Part shown: positions 1 through 64,000 of the stretch, in pieces
Position numbering within the stretch: position 1 is the first letter of the stretch
How the letters are laid out: every line of letters starts with the position of its first letter
Origin: Vulcanimicrobium alpinum
GTDB lineage: Bacteria; Vulcanimicrobiota; Vulcanimicrobiia; Vulcanimicrobiales; Vulcanimicrobiaceae
Direction of reading: 5' to 3'
DNA length: 64,000 bases
Assembly: GCF_027923555.1 (NCBI RefSeq)
Contig: NZ_AP025523.1
Coordinates: forward strand, 3,352,484 to 3,416,483
Notes under the pieces: generated by a model
Told to the model about the DNA's origin: nothing
What the model saw: the letters and a program-made list of their open reading frames with translations, nothing else
Databases searched by the model: none
Made by a program: the position numbers and the translations under genes

Positions 1-77
1 TGGAGGTTGGTGCGAGCGCCAATCTGAGCTACGGGCTCTTGGGCCCAGGCGTGACGACGGCGCTCGACACCGCGTAG
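1..77 (+). CDS. C-terminal end of an unknown protein (partial)
   Basis: The frame read from base 3 stays open to a TAG at 75-77 and gives about 24 residues of a Gly/Ala/Leu-rich tail (VGASANLSYGLLGPG is visible). The start lies outside the window. A perfect 12-bp hairpin begins on the stop codon, which fits the end of a transcription unit. Too little is visible to assign a family. The alternating small and aromatic residues would suit an outer-membrane or surface protein, but that is a guess. Confidence 0.45.
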   Translation, partial: EVGASANLSYGLLGPGVTTALDTA

Positions 78-107
78 GGGGATGATTCGTTCGAGTCATC
101 CCCCTAC
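74..107 (+). terminator. 12-bp perfect hairpin after the partial gene
   Basis: The arm at 74-85 (GTAGGGGGATGA) is the exact reverse complement of 96-107, with a 10-nt loop. It starts inside the stop codon of the preceding frame. No T-run follows, so it may be a factor-assisted or processing hairpin rather than a classical intrinsic terminator. Confidence 0.6.
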
Positions 108-159
108 CCCATCATATGAGCGTGACGGTGCTCAGAGCGCAGCTTGGACGATACGCGCC

Positions 160-393
160 TCAGACGGACGGTGCTGCGTCAGCGCGGCGCAGCCAGGCTG
201 CCAGACGCGACCACGTCCCGCAGGCCGGGGACTGCGCGCTGGGCTCTTCCGTGCGCAGTGACGGGTAGAGCCGGTCGATGTCGAGCGCGCCGCCTCGGCG
301 GACGGGCTCGTCGTCGCGACGGGCCGGCGAGAACGATGAGGGCCGCAGGCCGAAACGGACGGACGCGGCGACGGGGTCGGTCGAGTAGATCAT
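160..393 (-). CDS. Small hypothetical protein (77 aa)
   Basis: This frame encodes 77 residues with no family I recognise. The argument for it being real is the start region: on the minus strand the ATG at 393-391 is preceded by AGGAG about 8 nt upstream, a good ribosome-binding site. The product is basic and Ser/Pro/Arg-rich, with no clear membrane segment or signal peptide. It is divergent from the decayed regulator at 528, so the space between them could hold both promoters. The overlapping plus-strand frame at 144-422 has strongly biased, Arg-rich composition and looks like a shadow. The amino-acid composition leaves real doubt that either is coding. Confidence 0.35.
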   Translation of the reverse strand: MIYSTDPVAASVRFGLRPSSFSPARRDDEPVRRGGALDIDRLYPSLRTEEPSAQSPACGTWSRLAAWLRRADAAPSV

Positions 394-527
394 CGCAGGT
401 GCTCCTCGGTGTGCGGGGGTGATGCGAGAAGCGTAGGGACGCGCCGCGCGCCGGGGATGCGGGCTACCACCTATATTCGCGATCGGCGGTACCTTGGTCG
501 GCGGCGGCGAACGAGCGATGCGGCGAC

Positions 528-3052
528 ATGATTGATGCGCGTGGCGCCCTGGTCGGCCGGGACGCCCTCCTTAACCGCCTCGGCGGAACGCTGCACGAGG
601 CCGCGCTTGGACGGTGCTCTCATCGTGCTCACCGGCGAAGCCGGGGTCGGCAAGACATCGATCGCGGAAGCCTGCGCGACCGACGGTGCCGCGCGCGGCT
701 TCCATGTCCTCAGCGTCGCGAACTACCACTCGGCGCGGGCGCCCTTCGGCCCGTTCTTAGAGGTGATGCGGATGCTCGCGCGCGAGCGGCCCGAGGCGGT
801 CCCGGCGGCCGCTGGCGATCGGCTCGTGTTCGAACGCTTCATCGGGACCGCGCCCGTAGCCGGATCCGAACAGCCGCTCGATAAGCGCCGCTTCTTCGTC
901 GTCGCCGCCGAGGTGCTCGAACGCTCCGCCGCGGTCACGCCGCTGCTCGCGATCGTCGAAGACGCCCATTGGTCCGATCCGGAGAGCCTGGAGTTCCTGC
1001 GCTTTTTCGCGCCGCGTCTCGCAACGGCACCGATCGTCGTGATCGTGACGCTTCGTACCGACGCCGACGATGACGCCCTCGCCGTGCAGATCGACGCGCT
1101 CTCGCGCCTGCCCGTCACGCAGCGCCACACGGTGACGCCGCTCGACGATCGCTCGCTGCTCACGATCATCACGCTCTCCGCGCCGAACGTCTCTCTCGAC
1201 GCCGAGAACGCCGCGGCCCTATGCCGGCGCGCGGAGGGCAATCCGCTCATCGCACTCGAGCTCGCGCGCGACGCCGCTTCGGGCGCCCCGCTGCCGTCGT
1301 CGTTCGTCACCGCGATCGGTGCGCGTTTGCGCAACCTGCAGCCCTCGGAACGAACCGCGATCGAAGCGGCGTCGGTCGTCGGGAGAACGTTCGCGTTCAG
1401 CGACCTCCAAGCGCTGCTGAACCTGCCGCGAACGACGCTGATCTCGGCGATTCGCGGCGCGCGTGACGCCGGGATCGTCGAAGAGACGGCGATCGGGTTT
1501 GCGTTTCGACACGAACGCCTGCGCGAAGCGGTCGAGACCCGCATGCTCGCGGTCGAGCGTTCCGATCTTCACCGTCGACGCGCGCTCGCGCTCGAGGCGC
1601 TCGGCGGCGACGCGGCGCTGCTGGCGATGCATTGGGCGGCTGCCAACGAACCGGCGCGCGCCGCGCCGTTTGCCGAACGCGCCGGCGACGAAGCGATGGC
1701 GCGCGATGCCTTCGCGACCGCACGCGCACGCTATCGCGAGGCGCTCGCGGGATCGGACGACGACGCGGCCGTGCGCCTCGAACCAAAGCTCGCGCGCGCG
1801 TCGGAATCGCTCGGCGACGCAGCGGGCGCGGCGCGCTGGTACGATGCGGCGGCGCAACGCGCCCGCGCGGCCGGCACGGACGACGGGCGATGGCGACTGC
1901 GCGCTGCGGATTCGCAGTACCGCGCCGGGCACCGCGACGAAGCGATGGCGGCGGTGCGGCTGCTGCTCGCGGAGACGGCCGACGCGTCACTACAGTTCGA
2001 CGGCGCCGCGCTGCTCGCGATGTATCATGCCTATGCCGGCGAGGCCGAGTTTGCCGAGCATTTCATCGGCGTTGCGCGAGGCTACGACGGTCCGCGAGAC
2101 CCGATACGCGCTCTCGCTTGCCTGGGCGCGCGCCGTCACGGCGATCCTCCGCGACGACGACGCATGGCTGGAGGCCGCCAACGATGCGGTCGCGATCGCG
2201 GAGGCATCGGGCGACGCGGGCCTGATCGCGATCAATCTAGTCAACTACAGCGGCATGGCACTTCCCCGCGGCAGGCGTCATGAGGCGCGCGCGGCGCTCG
2301 ACCGCGCGATCGCATTCGCAGATCGAAACGGCCGCTCGTACGCGGCGGCGTACGGGCGATGCTATCTGGCCGAAGCTCAATTGCTCGCCGGCGACCTCAC
2401 GGGCGCGAGAGCGTCCCTTCTGCAGGTCGCATCTTTTCCTATCGACGCCTCCATCGTTCGCACGTTTGCCGCGACGGTCGCCGTCGAGCTTTCGCTTTAC
2501 CTCGGAGTGGAAGCGGCGATCCCCGCCCTCTCGTCGACCGCGATCGTCGACGAGGCGTTTGCGACCGGTGAGGCGAGCCGCTTCGCGCCGCTCGCTGCGG
2601 CCCACGCACGCCTCGCTGCGCGCCGCGGCGACCCCGCTGCGGTCGCGGATCTCATCGGTCACGCGCTTCCGGCGGTGAAGGCGTTCGCGTACGCCAGCGC
2701 CGCGCTACTCGCATTTTGCGAACTCGGCGGAAATGACGAAGCCGCAATCGTCCGAGGGCTGCTTGGACCGATACCGTCGGTCGGCGTCGAACGCGTTCAC
2801 CACCTGTTGATCGAAGCGGTGTTGGCGCAAAAGGCCGGGGATACCGCGACGGCGCGGCGGCGGGCAATCGTTGCGGCGGATGCAGCGGAACGCCTCGACG
2901 CGCCGCTGCTGCGAGCGAAAGCGCTCGAATATGCCGGGCGTGGGAACGAAGCGCTGGCAATCTATCGAGCGCATCACGCCGAGGGCGAAGTGCGACGCTT
3001 GAGCGGAGTCAAGTCCCAAATCTGCTGTAATTCCGGTTCGTCGATCGCGTAA
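528..3052 (+). pseudogene. Broken AAA-ATPase/TPR (LuxR/MalT-like) transcriptional regulator
   Basis: The parts read as a large signal-transduction ATPase. The start is at 528 (LVGRDALLNRLGG, the usual N-terminal lead of such ATPases). Then come a P-loop GEAGVGKTS, a Walker B-like IVEDAHWSD and a long TPR-type alpha-helical C-terminal half. Three reading frames are needed. The N-terminal piece is lost near 606-620, the ATPase/TPR piece ends near 2100-2110, and the rest (from RYALSLAWARA) continues in a third frame to the stop at 3052. The last 14 codons already lie inside the left end of the IS256-family element, so the C-terminal DNA-binding HTH expected in LAL-type regulators is missing. Two frameshifts plus truncation indicate a pseudogene. 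Sequencing errors could explain the shifts but not the IS truncation. Confidence 0.85.
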
Positions 3053-4367
3053 GTTAGGCTGCTCTTCTGTCTCGTTTTACGGCGGCCGGCTTGGCCACCG
3101 TCGTTGCTTTCCATTCGAAGTATTCGGTCATGTCGAAGTAGGCTCGGCTTAACCATTCGTCGTTTTGCTCGGAGAGTAACGCGCCGACCATGCGAATCGC
3201 TGCGGCGTCGTTTGGGAAGATGCGAATGACTTTCTCCCGGCGACGAATCTCTTCATTGAGCCGCTCTTGCATGTTGCTCGTGCGCAGTCGCCGGCGATAT
3301 TTCTCCGGCAGCGGCAAGATCGCAAACATGTCTTCGAACGCTCCTTCCAAGCACACGCACGACTTGGGCGCCGTTTCTGCGAAGCGGGCCATGAATTCCG
3401 CATATCGACGCTCAGCCTCTTTGCGATCAGTTGCGAGGAAGATCAGCCGAGCTGCAACGGTTACGTTTTCCCGTTCTTTCTTGGGCGCGTGATCGAGCAA
3501 GTTCTTCATCACGTGGAACTGGCAACGCTGCCACGTCGCGCCGACGAATTGCTTGGCGATCGCCTCACGCAAGCCCGAGTGATTGTCGGAGACGGCAACG
3601 TCGACGCCGTGCAAGCCGCGTGCTTTGAGGCCGCGAAAGAACTCGTTCCACGTCGCAAAGCTCTCCGAATCGACGATCGAAAGACCAAGGATTTCTCGGT
3701 ATCCGTCAGCGCGAATGCCGCTCGCGATGAGCAGCGCTTTGCTGACGACGCTCTTGTCGGTGCGCACCTTCGTAAAGAGCGCGTCAACGATGATGAACGG
3801 GTACGCCGCATCAAGCCGACGATTCAAGAATCCCGCGACCGGCTCGTCAAGGGCCTTCGCGAGGCGACTGACCGTCGACTTCGAAAACGACGTCCCACAC
3901 AGACCTTCGGTTATCCGCGTGACCTTCCGCGTCGAGACGCCGTTGACGACCATCTCCATCAGGCCCACGACAAAGGCTTGTTCGCTGCGGCGATAACGCT
4001 CGAAGATGTCGGTTGAGAAGCTGCCGTCGCGCGTCTGCGGCACGCGCAGGACCAGCGATCCGACGCGGGTCGAGAGCTGTCGATCGCGATACCCATTCCG
4101 ATAGCCCTCCCGTTCTTGACAGCGTTCGTACCGCTCGGCGCCCAGATGATCGCGCATCTGCGCCTCGAGCACTTGGTTCAAAATCGTTTCGACGAGCTTC
4201 CCGAGCGCCGCAGGTTGATCGAGCAACGCTGGAATCGCGTCGCGGGATAGGGTAAGATCGTAATCGGCCACCGTTCCGGTCCTTTCGATTGAGGTGTTGA
4301 ACAACGTCAATCTTCGAACCGGAGCGGTGGCTACCCGCCCGCTGAATTTACATCAATTATAGGGACT
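3012..4367 (-). mobile_element. IS256-family insertion sequence, intact copy (about 1.36 kb)
   Basis: The ends are imperfect inverted repeats. The left end begins AGTCCC (3012) with TGTAATT further in; the right end finishes GGGACT (4362-4367) and carries TACATCAATTATA just inside. A single Mutator-type transposase lies between, in the minus orientation. The length matches IS256-family elements. No matching 8-9 bp target duplication is visible at the two edges (GCGGAGTCA on the left, CTGCCGCTC on the right), so the element has probably suffered an adjacent deletion. It truncates the regulator on its left and abuts a second, damaged copy on its right. Confidence 0.85.
3054..4271 (-). CDS. IS256-family (Mutator-type) transposase
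   Basis: This is a DDE transposase of about 405 residues, the usual size for the family. Counting from the GTG at 4271, the catalytic residues are Asp163 (in IIVDALFTKVR), Asp229 (in AVSDNHSGL) and Glu336 (in NMQERLNEEIRRR). The spacings of 66 and 107 residues are close to those of IS256. The family's WQRCQFHVMKN block follows the second Asp. I chose GTG 4271 because AAAGGA sits 8 nt upstream; a TTG at 4310 would add 13 residues. It is the only gene of the element and appears intact, so it could also act on the ends of the neighbouring truncated copy. Confidence 0.93.
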   Translation of the reverse strand: MADYDLTLSRDAIPALLDQPAALGKLVETILNQVLEAQMRDHLGAERYERCQEREGYRNGYRDRQLSTRVGSLVLRVPQTRDGSFSTDIFERYRRSEQAFVVGLMEMVVNGVSTRKVTRITEGLCGTSFSKSTVSRLAKALDEPVAGFLNRRLDAAYPFIIVDALFTKVRTDKSVVSKALLIASGIRADGYREILGLSIVDSESFATWNEFFRGLKARGLHGVDVAVSDNHSGLREAIAKQFVGATWQRCQFHVMKNLLDHAPKKERENVTVAARLIFLATDRKEAERRYAEFMARFAETAPKSCVCLEGAFEDMFAILPLPEKYRRRLRTSNMQERLNEEIRRREKVIRIFPNDAAAIRMVGALLSEQNDEWLSRAYFDMTEYFEWKATTVAKPAAVKRDRRAA

Positions 4368-4369
4368 CT

Positions 4370-5380
4370 GCCGCTCTTGCATGTTGCTCGTGCGCAGTCG
4401 CCGGCGATATTTCTCCGGCAGCGGCAAGATCGCAAACATGTCTTCGAACGCTCCTTCCAAGCACACGCACGACTTCGGCGCTGTTTCTGCGAAGCGGGCC
4501 ATGAATTCCGCATATCGACGCTCGGCCTCTTTGCGATCAGTTGCGAGGAAGATCAGCCGAGCTGCAGCGGTTACGTTTTCGCGTTCTTTCTTGGGCGCGT
4601 GATCGAGCAAGTTCTTCATCACGTGGAACTGGCAGCGCTGCCATGTCGCGCCGACGAATTGCTTGGCGATCGCCTCGCGTAAGCCCGAGTGATTGTCGGA
4701 GACGGCAACGTCGACGCCGTGCAAGCCGCGTGCTTTGAGGCCGCGAAAGAACTCGTTCCACGTCGCAAAGCTCTCCGAATCGCCGATCGAAAGACCAAGG
4801 ATTCCTCGGTATCCGTCAGCGCGAATGCCGCTCGCGATGAGCAGCGCTTTGCTGACGACGCTCTTGTCGGTGCGCACCTTCGTGAAGAGCGCGTCAACGA
4901 TGATGAATGGGTACGCTGCGTCGAGCCGGCGATTCAAGAATCCCGCGACCGGCTCGTCGAGTGCCTTCGTAAGGCGACTTACCGTCGATTTCGAAAACGA
5001 CGTCCCACACAGACCTTCGGTTATCCGCGTGACCTTCCGCGTCGAGACGCCGTTGACGACCATCTCCATCAGGCCCACGACAAAGGCTTGTTCGCTGCGG
5101 CGATAACGCTCAAAGATGTCGGTTGAGAAGCTGCCGTCGCGCGTTTGCGGCACCGCAGGACCAGCGATCCGACGCGGGTCGAGAGCTGTCGATCGCGATA
5201 CCCATTTCGATAGCCCTCCCGTTCTTCGCAGCGCTGGTAACGCTCGGCACCCAGATGATCGCGCATCTGTGCCTCGAGCACTTGGTTGAGAATCACTTCG
5301 ACGAGTTTGCCGAGCGCTGCCGGCTGATCGAGCAAAGCTGGAATCGCGTCGCGGGATAGGGTAAGATCGTAATCGGCCAC
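4370..5380 (-). pseudogene. Truncated and frameshifted IS256-family transposase
   Basis: This is a remnant of the same transposase as at 3054-4271. The N-terminal part (from GTG 5380, with the same AAAGGA ribosome site) runs to about 5152. There a one-base deletion (GGCACCGCAGG where the intact copy has GGCACGCGCAGG) shifts the frame. The downstream part retains both catalytic Asp residues and the NMQER glutamate, then reads into the terminal repeat of the first copy and stops at about 4353. The last roughly 80 residues are lost. It is certainly non-functional as a transposase. Confidence 0.9.
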
Positions 5381-5476
5381 CGTTCCGGTCCTTTCGATTG
5401 AGGTGTTGAACAACGTCAATCTTCGAACCGGAGCGGTGGCTACCCGCCCGCTCAATTTACATCAATTATAGGGACT
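4370..5476 (-). mobile_element. IS256-family element, 3'-truncated second copy
   Basis: From 4370 the sequence is nearly identical to the intact copy (offset 1110 bases, scattered substitutions) and ends with the same right terminus, GGGACT at 5471-5476. About 250 bp corresponding to 3012-3259 of the intact copy is missing. The junction falls directly against the right terminal repeat of the first element. Without a left inverted repeat it cannot move on its own. Confidence 0.85.
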
Positions 5477-5521
5477 CGGCCCAATCGATCGCATCGCGGT
5501 CTCCTTTTCGGCACAGGGGGA

Positions 5522-5587
5522 TGCACCAAGTGTGCCGCACCCGGCCTCACCGGACCACGGACAACTTCCCCCGCCAACCCGTACAAA
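5522..5587 (+). promoter_or_regulatory. Candidate promoter and operator of the radical SAM gene
   Basis: An imperfect palindrome TGCACCAAGTGTGCCGCA (5522-5539) is followed by GGACAA (5559-5564), a 17-nt spacer and TACAAA (5582-5587). This geometry suits a sigma-70-type promoter for the gene starting at 5619. The same block recurs at 10573-10637 with its elements in the same order, which argues that it is functional. Assignment of -35 and -10 is by eye. Confidence 0.5.
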
Positions 5588-5618
5588 TGCACCCGCTCAC
5601 GTTGGAGGAAGGGCAAGG

Positions 5619-7598
5619 ATGCGGATCGTCTTCGCCGACAACGTGCTGCTGGAAGAGCGCGCCGGCGGCTTCGCGGTGGCGCCGCAGCCGCACCTCGGCC
5701 TGATCTCGCTGATCGCCGTGGCACGCGAACACGACCACGAGGCGCTGCTCGACGATCCGAAGCTGGCGCTGCTGCGCGGCGACCTGCGGCTGGGTCCGCG
5801 CTTCTACGAGGACGCGGCGGAACGCGTGGTCGCCGCCGGTCCGGACGCGATCGGATTCACGTCCTTGGGTTGCAACTTCGCGTGCACCGTCCGCATGGCG
5901 GCGGCGGTGCGGGCGATGCGGCCGCACGTGCCGATTTTGCTCGGCGGTCCGCACGCGAGCATCGTCGATCGCGAGATCCTCGACGCGTTTCCGCACTTCG
6001 ACGCCATCGTACGCAACGAGGCGGAGGCGACGCTCCCCGCGACCCTCGACGCGCTCGGCGGCCGCGGCGCGCTCTCCGCGATCCCGGGGATCACGTTTCG
6101 CGAGCTCGGCGCCGCGGTGCAGACGCCGGGCAGCGGGCCGCTGCTCGATCTCGACGCGCTCCCGTTTCCGGCATACGACGCGTTTCCGGTCGCCGACCTC
6201 GGGTTGACGTCGCTGCGCGTCGATGCCGGCCGCGGATGTCCGTTCGGCTGTACCTTCTGCTCCAGCGCGAGCTTCTTCGGCCGGCGCTACCGGCTCAAGT
6301 CACCGCGGCGGCTCGCAGACGAACTCGACCGGCTGGCGGCGACCTACGGCATCACGCACTTCGGGCTCACGCACGACCTCTTCACCGTCGATGCGCGGCG
6401 CGTCCGCGCGTTCTGCGAGGAAATCGCCCCGCGCGGCTACACGTGGACGTGCTCGGCGCGCACGGACTGCGTCGACGACGCGCTCCTTGCGACGATGCGC
6501 GAGGCCGGCTGCACCGCGATCTATTACGGCGTCGAAACGGGATCGCCGCGCCTGCAGCCGCTGGTCGGCAAGCACCTCGATCTCGACCTCTACCATCCGC
6601 GCATCGAAACGTCGCTGCGGCTGAAGATCGACACGACGGTCTCGTTCATCATCGGCTACCCGAACGAGACCGCCGCCGACCGCGCGGCGACGCTGGAACT
6701 CGCGGGCGAGAGCATCGCGCGCTATATCGAGGGACTCGCGGTGCAACTCCACCTGCTGACGCCCGAACCGGGAACGGCGCTGCACGCGGAATATCGCGAA
6801 ACGCTCGCGTTCGACGGTCACCTCACCGATTTCAACTTCCCGCTGCTCGACCCGGCCGACGAGGCGCTGCTCCGCGCGCATCCGGACGCCTTCGTGTGCC
6901 ATCACTACTACCGCGTCGACGACGACGGTCGCGACGACGCGATCGCTCTCGCCGACGGATACGGCTTGCTCTACGGCGCCGGTCATCGTTTGCTCGCAGC
7001 GCTGCAGGCGGCGAGCGGTCTGGCGTGGCCGGCGTTTGCGCGCGAAGTGGGACGGATGCTTCGCGCCGCACGCGGCGATCGCGGCGCCGCGCTGCAGGGC
7101 TGCGTGGACGCGCTGCTCGGCGTCGATCATCCGCTTGCAGATCTCGTTCGTTACCGTCTCGCGGTCGCCGAGCTTCGGCCCGAGACCGCGCGCCGCGTCG
7201 ACGGCGCGACGGCGACGGGGCCGATCCGTCTTTCCGCGTCGGTCGTTCCGGTGCGCGAAGGGCGCGACGGACGCCGCCTGCAGCAGCGTCTTCACGACGC
7301 CGCGCCGCTCGACGAGCCCGCGCTTCCGCGCACGCCCTCCCTCGTCGTCGGCGACGCTCGCGGCGAAAACGCGGGCGCGTTCGCCGTCGATATCCGCACC
7401 TGCGAACTCGCGCTCGTCCTGCGCGCGCCGGCGACGCGCGCGCAGCTCGCCGCAGCGTTTCCCGAGGACGACCTGGATGCGCGCCTGTGGTCGCTCTCGA
7501 TGATGGGCGCGATCGTCGAGCCTCAGCCGGGCGACGACATCCCAAGGCGAAGCAGCATCGTCTCGTCGGCGACGGGGGCTTCGCTCGGCGGCACGTAG
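5619..7598 (+). CDS. B12-binding-domain radical SAM enzyme
   Basis: A protein of 659 residues. The N-terminal part has the layout of a cobalamin-binding fold (VGFTSLG-like strand, then ILLGGPHAS). The radical SAM core follows, with the cluster motif CPFGCTFC inside the block beginning DAGRGCPFG. A GVETGSPRLQ segment matches the SAM-binding region of this superfamily. The last 120 or so residues form a separate domain ending MMGAIVEP that resembles a winged-helix, PqqD-like recognition module, but this is tentative. GGAGGAAGGG just before the ATG fixes the start. Its 3' end overlaps the convergent gene at 7523-7948 by 76 bp. The substrate is unknown; such enzymes modify lipids, peptides or natural products. 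Confidence 0.88.
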   Translation: MRIVFADNVLLEERAGGFAVAPQPHLGLISLIAVAREHDHEALLDDPKLALLRGDLRLGPRFYEDAAERVVAAGPDAIGFTSLGCNFACTVRMAAAVRAMRPHVPILLGGPHASIVDREILDAFPHFDAIVRNEAEATLPATLDALGGRGALSAIPGITFRELGAAVQTPGSGPLLDLDALPFPAYDAFPVADLGLTSLRVDAGRGCPFGCTFCSSASFFGRRYRLKSPRRLADELDRLAATYGITHFGLTHDLFTVDARRVRAFCEEIAPRGYTWTCSARTDCVDDALLATMREAGCTAIYYGVETGSPRLQPLVGKHLDLDLYHPRIETSLRLKIDTTVSFIIGYPNETAADRAATLELAGESIARYIEGLAVQLHLLTPEPGTALHAEYRETLAFDGHLTDFNFPLLDPADEALLRAHPDAFVCHHYYRVDDDGRDDAIALADGYGLLYGAGHRLLAALQAASGLAWPAFAREVGRMLRAARGDRGAALQGCVDALLGVDHPLADLVRYRLAVAELRPETARRVDGATATGPIRLSASVVPVREGRDGRRLQQRLHDAAPLDEPALPRTPSLVVGDARGENAGAFAVDIRTCELALVLRAPATRAQLAAAFPEDDLDARLWSLSMMGAIVEPQPGDDIPRRSSIVSSATGASLGGT

Positions 7599-7948
7599 AG
7601 CGTCGCGATCGCCGAGACGCGCGCCGAGGCGAGCGAAGCAAGCGGCATGCGTTCGATCGCCGGATCGCAGAGCGCGTTCGACGCCGCTTGGTAGACGACG
7701 GCTTCGTGCGTGCCGCCGTAGTGCGCGGCGAGCACCTCGGCCAGCACGGCCAGACCCGCACGGTTCCACGCGCCGGCCTCGCGCTTGATGCTGCGCTCGC
7801 CGATCACGCCGATCTGCCACAGCACCAGCGCGCTGCGCACGTCGATCCCGCGCCGATAGACGAGAAAATCCGTCGCCTCGTAACTCTGCAGTCCCGCGGC
7901 GTCCGAATCGCGGGCGAGGAGAAGCAGATATTCAGCGATCAGTGCCAA
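7523..7948 (-). CDS. Hypothetical protein downstream of the XRE/NB-ARC regulator (141 aa)
   Basis: This frame encodes 141 residues of balanced composition (LLLLARDSD, GAWNRAGLAVLAEVLAAHYGG), unlike the Arg/Pro-rich shadow frames around it. The start is probably TTG 7948, with AAAGGA about 11 nt upstream; no ATG is available in frame. It follows the regulator at 7985 by 36 bp on the same strand, so the two are likely co-transcribed. Its 3' end overlaps the radical SAM gene tail to tail. It has no signal peptide and no recognised domain. The alternative is that only the non-overlapping part is coding, but the whole frame reads as protein. Confidence 0.65.
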   Translation of the reverse strand: MALIAEYLLLLARDSDAAGLQSYEATDFLVYRRGIDVRSALVLWQIGVIGERSIKREAGAWNRAGLAVLAEVLAAHYGGTHEAVVYQAASNALCDPAIERMPLASLASARVSAIATLYVPPSEAPVADETMLLRLGMSSPG

Positions 7949-7984
7949 CGCAGTCGACGTCCTTTCCGGTGATGCAGACGGCGG

Positions 7985-10465
7985 CTAGCTTCCCTGTGCC
8001 GCCTGGGCTGCCTCCTGATCGTCGAACAGCGCCCCGCGCGCGAGCGCATTCTGCAGATCCGCGGGGCTCAGCCGCTGCGCGAGCGCGGCGCGGGTGCGCG
8101 CCTGCAGACCCGAGATCAGCAGCGCCGAGCGGAACGCCGAGTGCGGCGCCCGCGCCTCGACGAGACCGAGCAGCGTTGCGGCGCGTACGTCGTCGCCGGT
8201 CTGCTGCGCGACGGCGGCGGCCACGATCAGCGATTCGAGAAACGCCAGCGGAAGCTGCGCGTCGAGCAGTTCGCGCGGGGCCCGTTGGCCGTGCGGGATC
8301 GCTTCGCCGACGCGGCCCGCCGCAAGCAGCGCGTGCGCGAGGTGATAGTGCGCGTACGCCGAGCGGCGCGCATCGCCCAGACGCTGCAAGATCGCGAGCG
8401 ACTCTTCGAGGAAGTCCACCGCCCGCGCCGCGTTGCCGGCGACCTGCTCGGTTTCGCCCTGACAGCGGCGCAGCAGCGCGAGGTCCGTGTCGCTGCGATC
8501 GGCCGCGATGACCGCCTCGGCTTCCGCGAAGAAGCGGCGCGCGGTCGTCACGTGGGCACGATAGGTGTGCGAGACGCCGATCAGCACGAGGAGACGCGCC
8601 GCGGCCGTCTCGTCGCCGGCCGCGCGCGCGAGTTCGAGACCCTCGTGAAAGGCGCGCTCCGCTTCGAGGTAGTCACCGGTGTTGATCAAGGTTTGACCGA
8701 GATAGATCAGCGCGTCGCGCCGCTCGGGGACGTCGGGGACGCTGCGGTACCGCGCGACCGCGGCCTGCACGCGATCGAGCGTGATCGTCGAGAACGGCAT
8801 GACGCGTGCGGTCTCTATGAGGACCTTCGCCGCGAGCAGCGGCTCCAAATTGTCGATCAGGCCCTGCATCGCGATCAGCCAGCGCGTCCCTTCGTGGTAG
8901 CGCCGCAGGTCCCAGAACGCTCCGAGACTGGTGACGATCTCGGCACCGGCTGCGAAATCGTTGCGTTCGTCGATTGTCCAGTGCAAGGCGGCGCGCACGT
9001 TCTCGATCTCGCGCTCGATCATCCCGAGCCACACGCGTTGCGGCCGCTGCTTGACGAGCGCGCCCGCTTCGAGCGCGAACGTTCGTACGTACGCCGCGTG
9101 GCGACGCGCGACGTCGGGCCGTTCGCCGGCCGCATCGAGCTTCTCCGCGGCGTACGCATGCGTCGATTCGAGCAGCGAGAAGCGCTGCTCGTCGCCGCCG
9201 ATCTCCGCCACCACCAGCGACTTCTCGACCAGCGAGATCAGCAGTTCGGGGACGTCGTCCGCCAAAATCGGGCCGCCGGTGCACACCGCGATCGCGGCGT
9301 CGAGCGTCCACTGGCCGGCGAGGATGGCGAGCCGCGTGAACACCAGCCGCTCGCGCGGGGTGAGCAGATCGAAGCTCCAATCGATCAAGGCATGAAGCGT
9401 CCGCTGACGCGGCAGCGCGGTTCGCCGGCCTGAGGTGAGCAGGCGAAATCGCTGGTCGAGCCGCTCGGCGATCTGTCCGACGCTGAAGGCCGGGAGCGCC
9501 GCCGCCGCCAGTTCGAGCGCGAGCGGCAGGCCGTCGAGGCGTCTGCAGATCGTCGCCACCGCATCCCGGTTGTCGTCGGTGAGCGCGAAGCGCGGATCGA
9601 GCGCCGATCCGCGTTCGATGAGGAGTTCGACGGCGCCGAATGCTGCGGCGTCGCCGGCGCCGAGAACCGTACCGTCGGCGGGCGCGGCGAGTACCGGAAC
9701 GCGATACGTCCGCTCGCCGTCGATGCGCAGCGCCTCGCGGCTCGTCGCCAGGACCCGCACGCGCTCGCAGTGGGACACGAGTGCTTCAACGGCACGCGCC
9801 GCGTCCTCGATTACGTGTTCGCAGTTGTCGACGACGATCAGCAGGTCGCGTTTCTGCAGGGTCGCGATGATGACGTCGAGCAGCGGACGCGCCGAAACTT
9901 CGCGGATGTCGAGCGCCGAAGCGAGCTCTTGCAGTACCAGCGTTCCGTCGTCGAGCGCCGCGAGATCGACGAACCACACGCCGTCGGCATAGCGCTCGAG
10001 CAGATCGAAGCACAGCTCGACGGCGATGCGCGTCTTGCCGACGCCGCCCGGCCCCGCCAGCGTCACGATGCGGTGCGCCGCGAGCATCTGCTGGAGTGCG
10101 GCGCGCTCCTCGACGCGATCGATGAAGCGCGTGAGCGGACGCGAGAGATTGTGCCGGCGCGGTGAGGGATGCGTGTCGGCGGCCGACGCCGGGGCATGGA
10201 CGTCGGCCGCCGAGGGCCGGCGCGCGAGCGATTCGAGCCGCGCGGCGCTTTCGGAATCGAGCGCGAGCCCGTCGATCAGCAGCGCCAGGGTCTGGCGTTG
10301 CGGAGCTTTGCGGCTGCCGCGCTCGAGGGCGCTGATCGCCTCGACGCTCAAGCGCGCGCGTTCGGCCAGCGCTTCCTGCGACAGTCCCTTCGCGAGGCGG
10401 AACTGCCGCAGCAGCGCACCGAACGGCGAACGCTCCTTGCCGCTTTCCAGTGCCGACCTCCGCAC
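7985..10465 (-). CDS. XRE-family HTH / NB-ARC ATPase / TPR transcriptional regulator
   Basis: The 826-residue product begins with a lambda-repressor-type HTH (LRQFRLAKGLSQEALAERA... ISALERGSRKAP, roughly residues 15-75). A linker leads to an NB-ARC-like ATPase with P-loop GPGGVGKTR near residue 140, a LLIVVDNCEH Walker B and a GLPLALELAAAAL motif. The C-terminal half is TPR-like. This is the architecture of large bacterial STAND regulators that sense an unknown ligand. It overlaps nothing and lies between the sigma factor gene and the radical SAM locus. The palindromic block at 10573-10637 lies about 108 bp upstream of its start and recurs before the radical SAM gene, which makes that gene a plausible target. 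Confidence 0.9.
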   Translation of the reverse strand: MRRSALESGKERSPFGALLRQFRLAKGLSQEALAERARLSVEAISALERGSRKAPQRQTLALLIDGLALDSESAARLESLARRPSAADVHAPASAADTHPSPRRHNLSRPLTRFIDRVEERAALQQMLAAHRIVTLAGPGGVGKTRIAVELCFDLLERYADGVWFVDLAALDDGTLVLQELASALDIREVSARPLLDVIIATLQKRDLLIVVDNCEHVIEDAARAVEALVSHCERVRVLATSREALRIDGERTYRVPVLAAPADGTVLGAGDAAAFGAVELLIERGSALDPRFALTDDNRDAVATICRRLDGLPLALELAAAALPAFSVGQIAERLDQRFRLLTSGRRTALPRQRTLHALIDWSFDLLTPRERLVFTRLAILAGQWTLDAAIAVCTGGPILADDVPELLISLVEKSLVVAEIGGDEQRFSLLESTHAYAAEKLDAAGERPDVARRHAAYVRTFALEAGALVKQRPQRVWLGMIEREIENVRAALHWTIDERNDFAAGAEIVTSLGAFWDLRRYHEGTRWLIAMQGLIDNLEPLLAAKVLIETARVMPFSTITLDRVQAAVARYRSVPDVPERRDALIYLGQTLINTGDYLEAERAFHEGLELARAAGDETAAARLLVLIGVSHTYRAHVTTARRFFAEAEAVIAADRSDTDLALLRRCQGETEQVAGNAARAVDFLEESLAILQRLGDARRSAYAHYHLAHALLAAGRVGEAIPHGQRAPRELLDAQLPLAFLESLIVAAAVAQQTGDDVRAATLLGLVEARAPHSAFRSALLISGLQARTRAALAQRLSPADLQNALARGALFDDQEAAQAAQGS

Positions 10466-10572
10466 GCACGCCGGCGCCGCCGGGGCGGCGCCGCTTTCTG
10501 CGCAGGAGTACGCGCCGGGCCGGGTCGATCCCCCCGATCACAAGGCCTTGCAGCGCAACGCTTTCCGCTCCA

Positions 10573-10637
10573 TGCGCCAAGTTTGTCGCAGACGCCGCCG
10601 CGCGACCACGGACAACCCGGACGGCGACCCGTACAAA
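10573..10637. promoter_or_regulatory. Second copy of the operator/promoter-like block
   Basis: TGCGCCAAGTTTGTCGCA (10573-10590) is a good palindrome. It is followed by GACCACGGACAAC and, 16 nt beyond GGACAA, by TACAAA (10632-10637). All elements match the block at 5522-5587 in order, with spacing that differs by one base in one gap only. It sits in the 185-bp gap between the regulator start (10465) and the sigma gene stop (10651). The promoter-like part points right, away from the regulator, so the palindrome may be the part that matters here. Confidence 0.5.
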
Positions 10638-10645
10638 CGGGTCGC
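10624..10645 (-). terminator. Hairpin just after the sigma factor gene
   Basis: GCGACCCGT (10624-10632) pairs perfectly with ACGGGTCGC (10637-10645) around the loop ACAA. On the minus strand it begins 5 nt after the sigma gene stop codon. There is no T-run. It overlaps the TACAAA part of the shared block, so terminator and promoter functions compete as explanations. Confidence 0.5.
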
Positions 10646-10650
10646 GCCGG

Positions 10651-11478
10651 CTACTTCTCCTGGAGGAAGTTCTTCAGTTTCTCGAGCGCCTTCTGCTGGA
10701 GGCGCGAGACGTGCATCTGCGAGACGTTGAGGCGCTTCGCGATCTCGGTCTGGGAGACCGACTCGTAGAAGCGCAGGTAGAGGATCACGCGCTCGCGGCC
10801 GGTGAGCACTTGGAAAGCGCGTTCGAGGTTGGCGCGGTCCTCGAGCAGTTCGAGACCGGCGTCGTTCTGTCCGACGTAGTCGGCCAGCGTCTGAGATTTC
10901 TTGTCGCCTTCGCCGTTGAGTTCGGTGTCGAGCGAGAGCAGGTTGTACGCCTGGCCGAGCTCCTGCGCTTCGAGGATGTCTTCTTCGCTGGCGCCGAGAT
11001 GCGACGCCAGTTCCGCGACGGTCAGCGAGTGGCCGAGCTTCACCGTGAGCTTCTCGAGCGCGCGGTTGACCGCGAGGTTGAGCTCCTGCAGGCGGCGCGG
11101 GACCTTGACGGCCCAGCCCTTGTCGCGGAAGTAGCGCTTGATCTCGCCGACGATCGTCGGCGTCGCGTAGGTGGTGAATTCGACCCCGCGGTCGAGATCG
11201 AAGCGGTCGATCGCTTTGAGGAGTCCGACTGTGCCGACTTGGATCAGATCGTCGAGCGCTTCGCCGCGGTTGGCAAATTTGACCGCGAGATACCGCACCA
11301 GGTTGAGGTGCGCGACGACGAGGTCGTTGCGCAAGCGGTCGTATTCGCTGACGCCGGCGTTGTCGGGACCGCTGTCGAGCGAACGGTCCGCGCGCACTTC
11401 GGCGAACCGCGCGAACGCTGCGCGCGCGCGATTACGGTCCCACCGTTCCTCGTCGACATGGGGGGCTGACGACGACAT
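10651..11478 (-). CDS. sigB: RNA polymerase sigma factor, SigB/SigF/SigG subfamily
   Basis: A 275-residue sigma-70 family protein. Region 2 is clear (DDLIQVGTVGLLKAIDRFD, then FTTYATPTIVGEIKRYFRD), region 3 begins VKVPRRLQEL, and region 4 has the HTH SQTEIAKRLNVSQMHVSRLQ. This pattern is that of the SigB/F/G group controlled by partner switching. The two genes upstream on the same strand encode the matching anti-sigma kinase and antagonist, the rsbV-rsbW-sigB order of Bacillus. It is expected to direct a general stress regulon when RsbW is sequestered. About 40 N-terminal residues precede the conserved part. The symbol follows the neighbourhood; sigF would be equally defensible. Confidence 0.93.
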   Translation of the reverse strand: MSSSAPHVDEERWDRNRARAAFARFAEVRADRSLDSGPDNAGVSEYDRLRNDLVVAHLNLVRYLAVKFANRGEALDDLIQVGTVGLLKAIDRFDLDRGVEFTTYATPTIVGEIKRYFRDKGWAVKVPRRLQELNLAVNRALEKLTVKLGHSLTVAELASHLGASEEDILEAQELGQAYNLLSLDTELNGEGDKKSQTLADYVGQNDAGLELLEDRANLERAFQVLTGRERVILYLRFYESVSQTEIAKRLNVSQMHVSRLQQKALEKLKNFLQEK

Positions 11479-11485
11479 GGCTTCC

Positions 11486-11923
11486 TTACGCGCTGACGTG
11501 TTTCGTCATCACGAGCTCGGTCCCGCGTTGCGGGTCGGTCGTGTAGTCGACCTCGTCCATGAGCGCGCGAATGAGGAACACGCCGAGAGCTTCCGTCCGG
11601 CCCTCGACGATCCCGCTGGGTTCCTTCGCTGTTTCGTGCGGACCGGTCGACGGATCGCGCACCGTGACGCGCAGCTCCGTCTCGATGGCGTCGCACACGA
11701 TCTCGATCTCGCCCGCGTCTTCGCCGCCGGAGGCCTGAATCGAGTTGGTGCACGCCTCCGCGATCGCGAGCTTGATGTCTTCGATCTCGTCGACGGAGAA
11801 ACGCAGCCGGCTGGCGACCGCAGCGACCGCGAGGCGCGCGACCGCGACCCACTCGGCACGGCCGGGGATCTTCAGCTCGACGGTTCCGTGCGACGACACC
11901 GGTCCGGGCAGGGTCGGGTTCAC
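11486..11923 (-). CDS. rsbW: Anti-sigma factor serine kinase RsbW
   Basis: A GHKL-type ATPase of 145 residues. The N-box is visible as EACTNSIQAS (Glu57, Asn60) and the C-terminal part ends LGVFLIRALMDEV...GTELVMTKHV, as in RsbW/SpoIIAB-like proteins. The start is taken as the GTG that overlaps the stop of the upstream gene (GTGTGA), which implies translational coupling with the antagonist. RsbW binds SigB and phosphorylates RsbV, switching partner according to RsbV phosphorylation. It ends 7 bp before the sigma gene. An in-frame start further upstream is possible but would lie inside the preceding gene. Confidence 0.92.
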   Translation of the reverse strand: MNPTLPGPVSSHGTVELKIPGRAEWVAVARLAVAAVASRLRFSVDEIEDIKLAIAEACTNSIQASGGEDAGEIEIVCDAIETELRVTVRDPSTGPHETAKEPSGIVEGRTEALGVFLIRALMDEVDYTTDPQRGTELVMTKHVSA

Positions 11924-12264
11924 ACCAGGGCCTTCATCGCACTCTGCTCGTCGTCGAAGATCCCGAAGATCTTCACGAGTCCGGTGATGTCGAAGATCTT
12001 CTTGATCTGCGGGTTCGTGCACACGAGGTTCACCGAGCCGCCGTGCTCGCGCACGCGCTTGAGGCCGCCGATCAGCACGCCCAGCCCCGTCGAGTCGATG
12101 TAGCGCACCTTCTCGAGATTGATGACGAGGTTGTAGTGTTCCTGATCGATAAGTTCGGTGATCGCGTCCTTGACTTTGGGTGAGGTATACACGTCGATCT
12201 CGCCCGTCAAGTCGACGACGTACGCGTCGCCTTCAGATTCACGAACGTTGACTTTGATATCCAC
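11920..12264 (-). CDS. rsbV: Anti-sigma factor antagonist RsbV (STAS domain)
   Basis: A single STAS domain of 114 residues. The phosphorylatable serine is Ser58 in the family motif YIDSTGLGVLIG. The unphosphorylated form would bind RsbW and release SigB. It overlaps rsbW by a GTGTGA junction. No RsbU-type phosphatase or stressosome gene is present in this window, so the input that dephosphorylates RsbV must be encoded elsewhere. Confidence 0.94.
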   Translation of the reverse strand: MDIKVNVRESEGDAYVVDLTGEIDVYTSPKVKDAITELIDQEHYNLVINLEKVRYIDSTGLGVLIGGLKRVREHGGSVNLVCTNPQIKKIFDITGLVKIFGIFDDEQSAMKALV

Positions 12265-12272
12265 CGTTTCTC

Positions 12273-12569
12273 CTAGCTTTCGTTCTCGAGAGTGGTGCGC
12301 TGACGGTCCGCGGCGTCTTTACCTTCGGCGACGGCTGCGTCGATGCGGGCTTTCGCGTCGGCCACGATCTGGCGTCCGCGTGCGAGGAGTTCGCCGGCGT
12401 CGCCGGCCGTGTCGCGAGCGCGCTCGCCGGCTTCGCGTGCTTTCGCCACGAGCAGGTCGCGCGTGTCCTCACCGGATTGCGGTGTTAGGACCATCGCGAG
12501 CGTTGCACCGGCGAGCATGCCGAGTGCGAGTCCGGTAATGAACCCGGCGCTTCCGCCGCGATCAGACAT
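12273..12569 (-). CDS. YtxH-like membrane-anchored stress protein
   Basis: A 98-residue protein with an N-terminal glycine-rich hydrophobic helix (GFITGLALGMLAGATLAMVLTPQSG) followed by a charged, helical tail rich in Ala, Arg and Lys. This is the YtxH/general stress protein pattern, including the TPQSGE turn after the membrane segment. It lies 8 bp upstream of rsbV and overlaps the DUF948 gene by a few bases, so it belongs to the sigma operon and is probably under SigB control. The molecular role of YtxH proteins is not established. Confidence 0.85.
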   Translation of the reverse strand: MSDRGGSAGFITGLALGMLAGATLAMVLTPQSGEDTRDLLVAKAREAGERARDTAGDAGELLARGRQIVADAKARIDAAVAEGKDAADRQRTTLENES

Positions 12570-12984
12570 TCGTGTGTTCCTCTTTCGAAACGACTCCGTT
12601 GCGTCGCGTCCCGTTGACGAGGCGGCGTAATCCAGCGGTGATTCCGGCGAGCGTCGCCCCGATGTTCACGAGCGCCGGCGCGACCGCATCCGATGCGAGC
12701 TTCGCGGTGCTCCCGACCCCGCCGGCCACGCCTTCCAGCGTCCCCACCACGGCGCCGAGCCGCGCAACCGTCGCATCGGCCGTGTCGGCGATCCCGCCAA
12801 CGTGGCCCAGTGTCTCGACGACCGGCGCCGAGACCGCCGAAATCTGACGGTCGACTTCGTCGAGCGTCTTGTTGACCCGCGCGAAGAGTTTGTAGAGGCC
12901 GAAGCAGACGACGAAGACACCGATGCCGGCGGCAAGCACCCCGACACCGATCAGAACGTCCCGAATGAACGCGCCGTCAGTCAA
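12562..12984 (-). CDS. DUF948 domain protein
   Basis: A 140-residue protein with one N-terminal membrane helix (VLIGVGVLAAGIGVFVVCFGLY) and a soluble helical region with repeated small residues and Asp (DEVDRQISAVSAPVVETLGHVG). This is the DUF948 layout. DUF948 and YtxH genes often lie side by side in general-stress loci, as here, where the two overlap by 8 bp. It is likely cytoplasmic-facing and membrane tethered. Function is unknown. Confidence 0.85.
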   Translation of the reverse strand: MTDGAFIRDVLIGVGVLAAGIGVFVVCFGLYKLFARVNKTLDEVDRQISAVSAPVVETLGHVGGIADTADATVARLGAVVGTLEGVAGGVGSTAKLASDAVAPALVNIGATLAGITAGLRRLVNGTRRNGVVSKEEHTNV

Positions 12985-13045
12985 AAACCGATCCTCCGCG
13001 TGCTCGCTAGAGCCACGGTCGGCCCTTTCCCATAATTCTTCTCCG

Positions 13046-14194
13046 TTACACGGAAACGGGGATGCGTACGTCCGCTACTATAGCGGGCAACCGTCGAATG
13101 ACCTCGTCGATCTCCGTCGACGTCGTTTCCCGCCCGAGCGAGAATCGCACGACCCCCGCGCGAAACCGCGCATCGAGTCCGATCGCCGCGATCACGTGGC
13201 TCGGCTCGGCCGAGCCCGCCGCGCAGGCGCTCCCGGCGGAGGCCGCGATCCCCTCGAGGTCGAGGCGGATCAGCAGCGCGTCGCCCGGCGTCTCCGCGAA
13301 GGCGAGCGACGCGATCGTCGGGAGGCGCGGAGCCGAGGCCGCGTTGACGACTGACCCGGGGATCGATGCGAGGATCGCCGTCTCCAGGCGGTCGCGCAGC
13401 GAGGCGACCCGGGGCGCCTGCACCGCGCGCTCGGCCTCGGCGAGCACCAGCGCGGCTGCGAGCGCCGCGATCGCAGCGACGTTTTCGGTCCCGGCGCGCA
13501 GGCCGTGCTCTTGGCCGCCGCCGACGATCAGCGGCGCAACCGGCGTCCCGCGGCGGACGTAGAGGACCCCGGCGCCCTTAGGGCCCGAGAACTTGTGAGC
13601 CGAGAGGGAGAGCAGGTCGACCCCGAGCGCGTCGACGTCGAGCGCGAGCCAGCCGGGAGCCTGAACCGCGTCCGTGTGGACGAGCGCGCCCGCCGCGTGC
13701 GCGAGCCGCGCGATCTCGGCGACCGGCTGCACCGTCCCGAGCTCGTTGTTCGCCAGCGCGATGCTGACCAGAGCCGTCTGCGGTGTGAGGGCCGCTGCGA
13801 CCGCCGCCGGATCGACGCGCCCGCCGGAGTCGACCGGGAGGCGGGTGACGTTCCAGCCGTCCTCTTCGAGGAGGTCGACCGCGTGCAGGACGGCGTGGTG
13901 CTCGACCGCGGCCGTGATCGCGTGCCGCCCTCGGCTGCGGGTAGCGCGCGCCGCGCCGAGGATCGCGAGCGTGTCCGACTCGGAGCCGCCGCCGGTGAAG
14001 ACGATCTCGCGCGGCGCGGCGCCGACCACCGCGGCGACCGCCTCGCGGGCGGCGTCGAGCGCGGCGCGGGCTGCGCGGCCCTCGGCGTGCAGGGAACTCG
14101 GGTTGGAGCTGCCGCCCAGCAGCGGAAGCATCGCCTCGACCGCCTCGGGACGCATCGGCGTCGTCGCCGCGTGGTCGAGAAAAACGCGGTCCAT
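13046..14194 (-). CDS. Cysteine desulfurase, NifS/IscS type
   Basis: A class V PLP enzyme of 382 residues starting MDRVFLDHAATTP. The PLP lysine lies in LSAHKFSGPKG, the histidine in AVEHHAVLHA, and the catalytic cysteine in SAGSACAAGSAEPS. It removes sulfur from cysteine for iron-sulfur clusters or thio-modified tRNA. ATG 14194 is preceded by an in-frame GTG that could add one residue. It is 61 bp upstream of the DUF948 gene on the same strand; no iscU or mnmA gene is adjacent, so its sulfur acceptor cannot be read from context. Confidence 0.93.
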   Translation of the reverse strand: MDRVFLDHAATTPMRPEAVEAMLPLLGGSSNPSSLHAEGRAARAALDAAREAVAAVVGAAPREIVFTGGGSESDTLAILGAARATRSRGRHAITAAVEHHAVLHAVDLLEEDGWNVTRLPVDSGGRVDPAAVAAALTPQTALVSIALANNELGTVQPVAEIARLAHAAGALVHTDAVQAPGWLALDVDALGVDLLSLSAHKFSGPKGAGVLYVRRGTPVAPLIVGGGQEHGLRAGTENVAAIAALAAALVLAEAERAVQAPRVASLRDRLETAILASIPGSVVNAASAPRLPTIASLAFAETPGDALLIRLDLEGIAASAGSACAAGSAEPSHVIAAIGLDARFRAGVVRFSLGRETTSTEIDEVIRRLPAIVADVRIPVSV

Positions 14195-14242
14195 CACCCC
14201 ATTGAACCGCCCACCGCCTCGGCCGCCGCAGTTATTTCGCTC

Positions 14243-14260
14243 TTATCGCAATTTATCGCA
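14243..14260. promoter_or_regulatory. Direct repeat TTATCGCA, two units 10 bp apart
   Basis: TTATCGCA occurs at 14243-14250 and 14253-14260, one helical turn apart. It lies in the AT-richer 100-bp gap between the divergent cysteine desulfurase and ATPase genes. The spacing suits binding of a regulator to one DNA face, but no regulator can be named. Confidence 0.3.
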
Positions 14261-14298
14261 TACGCAATGAAACTCGACTAATTCGGGTAAGACGGAGC

Positions 14299-15471
14299 GT
14301 GGACGAGGTGCGCAACCCGTACGGCCCGGGAGCCGGGACGCCGCCGCCCGCGCTGGTCGGGCGCGAAGCGGAGCTGCGGGCGTTCGAGATCAAGCTCGAA
14401 CGCGCGAAGCTCGGGCGCCCGGCGAAGAGCCTCATCGCGACCGGGCTGCGGGGCGTCGGCAAGACGGTGCTGCTCAACCGGTTCGTCGAGATCGCGGAGC
14501 GCGCGGGCTATCGCAACGCGTTCATGGAGGCGTCCGACGGCGGCAATTTTCCGGCGCTCCTCGCGACGCACATCCGGCGGCTCATCTTCGAACTCGACCG
14601 GCTCGGCGCGCTCTCCGAGCGCGTGAAGCGCGCGATGCGCGTCTTCCGCAGCTTCACCGGGCGCTTTTCGCTGGACGGCACGCTCTCGTTCTCGATCGAC
14701 GTCGACCCCGAACGCGGTGAGGGCGACAGCGGTGATCTCTCCGCCGACCTCACGGCGCTGATGGTCAGCGTCGGTGATGCGGCCAAGGACCGCCGCACCG
14801 CGGTGCTGTTCGCGATCGACGAACTGCAGTATCTCTCAGCGGTCGAGCTCTCGGCGCTGATCATGGCGGTCCACCGCACGACGCAGCTCGCGCTGCCGAT
14901 CGTGGTGGTCGGCGCGGGGCTGCCGCAGATGCCCGCGCTCGCCGGCGAGGCGAAGTCGTATTCCGAGCGGCTGTTCGACTTTCCGCTGATCGGCGAGCTC
15001 GCGCCGGCCGACGCGCGGCGCGCCGTCGCCGAACCGGCGGCGATGGAAGGCGTCGAGTTCACCCGCGGCGCGCTCGACGCGATCGTGGGGATCACGCACG
15101 GCTACCCGTACTTCCTTCAGGAATGGGCGTATCACGTGTGGAACCGCGCGGACCGCTCGCCGATCGATGCCGACGTCGTGCAGGCGGTGACGCCGCGCGT
15201 CCTCGATCACCTCGACCGCAGTTTTTTCCGCGTGCGCTTCGAGCGCTGCACCGCGACGCAGAAAAAATACCTGCGCGCGATGGCGGAGCTCGGCCCCGGC
15301 GCGCACCGTTCCGGCGAAATCGCCGACGTCTACGGTGCGAAGGTGACGTCGCTCGCGCCGATCCGCGCCCAACTGATCAGCCAGGGTCTGATCTACTCGC
15401 CGCTCCACGGCGACACGGCCTTCACCGTCCCCCTCTTCGACGAGTTCATGAAGCGCACGATGCCGCGCTGA
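14299..15471 (+). CDS. AAA ATPase with C-terminal winged-helix-like region
   Basis: A 390-residue P-loop ATPase starting at GTG 14299. It has LVGREAELRAFE before the P-loop, GLRGVGKTVLLN as Walker A near residue 60, and LFAIDELQYLS as Walker B. The GYPYFLQEWAYHVWN segment is typical of orc1/cdc6-like and archaeal-type ATPases found in bacteria. The C-terminal region (SGEIADVYGAKVTSLAPIRAQLISQGLIYS) looks like a winged helix. It stands alone on the plus strand, convergent with rarA (gap of 11 bp). The target is unknown; related proteins act in regulation, DNA handling or toxin-linked loci. Confidence 0.82.
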   Translation: MDEVRNPYGPGAGTPPPALVGREAELRAFEIKLERAKLGRPAKSLIATGLRGVGKTVLLNRFVEIAERAGYRNAFMEASDGGNFPALLATHIRRLIFELDRLGALSERVKRAMRVFRSFTGRFSLDGTLSFSIDVDPERGEGDSGDLSADLTALMVSVGDAAKDRRTAVLFAIDELQYLSAVELSALIMAVHRTTQLALPIVVVGAGLPQMPALAGEAKSYSERLFDFPLIGELAPADARRAVAEPAAMEGVEFTRGALDAIVGITHGYPYFLQEWAYHVWNRADRSPIDADVVQAVTPRVLDHLDRSFFRVRFERCTATQKKYLRAMAELGPGAHRSGEIADVYGAKVTSLAPIRAQLISQGLIYSPLHGDTAFTVPLFDEFMKRTMPR

Positions 15472-15482
15472 GTCACGCTGAC

Positions 15483-16865
15483 TTAGTTGAAGGGGTCGTC
15501 GTCTTCGGGGGCGTGCGTAGTGCCGCGACGCTGGTCGATCCAGTCGCGAAGGCGTGCTTCGGCGCCTTGACGGCCGGGTTCGAAGTACGCGCGCTTCCCC
15601 AGCGCGTCGGGGAGGTTCGACTGCAGCGCGACCGCCGGCGGCAAATCGCCTTCGGCGTTCATCGCCGCGTAATCGGTGTGCGCGTAGCGGTAGCCTTCAC
15701 CGTAGCCGAGGTTCTTCATCAGCTTCGTCGGCGCGTTGCGCAGGTGCAGCGGCGGCGGTTCGGTGCGCGAGTTCTGCACGTCGTCCATCGCCGCGCCGTA
15801 GGCGCGTCCCACCGCGTTCGACTTCGGCGCCGTCGCGAGGTAGAGCGTCGCGTGCGCGAGCGGATAGAACCCCTCCGGCATCCCGACGAAGTGCACCGCC
15901 TGCTGCGCCGCGATCGCGAGCGGGAGCGCCTGCGGGTCGGCGAGGCCGACGTCTTCGCTGGCGAGGATCACCAGCCGCCGCGCGATGAACAGCGGCTCCT
16001 CGCCGGCATCGATCATCCGCGCGAGCCAGTAGATCGCCGCATCGGGATCGCTCCCGCGAATCGTCTTGATGAAGGCGCTGATCGTGTCGTAGTGCGCGTC
16101 GCCGCCCTTGTCGTAGTTCGCGGCGCGGCGCTGCAGCGCGTCGGCGATCGTCTGCACGTCGATGCGCGGGTTGCCGCCGGCGTCCTTCGGCGCGGCGGCG
16201 GCGGCGAACTCGAGCGTCCCGAGCGCGACGCGCGCGTCGCCGTTCGCGAGGTTCACCAGCGCCTCGCGCGCCTCGTCGCTCATCGCGACGTGCAGCGTGC
16301 CGAGCCCGCGCTCCTCGTCGGCGACCGCGCGGTCGACGAGCGTGCGGATATCATCGTCGGAGAGCGCTTTAAGGACGAATACGCGCGAGCGCGAGAGCAG
16401 CGCGGAGTTCACCTCGAACGACGGGTTCTCGGTCGTCGCGCCGATCAGCGTGACGGTCCCGTCCTCGACGTACGGCAGCACCGCGTCTTGCTGGGCTTTG
16501 TTGAAGCGGTGGATCTCGTCGATGAACAGCACGGTGCGGCGTCCGGCGGCGCGCAGCTTCTGCGCGTCGGTGACAACGCGCCGCAGGTCCGCGACGCCCG
16601 CGCTCACCGCGGAGAGCGCCGCGAAGTGCGCGCCGGTCTGCTGGGCGATGATCTGCGCGAGCGTCGTCTTCCCCGTCCCCGGCGGCCCCCATAGGACCAT
16701 CGAAGGGGCCTGATCCGACTCGATCGCGCGTCGCAGCGCACGGCCGGGGCCGACGATCTGCTCCTGACCGACGAACTCGTCGAGGGTGCGCGGGCGCATG
16801 CGCGCGGCGAGCGGCTCGCGCACCTTGCCGCCCGCACCGCCGCTCTCGTCGAAGAGCCCGAGCAC
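15483..16865 (-). CDS. rarA: Replication-associated recombination protein A (RarA/MgsA)
   Basis: A AAA+ ATPase of 460 residues with the full RarA pattern. It starts with the LAARMRPRTLDEFVGQEQIVGPGRALRR-type block, then Walker A GPPGTGKTTLAQ, Walker B LFIDEIHRFNKAQQD, sensor ATTENPSFEV and the C-terminal tetramerisation region with GMPEGFYPLAHATLYLA. It acts at stalled replication forks. GTG 16865 is the likely start. It follows the second LptA-like gene by 21 bp, which suggests co-transcription with a cell-envelope operon. Confidence 0.95.
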   Translation of the reverse strand: MLGLFDESGGAGGKVREPLAARMRPRTLDEFVGQEQIVGPGRALRRAIESDQAPSMVLWGPPGTGKTTLAQIIAQQTGAHFAALSAVSAGVADLRRVVTDAQKLRAAGRRTVLFIDEIHRFNKAQQDAVLPYVEDGTVTLIGATTENPSFEVNSALLSRSRVFVLKALSDDDIRTLVDRAVADEERGLGTLHVAMSDEAREALVNLANGDARVALGTLEFAAAAAPKDAGGNPRIDVQTIADALQRRAANYDKGGDAHYDTISAFIKTIRGSDPDAAIYWLARMIDAGEEPLFIARRLVILASEDVGLADPQALPLAIAAQQAVHFVGMPEGFYPLAHATLYLATAPKSNAVGRAYGAAMDDVQNSRTEPPPLHLRNAPTKLMKNLGYGEGYRYAHTDYAAMNAEGDLPPAVALQSNLPDALGKRAYFEPGRQGAEARLRDWIDQRRGTTHAPEDDDPFN

Positions 16866-16886
16866 TTCAGCCGCGCTCCATGGCCC

Positions 16887-17627
16887 TTAGAACGGCAGCT
16901 TCCGCTTCTTGGGTGCGGGCGTCGGCGAGGCGGAGCCGGGTTCGGGCGTGGGGACCGGCTGTTTGATGACGATCGGCTTGCCCGTCGCTTCGTAGTGTTT
17001 GGAGTTCAGGTTGTAATCGATGACGTCGGTGCGCATCGACGCATCGCCTTCGCTGGTGCGCACGTGCCCGGCGAGGTGCAGGTTGCCGGTGACGCGGTTG
17101 AGGATGCCGCTGTCGGCGATCGCCTTGCGCGCGCCCTGCTCGAAGTGGACGTTCCCCGTCGCGACGTAGATCTTCGCTTTTGAATCGACGTCGAGCTTGT
17201 CGCAGGTCAGCGTCGCCGGACCGCCTTTGGCGTACGCGTCGCTGGACTGCGTCGCTTCGGGCGCGTTGCCGTTGTCGTGGATCACGACGTTGCCGATCAG
17301 CGTGATCGTCCCGCGCTTCTCGTTGCCGGTTGCGCTGTCGGCGCTGCCGTCGCTCCCCGGCCGCGAGAACACCACCTTGTGCGGCATCTCGAAGTCGCCG
17401 TTCTGATGCGTCGTGATCGTGTCGGTTTCGACTTTGTATTCCGGCGTCTGCAGCGTCGAGGTCGTCGAACCCAGCGGGGCCATTGTTTCACGGGGCGCCG
17501 CGGGCGCGATCGGTGCTGCGGGCGCGGTCGAGGCCGCCGGCGACGCTTGCGGCGCTGGCGACGCGGCGATCCACGCGACGGCGAACGCCGCGAGCACCGC
17601 CGTCGCGACGGGCTTGGGCGCGCTCAC
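16887..17627 (-). CDS. LptA/OstA-like periplasmic protein (second of two)
   Basis: A 246-residue protein with an N-terminal hydrophobic signal (AVLAAFAVAWIAASPAPQA), a Pro/Ala linker and an OstA/LptA-type beta-jellyroll region. Repeats such as TLIGNVVIHDNGNAPEAT, TLTCDKLDVDSKAKIYVATGNV and GNLHLAGHVRTSEGD are typical of LPS-transport bridge proteins. The GTG start overlaps the stop of the upstream paralogue (GTGA). The C terminus is a Pro/Ala stretch ending PAPKKRKLPF, almost the same tail as its neighbour. The tandem pair probably arose by duplication and may form a periplasmic bridge. It implies an outer membrane with LPS-like lipid. Confidence 0.85.
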   Translation of the reverse strand: MSAPKPVATAVLAAFAVAWIAASPAPQASPAASTAPAAPIAPAAPRETMAPLGSTTSTLQTPEYKVETDTITTHQNGDFEMPHKVVFSRPGSDGSADSATGNEKRGTITLIGNVVIHDNGNAPEATQSSDAYAKGGPATLTCDKLDVDSKAKIYVATGNVHFEQGARKAIADSGILNRVTGNLHLAGHVRTSEGDASMRTDVIDYNLNSKHYEATGKPIVIKQPVPTPEPGSASPTPAPKKRKLPF

Positions 17628-18292
17628 AGCGGTTTCCGCCGCTTCGGCGCCGGCGTGGGCGCGGGGATCGGAGCGTTGGGGCCGGCCTGATTCGCCGGCT
17701 GCGTCATGACCGCCGGACCTCCGCGGACTTGCGCGTCTTTGGTGTTGAGATTGTAGTCGACGATGTCGGCGGAGAGCGTCGAGCCGTTGTCGCTCAAACG
17801 CACGCCGCCTTCGAGGTGCAGATTTCCGCTGTTGCGGTCGAGCACGCCGCGATCGGCAGTCCCGCTGCGCCCGCCCTGCGAGAAGCGTACGTGACCGGTC
17901 GCGGTGTAGAGTTTTGACTTCGAGTCGATGTCGAGCTTGTCGCACGTCAGCGTCGCGACGCCGCTGCCGCCGTAGCCGCCCGCGCCGGTCGCCTCCGGCG
18001 CGTTCCCGCTGTCGTGCACGACGACGTTGCCGAGCAGCGTCGCGATCCCGCGCTTGTAATTCCCCTGCGCGCGATCCGCGGTCGCATCGGTCCCGGGACG
18101 ATAGAACCTCACGGCGTGAGGCATCGTGAATTCGCCGGTGTTGAGGTTCGAATTCGTCGTGTCGGTCGCGATCTTGTAATCGCGCGACTCGAGTCCTCCG
18201 GCGTCCTGCGCGCTCGCCGGCATGACGGCGCTCACGCTCCAGGCGAGAGCGAGCGGCACGGCGGCGCGAAGCAGGCGGGGGAAACGGATCAT
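17624..18292 (-). CDS. LptA/OstA-like periplasmic protein (first of two)
   Basis: A 222-residue paralogue of the next gene. A clear signal peptide (RLLRAAVPLALAWSVSAVMPASAQD) precedes the OstA-like region, where TLLGNVVVHDSGNAPEAT, TLTCDKLDIDSKSKLYTATGHV and GNLHLEGGVRLSDN match the second copy segment by segment. The C terminus ends PAPKRRKPL. ATG 18292 puts the signal peptide at the N terminus. It lies 41 bp after mreB. The family moves LPS from the inner to the outer membrane. No lptB, lptC or lptFG genes are in the window. Confidence 0.86.
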   Translation of the reverse strand: MIRFPRLLRAAVPLALAWSVSAVMPASAQDAGGLESRDYKIATDTTNSNLNTGEFTMPHAVRFYRPGTDATADRAQGNYKRGIATLLGNVVVHDSGNAPEATGAGGYGGSGVATLTCDKLDIDSKSKLYTATGHVRFSQGGRSGTADRGVLDRNSGNLHLEGGVRLSDNGSTLSADIVDYNLNTKDAQVRGGPAVMTQPANQAGPNAPIPAPTPAPKRRKPL

Positions 18293-18333
18293 GACGATAT
18301 CTTCAACGCTGCGATGGGCCGCAATGGTGCGCC

Positions 18334-19458
<1,125 letters not shown>

Positions 19459-20817
19459 CTACGGAGCGGCCTGAACGCTCGGATACTCGCTGGTTTCGAA
19501 GGTCCCGAGCGGTTCGTTGAAGGGAATGATCCCGCTCGACCGCTGCACTTGACCGCCGAGCGATGCGAGGGTCTCTTCGAGCCGTTCGTACCCGCGGTCG
19601 ATGTACTCCAGTCCGATGATCTCGGTCTCGCCCGCGGCGCACAATCCCGCGATCACCAGCGCTGCGCCGGCGCGGATGTCGGGCGCCTCGACCGGCGCGC
19701 CGGAGAGCTGCGCGACGCCCTTCACGAGCGCCGTGTTGTTGTCCCTCGCGACGCGTACGTCGGCACCCATGCGGACCAGTTCGTTGATGTACGAGAAGCG
19801 CGCGTTGAAGATCGACTCCTCGACGACGCTCACGCCGGGCGCGGTGCACAGAAACGAGATCAGCTGCGGCTGGAGATCGGTGGGGAAACCGGGATGCGGC
19901 GCGGTGACGACGTCGGTGCCGCCCTTCACCGTGTCGGCCTGCACGCGGACCCAGTCGTCGCCCGACGTGACGGTGACGCCGGTTTCGGAGAGCGCGAACT
20001 GCAGCGCGTGCAGATCGTCGGGACGCGACTTCTTCACCGTCACGTCGCCGCGGGTGATCGCGCCCGCGATCAGCAGCGTGCCGGCGGCGATGCGGTCGGG
20101 GATGATCTCGTACTCGACGCCGTGCAGTTCGCGCACGCCGGTGATGCGGATCGTGTCGCCGCCCTGGCCCGCGATCTTCGCCCCCATCGCGACCAGGAAA
20201 TTCGCGAGATCGACGACTTCCGGTTCCATCGCGGCGTTGCGGATCAGCGTGTCGCCCTCGGCCGTGACCGCCGCGAGCATCGCGTTCTTCGTCGCGCCGA
20301 CCGACGGCGTGCGGAACTCGATCTCGCCGCCGTGCAGCCGGCCGTCGTTGCCGTTCGCGATGAGGTACCCGTGGGCGACGGAGACCTCGGCATCGAGCGC
20401 GCGGAACGCGGCTTCGTGCATGTCCGTCGCGCGCGTGCCGAGCACGCATCCGCCCGGCAGTGGAACCTCCGCGCGTCCGAACCGGCCGAGCAGCGGTCCG
20501 CACAGATCGAACGACGCCGCGAGCTTGCGCACCAGCGTGTACGGCGCGCGGTACTTGTTGACGTTCGCCGCGTCGATCGTGAGGGTGTTGCGGTCTTCCA
20601 TCGCGACGCGCGCGCCGAGCGCCTCGAGCAGCGACCACATCACCGAGACGTCGGTGATCCGCGGGACGCGATGCAGCGTCACCTTGCCGCGCGCAAGCAG
20701 CGAGGCCGCCATGATCGGCAGGGCGGCGTTCTTCGCGCCCTGCACGTCGACGGAGCCTTCGAGGCGTGCGCCGCCGACGACGCGCAGCGTGGTATCGAGC
20801 CGATCGAGAACGTTCAT
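19459..20817 (-). CDS. murA: UDP-N-acetylglucosamine 1-carboxyvinyltransferase (MurA)
   Basis: A 452-residue EPSP-synthase-fold enzyme for the first committed step of peptidoglycan synthesis. Lys29-Asn30 lie in VQGAKNAALPIMAA. The catalytic cysteine is present as Cys124 in LPGGCVLGTRATDMH, so a fosfomycin-sensitive form is expected. Further family blocks are PSVGATKNAMLAAV, PDRIAAGTLLIAGAIT and HPGFPTDLQPQ. The ATG at 20817 overlaps the stop of the upstream gene by ATGA. The C-terminal tail after the last conserved block (EPLGTFETSEYPSVQAAP) is a little longer than usual. Confidence 0.96.
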   Translation of the reverse strand: MNVLDRLDTTLRVVGGARLEGSVDVQGAKNAALPIMAASLLARGKVTLHRVPRITDVSVMWSLLEALGARVAMEDRNTLTIDAANVNKYRAPYTLVRKLAASFDLCGPLLGRFGRAEVPLPGGCVLGTRATDMHEAAFRALDAEVSVAHGYLIANGNDGRLHGGEIEFRTPSVGATKNAMLAAVTAEGDTLIRNAAMEPEVVDLANFLVAMGAKIAGQGGDTIRITGVRELHGVEYEIIPDRIAAGTLLIAGAITRGDVTVKKSRPDDLHALQFALSETGVTVTSGDDWVRVQADTVKGGTDVVTAPHPGFPTDLQPQLISFLCTAPGVSVVEESIFNARFSYINELVRMGADVRVARDNNTALVKGVAQLSGAPVEAPDIRAGAALVIAGLCAAGETEIIGLEYIDRGYERLEETLASLGGQVQRSSGIIPFNEPLGTFETSEYPSVQAAP

Positions 20818-21338
20818 GCGACGCTCCACCCGACCAGCGGCTCCAGGGGGAAGGTTTCGTCGTCGTGGGCGCCGCCGGTGAATGTGGCCTGCAGCCCGCC
20901 GTCGGACGCCACGCCGATCTGCACCGTGAACGCGCGAGTCCCGTCGACCTCGCGCATCCGCGCGCGTGCGCTCTCGGCCTTCCCCGCGTACCGCCCGCCG
21001 TCGACGTCCACGAACCGGATGTTCCCGTCGGGATAGAAACCGAACGCGACGGACTGCTCGCCGGCGCCGGCCCGCGCGAGCTGGGTGAGCGAGTCGGCCC
21101 CGTCGGTCAGAAACGCGGGGAGCGAGGAGGGGGGCAGCGGGGGCTCGGCTCCAGGCTCGGCGACGCCGATCGCCTCCCGCGGGGGCTGCGGTGCCGGCCG
21201 CTCCGGCAGCGGGGTCCGCTCGTTCTCGAGCGTCCCCCAATGCTCCATCGCCCACACGCACAGACCGAGTGCCGCAAGTTGAACGGCGGCCGCGGCCACG
21301 AAGACCCACGGCGAAGTACGCTTCATCCCGAACGGCAT
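20814..21338 (-). CDS. Membrane-anchored hypothetical protein upstream of murA
   Basis: A 174-residue protein with one N-terminal membrane helix (WVFVAAAAVQLAALGLCVWAM) and then a Pro/Glu-rich linker. A soluble beta-rich domain follows (GFYPDGNIRFVDVDGGRYAGKAES, AFTVQIGVASDGGLQATFTGG). It overlaps murA by four bases, so it is co-translated with it. The start may be the first ATG or the ATG four codons later. No family is recognised. The context suggests an envelope role. Confidence 0.75.
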   Translation of the reverse strand: MPFGMKRTSPWVFVAAAAVQLAALGLCVWAMEHWGTLENERTPLPERPAPQPPREAIGVAEPGAEPPLPPSSLPAFLTDGADSLTQLARAGAGEQSVAFGFYPDGNIRFVDVDGGRYAGKAESARARMREVDGTRAFTVQIGVASDGGLQATFTGGAHDDETFPLEPLVGWSVA

Positions 21339-21423
21339 CTTCGACGCGCGGGACGATGTTTCTTAGCGTGCGTGCGCGTACACAAGCCGAACACGCCGCT
21401 TCCGCCGTGGAGGAACGAAGGTC

Positions 21424-22731
21424 ATGCAACGCAGCATCATCGCACCCGCCGAACGCGTGACGAACCTGCGCTGGGGGATCGCGCTGATCCTCGGGTTCGG
21501 CGTTCTCATCAACTACATCGACCGCGGCGCGCTCAGCGTCGCGTCGAAACCGCTCCACGACGACCTCGGAATCGGCCCCGAACAGTTCGGATGGCTCTCG
21601 GGCGCGTTCTTCGCGGTGTACGCGATCGCACAGCTCCCCGTCGGATACATCCTCGATCGCTACGGGGTCACGGTGATCTCGCGCATCGGCGCGTTCCTGT
21701 GGAGCCTCGCGGCGGCGGCGACGGCGCTCGCGCCGAACTTCGCGGCGATCGTCGGCGCGCGGCTCTTCCTCGGCGTCGCCGAGGCGCCGACGTTCCCCGC
21801 CAACGCTAAAGCGACGGGCTACTGGTTCCCGAAATCGGAGCGCAGCTTCGCGACGTCGCTGTTCGACGCCGCGGCGAAGCTCTCGAACGCGATCGGCGTG
21901 CCGTTCACCGCGTTCCTGATGGTGCAGCTCGGCTGGCGCGGGATGTTCTGGTCGACTGCGGTGCTGAGTTTGATCTTTTTCGTGCTGTTCTACGTGTTCT
22001 ATCGCAACCCGAGCGAAGACAAGCGGCTGACCTACGCCGAGAAGAAGTACATCCAAGAGGGCGGCGCCGAGCCCGAGACCGTCGACGGCGTGCGGCCGCG
22101 CGGCGCGAGCTACCTGTATCTTCTCCGCCAGCGCAAAGTGTGGGGCCTGACGCTGGGATTCTCGGCGTACGGCTACCTGTTCGGCTTTCTCATCACGTGG
22201 CTGCCGACGTACCTGCAGTCGACGTTCGGCGTGAACATCCTCAAAGCGGGCGGCTACGTACTGCTGATCTGGGGCGTCGGAACGATCGCCGACCTGATCG
22301 TGGGGGGCTATCTCGTCGACTACTTCATCAAGCGCGGCGCCGATCCGAACCGCGTGCGCAAAACGGCGCTCGTCGCGGGATTGGTGCTCGGCTTCGCGAT
22401 CGTCGGCGCGGCGTACACTAAAGACATCAACGTCGCGGTCTTCTGGATCACGATCGCGGTCGCGGGGATCTCGTTTCACGCGCCGGTGGGCTGGTCGCTC
22501 CCCGCGCTCATCGCGCCGCGCAACAGCACCGGGCAGGTCGGCGCGATCATGAACTGCCTCAACAACGTCGCCAACTTCTTCGCGCCGGTCGTCACCGGCT
22601 ACATCGTCGGCACGACCGGATCGTTCTACGCGGCGCTCGTCACCGCCGGCGTGATCCTCATCATCGGGATCTTCTCGTACACCGTCATCCTCGGCCACAT
22701 CGACAAAACGCCGGAACCGGCAGGTGCCTAA
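21424..22731 (+). CDS. MFS transporter, sugar-acid/anion:cation symporter type
   Basis: A 435-residue, 12-helix transporter. The first helices carry the GFGVLINYIDRGALSVASKPL motif typical of hexuronate/glucarate permeases of the ACS family. YILDRYGV stands for the loop 2-3 motif, and FTAFLMVQLGWRGMFWSTAV is characteristic. A strong GGAGGA ribosome site precedes ATG 21424. The next gene, an FGGY kinase, starts inside its last codons, so import and phosphorylation of a sugar acid or polyol is the obvious reading. The exact substrate is not visible. Confidence 0.9.
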   Translation: MQRSIIAPAERVTNLRWGIALILGFGVLINYIDRGALSVASKPLHDDLGIGPEQFGWLSGAFFAVYAIAQLPVGYILDRYGVTVISRIGAFLWSLAAAATALAPNFAAIVGARLFLGVAEAPTFPANAKATGYWFPKSERSFATSLFDAAAKLSNAIGVPFTAFLMVQLGWRGMFWSTAVLSLIFFVLFYVFYRNPSEDKRLTYAEKKYIQEGGAEPETVDGVRPRGASYLYLLRQRKVWGLTLGFSAYGYLFGFLITWLPTYLQSTFGVNILKAGGYVLLIWGVGTIADLIVGGYLVDYFIKRGADPNRVRKTALVAGLVLGFAIVGAAYTKDINVAVFWITIAVAGISFHAPVGWSLPALIAPRNSTGQVGAIMNCLNNVANFFAPVVTGYIVGTTGSFYAALVTAGVILIIGIFSYTVILGHIDKTPEPAGA

Positions 22732-24217
22732 CGCTCCGGATGCGGTTGTTGGAATAGACCTCGGCACCAGCGCGGTCAAGGTGCTCGCGTCGACGACCGA
22801 GGGGCGCCAGATCGCGATCGGCTCGGAGTTCTACGGGCTCGAGGCGCCGCATCCGGACTTCGTCGAGCAGGACGCGGACGTCGTGTATCGCGCGACGATG
22901 CGCGTCCTCGAACGCGTCCTCGCCGACGTGCGCCTGCGCGGGAGCGAAGTCGTCGCGATCGGGTTTTCGAGCGCGATGCACGGCGTGCTGTGCGTCGACG
23001 ACAGCGGCGAGCCGATCTCGCGCGTCATCACCTGGATGGACCGCCGCGCACACGCGATCGCCGACGGCTGGCGCGCGGACGGCAACGGCTCGGCGCTTTA
23101 CGCGCGGACCGGCGCGCCGATGCATCCGATGCTTCCGGTCGCAAAGCTGCGCTGGCTGGCCGAGAACGACCCGGCGCTCTTCGCGAAAACGCGCCGGTTC
23201 GTCGGGCTCAAAGAACTGCTCGTCTTCCGTTGGACCGGCGAGTGGCTCGTCGATCACGGGATCGCATCGGCGACCGGGATGCTCGATCTGCGCACGCGCG
23301 ACTGGGATCCGCTCGCGCTGCAGCTCGCGCAGATCGACGCGGGGCGGCTCTCGCAGCCGGCGCTGCCGTCGACGGCGCTGCGCACGCTGCGCCCCGCGAT
23401 CGCGCGCGAACTGCACCTCGCCGAGCGCTGCGCGGTCGTGCTGGCGTCGTCCGACGGGCCGCTCGCGAACATCGGCGTCGGCACGAGCGAACGCGGCGAC
23501 CTCGCGCTGACGCTGGGGACCTCGGGCGCGGTGCGGATCCTCGCCGACGAGCCGATGCTCGACGCGCAAGGCCGCACGTTCTGCTATTGCGCCGACGACC
23601 GGCGCTTCGTCGTCGGCGGCCCGACCAGTTCGGCCGGCGCGTCGCTCGACTGGATCTTCGCGCTGCTCCTCGACGAACTGCCGAAGGATCAGCGTTTCGC
23701 GCGCGCAGCCGCACTTGCGAGCGAGATTCCGCCCGGCGCCGACGGTCTGGTGGTGCAGCCGTTCTTCGCCGGCGAGCGCGCGCCGTATTGGCGCAGCACG
23801 CTGCGCGGCGCGTTCGAGGGTCTCGATCTCGCGCACGACCGCCGCACGATCCTGCGCGCCGCGTTCGAGAGCGTCGTGTTCGGCGTGTACTCGGTCTACG
23901 AAGCGATGCGCGAGAGCGCGGGCGACGCGCAGCGGCTGCTGCTGACCGGCGGTCTCACCAAAGCGCCGCTGGTCCGCGGACTGCTCGCCGACGTTTTCGC
24001 GCTCCCCGCGGTGCAGCCGCACCAGCAGGAGGCTTCGGCGTTCGGCGCCGCGCTCGTCGCGGCCGAGGCCGTCGGCCTGATCGGCGACGCGGCGCAGGCC
24101 GCGCGCGCGGTCGGCTACGACGCGCCGACCCAGCCGGATCGCACGAAGCGCGACGCGTATCGCACCGCATACAAACGGTTCCGTTCGCTCGTCGACGCGC
24201 AGCTCGCGGCGGGCTGA
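22724..24217 (+). CDS. FGGY-family carbohydrate kinase (gluconokinase-like)
   Basis: A 497-residue kinase with phosphate 1 GIDLGTSAVKVLAS, a TWMDRRA segment, LALTLGTSGAVRIL and GGLTKAPLVRGLLADVF near the C terminus. FSSAMHGVLCVD resembles gluconokinases and xylulokinases. GTG 22724 lies within the end of the transporter gene (8-base overlap), so expression is coupled. Pairing with an ACS-type transporter favours gluconate or a related sugar acid over xylulose, but specificity is inferred only. Confidence 0.9.
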   Translation: MPNAPDAVVGIDLGTSAVKVLASTTEGRQIAIGSEFYGLEAPHPDFVEQDADVVYRATMRVLERVLADVRLRGSEVVAIGFSSAMHGVLCVDDSGEPISRVITWMDRRAHAIADGWRADGNGSALYARTGAPMHPMLPVAKLRWLAENDPALFAKTRRFVGLKELLVFRWTGEWLVDHGIASATGMLDLRTRDWDPLALQLAQIDAGRLSQPALPSTALRTLRPAIARELHLAERCAVVLASSDGPLANIGVGTSERGDLALTLGTSGAVRILADEPMLDAQGRTFCYCADDRRFVVGGPTSSAGASLDWIFALLLDELPKDQRFARAAALASEIPPGADGLVVQPFFAGERAPYWRSTLRGAFEGLDLAHDRRTILRAAFESVVFGVYSVYEAMRESAGDAQRLLLTGGLTKAPLVRGLLADVFALPAVQPHQQEASAFGAALVAAEAVGLIGDAAQAARAVGYDAPTQPDRTKRDAYRTAYKRFRSLVDAQLAAG

Positions 24218-24252
24218 AACCGGACGCCGGTGCGCGATGTCGCACCACGCGT

Positions 24253-25167
24253 ATGCCGGTTCCCGCTCGCAACGGCGTGGTCTACGGAGCGCTCGTCCTG
24301 CTCGCGCTGATTTGGGGCTACACGTGGGTTGCGATCAAGGTCGCGACCAACGACGCCTCGCCGCTGCTGGTCGCAAGCGGACGGATCGCGCTCGGCGTCG
24401 CGGTGCTGTTCGCGATCCTCGCGGCGACGCGCCGTTCGCTCCGTCCGACCCCGCTCGGCCCGACGATCGTCCTGGGACTGCTGCAGACCACCGGCTGGAC
24501 GGTGCTGCAGACGATCGCGGTCTCGCTCGGCGGTGCCGGAAAAGTTGCGATCCTCGGCTACACGATGCCGTTCTGGGTCGCGCTGATCGCGTGGCCGTTT
24601 CTCGGCGAGCGCATCGCGGGCGCACGCTGGATCGCGCTCGCGCTGGCGGCGGCCGGGCTCGCGCTGGTCGTCTCGCCGCTGGGACCGCGGACGATCGCCG
24701 GCGATCTGCTCGCGGTCGGTGCGGGTTTCCTGTGGGCATGCAGCGCGGTGTATCTGAAATGGATGCGCGCGCGCTACGACGTCGACTTGCTCTCGCTCAC
24801 CGCCTGGCAGATGCTGTGGGGCGTCCTGCCGATGCTCGCGCTGACGGCGATCGTGCCGCAGCACGTCCGCTTCACACCGTCGTTCGTCGCGGCGATGCTG
24901 TTCACGGCAGTGCTCGGCGCCGCCGTCGCCTGGTATCTCTGGATGTTCGTCCTCTCGCACTTGCCCGCGGGCGTGGCCGGGATCGCGTCGCTCGCGACAC
25001 CGGTCGTCGGCGTCGCGGCGTCGGCGCTGCAGCTCCACGAGATCCCGTCGCCCACCGAGATCGCCGGGATGGCGCTCATCGTGATAGCGCTCGCCGTCAA
25101 CGCGTTCCCGGCGAGCGCATCGCTGCCGCACCGAAAGGCAACGGCCGCGGCCCCCCGGCATCTATAA
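24253..25167 (+). CDS. EamA/DMT-family transporter
   Basis: A 304-residue protein with about ten membrane helices and two EamA repeats (ALIWGYTWVAIKVATN in the first, GAGFLWACSAVYLKWM in the second). Family features such as GKVAILGYTMPFWVALIAWPFLGERI and LPAGVAGIASLATPVVGV are clear. These transporters export amino acids or other metabolites. ATG 24253 follows the kinase by 35 bp on the same strand. Substrate unknown. Confidence 0.9.
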   Translation: MPVPARNGVVYGALVLLALIWGYTWVAIKVATNDASPLLVASGRIALGVAVLFAILAATRRSLRPTPLGPTIVLGLLQTTGWTVLQTIAVSLGGAGKVAILGYTMPFWVALIAWPFLGERIAGARWIALALAAAGLALVVSPLGPRTIAGDLLAVGAGFLWACSAVYLKWMRARYDVDLLSLTAWQMLWGVLPMLALTAIVPQHVRFTPSFVAAMLFTAVLGAAVAWYLWMFVLSHLPAGVAGIASLATPVVGVAASALQLHEIPSPTEIAGMALIVIALAVNAFPASASLPHRKATAAAPRHL

Positions 25168-25193
25168 GGGAACCCGTCCTCGAGGTGCGTCCC

Positions 25194-26381
25194 GTGTCCC
25201 ACGTCAGCGGCATCCACTTCCTGCAGATCCCCGGCCCCACCAACGTCCCCGAGCGCGTGCTGCGCGCGATCGACCGCGCGACGATCGATCATCGCGGCCC
25301 CGAGTTCCAGCGGCTCTCGCTCGAGATCGCCTGCCTGCTGCACCCGGTCTTCGGCGCACGCGGCCCGATCGTGATCTATCCGTCGTCGGGAAGCGGCGCG
25401 TGGGAAGCCGCGCTGGTGAACACGCTTTCGCCGGGCGACCGCGTGCTGATGGCCGAGACGGGCCAATTCGCGACGTTGTGGAGCCGGATCGCGACGCGGC
25501 TCGGGCTCGATCTCGATATGATCCCCGGCGACTGGCGCCACGGCGCCGATCCGGACGCGATCGGCGAGCGCCTCGCCGCCGACACGGCGCATGCGATCAA
25601 AGCCGTCGCGATCGTTCACAACGAGACGTCGACGGCGGTGACGTCACGCGTCGCGGAGGTACGCGCGGCGATCGATCGCGCGGGACATCCGGCACTCCTG
25701 ATGGTCGACACGATCTCGTCGCTCGGCTCGATCGAATATCGTCACGACGACTGGGGCGTCGACGTGACGGTCGCGGGGTCGCAGAAAGGCTTGATGCTGC
25801 CGCCGGGGCTCGCGTTCAACGCGATCTCGGAGAAGGCGCTCGCGGCGTCGCGCACGGCACGGCTGCCGCGCTCGTACTGGGCGTGGGACGACATGCTCGA
25901 GAGCACGCGGACCGGCTGGTTCCCGTACACGCCCGCGACGAACATGCTCTACGGGTTGCGCGAAGCGCTGCACATGCTCGACGAGGAAGGGCTCGCGAAC
26001 GTCTACGCGCGGCACGCGCGCCACGGCGAAGCGACGCGCCGCGCGGTGCAGGGCTGGGGGCTGGAACTCGTCGCGCTCGACCCGCGCGAGTACTCCAACT
26101 CGCTCACGGCGATCTCCGTCCCCGAAGGATTCGATGCCGACGCGCTGCGCGCGACGATTCTGGAGCGCTTCAACATGTCGCTCGGCACCGGGCTCGGAAA
26201 GCTGAAGGGACGCGTCTTCCGCATCGGCCACCTGGGCTCGTTCAACGACTTGATGCTGGCGGGAACGCTCTGCGGCGTCCAGATGGGCCTCGACATCGCC
26301 GGCATCCCGCACGGCGACGGCGTCACCCCCGCCCTCGCCCAACTCACAAACCCCGCCCCCGCTCTCGCCCTGTCACGCTGA
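25194..26381 (+). CDS. Class V aminotransferase, alanine/serine-glyoxylate type
   Basis: A 395-residue PLP enzyme. The N-terminal IPGPTNVPERVLRAI, the HRGPEF block and the lysine motif VTVAGSQKGLMLPPG match serine-glyoxylate and alanine-glyoxylate aminotransferases. The C-terminal RIGHLGSFNDLMLAGTL block fits as well. It would convert glyoxylate to glycine. GTG 25194 has GAGG 8 nt upstream; GTG 25185 is also possible. One base separates its stop from the next gene, a 2-hydroxyacid dehydrogenase, which would supply the glyoxylate. Confidence 0.9.
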   Translation: MSHVSGIHFLQIPGPTNVPERVLRAIDRATIDHRGPEFQRLSLEIACLLHPVFGARGPIVIYPSSGSGAWEAALVNTLSPGDRVLMAETGQFATLWSRIATRLGLDLDMIPGDWRHGADPDAIGERLAADTAHAIKAVAIVHNETSTAVTSRVAEVRAAIDRAGHPALLMVDTISSLGSIEYRHDDWGVDVTVAGSQKGLMLPPGLAFNAISEKALAASRTARLPRSYWAWDDMLESTRTGWFPYTPATNMLYGLREALHMLDEEGLANVYARHARHGEATRRAVQGWGLELVALDPREYSNSLTAISVPEGFDADALRATILERFNMSLGTGLGKLKGRVFRIGHLGSFNDLMLAGTLCGVQMGLDIAGIPHGDGVTPALAQLTNPAPALALSR

Positions 26382-26382
26382 T

Positions 26383-29352
26383 GTGAGGCGGGATCCGGTG
26401 CTGGCGTCGCGGGTAGCGGCGCGGCTGCGCGGGGCGATCGCGGGTGACGTGCTCGTCGACCGCACGACGCGCGGGATGTACGCGACGGACGCGTCGATCT
26501 ATCAGATCATGCCGCTGGGCGTCGTGATCCCGCGCAGCGCCAGCGACGTCGAAGCGACGATCGCGATCGCGCGCGAGGAAGGCGTCCCCGTCACCGCGCG
26601 CGGCGGCGGCACCTCGCAATGCGGCCAGACCGTCAACTTCGGCCTCATCGTCGACCTGAGCCCGCACTTGCGCGAGATCGTCTCCCTCGACGTCGCGGCG
26701 AGGCGCGTGCGCGTGCAGCCGGGAGTCGTCCTCGACGCCCTCAACCGCGAGCTGAAACGCCACGGCCTGTTCTTCCCCGTCGATCCGTCGACGGCGAGCC
26801 GCTGCACGATCGGCGGGATGACGGCGAACAACTCGTCGGGCGCGCGTTCGATCCGCTACGGGATCATGGCCGACAACGTCGCCGGGATCGACGCCGTCCT
26901 CGCCGACGGCACGCGTGCGTACTTCGGCGACACCGCGCTCGCGAACGGCACCGCGCCCACCCGGTACCGCGAACTGATCGCGCAGATGCGAAGCATCGCC
27001 GCGCGCGAAGCGGACGAGATCGCCGCGCGCGTCCCCAAGGTGCAGCGTCACGTCGGCGGTTATGCGATCCACACGGTCGACCCCGAGCGCGATTTCAACG
27101 CGGCGAAACTGCTCGTCGGTTCGGAGGGGACGCTGGCGTTCTTCACCGCGATCGATCTCGCGCTGCAGCCGCTCCCGCGCGCGAAGGCGCTGGGCGTCTG
27201 CCACTTCCCGTCCTTCTCCGACGCGATGCGTTCGACCGAGGCGCTCGTGGCGCTCGGACCGGTCGCGGTCGAACTCGTCGACCGCACGATGATCGAGCTC
27301 TCGCGCGAGATCGCAGAGTTCGCGCCGATCATGGCCGCGTACGTGCGCGGCGAGCCCGGCTCGCTGCTGCTCGTGGAGTTCGCCGGCGACGAGCCCGCGC
27401 CGCTCGCGCAGCGGCTCGACGACCTCGACGACACGATGGCGTCGCTCGGTTTCCCCGGTGCCGTCGTGAAGCTCACCGATCCCGCCCAGCAGGCGCAGAT
27501 GTGGCACGTGCGCGCGCAAGGGCTCAACATCATGACCTCGATGCGCGGCGACGCGAAGCCCGTCTCGATCATCGAAGACTGCGCCGTCCCTCTCGCGCAT
27601 CTCGCGGACTACACCGATCGCCTCAACGCGATCTTCGCGCGCTACGGCACGACCGGGACGTTCTACGCTCATGCCTCGGTGGGCTGTCTGCACGTGCGCC
27701 CGGTCCTCAACGTGAAGCGCGACGAGGACGTCGGCAAACTTCGCTCGATCGCCGAGGAGGCGTTCGCGATCGTGCGCGAGTACGGCGGCGCGCACTCCGG
27801 CGAGCACGGCGACGGGATCGTGCGCTCCGAGTTTCACGAGGAGATGCTGGGCACGCGGCTCGTCGCCGCGTTCCGCGAGATCAAGCACGCGTTCGATCCC
27901 GGCAACGTCTTCAACCCCGGCAAGATCGTCGACCCGCCGAAGATGGACGACCGCACCCTCTTCCGCTACGGACCGGAGTACGCGCCGCAGCCGCTCGCGA
28001 CCCAACTCGACTGGTCGGAGTGGGGCGGCTTCGCCGGCGCGATCGAGATGTGCAACAACAACGGCGCGTGCCGCAAAGCCGACGGCGGCGCGATGTGCCC
28101 GTCGTATCGCGTCACCGCCGACGAGCACGACGTCACGCGCGGCCGCGCAAACGCGCTGCGCCTGGCGATCACCGGACAGCTCGGGCCGGACGCGCTGACC
28201 TCGGACGAGCTCGACGATGCGCTCGACCTATGCGTCTCGTGCAAAGCGTGCCGGCGCGAGTGTCCGACCGGCGTCGACATGGCGAAGATGAAGATCGAGG
28301 TGCTCGCGCAGCGGCGCGCGGTCCGCGGCGTCTCGCTGCGCGACCGCATCGTCGCCGCGCTACCGCACCTCGCGCATCGCGCCGGCGCCTTGCGCCGGCT
28401 CGCGAACCTGCGCGACCGCATCCCCGGCTTCGCGCGCGCCACCGAAGGCGCGAGCGGCTTCACGTCGCGCCGCGCGCTCCCGCGCTGGCACGCGACGCCA
28501 TTTCGCGACGATCGCAATGCAGCGCGGCGCGCAACGCCGTCGAGCGGGAGCGCCGACCGCGAAGTCGTGCTCTTCGTCGACACGTTCAATCGCTATTTCG
28601 AGGCGGACGTCGCGCGCGCTGCCGTGCGCGTCCTCGACGCCGCCGGGTACGACGTGCGCTGCGCAGCCGCGCGCGACGGCGCGCGTCCGCTGTGCTGCGG
28701 GCGCACGTTCCTCACCAAGGGCGACGTGACGCAGGCGCGTGCCGAGGCGGAACGGACGATCGCGGCGCTGCTGCCGTTCGTGCGGCGCGGCGTTCCCGTC
28801 GTCGGGCTCGAGCCGTCGTGCCTGCTGACCCTGCGCGACGAGTTCGTCTCACTCGTTCCGGGCGAGGCGTCACGCGCAGTCGCCGGCGCTGCGCTCTTGT
28901 TCGAAGAGTTCGTCGCCCGCGAACTCGACGCGGCACGCTGGGCGCCCCCGCTGCGCACCGAGCCGCGCCGCGCGCTGCTTCACGGTCACTGTCACCAAAA
29001 GGCGTTCGGCGCGATGCCGGCGGTCATGCGCGCGTTGCGCGCGATCCCCGGGCTCGACGTCGAGCCGATCGAGTCATCGTGCTGCGGGATGGCCGGGATG
29101 TTCGGCTACGAGCGCGAGCACTACGACGTCTCGATGGCGATGGCGGAACCCGATCTGCTCCCCGCCGTCCGTGCCGCGAGCGCCGAGACGCTCGTCGTCG
29201 CCGACGGGGTGAGCTGCAAGCATCAAATCGAGCATGGCGCGCACCGGCGTCCGCTGCACGTCGCCGAGGTGTACGCCGGTCTGCTCGAGGCAACGCCGGC
29301 GCGCGAATCGCCGGCCGGGGCGGTTAGTGGTGCAGACCGCCCAGCGCGCTGA
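26383..29352 (+). CDS. Fused FAD-linked oxidase / Fe-S / CCG-domain dehydrogenase (GlcD-GlcF or YdiJ type)
   Basis: A 989-residue fusion. The N-terminal half is a PCMH-type flavin domain (ARGGGTSQCGQTVNFG, then SIRYGIMADNV and the GGAHSGEHGDGIVRSEF substrate segment). A ferredoxin-like region follows, with cysteines in CNNNGACRK...MCPSYR and CVSCKACRRECPTG. Two CCG domains close the protein (LCCGRTFLTKGD, HGHCHQKAF, SCCGMAGMFGYE). This architecture oxidises 2-hydroxyacids (glycolate, D-lactate, D-2-hydroxyglutarate) and passes electrons to the quinone pool. The coupled glyoxylate aminotransferase makes glycolate the best guess. GTG 26383 is the start. Its last 29 bp overlap a small convergent gene. 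Confidence 0.92.
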   Translation: MRRDPVLASRVAARLRGAIAGDVLVDRTTRGMYATDASIYQIMPLGVVIPRSASDVEATIAIAREEGVPVTARGGGTSQCGQTVNFGLIVDLSPHLREIVSLDVAARRVRVQPGVVLDALNRELKRHGLFFPVDPSTASRCTIGGMTANNSSGARSIRYGIMADNVAGIDAVLADGTRAYFGDTALANGTAPTRYRELIAQMRSIAAREADEIAARVPKVQRHVGGYAIHTVDPERDFNAAKLLVGSEGTLAFFTAIDLALQPLPRAKALGVCHFPSFSDAMRSTEALVALGPVAVELVDRTMIELSREIAEFAPIMAAYVRGEPGSLLLVEFAGDEPAPLAQRLDDLDDTMASLGFPGAVVKLTDPAQQAQMWHVRAQGLNIMTSMRGDAKPVSIIEDCAVPLAHLADYTDRLNAIFARYGTTGTFYAHASVGCLHVRPVLNVKRDEDVGKLRSIAEEAFAIVREYGGAHSGEHGDGIVRSEFHEEMLGTRLVAAFREIKHAFDPGNVFNPGKIVDPPKMDDRTLFRYGPEYAPQPLATQLDWSEWGGFAGAIEMCNNNGACRKADGGAMCPSYRVTADEHDVTRGRANALRLAITGQLGPDALTSDELDDALDLCVSCKACRRECPTGVDMAKMKIEVLAQRRAVRGVSLRDRIVAALPHLAHRAGALRRLANLRDRIPGFARATEGASGFTSRRALPRWHATPFRDDRNAARRATPSSGSADREVVLFVDTFNRYFEADVARAAVRVLDAAGYDVRCAAARDGARPLCCGRTFLTKGDVTQARAEAERTIAALLPFVRRGVPVVGLEPSCLLTLRDEFVSLVPGEASRAVAGAALLFEEFVARELDAARWAPPLRTEPRRALLHGHCHQKAFGAMPAVMRALRAIPGLDVEPIESSCCGMAGMFGYEREHYDVSMAMAEPDLLPAVRAASAETLVVADGVSCKHQIEHGAHRRPLHVAEVYAGLLEATPARESPAGAVSGADRPAR

Positions 29353-29437
29353 TGATCGAACCGGATTCGAACACCGTGACGGCGATGACGACGACGATCG
29401 CGGCGCCAAGGATCATGACCTGGGGACGAACGTTCAT
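29324..29437 (-). CDS. Small single-helix membrane protein (37 aa)
   Basis: On the minus strand ATG 29437 is preceded by AGGAG with a 5-nt gap, a near-ideal ribosome site. It opens a 37-codon frame ending TAA at 29324. The product has a short polar start (MNVRPQ), one hydrophobic helix (VMILGAAIVVVIAVTVF) and a C-terminal SGSIISALGGLHH. It lies after the atp operon on the same strand and overlaps the dehydrogenase gene tail to tail. Short membrane peptides of this kind often tune membrane complexes, but the family is unknown. Confidence 0.7.
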   Translation of the reverse strand: MNVRPQVMILGAAIVVVIAVTVFESGSIISALGGLHH

Positions 29438-29461
29438 GACTTCTCCTGCGTGAGCGTGGCT

Positions 29462-29512
29462 CTACCCGGACTTGATGACCATCGGGTGATCGACGCCCCG
29501 CCTTTAGGGTAG
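29462..29512 (-). promoter_or_regulatory. Folded leader upstream of the 37-aa membrane peptide
   Basis: CTACCC (29462-29467) pairs with GGGTAG (29507-29512). They enclose a second hairpin of 7 bp with one mismatch (29474-29480 with 29485-29491, loop ATCG). The element ends 24 bp before the small gene on the minus strand and lies after the putative atp terminator. It could be a regulatory 5' leader. I could not match it to a known riboswitch. Confidence 0.3.
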
Positions 29513-29550
29513 GGCAGGCGTTCCGGGCACGCAGGCGCGAGAAAAGGCGA

Positions 29551-29575
29551 CGCGTGTGTCAGCGGACACATCGCG
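29551..29575 (-). terminator. Putative terminator of the atp operon
   Basis: TGTGTC (29555-29560) pairs with GACACA (29565-29570) around AGCG, extended by flanking CGCG on both sides. On the minus strand the hairpin lies about 12 nt after the atpC stop and is followed by CGCCTTTTCTC. That is a weak T-tract in an otherwise GC-rich setting. Confidence 0.6.
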
Positions 29576-29586
29576 CGCGGGGAAAA

Positions 29587-30006
29587 TCAGACTCCGGCGA
29601 CCGCGAGCCGGGCGTTGGCGAAGTCGATCTTCACCTGGGCGCGGCGTTGGGCGTCGAGGTCGCCGCCGGCGCTCTTGTGCTCGTCCTGCGCGGCCGCGAG
29701 ATCGGCGCGCGCCTGCGCGATGTCGACCTCGTCGCGCGCGAACGCGGCGTCCGTCAGCACCGTCACCTTGCCCGGGAGCGCCTGCATGAAGCCTTCGCCG
29801 CAGGCGAGTTCCAGACGCGTCGTCGCACCGCCCTCGCCATGCACGTTCGCGCGCAGCACGCCGGGACGCAACGCGGTGAGGAACGGCGCGTGCGAGGGCA
29901 GGATGCCGACTTCGCCTTCGGTGCCGACGGCGATCACCAGCTCCGCCTGGCCGTCGAACTTGACCGCCAGCGGCGTGATCAGTTGGAACGGAATCGTGTT
30001 GGGCAC
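29587..30006 (-). CDS. atpC: ATP synthase epsilon subunit
   Basis: A 139-residue protein with the epsilon beta-sandwich (FQLITPLAVKFDGQAELVIAVGTEGEVGILPSHAPFLTALRPG pattern) and a C-terminal helical hairpin rich in Ala (DEVDIAQARADLAAAQDE). It belongs to the F1 central stalk and can brake hydrolysis. It is the last gene of the atp operon, 3 bp after atpD, and is followed by a hairpin. Confidence 0.95.
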   Translation of the reverse strand: MPNTIPFQLITPLAVKFDGQAELVIAVGTEGEVGILPSHAPFLTALRPGVLRANVHGEGGATTRLELACGEGFMQALPGKVTVLTDAAFARDEVDIAQARADLAAAQDEHKSAGGDLDAQRRAQVKIDFANARLAVAGV

Positions 30007-30009
30007 GGA

Positions 30010-31551
<1,542 letters not shown>

Positions 31552-32412
31552 CTAGCCGGCCAGCGCTTCAGCGCCGCCGACGATCTCCAGGATTTCCTTG
31601 GTGATCGCGGCTTGGCGGGCTTTGTTCATCTCGACGGTGTTCTCGTCGATCAGTTTCTTCGCGTTGTCGGTCGCGTTGTTCATCGCGATCAACTGGGCGG
31701 CGTAGAACGCGGCGTTCGTCTCGAGCATCGCCGAGTACAGCGTAAACTCGAGGTACTTCGGCAGCAGCCGCCCCAGCACGAACTCGGGCGACGGCTCGAA
31801 CTCGACTGCGCCCTGCACGTTGGTCCCTTTGGGTTGATCGCGGTCGGGCGTGACGGGGAGGATCTGACGCATCTCCGGCCGCTGGGTCATCATGTTGACC
31901 AATTGCGGGGAGATCAGCGTCAGCGACGAGATCTTGCCGCCGACGAAGTCGTCGGTGACGCGCTGCGCCAGTTCGCGCGCGTTGGCGAACATGTCGCCTT
32001 GCGCGAGCGGCCAGAACTGCAGCGTCGCACCGCGTTGACGGCGCAGCGCGTTGCGGCTCTTGATCCCGATCGCGTACCACGCGAGGTCGCCGTGGTCGCG
32101 GCCGTGGATCTCGGCCATGCGGATGAGGTTGGCGTTGAACGATCCGGCGAGGCCTTTGTCGGCGGTCATCAGGATGACGCCGGCCGGCGCGCCCTCGCGC
32201 CCGGGCTTCATGAACGGATGGTCGACCGACCCGACGTTCGCCATCAGATCGCGGAGCATCGCCCCAATCGCGTCGGCATACGGACGCGACTGCCTCTGCA
32301 GCATCTCCGCCCGGCGAATCTTCGCGGCGGCGACCTGCTTCATCGCCTTGGTGATCTGCTGCGTGTTCTTCAAGGACCGGATGCGGTCTCGAAGATCGCG
32401 GACTGACGGCAC
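31552..32412 (-). CDS. atpG: ATP synthase gamma subunit
   Basis: A 286-residue central-stalk subunit. The N-terminal helix (MPSVRDLRDRIRSLKNTQQITKAMKQVAAAK) and the C-terminal helix (MNNATDNAKKLIDENTVEMNKARQAAITKEILEIV) form the rotor coiled coil. The ADKGLAGSFNANL segment is conserved. The start is GTG 32412. Unlike the rest of the operon, a 292-bp non-coding gap separates it from atpA. Confidence 0.95.
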   Translation of the reverse strand: MPSVRDLRDRIRSLKNTQQITKAMKQVAAAKIRRAEMLQRQSRPYADAIGAMLRDLMANVGSVDHPFMKPGREGAPAGVILMTADKGLAGSFNANLIRMAEIHGRDHGDLAWYAIGIKSRNALRRQRGATLQFWPLAQGDMFANARELAQRVTDDFVGGKISSLTLISPQLVNMMTQRPEMRQILPVTPDRDQPKGTNVQGAVEFEPSPEFVLGRLLPKYLEFTLYSAMLETNAAFYAAQLIAMNNATDNAKKLIDENTVEMNKARQAAITKEILEIVGGAEALAG

Positions 32413-32704
32413 TAGTCTGCCTCCGCTGCGCTACGGCAGGCAGGTAGCGTCAAGCTTGTTTCGCCGATCCCGCCGCGCGGGCTGGTCGAGGAGATGTGTG
32501 GCGTTTTCTTGCGACTCGATTGCGAAGAACTGACGTCTTCGACGATCGCGAAAGATCGCACCGATCGCGCGATCCGCGCGAACTCCACGCGTCGCCCGTC
32601 TCGGGCGAATTCCGCAGGGATTCGGCCGAGACTCGCCGTCCCCGCAACGCGGGGCCGGCGCCCCCCCTGCAACAACACCTTCGTACCGTAGCGAAGCGGA
32701 GGCA
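32413..32704. repeat. Non-coding insert between atpA and atpG bounded by inverted repeats
   Basis: The 292-bp gap starts and ends with a 19-bp inverted repeat, TGCCTCCGCTGCGCTACGG (32418-32436) against its near-complement at 32686-32704, with one mismatch. A second hairpin, CCCCGC-AAC-GCGGGG, lies at 32640-32654. Open frames inside have Arg/Pro/Ser-rich shadow composition, and I see no protein. A gap this long inside an otherwise tight operon suggests an inserted repeat element or a structured spacer. Confidence 0.6.
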
Positions 32705-34204
32705 CTAAAAGCCCTCGTTGAATTCGTCGATCGCCGCGATCAGCTGCTTCGAGACGTCGTCCGAAAGCGCGGATGTCGTGCGGATCGTGTCGGTGATCGC
32801 GGGGTACTTGTCGTGGACGAACGCCACGAACTGGTGCGCCCAGTCCTGCATGCGGTTGGTGGGGAACGCGTCGAGGTAGCCGCGCGTCGCCGCGAACAGC
32901 ACGATGACCTGATCTTCCATCGGCTGCGGGTCGAGCTGCTTCTGGACCAGGATCGCAGTCATCTTGTCGCCGCGGTTGAGCTGCTGCTGCGTCGCCTTGT
33001 CGAGGTCGGACGCGAGCTTCGCGAACGCCGCCAGCTCGCGGTACTGCGCGAGGTCGAGCTTCAGACGGCCGGCGACCGCTTTCGTCGCCTTCGTCTGCGC
33101 CGCGGAGCCGACGCGCGAGACCGAGATCCCGACGTCGACGGCGGGGCGAATCCCCTGGAAGAACAATCCTGTCTGCAGGTAGATCTGACCGTCGGTGATC
33201 GAGATGACGTTGGTCGGGATGTACGCCGAGACGTCGCCGGCCTGCGTCTCGATGATCGGGAGCGCGGTCATCGAACCGCCGCCCTTCTCGTCGGAGAGCT
33301 TGGCGGAACGCTCCAGCAGGCGCGAGTGCAGGAAGAAGACGTCGCCGGGATACGCTTCGCGGCCCGGCGGACGGCGCAGCAGCAGCGAGACTTCGCGATA
33401 CGCCTGCGCGTGACGCGTGAGATCGTCGTAGATGATGAGGACGTCGCGTCCGGAGAGCATGAAGTGCTCGCCCATCGCGCAGCCCGCGAACGGCGCGATC
33501 CACTTCAGCGACGCGGGCTCGGCTGCCGACACGGTGACGATGGTGGTGTACTCCATCGCGCCGTGCTTCTCGAGCGTCTGCTGCAGCGCCGCGACGGTCG
33601 AGTTCTTCTGCCCGATCGCGACGTAGATGCAGATGACGTTCTGCCCCTTTTGATTGATGATCGTGTCGATCGCGATCGCCGTCTTGCCGGTGCCGCGGTC
33701 GCCGATGATCAGCTCGCGCTGCCCCTTGCCGATCGGGACCAGCGCGTCGATCGCGCGGATACCAGTCTGCAGCGGCTGCTTGACGCCCTGCCGCTCGATC
33801 ACCGTCGGGGCGGTGTTCTCGATCGTGCGGTACTGGTTGGAGACGATCTCGCCTTTGCCGTCGACGGCCTGGCCCAGCGGGTTGACCACGCGGCCGAGCA
33901 GCGCGTCGCCGACCGGAACCGACGCGATGCGGCCGGTGCGGCGCACCTTGTCGCCTTCCTTGATGTCGGTGTCGGGGCCCATGATCGCGACGCCGACCGA
34001 GTCCTCTTCCAGGTTCAGGACGATCCCGTTGAGGCCGTTCGGAAACTCGACGAGCTCCGACGCCTGCGCGTTGTCGAGGCCGTAGATGCGCGCGATGTTG
34101 TCGCCGACTTCGATGACGGTGCCGATCTCGGCTTCATTCGTCCCCGTCGCGTAGGTGGCGATGCGCTGTTTGATGATTCCGGCGATTTCGTCGGCGTTGA
34201 TCAT
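32705..34204 (-). CDS. atpA: ATP synthase alpha subunit
   Basis: A 499-residue regulatory F1 subunit with P-loop [15 protein letters not shown] and signature [17 protein letters not shown]. The N-terminal region ([15 protein letters not shown]) is the binding site for the delta subunit. It starts at ATG 34204 and is separated from atpH by 137 bp that contain a hairpin repeat. Confidence 0.97.
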
Positions 34205-34220
34205 GTCGGTTCCATTTCAA

Positions 34221-34272
34221 GGCGCTCCGCCCCAGGCTCCGCGCCCCCCACGCCTTCGGCGTGGGTCCCCCG
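34221..34272. repeat. Dispersed intergenic hairpin repeat, copy 1
   Basis: GGCGCTCCGC at 34221 leads to CCCACGCC-TTC-GGCGTGGG (34247-34265), an 8-bp hairpin followed by TCCCCC. The arrangement matches 38647-38698 closely. It lies in the 137-bp atpA-atpH gap, where nothing else is evident. Confidence 0.6.
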
Positions 34273-34341
34273 CGCGGTGTGTGCGCTCATCGTTTCAGAG
34301 AGGGCGGGATTCCCCGAGGGCGCACACGTGAACATTGACAT

Positions 34342-34878
34342 TTAGTTTGTGGACAGCAGGCGGGCAATGTCGTCGAGGCGGCCGGCGATCGTGCCGTCCG
34401 CGAGCTTGTCGCCCATCGTGATGCGGACGCCGCCGATCAGCTCGGCGTCGACGTTCTGCGTCACGTCGAAGGCGGTGTGGTAGGCGGAGGAGAGGCGCTG
34501 GACGATCGCGTCGAGCTCGGCCTTCGAGAGCTCGCGCGCGCTGCTGACGCGCAGTTCCTGCGCGCCGCGCGCCTCGCGTTCGAGGATGTCGAACTGCGCG
34601 ACGATCTCCTCGACGAGGTTCTCGCGGCGCTTGCGCACGAGCAGCAGGATCGTGTGCAGCGCGATCGGGTCGAGCTTGTCGAAGGCCTGCCCGACGATCG
34701 TCTCCTTCTCGTGACGGTCGACGACCGGCGAGCGGAAGAACTTGCGGACGTCCTCGTCGGCGGCGAGCGCCTCGGTGAAGGTGTGCAGGTCGTGCTGAAC
34801 GCCGCCGACCTTGCCTGCTTCCCGGGCGAGTTCGAACACGGCGGTGGCGTAGCGGCGCGCGAGCGTCTCGTTGGGCAC
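34342..34878 (-). CDS. atpH: ATP synthase delta subunit
   Basis: A 178-residue peripheral-stalk subunit of the OSCP/delta family. ARRYATAVFELAREAGKV opens the N-terminal helical domain, and the C-terminal GGVRITMGDKLADGTIAGRLDDIARLL is the conserved signature. The start overlaps the end of atpF by one base. It links the b subunits to the top of F1. Confidence 0.93.
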   Translation of the reverse strand: MPNETLARRYATAVFELAREAGKVGGVQHDLHTFTEALAADEDVRKFFRSPVVDRHEKETIVGQAFDKLDPIALHTILLLVRKRRENLVEEIVAQFDILEREARGAQELRVSSARELSKAELDAIVQRLSSAYHTAFDVTQNVDAELIGGVRITMGDKLADGTIAGRLDDIARLLSTN

Positions 34879-35366
34879 TACAGCTTCTTCTCCGCGAGGT
34901 CCGCAACGGTCCGCTGGACGAGCCGCTCGTTCGTCGCCGCATCGACGCGACCGGACGCCTCCGAGCGCGCCTTGCGCAGGGCTTTTTCGATCAGCTCGAC
35001 GCGCAGGCGGTCGCGCGCGGCCAGCCGGGCGCGGGCCAGCTCGCCGTCGGCGTTGCGGACGATCCGTTCGGCCTCGGCGTGCGCCGCGGCGATCGCCGCT
35101 TCGCGTTCGCGCGTGGCCATGCGCTCGGCGCGCGTGCGAATCTCTTTGGCCTCGCTCTCGGCGCGCTCCACTTCACCCCGCGCGTCGGCGACGTCGGCGC
35201 GCAGGCGCTCGCGGCGCGCTTCGGCCTCCGCGAGCTCCGCGTTCTTCGCGGCCTGGTAACTCTTCACGCCGGGCGCGAGGTACTTGTTCCACAGCCACAC
35301 CATCACGACGACGAAGACGATCGCGCCGACGATCTGCGACCACTGGGCGAGGAGTTCGAGGCTCAC
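34878..35366 (-). CDS. atpF: ATP synthase b subunit
   Basis: A 162-residue protein with one N-terminal membrane helix (IVGAIVFVVVMVWLWNKYLAPG) and a long charged coiled coil, the usual F-type b layout. It follows a second b-type gene with a 4-base overlap. Two different b subunits usually form a heterodimeric stalk, as in cyanobacteria and purple bacteria. Confidence 0.88.
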   Translation of the reverse strand: MSLELLAQWSQIVGAIVFVVVMVWLWNKYLAPGVKSYQAAKNAELAEAEARRERLRADVADARGEVERAESEAKEIRTRAERMATREREAAIAAAHAEAERIVRNADGELARARLAARDRLRVELIEKALRKARSEASGRVDAATNERLVQRTVADLAEKKL

Positions 35367-35788
35367 GCCGCTCCTCCGATCGCCCGCGAGAGCATCTCGT
35401 TCGCGAGCGCGTCGATGAGCTGCGGTTCGTTCGCGCGCGCCGCGTCGAGCTCGGTCGCGACGTCGGCGTGCGCCTTGGTGACGATCTCACTCGCTTTGCC
35501 CTGCGCCGCCACGATGATCGCGTCCGTCTCGGCCGAGGCCGCCGTGCGCGCTTTCGCGAGCACGTCGTCGGCTTCGCGGCGGGCCGCCGCGCGGCGGCCT
35601 TCGGCGGTCGTGCGGATCGACTTGGCGTCGCCCTGCAGCTGCTCGATGTCGTGCTTGAGCCCGTCGATGTACGCCCGCCGCTTCGCGATCGCCGCACCGA
35701 CCGGCTTGAAGAAGATCGCGTTGAGGATCGCGAGGAACACGACGAAATTGACGAGCTGAACGATCAGCGTCCCGTCGATACTCAGCAT
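35363..35788 (-). CDS. atpF: ATP synthase b' (second b-type) subunit
   Basis: A 141-residue b-like protein with one membrane helix (LIVQLVNFVVFLAILNAIFFKPV) and a coiled-coil tail (RRAYIDGLKHDIEQLQGDAKSIRTTAEGRR). FFKPV at the membrane exit is typical of b subunits. It precedes the longer b gene and overlaps it by 4 bases. The pair probably forms a b-b' heterodimer. Confidence 0.88.
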   Translation of the reverse strand: MLSIDGTLIVQLVNFVVFLAILNAIFFKPVGAAIAKRRAYIDGLKHDIEQLQGDAKSIRTTAEGRRAAARREADDVLAKARTAASAETDAIIVAAQGKASEIVTKAHADVATELDAARANEPQLIDALANEMLSRAIGGAA

Positions 35789-35820
35789 GACGTCCTCCGA
35801 TCCCCGTTACGCAAGGCCGA

Positions 35821-36111
35821 CTAGTGCCCGCCCGAGACGAGCTTGGTGGCGAGGGGCAGCACGCCGCCGCCGACCGCGAAGAACAGGAAGAAGCCGAGCA
35901 CCAGCCCGATGATCGGGAACGCTTCCAAGATGCCGACGCCCAGGAAGAAGAACGTGAAGATGTTGCCGCGCGCTTCGGGCTGACGCGCGATCGATTCGAC
36001 CGCCTTCGAGGCGACGATACCGTCACCGACGGCGGAACCCAGGGCGACTGCCGCGACGATCAGGGCGAACCCGAGGATCAGAACGGCGGCGAGCAGAGCA
36101 TCAGAACCCAC
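35821..36111 (-). CDS. atpE: ATP synthase c subunit
   Basis: A 96-residue two-helix proteolipid. The loop ARQPEA and the ion-carrying Glu63 in GILEAFPIIGLVLGFF are present. The first helix lacks the Gln seen in sodium-binding c subunits, so proton coupling is more likely. GTG 36111 is chosen because AAAGG lies 6 nt upstream and because it follows the atpB stop by 11 bp. A C-terminal extension (VLPLATKLVSGGH) makes it somewhat longer than the usual 75-85 residues. Confidence 0.92.
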   Translation of the reverse strand: MGSDALLAAVLILGFALIVAAVALGSAVGDGIVASKAVESIARQPEARGNIFTFFFLGVGILEAFPIIGLVLGFFLFFAVGGGVLPLATKLVSGGH

Positions 36112-36122
36112 GATGGACCTTT

Positions 36123-36860
36123 CTAGTGTTCCTCGGACGTGGCCAAGGACAGATAGACGATGGTGAGGAGGGTGAACACGAACGCTTGGATCGTGCCGAT
36201 CAGGAAGTTGAAGAACTCGATCCCGATCGGTGCGACCGATGAGAGCACGGAGATGTTGAGCGGGCCGACCTGCACGTTCGCGACGATGATCGTCGCGACG
36301 ACGAAGAGCAGCAGTTCGCCGGCCAGGATGTTGAACGCGAGACGCATCGCCAGGACGACGGGCCGCGCGATCTCTTCGATGAGGTTGATCGGAAAGAGGA
36401 CCGCGTACGGTTTGAAGAGGTGGGCGTAGGCCTTGATCCCGCTCTTGCGGATCGCGATCGCCTGGATGCTGACGAAGACGGTGATCGCGAAGGCGGCGGT
36501 CGTGTTCAGATCGGCCGTCGGCGATCCGCCGAACGGCAGGCCGAGCGCCTTGAGGAACAGGACGCCGAACTCGTTGAGGATCCAGATGAAGAGGAAGATG
36601 CCGACGAAGACCGGGACGTAGCCCTCGCCCTTCGGCCCCAGCGTCCCCACCGCGAGATCGGAGAGGAACTGGATGATCCCTTCGAAGGTGGCCTGAGTCT
36701 TGCCGACGCGGTTCCCGCGCGTGCGGTACATCGAACCGACCCACCAGAAGAACGCGAGCGCGATGACCATCGCGACCCACGTCGTCAGGATCGTGTCAGC
36801 GTGGACCGATCCGAGCACCGGCCACTGCCAGGTCGGATGTTCGCCGATTTGCTCGTGCAC
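36123..36860 (-). CDS. atpB: ATP synthase a subunit
   Basis: A 245-residue Fo membrane protein with about five or six helices. The essential arginine is in ARPVVLAMRLAFNILAGELLLF. The N-terminal GEHPTWQWPVLG and the LFLKALGLPFGGSPTADLN region fit the family. The GTG start shares one base with the stop of atpI (TAGTG). It forms the proton half-channels against the c ring. Confidence 0.95.
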   Translation of the reverse strand: MHEQIGEHPTWQWPVLGSVHADTILTTWVAMVIALAFFWWVGSMYRTRGNRVGKTQATFEGIIQFLSDLAVGTLGPKGEGYVPVFVGIFLFIWILNEFGVLFLKALGLPFGGSPTADLNTTAAFAITVFVSIQAIAIRKSGIKAYAHLFKPYAVLFPINLIEEIARPVVLAMRLAFNILAGELLLFVVATIIVANVQVGPLNISVLSSVAPIGIEFFNFLIGTIQAFVFTLLTIVYLSLATSEEH

Positions 36861-37309
36861 TAGGTTCCTTGTCGAATCGATCTGCGGTAGTCGATCGCGT
36901 ACAACGCGAGCGGCGTGAAGAATCCGGTGAAATACAGCGCGACCGTCCAGAACGATCCGAGGCGGAGGGCGACTGCCACCGGGAGAAGGCCCACCGCGAA
37001 GATCCGTACCTGACCGCTGAGGGCGAACATCGCACGTGAGCGGCCGCCTTCGAGCAGCCGTTCGTTGTTGCGCATCACCGCCAACATGTTCAGTACGCCG
37101 ATCCCCCCGCCGAGCGCGAGTTCGAGCCCCGCGACCGGGTTCCGCACCGTCGCAGATACGACGAGCGGGGTGAGGAAAAGCAGCGTTCGCACGGAGATCA
37201 GCCGCTTTCTCGCGTGGTAAGCGCGCAGTTCGGCCGACGGGTCGGCGCCCGTTCCATTGTGCCCGCTTTGGGCGGTCCCCTCCTGGACCTTTCTTGCATC
37301 CACGCTCAC
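36860..37309 (-). CDS. atpI: ATP synthase subunit I-like membrane protein
   Basis: A 149-residue protein with four predicted helices (TLLFLTPLVVSATV, LALGGGIGVLNMLAVM, ALSGQVRIFAVGLLPVAVAL, FWTVALYFTGFFTPLALYAI). Position directly before atpB and the helix count match AtpI-type proteins, which help assemble the c ring or handle magnesium. GTG 37309 overlaps the stop of the preceding small gene (GTGA). Sequence similarity to AtpI is judged by eye only. Confidence 0.75.
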   Translation of the reverse strand: MSVDARKVQEGTAQSGHNGTGADPSAELRAYHARKRLISVRTLLFLTPLVVSATVRNPVAGLELALGGGIGVLNMLAVMRNNERLLEGGRSRAMFALSGQVRIFAVGLLPVAVALRLGSFWTVALYFTGFFTPLALYAIDYRRSIRQGT

Positions 37310-37494
37310 GACGACCGCAAAAAGGGGCGGAGGGCGGCGGCGATCACCACGACGCCGACGGCCAGTCCCGCGAATAAACCGACGGCGATCCACCACCCGG
37401 CGCCGGTGGCGCGCGCGACGAGCAGGCCCAGCAGGAAGCCTCCGATCACCGTCCCGGTGAAGGCGCCGGCCGCGGCCAGCAGCCGGCCGATCAT
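37306..37494 (-). CDS. AtpZ/AtpI-like small membrane protein
   Basis: A 62-residue protein with two hydrophobic helices (AAAGAFTGTVIGGFLLGLLVA and WWIAVGLFAGLAVGVVVIAAAL). Small two-helix AtpZ-type proteins often precede atpI in F-type operons and may form an ion channel. It overlaps wecB by ATGA and atpI by GTGA, so the three genes are translationally linked. Confidence 0.75.
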   Translation of the reverse strand: MIGRLLAAAGAFTGTVIGGFLLGLLVARATGAGWWIAVGLFAGLAVGVVVIAAALRPFLRSS

Positions 37495-38660
37495 ACCGCC
37501 GCGAGCGGGTGCGCGAACTCGGCGGGGGCGGGGGCGCCGCGCAGGACGTGCAGGAGGCCGGCGGCGATCCGCTCCGCAGCCCGGCCGTCGCCGTAGGGGT
37601 TCGACGCGTGCGCCATCCGCCCGTAGACGACCGGATCGGTGAGCAGCTCGCGGGTCGCGGCGACGATCCGCTCGTAGTCGGCGCCGATCAGCCGCAGGGT
37701 TCCGGCCTCGAGCCCTTCAGGGCGCTCGGTCTCGTTGCGCATCACCAGCACCGGCTTGCCGAGGGTCGGGGCTTCCTCTTGGAGCCCGCCGGAGTCGGTG
37801 AGAACGAAGCGCGAGGCCGCGACGGCGGCGACCGTCTCGGCATAGTTCAGCGGGTCGACGAGGCGGACGCCGGGATGGCCGCCGAGGACGTGCCGCACGA
37901 CCGGCGCGACCTGCGGCGAGGGATGGACCGGCCACACGATCTGGGGATGTTCGGGGAAATCCGCGATCGTCGCGACGGCGCGCGCGATCTCGCCCATCCG
38001 GCCGTGATTCTCGCGCCGGTGCGCGGTCACGAAGATCATCCGGCGCGCGGGGTCGAGGCCGTCGAGCGACGGCGTTGCGATCCCGCGCTCGCGGACGCGG
38101 CGCTCCGTCGCGAGAAACGCGTCGATGACGGTGTTGCCGGTGACCGCGATGTGCGCGTGCGCGGTGCGCTCGGCGAGGAGATTCGTTTTCGCGCGCGCGG
38201 TCGGCGCGAAGTGCAGCGACGTGAGCACGCCGGTGAGACGGCGGTTCGCCTCTTCGGGAAACGGCTCGGCGATCGACGAGGTGCGCAGACCCGCCTCGAC
38301 GTGGCCGACGGGGATCTTCTGATAGAACGCGGCGAGCGCGGCGGCGGTCGAGGTCGTCGTATCGCCGTGCACGAGCACGACGTCGGGACGCCACGAATCG
38401 AGCACTTTTTCCATCCCGATGAGCACGCGGGTCGTGATGTCGGTGAGCGACTGCGACTTCGTCATGATGTCGAGATCGATGTCGGGCTCGATCTCGAACA
38501 GACGCAGCACGTCGTCGAGCATCTGGCGATGCTGCGCCGTGACGCAAACGATCGCCTCGATCTCCGGATGCGCCTGCAGCGCATGCACGACCGGCGCCAT
38601 CTTGATCGTATCCGGCCGCGTCCCCATCACGGCCATGACCCGTAAAGGCGCTCCGCTCAC
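37491..38660 (-). CDS. wecB: UDP-N-acetylglucosamine 2-epimerase (WecB/MnaA)
   Basis: A 389-residue epimerase giving UDP-ManNAc. The N-terminal VMAVMGTRPDTIKMAPVVHAL, the HGDTTTSTAAALAAFY block, TAHRRENHG and DSGGLQEEAPTLGKP are all diagnostic. GTG 38660 adds a few residues before the conserved start and lies within the edge of a hairpin repeat, so the exact initiation codon is uncertain. It follows the tagO-like gene and leads directly into the atp operon. Confidence 0.95.
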   Translation of the reverse strand: MSGAPLRVMAVMGTRPDTIKMAPVVHALQAHPEIEAIVCVTAQHRQMLDDVLRLFEIEPDIDLDIMTKSQSLTDITTRVLIGMEKVLDSWRPDVVLVHGDTTTSTAAALAAFYQKIPVGHVEAGLRTSSIAEPFPEEANRRLTGVLTSLHFAPTARAKTNLLAERTAHAHIAVTGNTVIDAFLATERRVRERGIATPSLDGLDPARRMIFVTAHRRENHGRMGEIARAVATIADFPEHPQIVWPVHPSPQVAPVVRHVLGGHPGVRLVDPLNYAETVAAVAASRFVLTDSGGLQEEAPTLGKPVLVMRNETERPEGLEAGTLRLIGADYERIVAATRELLTDPVVYGRMAHASNPYGDGRAAERIAAGLLHVLRGAPAPAEFAHPLAAV

Positions 38661-38698
38661 GCTGCGCGCCCCCCACGCCTGCGGCGCGGGGCCCCCGG
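38647..38698. repeat. Dispersed intergenic hairpin repeat, copy 2
   Basis: GGCGCTCCGC at 38647, then GCGCCCCCCACGCC-TGC-GGCGCGGGGCCCCC, mirrors the repeat at 34221-34272. Its left edge overlaps the wecB start codon region. The rest of the 111-bp gap up to 38771 shows nothing else. Confidence 0.6.
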
Positions 38699-38771
38699 GT
38701 CCGAGGTCGCAAGAGGCCGATGTGCAGGGGCACGATCCCGCGGCGCTCGCTCCATCACCAACTCGACGGCG

Positions 38772-39782
38772 TCACGCGAGCTTCAGCGTGCCGACGCCGC
38801 CGGAGAGGAACAGCGCCACCACGCCGAGCGCGATGCACAGCGCGTAGATCAGCAGGACCGCTTGGCGGACGTTGAGGCCGAACCGGAAGATCAGCTGGTG
38901 GTGGAAGTGGCCGCGGTCGGCTTCGTAGATCTTCCTGCCCGCGGCGGTGCGGCGCACGATCGCGGCGGCCGTGTCGAGCACGGGGAGGCCGAGCAGCACC
39001 AGCGGGACGAGCAGCGAGATCGTGAACGCGACCTTGCTCGCGCCGAGAATCGATACCGTGGCGAAGACGTAGCCGATGAAGAGCGCGCCCGAATCGCCGA
39101 GGATGATCTTCGCCGGATTGTAGTTGAACGGCAGAAACCCCAGCGCCCCGCCGACCAGCGCCGCGAGGATCAGCGCGATCTCGGGATGCCCTTGCGAGAG
39201 GTTGATGATGAGCAGAAACATTCCGGCGATCGCCGTGAGCCCGGAGAGCAGCCCGTCGAGACCATCGATGAAGTTGATCGCGTTCATCATCCCGAGGTAC
39301 CACAGCAGCGTCACCGGGATGCTGATGTAGAGTGGGAGATAGATGATCTCACCGTGGTGGAACGGGTTCTGCACGAACGCGATGTTGAAGCCGTACAGCA
39401 TCGAGATCGACGCGACGACGCCCTGAGCAAGCAGTTTGACGCGCGGGCTCATCCCCATCACGTCGTCCCAGATCCCGACCATGAGGATCAGCGTGCCGCC
39501 GAAGATCAGGCCGACGATCGAGTTGACGATGTCGTGCACCTTGCCGACGTCGTCGACATGGTGCGTATTGATGAGGTAGCCCAGCGCCGAGAACAACGCG
39601 AACGCGAAGCCGAGGTAGACGGCGATCCCGCCGATGCGGGGTTTGGGCTGATCGTGCATCCGGCGCTCGCCGGTGGCGTCGAGCATTCCGACGTTGAGGG
39701 CCAGCCGCCGCACGTACGGCGTCGTGAAGACCGCGGTCGCGAAGGCAAGGACGAGACCGGCGACGATGACGAGAGAGTTCAC
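38772..39782 (-). CDS. tagO: Undecaprenyl-phosphate sugar-1-phosphate transferase (TagO/WecA type)
   Basis: A 336-residue polytopic membrane enzyme of the MraY/WecA family. Visible motifs are GGIAVYLGFAF, GIWDDVMGMSPRVKLLAQ (Asp pair), NAINFIDGLDGLLSGL and ADRGHFHHQLIFRFG (His motif). It starts a lipid-linked glycan by moving GlcNAc-1-phosphate to the lipid carrier. The adjacent wecB supplies UDP-ManNAc for the next sugar. The glycan made is unknown. Confidence 0.93.
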   Translation of the reverse strand: MNSLVIVAGLVLAFATAVFTTPYVRRLALNVGMLDATGERRMHDQPKPRIGGIAVYLGFAFALFSALGYLINTHHVDDVGKVHDIVNSIVGLIFGGTLILMVGIWDDVMGMSPRVKLLAQGVVASISMLYGFNIAFVQNPFHHGEIIYLPLYISIPVTLLWYLGMMNAINFIDGLDGLLSGLTAIAGMFLLIINLSQGHPEIALILAALVGGALGFLPFNYNPAKIILGDSGALFIGYVFATVSILGASKVAFTISLLVPLVLLGLPVLDTAAAIVRRTAAGRKIYEADRGHFHHQLIFRFGLNVRQAVLLIYALCIALGVVALFLSGGVGTLKLA

Positions 39783-39785
39783 GCG

Positions 39786-40283
39786 TTATGCTCGTATCGG
39801 CTCGCGAGTGAAGTGTTCCAGAGCGACGCCCGCCTCCGCGAGCAGCTCGCTTGCGACGGCGTCGCGATAGGCATCTGCGTAGACGATCCGTTCGACCCCG
39901 GCCGAGATGAGCAGTTTCGAACAGCCGGCGCACGGCTGATGCGTGCAATACGCGGTTGCCCCGGCGAGCGAGACGCCGTGGAGCGCCCCTTGCACGATCG
40001 CGTTCGCCTCGGCGTGCGTCGCGCGCAGGCAATGGCCGTCGACGATCATGCAGCCGGCGTCGGTGCAATGGGGGACGCCGCGCGGCGCGCCGTTGTAGCC
40101 GGTCGTCAGGATCCGCTTGTCGCGGGTGAGGACAGCACCGACGCGTGCGCGCGGGCAGGTCGCCCGCGTCGCCACCGTCCGCGCGATCTCCATGAAGTAC
40201 GCGTCCCAGCCGGGACGTTCCACGCCGTGCACCGAGGGAATCTCGTTCGCCGCGCATCTCCGGACGGCCCGTCGCGCGTGCAT
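39786..40283 (-). CDS. dCMP/cytidine deaminase family protein (ComEB-like)
   Basis: A zinc deaminase with the HAEANAIVQGA motif and PCAGCSKLL. The WDAYFMEIARTVATRATCPRARVGAVL start is typical of deoxycytidylate deaminase, as is the GYNGAPRGVPHC block. It would supply dUMP for thymidylate synthesis. The start is uncertain: ATG 40283 gives 165 residues, while internal GTG codons near HGVERPG would give a more typical length. It is divergent from the ArsR gene across a palindrome. Confidence 0.9.
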   Translation of the reverse strand: MHARRAVRRCAANEIPSVHGVERPGWDAYFMEIARTVATRATCPRARVGAVLTRDKRILTTGYNGAPRGVPHCTDAGCMIVDGHCLRATHAEANAIVQGALHGVSLAGATAYCTHQPCAGCSKLLISAGVERIVYADAYRDAVASELLAEAGVALEHFTREPIRA

Positions 40284-40301
40284 GAGGAGGCTTGCACTTT
40301 C

Positions 40302-40317
40302 GTAACCGGTCGGTTAC
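40302..40317. promoter_or_regulatory. Palindromic operator GTAACCGGTCGGTTAC
   Basis: GTAACC and GGTTAC flank a 4-nt centre in the 73-bp gap between the divergent deaminase and ArsR genes. A further half-site CGTAACC lies at 40327-40333. It is a good candidate for autoregulation by the ArsR protein encoded 40 bp away. Confidence 0.55.
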
Positions 40318-40356
40318 CATTGGCTGCGTAACCAACAGGTTTCCAAGGAGCCCGAC

Positions 40357-40719
40357 GTGCCGCTCGCCTCAGCCGGCCGGCGCGCGCGAGCGCACCGCTC
40401 GCGCCGCCACGCCGACGATGTCGTCTTCAAAGCGCTCGCCGATCCGACGCGACGCGAGATCCTCGGACTGCTGCGCGGCGGACAGCGCTCCGTCGGCGAG
40501 ATCGCCGGCAACTTCCGCATCAGCCGGCCGGCAGTCTCGAAGCATCTGCGGATGCTGCGCGACGCGGGGCTCGTGCACGATCGCGCGGAGGGAACCTCGA
40601 CGATGTGTTCGCTCAACCCCGCACCGTTGCGTCAAGTCGAAACCTGGCTGAGCGACTACACCGCCTTCTGGACGCACAACCTTGCCGCGTTGAAAGCGCA
40701 CGTGGAGAAATCGACATGA
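40357..40719 (+). CDS. ArsR-family transcriptional regulator
   Basis: A 120-residue winged-helix protein: VFKALADPTRREILGLLRGG, then the recognition region RISRPAVSKHLRMLRDAGLVHDRAEG. No metal-binding ELCVC motif is present, so it is probably the type paired with AHSA1 proteins rather than an arsenic sensor. GTG 40357 has AAGGAG 7 nt upstream. It overlaps the AHSA1 gene by ATGA and likely binds the palindrome upstream of itself. Confidence 0.92.
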   Translation: MPLASAGRRARAHRSRRHADDVVFKALADPTRREILGLLRGGQRSVGEIAGNFRISRPAVSKHLRMLRDAGLVHDRAEGTSTMCSLNPAPLRQVETWLSDYTAFWTHNLAALKAHVEKST

Positions 40720-41168
40720 TCACTCAGCAACCGGCCATCGTTCAGGAAGTCGCGATGGAGGCCACGCCGGCGGCGATCTTCGCCGCGCTCACCGACCCCG
40801 CACAGCTCGTGCAGTGGTGGGGCGGCGACAAGTATAAGGTCGACCGGATGGACGTCGATCTGCGGGCCGGCGGCGCCTGGCGCACCGAGGGCACGGGCGG
40901 CGACGGCCATGCGTTCGCCGCATTCGGCGTCTACCGTGTGATCGAGCCGCCGCACACGCTGGAGTACACCTGGAACTACGATTGGAGCGACGGCGATGCG
41001 GTCCAGACGCTCGTGCGCTTCGACATCAGCGAACGCGGCAGCGGATCGCTCGTGCGCGTGACGCACACCGGGTTCGTCGATGCGGAGGAGCGCAGCGACC
41101 ACGACCAGGGCTGGACGTTGGTTCTCGGCTGGCTGCACGACTACACCGCGCGCAACCGCACGGCTTAA
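40716..41168 (+). CDS. SRPBCC/AHSA1-domain protein
   Basis: A 150-residue START-like protein: VAMEATPAAIFAALTDPAQLVQWWGG, DLRAGGAWRTEGTGGDG and VTHTGFVDAEERSDHDQGW are typical of the AHSA1 family found beside ArsR-type regulators. The domain has a hydrophobic cavity, and the ligand is not known. It is translationally coupled to the regulator and convergent with upp, overlapping it by 4 bases. Confidence 0.9.
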   Translation: MITQQPAIVQEVAMEATPAAIFAALTDPAQLVQWWGGDKYKVDRMDVDLRAGGAWRTEGTGGDGHAFAAFGVYRVIEPPHTLEYTWNYDWSDGDAVQTLVRFDISERGSGSLVRVTHTGFVDAEERSDHDQGWTLVLGWLHDYTARNRTA

Positions 41169-41815
41169 CCCGACGAACTCGGCACGCTGCTCGTCGATCC
41201 GAACATGCGGTCTCCGGCATCACCGAGACCGGGGACGATGTAGCCGTGATCGTTGAGCCGCTCGTCGACCGCGGCGGTGACGACGCGAACGTCGGGATGC
41301 ACGCGCGCGAGGGTCGCAAGGCCCTCGGGCGCGGCGATGATGCACACGAACACCGGGGCCTTCGCGCCGCGCTGCGCCAGGAGGGACAGCGCGGCCGAGC
41401 CGGAGTGTCCGGTCGCGAGCATCGGGTCGAGGACGAACACGTCGCGCTGTCCCAGATCGTCCGGCAGGTTTGCGTAATACGGGATCGCGGCGAGCGTCTT
41501 CGGGTCGCGGTAGAAGCCCAAGTGCGCGACGACCGCGTCGTCGACGACGGCGAGAAACCCCGGCAGCAGCCCAAGGCCGGCGCGCAGGATCGGCGCGGCG
41601 ACCGGACGCGTCGCGATCCGCCGCACCTTGGCAAGCGCGACGGGCGTCTGCAGTTCGAGTTCCGTCTGCGGGAGGTCGCGCGTCGCCTCGTACGCGAGGA
41701 GTTGACCCAACTCTTCGACCAGCCGCCGGAATACCGGTGTCGGCGTCGACGCGTCACGCAGACGCGCCAGCCGATCCTGGACGGCGGGATGATCGACGAT
41801 CAGCGGCTCGGGCAC
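41165..41815 (-). CDS. upp: Uracil phosphoribosyltransferase
   Basis: A 216-residue salvage enzyme (uracil + PRPP to UMP). The PRPP loop is VLDPMLATGHSGSAAL, and the C-terminal uracil site is DERLNDHGYIVPGLGDAGDRMFG. RAGLGLLPGFLAVV is also conserved. The GTG start follows the GNAT gene by 48 bp. Confidence 0.95.
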   Translation of the reverse strand: MPEPLIVDHPAVQDRLARLRDASTPTPVFRRLVEELGQLLAYEATRDLPQTELELQTPVALAKVRRIATRPVAAPILRAGLGLLPGFLAVVDDAVVAHLGFYRDPKTLAAIPYYANLPDDLGQRDVFVLDPMLATGHSGSAALSLLAQRGAKAPVFVCIIAAPEGLATLARVHPDVRVVTAAVDERLNDHGYIVPGLGDAGDRMFGSTSSVPSSSG

Positions 41816-41863
41816 GCTTCCGTTCTTGTGCCGCGATGACGGGCGCCCTGCCGCGGACGCGGG

Positions 41864-42409
41864 TCAGCCGGGGCGCCACTGCGGGTTGATCCGCGAGACC
41901 AGGATCGCGTCGTTCCAGCGGCCGTTCATGTAGAGGTAGTCGCGCGCGTAGCCTTCGACGGCGAAGCCGAGCTTGCGCAGCACGCGGCCGCTGCGCTCGT
42001 TGAGCGGATGATAGCTGGTCTCGACACGGTGCAGTTTGAGGACGTCGAAGGCGTAGCCGACCACCGCGCCCGCCGCTTCGGTCGCGTACCCGTTCCCGCC
42101 GTGCGCTTCATCCGCCGAATATCCGATTATCGCGGCGTGGATCACGCCGCGGCGGATGTTCCACAGGTTCACCAGCGCGATGAGCGCGTCGCCGTCGCGG
42201 GCGAATGCGGCGAAGCGCACGTACTCGCCGTTGCGCGCCGCGCTCTCCGCGCGCTCGCATTCGCGCAGGTGATACGCGAGCGCGTAGAACTCGGGCGGAC
42301 GTTCGGGCTCCCAACGCTCGAGGTGCGCGCGATTGCGCAGATAGTAGTCGAGGATCGCCGGCGCGTGCCGCACCGAGTATGGCTTGAGGCGCAGGCGATC
42401 CGTCGTCAC
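41864..42409 (-). CDS. GNAT-family acetyltransferase (RimJ/RimL type)
   Basis: A 181-residue protein with TDRLRLKPYSVRHAPAILDYY at the start, the acetyl-CoA segment GGNGYATEAAGAVVGYAFDVLKLHRVE and the C-terminal LRKLGFAVEGYARDYLYMNGRWNDAI. These are the marks of RimJ-like N-acetyltransferases acting on ribosomal proteins or small substrates. It sits between glyA and upp, 7 bp after glyA. Confidence 0.9.
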   Translation of the reverse strand: MTTDRLRLKPYSVRHAPAILDYYLRNRAHLERWEPERPPEFYALAYHLRECERAESAARNGEYVRFAAFARDGDALIALVNLWNIRRGVIHAAIIGYSADEAHGGNGYATEAAGAVVGYAFDVLKLHRVETSYHPLNERSGRVLRKLGFAVEGYARDYLYMNGRWNDAILVSRINPQWRPG

Positions 42410-42416
42410 CGGAGCG

Positions 42417-43664
42417 CTACGGGACGTCGTGGCGTTCGGTCAACTCCGCGACGCGCGCGCGCAGCGCGTCCTTCTTCGCGCCGGTCTCGATGTCGGTGAG
42501 CGCTTCGCCGATGATCTTGCCGACTTCGCGCGCCTCCGCTTCACCGAAGCCCCGCGAGGTGATCGCGGGTGACCCGATGCGGATCCCGCTCGTGACTGCG
42601 GGCTTTTGCGGATCGAACGGGATCGCGTTCTTGTTGACGGTGATGCGGATCTCGTCGAGGTAGTGCTCGACGGCTTTGCCGGTGAGGTTCTTCGGCGTGA
42701 GATCGACGAGCAGCAAATGCGTATCGGTTCCGCCGCCGACGAGCCGCACGCCGGCGCGCAGGAGTTCCTCGCCCATCGCGCGCGCGTTGTCGAGCACCTG
42801 CTGCTGGTAGGTGCGGAACGACGGCTGGAGCGCTTCGCCGAACGCGACCGCCTTCGCCGCGATGATGTGCATGAACGGTCCGCCCTGAATTCCGGGAAAG
42901 ACGCTCTTGTCGACGGCCTGCGCGTACTCCGCAGTGCTGAGGATGATCCCGCCGCGCGGCCCGCGCAGCGTCTTGTGCGTCGTCGAGGTGACGAACTGCG
43001 CGAACGGGACCGGCGACGGATGGAGACCGGCGGCGACCAGGCCCGCGATATGGGCCATGTCGACCAGAAACAGCGCGCCGATCTCGTCGGCGATCTCGCG
43101 GAACGGCGCGTAGTCCATCGTGCGCGGATACGCGCTCGCGCCGGCGATGATCAGCTTCGGCTTGTGCTCGCGCGCGAGCTCGCGCACCTGATCGTAATCG
43201 ATCAGCTCGGTGTCCTTGCGCACGCCGTAGGCGAGCGCGTTGTAGAGCTTGCCGCTGGACGAGACCTTCGTGCCGTGCGTGAGGTGGCCGCCGTGCGCGA
43301 GCGACATCCCCAGGATCGTGTCGCCGGGCTGCAGCACCGCCATCATCGCGGCCATGTTGGCCTGCGCGCCGGCGTGCGGCTGGACGTTGGCGTGCGCGGC
43401 GCCAAACAGCTTTTTCAGCCGTTCGATCGCGAGCGTCTCGGCGACGTCGACGAATTCGCAGCCGCCATAGTACCGTTTGCCGGGATAGCCCTCCGCGTAC
43501 TTGTTGGTCATCACGGACGCCGTCGCTTCGCGCACCGCGCGGCTGGCGTAGTTCTCCGACGCGATCAACTCGAGGTTGTCGCGCTGGCGGCGCTCTTCGT
43601 TCTCGATCGACGCCCAGAGTTCGGGATCCTGAACGGCGAGCGTCTCGGGCTGCAGCAGTTGCAT
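42417..43664 (-). CDS. glyA: Serine hydroxymethyltransferase
   Basis: A 415-residue PLP enzyme interconverting serine and glycine with tetrahydrofolate. Key blocks are [56 protein letters not shown] and the lysine motif [15 protein letters not shown]. It could use glycine formed by the glyoxylate aminotransferase 17 kb away, though nothing here shows such a link. Confidence 0.97.
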
Positions 43665-43673
43665 CGGCGGGCG

Positions 43674-43931
43674 TTATCCTTGATCGTCGGGGTCGACGCG
43701 GCGGCGGATGATGGACGTAGCGGAATAATCCGGTTTCGCCGGCGGGCGTTTCGGCGCCCCGGTGAAGCGCAGCACCTGGACCAGCACGAGCAGTCCGATC
43801 GTCGCGATCAGCGCGAGCCAGAACCACGGGCTCGCGTAGCGCGGATAGGTATGGTCGAGCAGCCACTCCGCCAGCGCGATCACGACGGCGGCGAGGGGGA
43901 CGATGTTCCCCAGCGTCTGGCGGTCGATCAT
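43674..43931 (-). CDS. Small membrane protein (85 aa)
   Basis: An 85-residue protein with two hydrophobic helices (IVPLAAVVIALAEWLL and FWLALIATIGLLVLVQVL) and a basic, Pro-rich cytoplasmic tail. It overlaps the next upstream gene by ATGA and lies 9 bp before glyA. Family unknown. Confidence 0.7.
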   Translation of the reverse strand: MIDRQTLGNIVPLAAVVIALAEWLLDHTYPRYASPWFWLALIATIGLLVLVQVLRFTGAPKRPPAKPDYSATSIIRRRVDPDDQG

Positions 43932-44236
43932 CGCCGCAGGGCGATCCAGGCGATCGTGGCGACGGTCATCACGGCGACCCCGACATACCCCAGGATCGTA
44001 CCCTGCTGGAGGATTTCGTCACCGGCGCGCACGCCGCGGCGGATCGCAACGGCATAGTCGCCGGAGACGTTCGCCGCGAGCGCGCCCGCGACGAGCAGCG
44101 CGATCGAAAGCAGAAACGTGACGAACAGATCGAACTCGGCCTGCGGCCAATGTGTGCCGCCCCACGATCGCGATGCTTTGAACCCGGCGATCGCGAGCAG
44201 CAGCACCGCGAGCCCCGCGCCGACGCGCGCGATCAT
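43928..44236 (-). CDS. Small membrane protein (102 aa)
   Basis: A 102-residue protein with about three hydrophobic helices (VGAGLAVLLLAIAGF, FVTFLLSIALLVAGALAANV, ILGYVGVAVMTVATIAWIAL). It is coupled by ATGA to the 85-residue membrane protein, and the two probably form a unit ahead of glyA. No family is recognised. Confidence 0.7.
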   Translation of the reverse strand: MIARVGAGLAVLLLAIAGFKASRSWGGTHWPQAEFDLFVTFLLSIALLVAGALAANVSGDYAVAIRRGVRAGDEILQQGTILGYVGVAVMTVATIAWIALRR

Positions 44237-44293
44237 CGTGCGGCGCGTCCGCGGCGCATGGTGATCGGATTCGACTGCGGAAGGGCGGCGGAG

Positions 44294-44989
44294 ATGCGCA
44301 TTGCTGTCTCGAGTTCGTCGTTCCGGCGTCCGCTCGCCTCCGGTCGCCTCACGCAGCTCGAGTGGGTCGAGCGGTGCGCGTCCGCGCTGAACGTCGACGG
44401 CGTGCTCGCGGATATCGCCGACTTCCCGCGGACGGATGTCGAGTACGTCGCTCAGTTGCGCAAGGTCGCGATCGACTTGGGGCTGGTGGCATTCGGGGTC
44501 GATGCGCCGGGTCTGCTCGCGCCGGGGATGCCGGCCGCGGAGCGCGATGCGGCGCTGGCGGTCGCCCGCGAGTTCGGGGCTTCGATCGTGCGCACGGCGC
44601 TACCGCCGCCGGGGGAGGTGCCGCCGGCGAGCTTCGTCGAGGCGGTCGCGGTCGCGAAGGCGGCGAGCAAGGCGGCCAAGGCGGCGAACGTGACGCTGGT
44701 GGTGCCGCCGCAGGCGGGGACGCTCGGACCCGATTTGGGCGAGGTCCGGCACCTGCTCAAGGACGTCGACAGCGCGTGGCTGCGGGCGTGTCCGCCGGCG
44801 TCGGCCGATCCGGCGGCGTTCGGGCCGAAGGAGCGGTTTCCGGCGTTCAGCTTTGCGGCGGGGGACGATCCCTCGGGGGTGAGCGAGGCGGCGCGGCGAG
44901 GGTGGATTCTGCTCGCGGTGCCGGCAGGGGAAGCGCCCTGGGAAGAGGTGGGCGCGGTGGCGGCGACCTTGCGGGCGGGGGTGCGGTAA
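44294..44989 (+). CDS. TIM-barrel-like protein resembling sugar-phosphate isomerases
   Basis: A 231-residue protein beginning MRIAVSSSSFRRPLASGRLTQ. The layout (LEWVERCASALNVDGVLADI, then EYVAQLRKVAIDLGLVAFGVDAP) resembles xylose-isomerase-like TIM barrels. It is shorter than the usual 260-300 residues, and the metal-binding His/Glu/Asp set is not obvious, so it may be a degenerate or non-catalytic member. ATG 44294 is preceded by a weak AAGGG. It is followed by a repeat cluster. Confidence 0.65.
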   Translation: MRIAVSSSSFRRPLASGRLTQLEWVERCASALNVDGVLADIADFPRTDVEYVAQLRKVAIDLGLVAFGVDAPGLLAPGMPAAERDAALAVAREFGASIVRTALPPPGEVPPASFVEAVAVAKAASKAAKAANVTLVVPPQAGTLGPDLGEVRHLLKDVDSAWLRACPPASADPAAFGPKERFPAFSFAAGDDPSGVSEAARRGWILLAVPAGEAPWEEVGAVAATLRAGVR

Positions 44990-45011
44990 AGGCGGGCGGC
45001 GCGAGCGGAGC

Positions 45012-45133
45012 TGCGCTTCGACAAGCTCAGCGTGACGGGGCTCGGCGTGACGCGGGGTCAGCGTGACGCGGGGTCAGCGTGACGCGTCTCGGCGTGACGC
45101 GGGTCAGCGTGACGCGGCTCGGCGTGAGAGGGG
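45012..45133. repeat. Dispersed repeat with seven tandem units
   Basis: A core TGCGCTTCGACAAGCTCAGCG (from 45012) is followed by about seven direct units of 14-17 bp with consensus YTCRGCGTGACGCGGG. Related copies lie at 57283-57338 and, as a fragment, at 61731-61750. It sits directly after a stop codon in the gap before the structured RNA. Confidence 0.75.
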
Positions 45134-45155
45134 CGACACGACCGCAACGGCCGTC

Positions 45156-45279
45156 TGGAACCAAGTTGTCGACCTGCCTGTGCAGGTGGGTGCGGCCCGG
45201 GCGCCCAGTGTTCAGACCCGAAGGGCGAACATCCGGTCGTATCCGGAGCTGATGCTCCCTAGGTTTCGACGTTGGTCCA
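45156..45279. ncRNA. Candidate structured RNA with five stacked helices
   Basis: A closing helix joins 45156-45172 to 45266-45279 (TGG, ACCAA and GTCGA segments against TCGAC, TTGGT and CCA). Inside, four hairpins follow one another almost without spacers. They are 45173-45186 (CCTGC/GCAGG), 45187-45207 (TGGGTGC/GCGCCCA, one G-U), 45209-45231 (TGTTC and CCC against GGG and GAACA) and 45232-45247 (TCCGG/CCGGA, with an alternative GGAGC/GCTCC at 45245-45258). It lies between two convergent genes and has no coding frame. Strand and family are unknown; it does not match tRNA, tmRNA, 5S, SRP or RNase P RNA as I know them. The remaining gap to 45358 shows nothing clear. Confidence 0.5.
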
Positions 45280-45358
45280 CCACATGGAACCTCCGCGAAC
45301 CACCGCAGTCGTTGTCGCTCCGGTATCGTATACCCATCGTCAAGACTTGACAGCAGAC

Positions 45359-46828
45359 TTACGTGCGCACGCGCCTGCCGAGTGCGGCACCGTACACGTC
45401 GATCGCGCGCTTGCGCGCTTCGGCATGGTCGACGATCGGAGCGGGATAGTCGCGGCCGATGACGCAGCCGTACTCGGCCTGCAGGAGCGGCGGCAGGGTC
45501 CACGGCTGATGGACGTACATCGACGGCACCTTGACGAGCGCGGGGATCATCGCGCGCACGAATGCGCCGTCCGGATCGAACTTCTCGCCTTGGAGCGTCG
45601 GGTTGAAGACGCGGAAGTACGGCGCCGCGTCGGTCCCCGTCGACGACGACCACTGCCAGCCGCCGTTGTTGGCCGCCAGATCGGCGTCGGCGAGGTGCCG
45701 TTCGAAGTAGCGCTCGCCGTCGCGGTAGTCGCCGAGTAGATGCTTGGTATAGAACGACGCGACGATCATGCGCAGGCGGTTGTGCATCCAGCCCGTCGTG
45801 TTAAGCTGGATCATCGCCGCGTCGACGATCGGGTAGCCGGTCGTGCCGTCGCGCCACGCGTTCCAGCGGCGTTCGTCGCGTTCGTACGCGATCGCCGTCG
45901 CCGCCTCGACGAACGGTTGATGCGCGACGCGCGGGAAATGCACGAGCAGCTGCTGGTAGAAATCGCGCCACACCAGCTCGCCGGTCCACGTGTCGATTCC
46001 GGTGCGCGACGCACCGCGCGCGGCCGCCGCGCGCTTCGCTGCGGTGTGGACCAGCGTGCGGATCCCGATCGTGCCGGCGCGCAGATGCGGTGAGAGATGC
46101 GATGTGCCGTCGAGCGCCGGGGCGTTGCGCCGTTCGGCGTATGTGTCGATCTCGTCCGTCAGAAACGCGCGCAGCAGCGATTTCGCCTGTGCGCTCCCCC
46201 CGCGCGGATAGCGCTCGCTCGATGCGTGGCCGTAGTCTTCGGGGCGCGGGACCTCGCAGGTCGCACCGATCGCATCGCGCGCGAGCAGCTTCGGCCCCGC
46301 TGCGCGTTCGGAGGCGACCGGCGGATGCGGCTCCGCGTCGAAGCGCGCATTCCAGCGCCGGCGATACGGCGTGTACACGGTGTACGGCTTGCCGCTCTCC
46401 TGCAGCACGTCGCGCGCGCCGAAGTACACGTGGTCGGTCTGAGCGTGCACGTCGAGGCCAGCGGCGCGCAGCGCGCGCTCGACGCCCTCGTCGCGGGCGA
46501 CCGCGTCGGGGTCGTAGTCGACGTTGTAGAAGACCGCGCGCGCGTCGATGCGGCGGGCCAAGCGCACCAGTTCGCCGGAGAAGTCACCCTCGAGGAGCGC
46601 GAGATCGGAGCCCTGCTGGCGAAGGCGCTCGCGCAGCACACCAAGCGAGTCGAAGAAGAACTGAACGATCGGCGGTCCGACGCGCGGTCCGCGCAGCAGC
46701 GGCGGATCGAGGACGAACGCGCACGCGATCCATTCGCTCGCTTCGGCGGCGCGGCGCAGCGCGACGTTATCGTCGAGCCGCAGATCGCGGCGCAGCCAGA
46801 CGAGCGAGAGCGGATACCGTTGGGCCAT
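45359..46828 (-). CDS. phrB: Deoxyribodipyrimidine photolyase
   Basis: A 489-residue class I CPD photolyase-like flavoprotein. The N-terminal antenna-binding half begins LVWLRRDLRLDDNVALRRA. The FAD half includes GELVWRDFYQQLL, GTTGYPIVDAAMIQLNTTGWMHNR and DADLAANNGGWQWSSSTGTD, and the end has YPAPIVDHAEARKRAIDVY. ATG 46828 puts the conserved start at residue 8. It repairs UV dimers using light, which fits a surface-exposed habitat. It is divergent from the epimerase gene with a 54-bp gap. Confidence 0.95.
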   Translation of the reverse strand: MAQRYPLSLVWLRRDLRLDDNVALRRAAEASEWIACAFVLDPPLLRGPRVGPPIVQFFFDSLGVLRERLRQQGSDLALLEGDFSGELVRLARRIDARAVFYNVDYDPDAVARDEGVERALRAAGLDVHAQTDHVYFGARDVLQESGKPYTVYTPYRRRWNARFDAEPHPPVASERAAGPKLLARDAIGATCEVPRPEDYGHASSERYPRGGSAQAKSLLRAFLTDEIDTYAERRNAPALDGTSHLSPHLRAGTIGIRTLVHTAAKRAAAARGASRTGIDTWTGELVWRDFYQQLLVHFPRVAHQPFVEAATAIAYERDERRWNAWRDGTTGYPIVDAAMIQLNTTGWMHNRLRMIVASFYTKHLLGDYRDGERYFERHLADADLAANNGGWQWSSSTGTDAAPYFRVFNPTLQGEKFDPDGAFVRAMIPALVKVPSMYVHQPWTLPPLLQAEYGCVIGRDYPAPIVDHAEARKRAIDVYGAALGRRVRT

Positions 46829-46882
46829 CTCCGTGCTTGGACGCCGCAGGGGCCGCCGACCGTCGAACGTGAACGCCTCCAG

Positions 46883-47911
46883 GTGCCTGCCATCTCGCTT
46901 TCGGTCGAACCGCTCGATCTCCCGCTGAAGCATACGTTCACCATCGCGCGCAGCTCCGAATCGGTCGCGCATTCGGTGCTGCTGCGCCTGCACTGGAATG
47001 GGATCGACGCGCTCGGCGAGAGCGCGCCGATCGAACGGTATCGCGAGAGCGTGCAGAGCGTGACCGCCGGCCTCTCTGGGCTCCGGCTCGGCGACGATCC
47101 CTACGCGCTTGAGCGCCTCCTGCACGGCCTCCCGCCGGCGCAGATGTGCGCGCTCGACATCGCGCTGCACGACTGCATCAGCAAGGACGTCGACCGTCCG
47201 CTGTGGCGCCTGCTCGGCGTCGATCCGGCGCAGACCCCGCGCACCTCGTTCACGATCGGGATCAGCGACCTCGACGAGACGCTCGCGAAGGTGCGCGAAG
47301 TCGGGACGCATCCCGTCCTCAAAGTGAAGCTCGGCAAAGGCGCGGAGATCGAGACGGTCGCCGCGATCCGCTCGATCTACGCCGGCACGATCCGCATCGA
47401 CGCGAACGAAGGGTGGACGCCCGAACAGACCGTCGAGCTGCTGTGCGAGTTGGCTCGCTTCGAGATCGAGTTCTGCGAACAGCCGATCCCCGCCGGATCG
47501 CCGGAGAAACTGCGCTGGATCCGCGAGCGCTCGCCGATCCCGATCGTCACCGACGAAGACTCGAAGGACGCGCGCGATCTGCCGGCGCTGCTCGGCTGCG
47601 TCGACGGGATCAACGTCAAGCTGGTGAAGTGCGGCGGGATCCGCGGCGCCTTGGCGATGATTCACACCGCGCGCGCGATGGGCTTCAAGATCATGCTCGG
47701 CTGCATGGTCGAGTCGCAGATCCTCGCGACGGCGGCGGCGCATCTCAGCCCGCTGGTCGACTGGGCCGACCTCGACGGGCCGTTCCTCACCGCGCGCGAT
47801 CCGTTCACGGGGATCACCTACGACGACGGCAAGATCGTGCTGCCGGACGGACCGGGGCTCGGCGTGCGTCCGCGTCAGCCGCAGGACGACTTGGCGGGGG
47901 CGGTCCGCTGA
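46883..47911 (+). CDS. dgcA: Enolase-superfamily epimerase (dipeptide epimerase or N-acetyl-D-glutamate racemase)
   Basis: A 342-residue member of the muconate-lactonising group. The catalytic set is visible: KVKLGKG (Lys pair), IRIDANEGW (Asp), FCEQPI (Glu), IVTDEDS (Asp) and NVKLVKCGG (Lys). These are the marks of L-Ala-D/L-Glu epimerases and of DgcA, which racemises N-acetyl-D-glutamate. The next gene is a DUF1611 protein, the partner (DgcN) in the D-glutamate route, so the dgcA reading is preferred. GTG 46883 is the likely start. Either way it handles D-glutamate released from peptidoglycan. Confidence 0.85.
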   Translation: MPAISLSVEPLDLPLKHTFTIARSSESVAHSVLLRLHWNGIDALGESAPIERYRESVQSVTAGLSGLRLGDDPYALERLLHGLPPAQMCALDIALHDCISKDVDRPLWRLLGVDPAQTPRTSFTIGISDLDETLAKVREVGTHPVLKVKLGKGAEIETVAAIRSIYAGTIRIDANEGWTPEQTVELLCELARFEIEFCEQPIPAGSPEKLRWIRERSPIPIVTDEDSKDARDLPALLGCVDGINVKLVKCGGIRGALAMIHTARAMGFKIMLGCMVESQILATAAAHLSPLVDWADLDGPFLTARDPFTGITYDDGKIVLPDGPGLGVRPRQPQDDLAGAVR

Positions 47912-48966
47912 AGCGCCGCTACCTCATCCTCGCACCGCACGCGCTCACCTCGCGCGCGGCCAAGATGTCGCACGGCGTGATCCGCTACTCGAGCGACACC
48001 GTCGTCGCGGTGATCGATCCCGACTACGCAGGGAAGCGCGTGCGCGACGTCCTGCCGTATCTCGAGAGCGACGCGCCGGTAGTCGCGTCGGTGGACGCGG
48101 GCCTCGCGTACCATCCCACCTCGCTCCTCGTTGGGATCGCGCCCGCCGGCGGCGCCTTGCCGGAAGAGTTTCGCGAGGCGATCCGGATCGGGATGCGCGC
48201 CGGGCTCGAGATCGTGAGCGGCCTGCACGCCATGCTCGGCGACGACGAAGAGTTCGCGGCGCTCGCGCGGGAACACGACTCGCGGATCTGGGATCTGCGG
48301 CTCCCGCCGGCGGCGCCGCTCTTCTCCGGCGCGGCGTGGGACGTCACCGCGCGCATCGTCCTCACCGTCGGCAGCGATGCCGCGGTCGGGAAGATGACGG
48401 CCTCGCTCGAGTTGACGCGCGCCGCGCGCGACCGCGGCGCCGACGCCGCCTTCGTGGCGACCGGACAGATCGGGATCGCGATCGCCGGCTGGGGGACCGC
48501 GATCGATCGCGTCGTCGCCGACTTCGCACCGGGCGCCGCCGAACACCTCGTCCTCGAAGGGCAGCGGCGCGCGCGCGATCTGCTCTTTCTCGAAGGGCAA
48601 GGCGGGATCAACAACCCGGCGTTCGCGCCGGTGACCCTGGCGCTGATGTACGGCGGAGCGCCCGACGCGCTGGTCCTGGTGCACAACGTCGCGCGAACGG
48701 TGATCGAGGACTACGACGTGCCGATTCTCTCCTATCGTGCGTTGATCCGGACGTATGAATCGCTGTGCGCGACGGTCAAGCCGGCGCCGGTCGTGGGGAT
48801 CGCGCTCAACACGCGCGAGTGCACCGACGACGAAGCGCGCGAACACATCGAGCGCGCCCGCGCCGAGACGGGTCTGCCGTGCGACGACGTCGTGCGCAAC
48901 GGTCCGCACGCCCTCTACGATGCCATCGCGCCGGCGATCGTGAAGACGAGCGTGCTGCATGCGTAA
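47908..48966 (+). CDS. dgcN: DUF1611 protein, DgcN-like D-glutamate N-acetyltransferase
   Basis: A protein of about 352 residues with the DUF1611 layout: RYLILAPHALTSRAAKMSHGVIRY at the start, a P-loop-like TVGSDAAVGKMTASLELTRAA in the middle and FLEGQGGINNPAFAPVTLALMYG near the C-terminal third. No ATG, GTG or TTG precedes the conserved start in frame. The best initiation codon is CTG 47908, overlapping the dgcA stop as CTGA. ATG 47966 would remove conserved residues. Homologues next to an epimerase act in D-glutamate breakdown through N-acetyl-D-glutamate. Function here is inferred from family and pairing. Confidence 0.82.
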   Translation: MKRRYLILAPHALTSRAAKMSHGVIRYSSDTVVAVIDPDYAGKRVRDVLPYLESDAPVVASVDAGLAYHPTSLLVGIAPAGGALPEEFREAIRIGMRAGLEIVSGLHAMLGDDEEFAALAREHDSRIWDLRLPPAAPLFSGAAWDVTARIVLTVGSDAAVGKMTASLELTRAARDRGADAAFVATGQIGIAIAGWGTAIDRVVADFAPGAAEHLVLEGQRRARDLLFLEGQGGINNPAFAPVTLALMYGGAPDALVLVHNVARTVIEDYDVPILSYRALIRTYESLCATVKPAPVVGIALNTRECTDDEAREHIERARAETGLPCDDVVRNGPHALYDAIAPAIVKTSVLHA

Positions 48967-50614
48967 GCTCCTAGCACTCGCCGCCGCCTGCGCCGTGCTC
49001 GTAAGCGCCTGCACGAAGGTCGACTCCGCCGGCGCGCCCGCCGGCGGCGCCCCCGCTGCGAGCGGTGCGCCGAAGAACCCGTGGACGAAGCCCGGCCATC
49101 TCACGATCGGCTTCGCGGGCGAAGAGCCCGACAGCCTCAACGAGATGTTCTCCCACACGGACGCGGCGGATCAGATCAGCAACCTGATCGACGAACCGCT
49201 CTTCCGCTACGATCCGAACGGGGAGTTTCTGCCCGCCGCGGCGGCGGTCGTCCCGACGATCGCGAACCACGGGATCAGCGCCGACGGCAAAACGATCGCC
49301 CTGCACTTCCGCCCGAACATGAAATGGTCGGACGGCGCGCCGTACGACGCGCGCGACCTGGTCTTCACCTGGCACGCGGTGATGAACCCCGCGAACAACG
49401 CGAAACTGCGGCTGGGCTGGGACGACATCCGCGCGATCGATCTCAGCGACCACGACCTCACCGCGACCGTGCACCTCAAGAACGTCTATTCCGGGATCCT
49501 CGGGATCTGGGCGTTCGGCGGCGCTGCGGTCCCGCCGCTCCCCGCGCACCTGCTCGCGAAGCTGCCCGACATCAACCACGCGCCGTTTAACGCGAAGCCG
49601 ATTTCGAGCGGGCCGTTCGTGCTCACCCAGTGGAACCACGGCGCGTCGCTGGAGTTCGCGGCGAACCCGAACTACTGGCGCGGCAAGCCCGGGCTCGACA
49701 CGATCGCGATCAAGATCGTCCCCAACGCCGACACGCTCTTCAACGAGCTGCAGACGCACGAGGTCGACCTGTACGAATCGGTCCCCGAGGTGCAGATCCC
49801 GCGGCTTCCGCAGCTCACCGGCTACACCATCACCAAACAGCTCAGCGCGAACTATCGCCGCTTGGAGTTCAACACCTCGCGGCCGCAGCTCGCGGACGTA
49901 CGCGTACGCCGCGCGATCGCAGAGGCGGTCAATTGGGATCGCATCAACCAGACCATTTACCACGGCTACAACATCCGCGCGGTGAGCGATCTGCTGCCGA
50001 CGAACTGGGCGGCGCCGGTCGGGATCAGCAACTATCCGTACGACGTCGAGAACGCGAAGAAACTGCTCGATGCCGCGGGGTGGCACGCCGGCGCCGACGG
50101 GATGCGCATGAAGGGCGGCGTGCCGTTCGCGTTCTCCGTCTCGACCACGCCGTCGAAGCCGGCGAACGTGCAGGCCGAAGTGCAGATGCAGCAAGATCTG
50201 CGCGCCGTCGGGATCCAGCTCGAGATCAAAAACTATCAGACGAGCCTGCTCTTCGCGCAGAACGGTCCCATCTATACCGGCAAGTTCGACAGCGAGTTCA
50301 CGATCTACACCGACGCGCCGGATCCCGACAACGAGGGGCTCTGGAGCGGCAAGTTCATCCCGCCGCACGGCGCGAACACGACCTGGCTCAACGATCCCGT
50401 CCTCACGCAGACCAGTCACGACGCGCTGCTGACGTTCGACCGCGCGAAGCGCAAAGCACTCTATCAGCGCGAGGCCGAGCGCGTCCACGAACTCGCCCCC
50501 GTCGTGTACCTCTACTGGCAGAACTCGTTCTCGGCGGTGAACTCGGATCTGAAGAACTGGAAGCCTGCCTCGTACATTTCGAACTACTGGAACTGCTGGG
50601 AGTGGACGTTGTGA
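48959..50614 (+). CDS. Peptide-binding lipoprotein of an ABC transporter (SBP family 5)
   Basis: A 551-residue extracytoplasmic protein. The signal peptide ends in a lipobox (AVLVSAC, Cys18), followed by an Ala/Gly/Pro linker. The body has the DppA/OppA pattern: GEEPDSLNEMFSHTDAADQI, DGAPYDARDLVFTWHAVMNP, SSGPFVLTQWNHGASLEF and the C-terminal YWQNSFSAVNSDLKNW. Its ATG lies inside the last codons of the DUF1611 gene, so import of peptides and D-glutamate use seem linked. No permease or ATPase genes follow; they must be elsewhere. Confidence 0.92.
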   Translation: MRKLLALAAACAVLVSACTKVDSAGAPAGGAPAASGAPKNPWTKPGHLTIGFAGEEPDSLNEMFSHTDAADQISNLIDEPLFRYDPNGEFLPAAAAVVPTIANHGISADGKTIALHFRPNMKWSDGAPYDARDLVFTWHAVMNPANNAKLRLGWDDIRAIDLSDHDLTATVHLKNVYSGILGIWAFGGAAVPPLPAHLLAKLPDINHAPFNAKPISSGPFVLTQWNHGASLEFAANPNYWRGKPGLDTIAIKIVPNADTLFNELQTHEVDLYESVPEVQIPRLPQLTGYTITKQLSANYRRLEFNTSRPQLADVRVRRAIAEAVNWDRINQTIYHGYNIRAVSDLLPTNWAAPVGISNYPYDVENAKKLLDAAGWHAGADGMRMKGGVPFAFSVSTTPSKPANVQAEVQMQQDLRAVGIQLEIKNYQTSLLFAQNGPIYTGKFDSEFTIYTDAPDPDNEGLWSGKFIPPHGANTTWLNDPVLTQTSHDALLTFDRAKRKALYQREAERVHELAPVVYLYWQNSFSAVNSDLKNWKPASYISNYWNCWEWTL

Positions 50615-50621
50615 GGCCGCC

Positions 50622-51518
50622 GTGCTGCACCTGATCGAACGGCCCGGCACGCACGCGCTGGTGCGCGTCGCGCCGTCAACGCGCGCGGTCGTCTCGTGGA
50701 ATGCGGCCGCGCCGAGCGGCCGGCTCGCGCTGATCGCGCACCGCGCCGACGGCACGGTCTCGAATGCGCTTCCGTACGTCCACTGGGCGCCGAGCATGCG
50801 GCGCTCGCTCGACGGCGCAGACGCCGTCACCCGGATCGCGATCGACATCGTGCGCAGCGACGTTGCGCTGACGGCGATCGAGATCGAGAGCAGCGTCGCG
50901 CTGGACGCGGTCGCGGTGACGGTCCCACCGGCCGCGGGCACACGCGTGCCGCGCGTCGAGCGAGCCGCGCCGCTCGAAGTGCCCGAGGTGTCGCAGTATC
51001 TCGCCGCGTTTCCGCGCGAGCGCGGCTGGTGCTCCGCCGCCTCGCTCGCGATGCTGATGCGGGCGCAAGGGATCAACGCGAGCGTCAACGATATCGCCGA
51101 CGGCGCTTTCGACAGTTCGTATCGTGGTCACGGCAACTGGGCGTTCAACACCGCGTACGCGGGAGCGCACGGTCTACGCGCGGTCGTCGCGTATCTGAGC
51201 GGGCTCGACCACGTCGCGGCGTTCCTCGCCGCCGGCTTGCCGGTGGCGATCTCGATCAGCTGGCACGGCGATCAGCTGCCGGGCGCGCCTCTCGAGCACA
51301 GCGACGGCCACCTGATCGTCGTGTGCGGGATCGGGCGCGCCTGGGTCGAGGTGAACGACCCAGCGGCGCCGGCGATCGCGACGCGCTATCCGCGCGCGGC
51401 GCTCGACCGCGTCTTCCGCGAGCACGGCGGCGTCGCATACCTCGTCGCACCGGCGGCGCGCAGCGCCGAACTCGCCGCACTGGCGAACGCCGGCGGCCCC
51501 GCCGCGCAGCGCACGTAG
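50622..51518 (+). CDS. C39-like peptidase family protein
   Basis: A 298-residue protein. The catalytic-type cysteine is in RERGWCSAASLAMLMRAQG and the histidine in EHSDGHLIVVCGIG, followed by VEVNDPAAPA. These are the two motifs of the C39-like papain fold. The N-terminal 115 residues form a separate beta-rich region. There is no signal peptide, so the site of action is unclear. It starts at GTG 50622, 7 bp after the binding-protein gene. It may cleave imported or muropeptide-derived peptides. Confidence 0.82.
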   Translation: MLHLIERPGTHALVRVAPSTRAVVSWNAAAPSGRLALIAHRADGTVSNALPYVHWAPSMRRSLDGADAVTRIAIDIVRSDVALTAIEIESSVALDAVAVTVPPAAGTRVPRVERAAPLEVPEVSQYLAAFPRERGWCSAASLAMLMRAQGINASVNDIADGAFDSSYRGHGNWAFNTAYAGAHGLRAVVAYLSGLDHVAAFLAAGLPVAISISWHGDQLPGAPLEHSDGHLIVVCGIGRAWVEVNDPAAPAIATRYPRAALDRVFREHGGVAYLVAPAARSAELAALANAGGPAAQRT

Positions 51519-51525
51519 CGCGGCG

Positions 51526-52044
51526 GTGGGCGCGCAGCCGCAAGACCGGCTCGTCGCGCTCGACGCGGTGCGCGACGCGCCTCTGCACGTCGTGCTCGTC
51601 GAGCCGCAGATCCCGCCGAACACCGGGAACGTCGCGCGCCTGTGCGCTGCGACCGGCTGCGCGCTGCACCTCGTCGAGCCGCTCGGGTTTACGGTCGACG
51701 ACCGCACGCTCAAGCGCGCCGGGCTCGACTACTGGAACGCGCTCGGCGTCGTGACGCATCCCTCGCTCGACGCGTTTCTCGCGACGTTTGCGATCGATCG
51801 CTGCTGGCTACTCACGACGCGCGCGCAACGCACCTACGCGCAGGCGCCGTTCGCGCGCGGCGACGCGCTCGTGTTCGGCAAAGAGACCGCGGGGCTGCCG
51901 CAGCGGCTGCTCGACGCGCACGTGGACCGCGCGCTGCGCATCCCGATGCGCGAGGGTGCGGTGCGCTCGATCAATCTCTCGACGTCGGTCGGGATCGTGA
52001 CTTACGCGGCGCTCTCCGCGTTGGGCTTCCCCGGCTTGCGCTGA
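51526..52044 (+). CDS. trmL: tRNA (cytidine(34)-2'-O)-methyltransferase
   Basis: A 172-residue SPOUT methyltransferase. VVLVEPQIPPNTGNVARLCAATGCALHLVEPLGF opens the domain, and the knot is VFGKETAGLP with IPMREGAVRSINLSTSVGIVTY. It methylates the wobble base of leucine tRNAs. Its last 43 bp overlap the convergent MFS gene. Confidence 0.93.
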   Translation: MGAQPQDRLVALDAVRDAPLHVVLVEPQIPPNTGNVARLCAATGCALHLVEPLGFTVDDRTLKRAGLDYWNALGVVTHPSLDAFLATFAIDRCWLLTTRAQRTYAQAPFARGDALVFGKETAGLPQRLLDAHVDRALRIPMREGAVRSINLSTSVGIVTYAALSALGFPGLR

Positions 52045-53210
52045 AGCCTCTCGCCGCGGCGGTCCGCCGGCAGCGCGAACGCCGCTGCCGCCGCCATCAC
52101 GCAGAGCGCCCCCGCCGCGAGAATCGTCGCGCTCACGCCCCAGCGGTCGGCGATCTGTCCCATCACGGGCGCGAACGCGCCGCCGAGCGAGACGGCGAGC
52201 CCGAGCGTCACCCCGGACGCGAGCCCTATGCGATTCGGCAAGAACTCTTGGCCGAGGACGATGTACGCCGACTGCGACGCCACAAAGACGAAGCCGGTGA
52301 TCGCGAGGAGCGGGATCGCGAGGGGCAAGCTGCCGCCGTGCGTCGTCGCCACGAGCACCGCCGTCATCACCGCAGCGATCCCCGTCGACGCAACCAGCAC
52401 GGTGCGCCGGCCGAAACGGTCGGCGATCGGACCGCCCGAGAGCGTTCCGAGCACGCCGAAGACCAGGAACATCGTCAGCAGGCCGTCGCCGACCGCCGCC
52501 GGCGCATGCAGCACTTCGACGACGTACAGCGGGACGAACGCGACGAACCCGAAGTACGCCATCGAGCGCACGACGACGAAGATCGAGAGCGTGCCGAACG
52601 CGCGCCAGTCGTCGGTGCCCTGCCCGGTGCGCTTCGTGGCGTGCGCGGGGACGAACGTACGCAGACGACGGACCTCGTACAGCACCGCGGCGCCGACGAC
52701 CAGCACCGGGATCGCTGCCGCGAGCGTTCCGTGCAGGCCCCATGCGGCGATCGCGGCGGTCGCGAACGCCGGACCGACCGCGAAACCGACGTTCCCGCCG
52801 GCGGCGAACCAGCGCATCCCGGTCGCCTTGCGCGCGCCGGCGACGTAGTTGGCGAAGCGGGCCGCCTCGGGATGGAACATCGCGACGCCGATTCCGCTGA
52901 TGAGCGCGCTCCCCCAGAGCAGCGGGAGCGTCGGTGCGATCCCGACCAGCGCGACGCCGCCGCCGGCGAGCGCGAGTCCGAGCGCGATCAGCCACGGCAT
53001 CGAGCGGCGGTCGGCGAGCTGGCCGATCGCCGGCTGCAGGACCGACGACGCGATCGCCTGCGCGAGTACCAGCGTGCCGGCCTCGGTGTGGGTCAGGCCG
53101 CGGGCGGCGATCAGATACGGCAGGAGCGCCGGGACGAAGCTCTGGTTGCAGTCGTCGGCGACGTGAGCGATCCCTAGCAAGGCCATCGATCGAACGTCGA
53201 GCCGGCTCAT
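52002..53210 (-). CDS. MFS transporter (fosmidomycin-resistance/Fsr-like)
   Basis: A protein of about 402 residues and 12 helices. MALLGIAHVADDCNQSFVPALLPYL at the start, IGQLADRRSMPWLIALG and the GVAMFHPEAARFANYVAGARKATGM segment (with FHPE) are typical of Fsr-like drug exporters. ATG 53210 is taken; ATG 53228 would add six residues. It overlaps trmL tail to tail. Confidence 0.88.
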   Translation of the reverse strand: MSRLDVRSMALLGIAHVADDCNQSFVPALLPYLIAARGLTHTEAGTLVLAQAIASSVLQPAIGQLADRRSMPWLIALGLALAGGGVALVGIAPTLPLLWGSALISGIGVAMFHPEAARFANYVAGARKATGMRWFAAGGNVGFAVGPAFATAAIAAWGLHGTLAAAIPVLVVGAAVLYEVRRLRTFVPAHATKRTGQGTDDWRAFGTLSIFVVVRSMAYFGFVAFVPLYVVEVLHAPAAVGDGLLTMFLVFGVLGTLSGGPIADRFGRRTVLVASTGIAAVMTAVLVATTHGGSLPLAIPLLAITGFVFVASQSAYIVLGQEFLPNRIGLASGVTLGLAVSLGGAFAPVMGQIADRWGVSATILAAGALCVMAAAAAFALPADRRGERLQRKPGKPNAESAA

Positions 53211-53296
53211 ACAAGGCGATTCTGACATGGCAGCACGGAGGCGAATAGGCGAAAAGACGCAGGAAGTCCGCCAATGGCGGGAGAGTTCTCGCCTCC

Positions 53297-53998
53297 GTGA
53301 GGCCGTCTGCGACCATCGAGGCGATCGGAGCGCGCGTCGTCCGCTGCCGCCGGTGTCCGGAACTCCGCGCGTATTGCGCCGACGTCGGGCGCGTGAAGAA
53401 GCGCGCGTTTCGCGAGCACGAGTACTGGGCGAAGCCGGTCCCCGGCTGGGGCGATCCCCACGCACGCGTCGTACTCGTCGGCCTCGCGCCGGGGGCGCAC
53501 GGTTCCAACCGCACCGGGCGCGTGTTCACCGGCGACGGCAGCGGCGAGTGGCTGTACCGCGCCCTGCATCGCGCCGGCTTCGCGAACCAGCCGCACGCGG
53601 TCGACCGCAACGACGGGCTCGCGCTGCGCGACGCCTTCATCACCGCCGCCGTGCGCTGCGCGCCGCCCGGGAACAAGCCGACGCCGCAGCAGCGCGCGCG
53701 CTGCCTGCCGTATCTGCGCGAAGAACTCGACACGCTCGCCCACGCGCGCGTGATCGTCACCCTCGGCAAACTCGCCGACGACACGATCCATGCGATGGTC
53801 AAGGAGCGCGGCGCCTACCGCAGCGGCCGCGCTCCGTTCGCGCATCTCGCCGAGACGACCGTCGATCTCGGCCCGCTCCGCGACGTCGTCGTCCTCACGT
53901 CGTATCATCCGAGCCGTCAGAACACCAACACGGGCGTCCTGACCGAGCCGATGCTCGATGCCGTCTTCGTTCGCGCCCGGGCGCTTGCATTGCGCTGA
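53297..53998 (+). CDS. Uracil-DNA glycosylase, family 5 (UdgB)
   Basis: A 233-residue glycosylase. Four cysteines for an iron-sulfur cluster are spread as CRRCPELRAYC and further RC residues. The active-site block is VGLAPGAHGSNRTGRVFTGDGSG and the C-terminal motif is LTSYHPSRQNTNTG. Family 5 enzymes lack the catalytic polar residue of family 4 and also remove hypoxanthine and other lesions. GTG 53297 is the start. UdgB is common in thermophiles and high-GC bacteria exposed to deamination. Confidence 0.92.
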   Translation: MRPSATIEAIGARVVRCRRCPELRAYCADVGRVKKRAFREHEYWAKPVPGWGDPHARVVLVGLAPGAHGSNRTGRVFTGDGSGEWLYRALHRAGFANQPHAVDRNDGLALRDAFITAAVRCAPPGNKPTPQQRARCLPYLREELDTLAHARVIVTLGKLADDTIHAMVKERGAYRSGRAPFAHLAETTVDLGPLRDVVVLTSYHPSRQNTNTGVLTEPMLDAVFVRARALALR

Positions 53999-54180
53999 GC
54001 CGGAGCAAGCGTGATTGGGCTCACCGAGGTGCGGGTAACCGCCAGACGCGGTGTCCGGATTCGGCCACCGCGCCAGACTTTTCGCGAAGATACCGTGCCG
54101 GCCCGGGAAGCGCAGCGCATGTTTTCGTACGTCCGCGAGCATGCATAGCATTTCGAGAGCGTGGGTACTCTCGACGGGCC

Positions 54181-54378
54181 ATGCATTACCGGATCGACGA
54201 TCGAGACCTCACCGCCTTCCTGGTGTACGCCGCGCGCGAGCGCAGTCTCGATGCATCGCTCCGCGCCGCGACCAAATACGGGCGTTCCGAGGAGCACAAG
54301 AAATCAATCGACGCGCTGCGCGATCTCAATCGCAAGATGCTCTTCCGCGAGACGCGCCGCGACATCCACCCCTTCTAG
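54181..54378 (+). CDS. Small hypothetical protein (65 aa)
   Basis: ATG 54181 opens a 65-codon frame for a soluble, charged protein (MHYRIDDRDLTAFLVYAARERSLDA..., ending RRDIHPF). Its composition is normal for protein and unlike the surrounding shadows. A hairpin (CGAGAG/CTCTCG, 54154-54173) sits just before the start. There is no clear Shine-Dalgarno. Unknown family. The 180-bp gap before it shows only this hairpin. Confidence 0.55.
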   Translation: MHYRIDDRDLTAFLVYAARERSLDASLRAATKYGRSEEHKKSIDALRDLNRKMLFRETRRDIHPF

Positions 54379-54419
54379 CAGCCGGTCGCGGCACCGGTAG
54401 CGGTGGGGCGGTGCTCAAA

Positions 54420-55226
54420 TCAAGAAGGGTGCAGCTCTCCCCAGCGTCGGCGCACGTCGGCACGGTCCGCACCTGCGGGCTCGACGATCGGGACGCGCGG
54501 TATCCCGTCGACATTGATGATGCAGCCCTGCCAGACCGCCCGACGTGCATTTGGAGAGAGTGGCTTGCGGGCGATGATGCGGGGCTCGTCGATGAGCGAT
54601 CCCGGCAAAGCATCGGCATACACGACGCTTGCGCCGCGACCGTCGAATTCGGCAAGAATGTAAACCGGCATTGCGCCCTCGCGCACCGCACCGATCGTCG
54701 TTGCGTACGAGGCTCCAATAAGCGTCGATCCAATTCGCCCGTCTTTCGCTTTCAGCTGATACCGAGCGTCGCATGAAATGCAGGCAAAGTCTGCGACGGG
54801 CATGTTTGCCGGGAGTCGCGCCAACGCATCGCGGGTGCAGCGCAGACAATAGAGATTCATCTCCGCCCACGTTTCGATGACGATGCGGGCGATCTGCGCC
54901 CGACTCGAGTACCCCTCCGCGAGAGTCGCATCGATCAAGGGGCTGAATGTCGCCGGCGCGTCGAGACGCTCGTAACGGCCGCCTCCATGAAATCGCAACA
55001 CACCCTGGTCGCGGAGGACTTGAAGACTCTGTCTGATTTTCGCGCCGACGAAGCGATTCAATGGATATGCAGCTCGCAACTCATCTTCGTATCGAAGAAC
55101 GTCGGCGAGGGTAAAGTGGCGAGGTTGCTTCTCGACGACGTCCTGAACGAGCAATTTCCATGAACGCAGGGGGGAGGTCACCTCGATCGCATTCTGCAGC
55201 AGGACCTTGCGATCCGGTTTCGCCAA
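54420..55226 (-). CDS. DpnI-like (dam-replacing family) methyl-directed endonuclease with swapped domains
   Basis: A 268-residue protein. Residues about 20-90 (LRSWKLLVQDVV...FTLADVLRYEDEL...IRQSLQVLRDQGVLRFHGGGRYERL) match the C-terminal winged helix of DpnI. Residues about 105-245 match the DpnI catalytic domain: zinc cysteines 127, 130, 149 and 152, PVADFACISC with Asp146, then QLK (Gln157, Lys159), GASYATTI, and IIARKPLSPNARRAVWQGCIINVD. DpnI itself has the nuclease first and the winged helix last. The acidic residue of ExK is Gln here, as in QxK nucleases such as Mrr. Homologues cut G-m6A-TC. No methyltransferase is adjacent. The TTG start is tentative. Confidence 0.88.
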   Translation of the reverse strand: MAKPDRKVLLQNAIEVTSPLRSWKLLVQDVVEKQPRHFTLADVLRYEDELRAAYPLNRFVGAKIRQSLQVLRDQGVLRFHGGGRYERLDAPATFSPLIDATLAEGYSSRAQIARIVIETWAEMNLYCLRCTRDALARLPANMPVADFACISCDARYQLKAKDGRIGSTLIGASYATTIGAVREGAMPVYILAEFDGRGASVVYADALPGSLIDEPRIIARKPLSPNARRAVWQGCIINVDGIPRVPIVEPAGADRADVRRRWGELHPS

Positions 55227-55508
55227 TCGGGCGGCCCATGATCACGCATCGCGTGCGGGTCGGCCAAAACCCGCAACTCGTCGGAAGCTGCACGGCTCCG
55301 AAATGCAACGCGTTCGGAACCCTCGTGCTTACGTTTCGCGATACCGCCGCGATCGCGTGCGGCGCGGATCACGTGATGTCTGCAGCCATGTCCTTGGTAG
55401 AGGCGAGTCTACACGGCAACGGAGAGACATCCGCGTCGAAACCTATGAGATTCGGTACCGTCGCGAGGAAAGGACTCTCGGGTTTGGGACGCGCTCTCTG
55501 GCGAGGAC

Positions 55509-57350
55509 CTAATTCTTCTCGGTCCCCGCAGTCGGAACGACGATCCGCAGGCCGAGTTCGTCGAGCGCCTTCTCGGGGACGCTGGACGGCGCATCCATCA
55601 TCAGATCGCGCGCCATCTGATTTTTGGGGAACGCGATCACGTCGCGGATCGACGTCTCGCCGCAGGCGATCATCACGATCCGGTCGATTCCGAGGGCCAT
55701 TCCGCCGTGCGGCGGCGCGCCGTAGCGCAGCGCTTCCATGAAGAAGCCGAAGCGGTCCTCGATCTGTTCGTCGCTGAGGCCGAGCCGCTTGAAGACCTTT
55801 TCCTGAAACTGCGGCGTGTGGTTGCGGATCGAGCCGCTGCCGAGCTCGTAGCCGTTCAGCACGAGATCGTAGTGGCGCGCCGTGATCGCGAGCGGGTCGC
55901 TGTCGAAGAGCGCTTCCTGGCCCGGCTCGGGCGAGGTGAACGGATGGTGCGAGAACGTGATCTCGCCCGTCTCGGGATCTTTTTCGAACAGCGGGAAGCC
56001 GCTCACCCAGCAGAACGCATATGCGTGCGGATCGCGCAGGTTGAGGCGATCGCCGATCTCGAGGCGCAGGCGGCCGGCGACGTCGTTGGCCGTTGCGCGC
56101 GCGTCGCCGACGAAGAGCAGCGCGTCGCCGTCGCCCGCGCTGGTGCGTTCGCGTAGCCGCGCTGCCAGCGCCTCGTCGACGAAGCGCGCGATCGAGCCCT
56201 TCACGCCGTCCGGTGCGAACGCGACGTAGGCGAGTCCCTTCGCGCCGAACTGCTTGGCGAGTTCGCTGAGCGCGTCGAAGTCGCGGCGTGAGAGCGACGC
56301 GCCGCCCGGGTAGCGAAGCGCGACGATCCGATTCGCATCGCTCTCGGCGAGTCCGGCGAACAAGCCGAAAGCGCCGCCGCGGAAGAGGTCGTCGACGTCG
56401 GCGAACTTCACGTCGAAGCGCAGGTCGGGCTTGTCGGAGCCGTAGTCGCACATCGCCTCCGCGTACGAGAGGCGCGGGAGCGGGTGCGGGACGGCGACGT
56501 CGAGGACGTGCTCCCACACGTAGCGCACCGCGCCTTCCATCGTGCGCATCACGTCGTCCTGCGAAACGAACGTCATCTCGACGTCGACTTGCGTGAACTC
56601 CGGCTGGCGGTCGGCACGCGGATCTTCGTCGCGGAAGCAGCGCGCGATCTGCATGTAGCGGCCGAGGCCGCCGATCATCAGAATCTGTTTGAGAATCTGC
56701 GGCGACTGCGGAAGCGCGTAGAAGTTTCCGCGATGGACGCGCGAGGGTACGAGGTAGTCGCGCGCGCCTTCCGGCGTCGACTTGATCAGCGTCGGCGTTT
56801 CGATCTCGAGGAAACCATGCTCGTCGAAGTAGTCGCGGATCGCCTTCACGATGCGGTGGCGCATGGTGAGGTTGCGCTGCATCCGCGGCCGCCGCAGATC
56901 GAGATAGCGCCAACGCAGCCGCACGTCTTCCGACGGCTCCTCGTCGGCGGCGATCACGAACGGCGGCGTCTCCGAGCGGTTGAGCACGTCGAGCGCGCCG
57001 GCCGGAACCTCGACGTCGCCGGTCGGGAGTTTCGCATTCTCGGTCCCCGCGGGGCGGCGGCGGACTTCGCCCCGCACGCAGATGACGTCTTCGCTGCGCA
57101 GCGTCTCCGCGAGCGCGAAGACCGCGGCGTTGGACGGATCGAACGTCACCTGCGTGAGGCCGCTGCGGTCGCGCACGTCGATGAAGATCAGGCCGCCGTG
57201 ATCGCGGCGGCGGTGGACCCAGCCGTTGAGTGCGACGGCCCGGCCGACGTCGGCGGCGGTGAGCTCACCGCACGAGACGGGCTGCGCTTCGACAGGCTCA
57301 GCGTCACGGGGGTCAGCGTGACGGGGGTCAGCGTGACGAAGATGATCCAC
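55509..57350 (-). CDS. aspS: Aspartyl-tRNA synthetase
   Basis: A 613-residue class II synthetase. The anticodon domain has [22 protein letters not shown], motif 2 is [21 protein letters not shown], the bacterial insertion domain is present, and motif 3 is [10 protein letters not shown]. The normal bacterial start corresponds to [12 protein letters not shown]. The preceding 26 residues ([19 protein letters not shown]) are encoded by a dispersed repeat at 57283-57338, an odd N-terminal extension. GTG 57350 is the only reasonable start in frame. It overlaps the upstream glycosyltransferase gene by 23 bp. Confidence 0.96.
57283..57338. repeat. Dispersed repeat copy inside the aspS start
   Basis: TGCGCTTCGACAGGCTCAGCG (57283) followed by three direct units of GGGTCAGCGTGACG matches the cluster at 45012-45133. 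It is translated on the minus strand both as the N-terminal extension of aspS and, in another frame, as the last residues of the GT2 enzyme. Confidence 0.75.
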
Positions 57351-58245
57351 GAAGCGCGGCCTTGACTCCGGTGAGGTAGTGATATTGGTAGGAGAGCGTG
57401 CGCGAGAAGCCGGGTTTGCCGGCGCCGTTCTCGATCCACGCCTTCAGCGGCGCGACGCGATCGACGACGTCGTGCAGCGCGAGCGAAACCGGCGTCATCC
57501 CGAGGCGCAGTTGTACGTCCCAGGCCGGATGCTTGCGATAGAAGCGGACCGTCGAGCGTCCGGCGAGTTCGTACTTCTGCTGTTGCTCGTCCCACGGCAC
57601 CGGATGCCAATGGTAGTCGACGGCGTTGGGCTCGTAGAAGATGGGGACGCCGGCGTGCTGCAGACGATAGCCCAGTTCGAGATCCTCGTGACCGTAGCCG
57701 GTGAAGTCTTCGTCGAACCGGCCGACGCGATCGAGTTCCGCCTTCGGTACCGACGCGTTGCCGGTGAGGAAGTAGAGCCACGAGAGCTTCTTGGGCTTCT
57801 CACCGTGGAGCGGGAGGCGTTTGCTGCGATCGGCGCGCTTGGCGAGGTAGTCCTCGTACGAGACGACCTGCACTTCCATTCCGACGACGGCACGCACGCC
57901 GGGTCGTTCGTGATGGGCGAGATGCCGCGAGAGCAGATCCGGCGACGCGATGATGTCCGCGTCGGTGAAGAGGACGATGCGGCCGCGCGCGGCCTCGATC
58001 CCGGCGTTGCGCGCCGACGCGCGTCCGGTGTACGGCCCGGGCAGGTGCCGCACGAACGGATGCCGTTCGGCGAATTTCGCAAGGAACTCGGCGGTGCCGT
58101 CGGTGGAATGTGAATCGGCGACGATCACCTCGAACTCGCCGCGGCGCAGATCCTGCGCGGCGAGCGACGGCACCACGTGCCGCAGCGTGTCGAGGCGATT
58201 GTAGGTCGGAACGACGACCGAGATGCGAAGAACGTCAGCAGTCAT
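57328..58245 (-). CDS. Glycosyltransferase family 2
   Basis: A 305-residue GT-A enzyme. RISVVVPTYNRLDTLRHVVPSL opens the fold, the metal motif is RIVLFTDADIIASPDLL, and GRFDEDFTGYGHEDLELGYRL matches the galactosyltransferase-like acceptor end. FYEPNAVDYHWHPVPWDEQQ follows. ATG 58245 overlaps the upstream GT9 gene by ATGA. The final residues (RGSSSSR) come from a dispersed repeat. It probably builds surface glycan. Confidence 0.9.
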   Translation of the reverse strand: MTADVLRISVVVPTYNRLDTLRHVVPSLAAQDLRRGEFEVIVADSHSTDGTAEFLAKFAERHPFVRHLPGPYTGRASARNAGIEAARGRIVLFTDADIIASPDLLSRHLAHHERPGVRAVVGMEVQVVSYEDYLAKRADRSKRLPLHGEKPKKLSWLYFLTGNASVPKAELDRVGRFDEDFTGYGHEDLELGYRLQHAGVPIFYEPNAVDYHWHPVPWDEQQQKYELAGRSTVRFYRKHPAWDVQLRLGMTPVSLALHDVVDRVAPLKAWIENGAGKPGFSRTLSYQYHYLTGVKAALRGSSSSR

Positions 58246-59219
58246 AAGAGCGAGGCGACGGCGGCGACGATCTCGGCGCGCGAAGCGCGCAGCGATGCGT
58301 CGGACTCGTCCGGCGGTTTGCGAAGGATGGCGTTCGGCACGCGGTACGGCGACCATTCCTGAGACGCCAGCCGGAACCACTTGTGCTCGAAGACGACGAC
58401 GGTGGGGACGCGGACGGCACTTGCGACATGGGTCGCACCCGTATCGATCGTCAGCACGCACGCGGCCTGCGCGAATACGGCGGCCCAGGCGTGAAAGCAG
58501 AGATCGCCGAGCACGAGGTCGGCGATGCCGGCACGGCCCACCGCTTCGCCGAGCGCGCGGGCGTCGTCGCCGTAGGTTGCGACGAGCGGATGTCCGAGCG
58601 CGCGCAGCTCCCGGAAGAGCGTCAGCGCACTCTCGGCCGTCGAGCCGCCCTCGGTCCAGCGCTTTCCGAGCTGGACGACGATCGGACGCGGCGGGAGCGG
58701 CCCGGCAGCGGCGCGGTCGTCCTCCGTCACCGGAAGGACGAGGTCGCGGAAGAGCGTCGTCGCCCCGGCGGCGATCGCGACCGCGAGCACCTGATCGACC
58801 TCGTGCGCGATCGTCATGCGCGGGCGGCGTTCGGCGGTCGCCGGATCGGCTTGGCTCAGCACGACGTCGGTGAGCTTCGTGCGCAGCGTCAGCCGCGCGA
58901 GGTAGCGCGTCGCGTAGGTGTAGCCGACGCGGCGCGGCGCGCGCGTCGCCGCGACGAGCGCGTGATCGACGTTGCGCGGTGCGAGCGCGACCGCGAGATC
59001 GACGCCGCGGAACCGCGAACCGAACGCCGCCGGCGCGACGTCCTCCGGCAGGATCGCGAGCTCGTCGACGTCCGGCGAGCGGTCGACGACGACCGAGTTG
59101 TAGCGGCTGCACGCGAGGGTGATGTGCGCGTCGGGAAACGAGCGGCGCATCGACGCGATCGCCGGCGTGGAAAGGATCAGGTCGCCGACGCGATCGGTGC
59201 GCGAGAGCAGGATGCGCAC
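58242..59219 (-). CDS. Glycosyltransferase family 9 (heptosyltransferase-like), first copy
   Basis: A 325-residue GT-B enzyme. The start MRILLSRTDRVGDLILSTPAI is the GT9 hallmark, and the C-terminal TIDTGATHVASAVRVPTVVVFEH is the nucleotide-sugar site. It would add heptose or a similar sugar to a lipid-linked core. Flanked by two GT2 genes in one minus-strand operon. Confidence 0.9.
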   Translation of the reverse strand: MRILLSRTDRVGDLILSTPAIASMRRSFPDAHITLACSRYNSVVVDRSPDVDELAILPEDVAPAAFGSRFRGVDLAVALAPRNVDHALVAATRAPRRVGYTYATRYLARLTLRTKLTDVVLSQADPATAERRPRMTIAHEVDQVLAVAIAAGATTLFRDLVLPVTEDDRAAAGPLPPRPIVVQLGKRWTEGGSTAESALTLFRELRALGHPLVATYGDDARALGEAVGRAGIADLVLGDLCFHAWAAVFAQAACVLTIDTGATHVASAVRVPTVVVFEHKWFRLASQEWSPYRVPNAILRKPPDESDASLRASRAEIVAAVASLL

Positions 59220-59231
59220 GCGTTGCTGCGC

Positions 59232-60131
59232 TTACGGTGTCTTCGCGCGCGCGAGCTCGTCGTAATACGCGGCGCTCGCCAGAAGCTGCGCCGCCGCGAG
59301 CTGGGCGGCGGAGAGTTTCCGCTCGGCGGCGGTGTCGCCGACGAACCGCTCGAGCCGCGCGACCAGCGGCCTCGTGCGCAGCGCATCGCCGAGCAGCCGC
59401 TGGGGGAGGGTGTCGCCGATCGCCAGCGCAACGCGCCAGCCCGGATGCAGTTCCTCGAGCCGCACCGCCGTGCGGGCCTGCGCGCGCATCTGACGCAGCA
59501 TCCCGGCGACGTTGGTTCCCTGCGGGCGCGGCTTCCAGTGAAAGGCGACGGCGCGCCGGTTGAACACCGCCTTCGTGCCGAGCGCACGCAGGCGCAAGCC
59601 CAGTTCGATGTCTTCCCAGCCGTACTCGCTGAACGATTCGTCGAAGCGGCCGCCGGCGGCGTCGAGCCGGTCGCGGCGCACCGAGACGTTCGACGTCCAG
59701 AACCAGTTCGCGCTGTAGTTCTTGAGGCTCCAGATCGGCGGCGGGAGCGCGTCGAACGACTCGGTGTTGATCACCGCGCCGCGCACGACGACGTCGCCGT
59801 GCTTCTCGTCGCTGCGCAGATGTTCGGCGGCGAAGACCGGCGTCGGGAGCACGTCGTCGTCGATGAACGCGATCCGCTCGCCGGTGCACAGCGCGATCCC
59901 GGCGTTGCGCGCGCGCGCGAGCCCGGCGTTGGCTTGATTGATGACGGTGAAGCGGCACGTCGCGAGCGCCCGGGCGCGTTCGATGACGGCAGGCGTGTCG
60001 TCGCGCGATCCGTCGTTGACGAGCACCACTTCATACTGGTCGGGGGCGAGCGTCTGATCGAAGCACGCTTCGAGGACGCGTCCGAGCAGATGCGCGCGGT
60101 TGTAGGTGCAGAGCTGGATCGTGAAGCGCAT
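59232..60131 (-). CDS. Glycosyltransferase family 2
   Basis: A 299-residue GT2 enzyme: MRFTIQLCTYNRAHLLGRVLEAC, VVLVNDGSRDDTPAVIE, the metal motif RIAFIDDDVLPTP and FDESFSEYGWEDIELGLRLRALG. ATG 60131 overlaps the upstream acetyltransferase stop by one base (TGATG). It is distinct in sequence from the other GT2 in the cluster. Confidence 0.9.
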   Translation of the reverse strand: MRFTIQLCTYNRAHLLGRVLEACFDQTLAPDQYEVVLVNDGSRDDTPAVIERARALATCRFTVINQANAGLARARNAGIALCTGERIAFIDDDVLPTPVFAAEHLRSDEKHGDVVVRGAVINTESFDALPPPIWSLKNYSANWFWTSNVSVRRDRLDAAGGRFDESFSEYGWEDIELGLRLRALGTKAVFNRRAVAFHWKPRPQGTNVAGMLRQMRAQARTAVRLEELHPGWRVALAIGDTLPQRLLGDALRTRPLVARLERFVGDTAAERKLSAAQLAAAQLLASAAYYDELARAKTP

Positions 60132-61396
60132 CAGAAGCGGGTTGTGCAGACGGGCGGCGTCTGGGTATCGAACAGCTCGGCGACGCGCGGCAGCGCAGAG
60201 GCAGGCTCGACCGTCGCGAGCCGGTGCCGCGCGACGTCGCGCAGGCGCAAAGAGCCGGCGACCAGCGATGAGAGCTCCGGAATCGCGACGCTCAGCGTTG
60301 CGTCGGGTGCGGCGTGCTCGTCGGGGCGGATGCCGCTTGCGTCGCACCGGAACGTCCCGTCGAACGCCGTCGGCGCGAAGAAGGTGTCGTCGACGATCAC
60401 CCGCAGCGCGAACGGCTGCGCGGGTCGCGGCAGGTACGCGAATGCGGCCGGCACGTCGAGGAGGCGGTACATGATCCCGAGTCCCGTTTCGGCGACGCGA
60501 TGGGCCGCCGGCGGCGCAAGGACGCGGTCGGAGCGGTCGCGCGGATCGGTGCTCGCGAGAAAGAACGACGGATCCTGCGTTTCGATCGCGATCTCCATGA
60601 ACTGATCGTGCTGCGCGCGCAGATAGCCGAGGAGCGCCCCCGCGGCCGCGCCGTCTTCGGCCTGGAAGTCGCGCACCACCAGCACGTTGCGATTGGTGAC
60701 GTCGCGGTGCCCGAGCGTCAAGCTGGTCTGCATGAAGCCGCGCAGCACGCCGGCGTCTTCAACGCCGACGTGGCGCGTCGAAAGCTCTGCCAGCGCTTTC
60801 TCCGTCACGCCGCGGTAGCGCTGGACGAGCCCGTTGGTGACGGTGCGAATGCGCTCGGAACAGGCGAGCACGGCGTCGAGATCGCCGGCATGGAGCGCGC
60901 GCACGGTGCCGCGCGCGCCGTCGTTGCGCAGCGTCCGAGGCACGAAGCGAAAACGATGCGTCGGCGTTCCGTAACCGAAGCCGAGCGCGCGATAAAAATC
61001 CGACCAGAACGGGTGCAGGATCGCAAACGGCGCGCCGCGCTTGTGATACCAGTGCAGATACCACGCGAGCATCGCTCGCGCGACGCCCTGCCGCTTGTGC
61101 GCGAGTGCGACGGCGACGGCGCCCACGCCGCCCGTCGCGGCGTCGCTCCCGCGCACGTTCATCACGAAATCGTAGAGGCGCATCCCGCCGACGACCTCGC
61201 CATTTCGCTCCGCCGCGACGTCGCGGACGGGGTCCTCCGTCGCCGACCGCACCCGTTCGACGAACGCCGCGAACGCGTCGGCCGTGGTCACGCCCATCAC
61301 CGGATACGCGTCGACCATGACGCGCGCGAGCTCGGGGATCACCGCATCGTCGGACGCGACGACGCGCATCGCCGGTGCGTCGATTGCGACCGCCAT
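60131..61396 (-). CDS. Eis-like GNAT acetyltransferase with SCP2-type tail
   Basis: A 421-residue protein. The GNAT fold is seen in VVGGMRLYDFVMNVRG and GVGAVAVALAHKRQGVARAMLAWYLHW. A second GNAT-like region and a C-terminal sterol-carrier-like part (FRCDASGIRPDEHAAPDATLSVAIPELSSLVAGSLRL) complete the Eis arrangement, including a free carboxyl end TRF. Eis proteins acetylate amines, including aminoglycosides. It lies inside a glycosyltransferase operon with one-base overlaps on both sides, so a role in modifying an amino sugar is possible. Confidence 0.85.
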   Translation of the reverse strand: MAVAIDAPAMRVVASDDAVIPELARVMVDAYPVMGVTTADAFAAFVERVRSATEDPVRDVAAERNGEVVGGMRLYDFVMNVRGSDAATGGVGAVAVALAHKRQGVARAMLAWYLHWYHKRGAPFAILHPFWSDFYRALGFGYGTPTHRFRFVPRTLRNDGARGTVRALHAGDLDAVLACSERIRTVTNGLVQRYRGVTEKALAELSTRHVGVEDAGVLRGFMQTSLTLGHRDVTNRNVLVVRDFQAEDGAAAGALLGYLRAQHDQFMEIAIETQDPSFFLASTDPRDRSDRVLAPPAAHRVAETGLGIMYRLLDVPAAFAYLPRPAQPFALRVIVDDTFFAPTAFDGTFRCDASGIRPDEHAAPDATLSVAIPELSSLVAGSLRLRDVARHRLATVEPASALPRVAELFDTQTPPVCTTRF

Positions 61397-61728
61397 CAGT
61401 ACAGCCGCGCGCCGTCGGGCACGGTAACCTCGGGCCGCACGAGGACGACCGCGTCGTCGGCATCGCCCATGCCGAGCACCAGGACCTCGCTCGCGAATCC
61501 CGCGATCCGTTTTGGTGGAAAGTTCACCACCGCGCACACCTGCGTGCCGATGAGTTCCTCCGGCCGGTAACGTACCGTGATCTGTGCCGACGACCGTCGT
61601 TCGCCGATCTCGGGACCGAAGTCGATCGTGAGCACGTACGCCGGGATGCGCGCGCCGGCGAGCGGCTCGGCGGCGCGGACCGTGCCGGCGCGCACGTCGA
61701 CCTTCGCGAAATCATCGTAAGCGATCAC
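61396..61728 (-). CDS. csaA: CsaA-like tRNA-binding-domain protein
   Basis: A 110-residue OB-fold protein of the EMAP II/Arc1p type. [20 protein letters not shown], then [25 protein letters not shown], are the CsaA motifs. CsaA is reported as a chaperone linked to protein export and binds tRNA. It is coupled to the acetyltransferase by TGATG and follows the GT9 gene by 3 bp. Confidence 0.9.
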
Positions 61729-61731
61729 CGC

Positions 61732-62742
61732 TCACCCTTCGACAAGCTGGACGCTTCCCTTCGGCTGCGCGACGAGCGCGTCGAGCGCGGCAATGACTCC
61801 GGCGACGTCGAGTTCGCGCACGCACGCGAAATCGGGACACGTCTCCTTGCGGTGCGCGGGCGGGCACGGGTACGTCGCGCGCACCGTCGCGACGCGCGGA
61901 CCGCGCGGCGCCCAGCGATCCGGCTCGTCGGCCTGCAGCGCGAAGATCCCGACCGTCGGCGCGCCGACGGCGGCGGCGACGTGCATCGGCCCCGAGTCCA
62001 TCGCCAGCACCGCGCATGCGCGCTCCGCGAGCGCGCCGAAGACGCCGAGCGTCGTCGCGCCCGCGATCGAGACGACGCCGCGGCCCGCGCGTTCGGCGAT
62101 CGTCTCCGCGATCGCGGCGTCGTCGGCCGCGCCGGTGACGAGGATCGGCACGCCGTCCCGCTCGGCGAGGCGCCGCGCGAGGGCGACGAAGCCGTCGACC
62201 GGCCAGCGCGAACGCTGTGCCGAGAGTCCGCGCGTCGGATGCAAGAGGATGAAATCGCCCGCGATGTCGTGCACGCGCAGCAGCGCTGCGGCGTCGCGCT
62301 CGTCGGCCCGTACCGCGAATTCCGGGAGCGCCGCCGGATCGTCGCAGCCGATCGCACGCGCGTAGTCGAGCAGGATCTGCGTCCAGTGCGTGGTGCGGTC
62401 GCCGAGTTCACTGCGCACGACGACGCGATGCGTGAACAGCGCCGAGTAGAGGCGGCGCGCCTGCCCGACGCGGATCGGGATCCCGGCGCGGAATGGGAGC
62501 AGCGCGGTCGTCATCGTCGCCCAGGTGACGACCGCCGCGGCGTAGTGTCCGAGAACGCGTCCGCCGAGCGGGATCACCCGATCGAGCGCGGGGATGTGCG
62601 CGGCGAGATCGGCGTGCGCGGGGAGGACGACCGCGTCGACGGCCGCGTAGCGGCCGCGCAGCGCACGCGCGACGACGCCGGCCAGCAGCGTGTCGCCGAT
62701 CCCTCCGCCCGCCGCGATCAGCAGCGCCCGATCAGCCCCCAT
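61732..62742 (-). CDS. Glycosyltransferase family 9 (heptosyltransferase-like), second copy
   Basis: A 336-residue GT9 enzyme: ALLIAAGGGIGDTLLAGVVARAL at the start and AMDSGPMHVAAAVGAPTVGIFAL as donor site. A cysteine pair region YPCPPAHRKETCPDFAC near the C terminus is typical of GT9 proteins. ATG 62742 overlaps the upstream GT9 gene by 11 bp. Its last residues (SVQLVEG) are encoded by a dispersed-repeat fragment at 61731-61750. Confidence 0.9.
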   Translation of the reverse strand: MGADRALLIAAGGGIGDTLLAGVVARALRGRYAAVDAVVLPAHADLAAHIPALDRVIPLGGRVLGHYAAAVVTWATMTTALLPFRAGIPIRVGQARRLYSALFTHRVVVRSELGDRTTHWTQILLDYARAIGCDDPAALPEFAVRADERDAAALLRVHDIAGDFILLHPTRGLSAQRSRWPVDGFVALARRLAERDGVPILVTGAADDAAIAETIAERAGRGVVSIAGATTLGVFGALAERACAVLAMDSGPMHVAAAVGAPTVGIFALQADEPDRWAPRGPRVATVRATYPCPPAHRKETCPDFACVRELDVAGVIAALDALVAQPKGSVQLVEG

Positions 62743-63673
62743 CGGCGAGTGCTTCGCTGGCCCGGGCCACGCCACCGCCGGACGCCTCGGACGCGCGCAG
62801 CGCGGCGAAGCGCGACGCCCACGGCCGCCAGCGTCGCACCTGGGCCGCGAACCCGGCGTCGGGGAAGACGTCGATGACGGGAACACCCAGCATCCCCGCG
62901 ACATGGGCGGCGCCCGTGTCGACGGTGACCACCTGCGCCGCGGCATCGATCGCCGCGACCCATTCGCGCAGGTTCGCGAAGGTCTCCGGCGCGACGCCGA
63001 GCGCGGCCTCGACGGCGGCCGCATCGCCCGGACTCGCAACGAGCCGCACCCCGCGCGGCGCGAGCGCTGCCAGCGCGGCGCGCAGCGGCGCGGCGTCGAC
63101 CCCGATCGCGCCCCACTTCGGGCCGGCCTGGAAGAGGATGCCGGATCGCGGCGGGACCGGCGTAACCGCGAGCATGCGGCGCAGCGCCGCCGCAGCCGCC
63201 GGCGGTTGGGGCGCGGCGACCATCCCGGTGCCGAGCCGGTACAGCACCTCGACTTCGTGCAGTGTCGCCGCGCCCGGCTGCTGCGCGCGCGCGATCGCGC
63301 GCGTGACCCGCGCACGCACCCACAGCGTTTTCAGCGGCCGCGTCCAACCCGTCGAGAAGCCGATGCGCAGCGGGATGCCGGCGGCGAGCGCGTACGCCTC
63401 CGGCTCTTCGCTCGCGATCAGGGCCGCGTCGTAGCGCGCGGCGGCGATCTCGGCGCGCGCTCGCGCCGTCGTCTCCGGCGTCGAGCCGTGCGCCGGCCAC
63501 GGGATCCGTTCGAGGACGTGCTGCGCGACGATCGCGTCGGGCGCGAAAAGGTCCGCATTGCGCGTCGTCAGCGCAACGCCGATCTCGTGACCGGCCGCGC
63601 GCAGTGAGGCGAGTAGCGGGATGCAGACGGCGGCGTCGCCGATCCCGTCGAGCCGCACGAGCAGGATGCGCAC
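62732..63673 (-). CDS. Glycosyltransferase family 9 (heptosyltransferase-like), third copy
   Basis: A 313-residue GT9 enzyme starting at GTG 63673 (VRILLVRLDGIGDAAVCIPLLASLRAAG). The donor site is VTVDTGAAHVAGMLGVPVIDVFPDAG, and FQAGPKWGAIGVDAAPL resembles the middle motif. It overlaps the next GT9 gene and follows the partial gene at the window edge by 4 bp. Three GT9 enzymes in one operon imply a core oligosaccharide of several sugars. Confidence 0.88.
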   Translation of the reverse strand: MRILLVRLDGIGDAAVCIPLLASLRAAGHEIGVALTTRNADLFAPDAIVAQHVLERIPWPAHGSTPETTARARAEIAAARYDAALIASEEPEAYALAAGIPLRIGFSTGWTRPLKTLWVRARVTRAIARAQQPGAATLHEVEVLYRLGTGMVAAPQPPAAAAALRRMLAVTPVPPRSGILFQAGPKWGAIGVDAAPLRAALAALAPRGVRLVASPGDAAAVEAALGVAPETFANLREWVAAIDAAAQVVTVDTGAAHVAGMLGVPVIDVFPDAGFAAQVRRWRPWASRFAALRASEASGGGVARASEALADGG

Positions 63674-63677
63674 GCGC

Positions 63678-64000
63678 TCAGCGCCCGCGCAGCTGCCGGC
63701 CCAGCTCTTCGGTGTAGACGCTGTCGAGCAGGACGCCGCGCGCGAGCGACGCCAGCGCCGCCGGGACGCGTGTGCTCGTCGCGACGCCGGCGACGAGCGG
63801 CTGCAGCAGCGGGGGCGCGAGGACGCGCGCGCGCAGCAGGTTCGCGCTGTAGGCGCCGGTCGCGAGCTTGATGCGCGAGGTCGGCATCTTGCGCACGAAC
63901 TGCGCCGCCATCCGCGCCTTCTCAATCGCTTTGCCGAGCGCGTCTTCGAGCGACTCGGTCGTCGGCGGCTTGATGTGCCAAAGATACGCGTCCCACGCGA
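63678..64000 (-). CDS. C-terminal part of an unknown protein in the glycan operon (partial)
   Basis: The minus-strand frame from the window edge to a TGA at 63678 gives about 107 residues (AWDAYLWHIKPPTTESLEDALG... DSVYTEELGRQLRGR). It continues beyond the window, so start and family are unknown. Its spacing of 4 bp to the GT9 gene places it in the same operon. The helical, Ala/Leu/Arg-rich tail does not by itself identify a fold. Confidence 0.7.
   Translation of the reverse strand, partial: AWDAYLWHIKPPTTESLEDALGKAIEKARMAAQFVRKMPTSRIKLATGAYSANLLRARVLAPPLLQPLVAGVATSTRVPAALASLARGVLLDSVYTEELGRQLRGR

Follow-up and report, generated by a model that had tools for sequence, protein, structure and literature searches.

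A single-copy 6S RNA gene, absent from the published RNA gene count, lies between convergent TIM-barrel and photolyase genes in Vulcanimicrobium alpinum

The locus considered here lies in a stretch of 64,000 nucleotides of the Vulcanimicrobium alpinum genome (contig NZ_AP025523.1) that is referred to as the window. The locus is bordered by an ORF predicted to encode a TIM-barrel protein, found on the plus strand and ending at position 44989, and by a photolyase gene on the minus strand that ends at position 45359. A domain search revealed photolyase domains PF00875 and PF03441 in the product of the latter. The TIM-barrel protein (44216-44989) presented a weak match to AP_endonuc_2 (20.1 bits; cut-off, 31.1). 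Between these genes, positions 45010-45133 are occupied by a tandem array of about seven units of 15-16 bases (GGGTCAGCGTGACGCGG) that adjoins the 3' end of the RNA gene described below. The stretch around 45010-45050 is found again at more than 50 sites scattered over the genome, several of them forming inverted pairs with a spacing of some 50 bases, as REP/BIME elements do. No tRNA or tmRNA was found in the window. A phage origin of the locus was also considered and rejected, given the lack of any match among phage records.

The sequence between the two genes almost certainly contains a single-copy gene encoding 6S RNA, situated on the minus strand and served by a putative promoter of its own just past the photolyase stop codon. 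The features assigned to this gene are as follows, with the evidence for each in parentheses.

45135-45317, minus strand: 6S RNA (ssrS) gene, with the 5' end near 45314-45318 and the 3' end near 45135 (RF00013 and model R1 matches)
45348-45353, minus strand: -35-like hexamer CTGTCA, separated by a 17-base spacer from the -10-like hexamer (sequence)
45325-45330, minus strand: -10-like hexamer TACGAT (stops 7 bases short of the predicted RNA 5' end)
45339-45351, no strand assigned: perfect palindrome GTCAAG-T-CTTGAC (inside the promoter-like site)
45296-45313, minus strand: closing helix, 5' arm (covariation, 11 of 16 pairs)
45137-45153, minus strand: closing helix, 3' arm (covariation, as for the 5' arm)
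45274-45278, minus strand: helix P2, 5' strand GGACC, predicted pRNA template (97% of cells paired)
45170-45174, minus strand: helix P2, 3' strand GGUCG (GGU in common with the 3' bubble hairpin)
45260-45273, minus strand: putative 5' side of the central bubble (likeness to Escherichia coli and Bacillus subtilis 6S RNA)
45188-45259, minus strand: apical (internal) arm GGGAGC...GCACCC with a variable tip (consensus fold)
45172-45187, minus strand: 3' central-bubble hairpin ACCUGC...GCAGGU of 6 pairs (100% of cells paired, 40 sequences)

When the window was compared with Rfam at the gathering threshold, no RNA family was detected. The 6S RNA emerged only from a permissive search of positions 44950-45400, where RF00013 was matched on the minus strand from 45314 to 45135, covering model positions 1-187 of 187. 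The score obtained, 28.6 bits, is under the RF00013 gathering cut-off of 46.4 bits, a value that serves as a curation criterion of the database and does not describe a structural feature of 6S RNA. Besides 6S RNA, the permissive search (E up to 10) returned just a chance match to a miRNA. In a search of the whole genome (3.5 Mb) with RF00013, the same locus was the sole match (E = 8.4e-4). A covariance model prepared from 40 sequences of the V. alpinum family only (model R1, from alignment A1) matched 45317-45135 with a score of 159.6 bits, again as the sole significant match in the genome. With neither model was a second or better 6S gene found in the genome. The gene was thus overlooked because the copy in this bacterial family has drifted below the detection limit of Rfam.

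The distribution of the element was considered in three families, namely that of V. alpinum itself (f1), a sister family from the same order (f2) and a sister family from the same class (f3). By DNA similarity, 35 of 60 genomes, that of V. alpinum included, were found to carry the element, and all but one of them belong to f1. When RF00013 was run on 98 relatives, matches at the same places were obtained in f1, all under the cut-off (the best at 43.8 bits). A 6S RNA scoring over the cut-off, at up to 94 bits, was identified in 13 of 14 f3 genomes and in three of four f2 genomes. It is because these syntenic f2 and f3 orthologues pass the Rfam cut-off that membership in the 6S family is still claimed for the V. 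alpinum gene. Reciprocally, model R1 detected the certified 6S genes of f2 (98-106 bits) and f3 (34-51 bits) on the same strand and with ends within 4 bases. About half of the sequences in alignment A1 had been located by the Rfam model and the remainder by DNA similarity alone, such that this reciprocal test is strong yet not wholly independent of the Rfam model. Model R1 further identified one copy each in 86 of 99 f1 genomes, and in 53 of 55 when good-quality genomes were considered. The convergent TIM-barrel gene was found beside the RNA at 39 of 41 f1, 4 of 4 f2 and 11 of 13 f3 loci. This shared neighbor indicates that the RNAs of the three families correspond to the same gene at the same place. 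Finally, the most conserved 24 bases gave 32 exact matches in public genomes, all in Eremiobacterota, Vulcanimicrobiota or WPS-2 records except one labeled only 'bacterium', in agreement with the original prediction that the DNA came from an Eremiobacterota-like genome.

The structure of the RNA was next addressed using the 40 homologues of alignment A1, with shuffled letters and slid versions serving as controls. The consensus contained 37 pairs on the minus strand, as compared to 23 on the plus strand, with 95.1% of the cells being paired in the minus-strand fold. Changes on both sides were seen at 16 pairs, as opposed to 10.1 in shuffles and 3-9 when the alignment was slid. The closing helix, formed by the 5' and 3' ends of the RNA, accounted for 11 of these among its 16 pairs and was paired in 89.8% of cells. 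The strand was fixed as minus by the wobble pairs, with 140 G-U cells being counted as compared to 19 A-C cells. The window RNA has an open central bubble between helix P2 and the apical arm. In P2 (GGACC/GGUCC), the second pair alternates between G-C, G-U and A-U and remains unbroken in 40 of 40 sequences, and the A preceding C45271 is likewise invariant in 40 of 40. A 3' central-bubble hairpin is commonly reported for 6S RNA, although it is not universal. Here, the GGU at 45174-45172 is common to this hairpin and to P2, and the two therefore exclude each other. Every testable structural feature of 6S RNA was found in the V. alpinum gene, which is thus filed as 6S RNA.

The original prediction had placed a structured RNA at 45156-45279, taken to be a free-standing RNA or a 3' element rather than a 5' riboswitch. 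A conserved non-coding RNA with its own gene is indeed present, although it is wider (45135-45317) and lies on the minus strand. The compensatory changes that had been called for in homologues exist, but for the minus-strand fold. Likewise, the statement that the element resembles no known family gives way to the RF00013 match and the reciprocal R1 matches. The proposed helices do appear in the plus-strand minimum-energy fold of 45140-45290, where the ACCTGC/GCAGGT and GGAGC/GCTCC hairpins are accompanied by a closing helix and a long arm rich in GC. Still, the long closing helix (ACCAA/UUGGU plus GUCG/CGAC) was paired in only 45% of cells across the 40 homologues, which is the level of shuffles, and in about 56-62% in nine homologues from the same genus. 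Nor was the folding energy of this region beyond chance (plus strand, z = -1.59, with 15 of 200 shuffles being as good; minus strand, z = -0.36), and that of the full minus-strand RNA (z = -1.05) was no better than shuffles. With energies within chance, the claim would fail by the comparison with shuffled sequence that the original prediction had itself suggested, and it is the comparative evidence that decides. A switch was rightly suspected, although the refolding segment that is supported is the GGU at 45174-45172, shared by the hairpin and P2, and not GGAGC/GCTCC. The helices originally noted partly correspond to a mirror image of the 6S fold.

These observations bear on whether the locus instead holds a new plus-strand structured RNA or an element in the 3' UTR of the TIM-barrel gene. 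Such an element would be convergent to the photolyase gene and downstream of the TIM-barrel gene, and the plus strand does fold slightly better relative to shuffles than does the minus strand. The failure of the plus-strand closing helix to be conserved among homologues, the 140:19 wobble count and the presence of both the promoter-like site and the Rfam match on the minus strand nonetheless make this explanation very improbable. Just as improbable is an RNA polymerase-binding RNA that is 6S-like without being a true 6S RNA, such as Ms1. Although the same general rod shape, the score under the 6S cut-off and the description of Ms1 as being structurally related to 6S RNA (PMC9130861) could be so understood, syntenic orthologues from the same class reach 77-94 bits with the 6S model, and Rfam offers no other family except the chance miRNA match. 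A bidirectional terminator or a repeat-derived cluster of hairpins between convergent genes, devoid of any RNA function, would account for the inverted repeats between the convergent gene ends and for the dispersed repeat adjoining the RNA. Given the absence of a terminator-like site in the scan, the single copy in the genome and the near-invariant core retained across dozens of genera, together with the covariation, the chances of this last possibility are negligible. The preferred reading thus remains that of a 6S RNA gene.

Upstream of the gene, a minus-strand promoter-like site (CTGTCA-17-TACGAT, 45353-45325) was noted and is considered the putative 6S promoter. Homologues present GATAAT, TACGGT and similar hexamers at the -10 place, with related promoter elements having been kept. 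A scan for consensus promoters and terminators gave no matches; CTGTCA-17-TACGAT was not listed because its hexamers are too far from TTGACA/TATAAT. No U-rich terminator was found in the window downstream of the 6S 3' end, and several relatives show hairpins at that position. The 13-base palindrome inside the promoter-like site occurs nowhere else in the genome in exact form. The core of this palindrome, allowing 1-2 central bases, was seen upstream of 24 of 42 f1 and 13 of 13 f3 6S genes, being placed further upstream of the -10 element in f3. In one genome (G007:C17; L027, upstream of 1513-1698), additional bases separate the CTTGAC element from the -10 region of the 6S promoter, such that the palindrome lies further upstream. 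It was considered whether the f1 6S RNA represents a distinct subtype, the expression of which is set by a dedicated regulator reading GTCAAG-N-CTTGAC in the promoter. If true, this would constitute a 6S-specific control not described before. Two observations count against such a regulator, namely that part of the palindrome is the -35 box and that the shorter core is no commoner elsewhere than is a reversed control, and the idea is considered unlikely. A genome-wide regulon defined by the short form GTCAAG-CTTG was rejected on the basis of the same control.

Based on established 6S biology, the most likely function of the RNA would be to bind RNA polymerase containing the primary sigma factor and to be released upon pRNA synthesis. 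By imitating an open promoter, the RNA would bind the polymerase and keep the enzyme off genes, as in stationary phase. Upon return of nutrients, the polymerase would copy a short pRNA from the 5' side of the bubble. By likeness to E. coli and B. subtilis, this pRNA is predicted to start opposite C45271 and to read 5'-GUUGGUCCACC.... Its synthesis would open helix P2, making the GGU available to the 3' bubble hairpin, whose closure would help release the polymerase, as with E. coli-type 6S RNA, where the downstream helix opens and the 3' bubble hairpin forms (PMC8876501).

The unannotated 6S RNA gene is genuine, even if the kind of RNA is already well known. The published description of the V. 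alpinum genome lists 57 RNA genes, all rRNA or tRNA (PMC9758169), such that a gap in annotation is filled, and none of the papers searched combined Eremiobacterota with 6S RNA. More generally, the Rfam cut-off misses 6S RNA in every f1 member found, despite the gene being carried by nearly all good-quality genomes, and the f1 alignment could serve to extend the Rfam 6S model. At the same time, impressions gained from folding a single sequence can name the wrong strand, a matter settled by covariation and wobble pairs.

In terms of known systems, Ms1 of Actinobacteria is likewise an RNA polymerase-associated RNA related to 6S RNA, yet differs in lineage and in binding the core enzyme (PMC9130861), whereas the window RNA matches only 6S RNA in Rfam, a library that may not include an Ms1 model. 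With 6S/SsrS (RF00013), the V. alpinum RNA shares length, a full-length model match, the closing stem, the central bubble, the apical arm, the 3' bubble hairpin and its status as a single-copy gene of its own. It differs in that all f1 members found score under the Rfam cut-off and in the nearly invariant GCGCCCGGGCCGCACCCACCUG segment of f1. At the predicted pRNA start, the window RNA reads GACCAAC, where E. coli 6S RNA carries GAGCCGAU. As in E. coli-type 6S RNA, P2 and the 3' bubble hairpin compete for part of the P2 3' strand and are mutually exclusive, with the hairpin comprising 6 pairs here and 9 in E. coli (PMC8876501). In B. subtilis 6S-1 RNA, of which a central bubble collapse helix is a feature, a smaller 3' bubble hairpin likewise appears in the free RNA, and the pRNA, 5'-GUUCGGUC, resembles that predicted for the window RNA, 5'-GUUGGUCC (PMC8876501).
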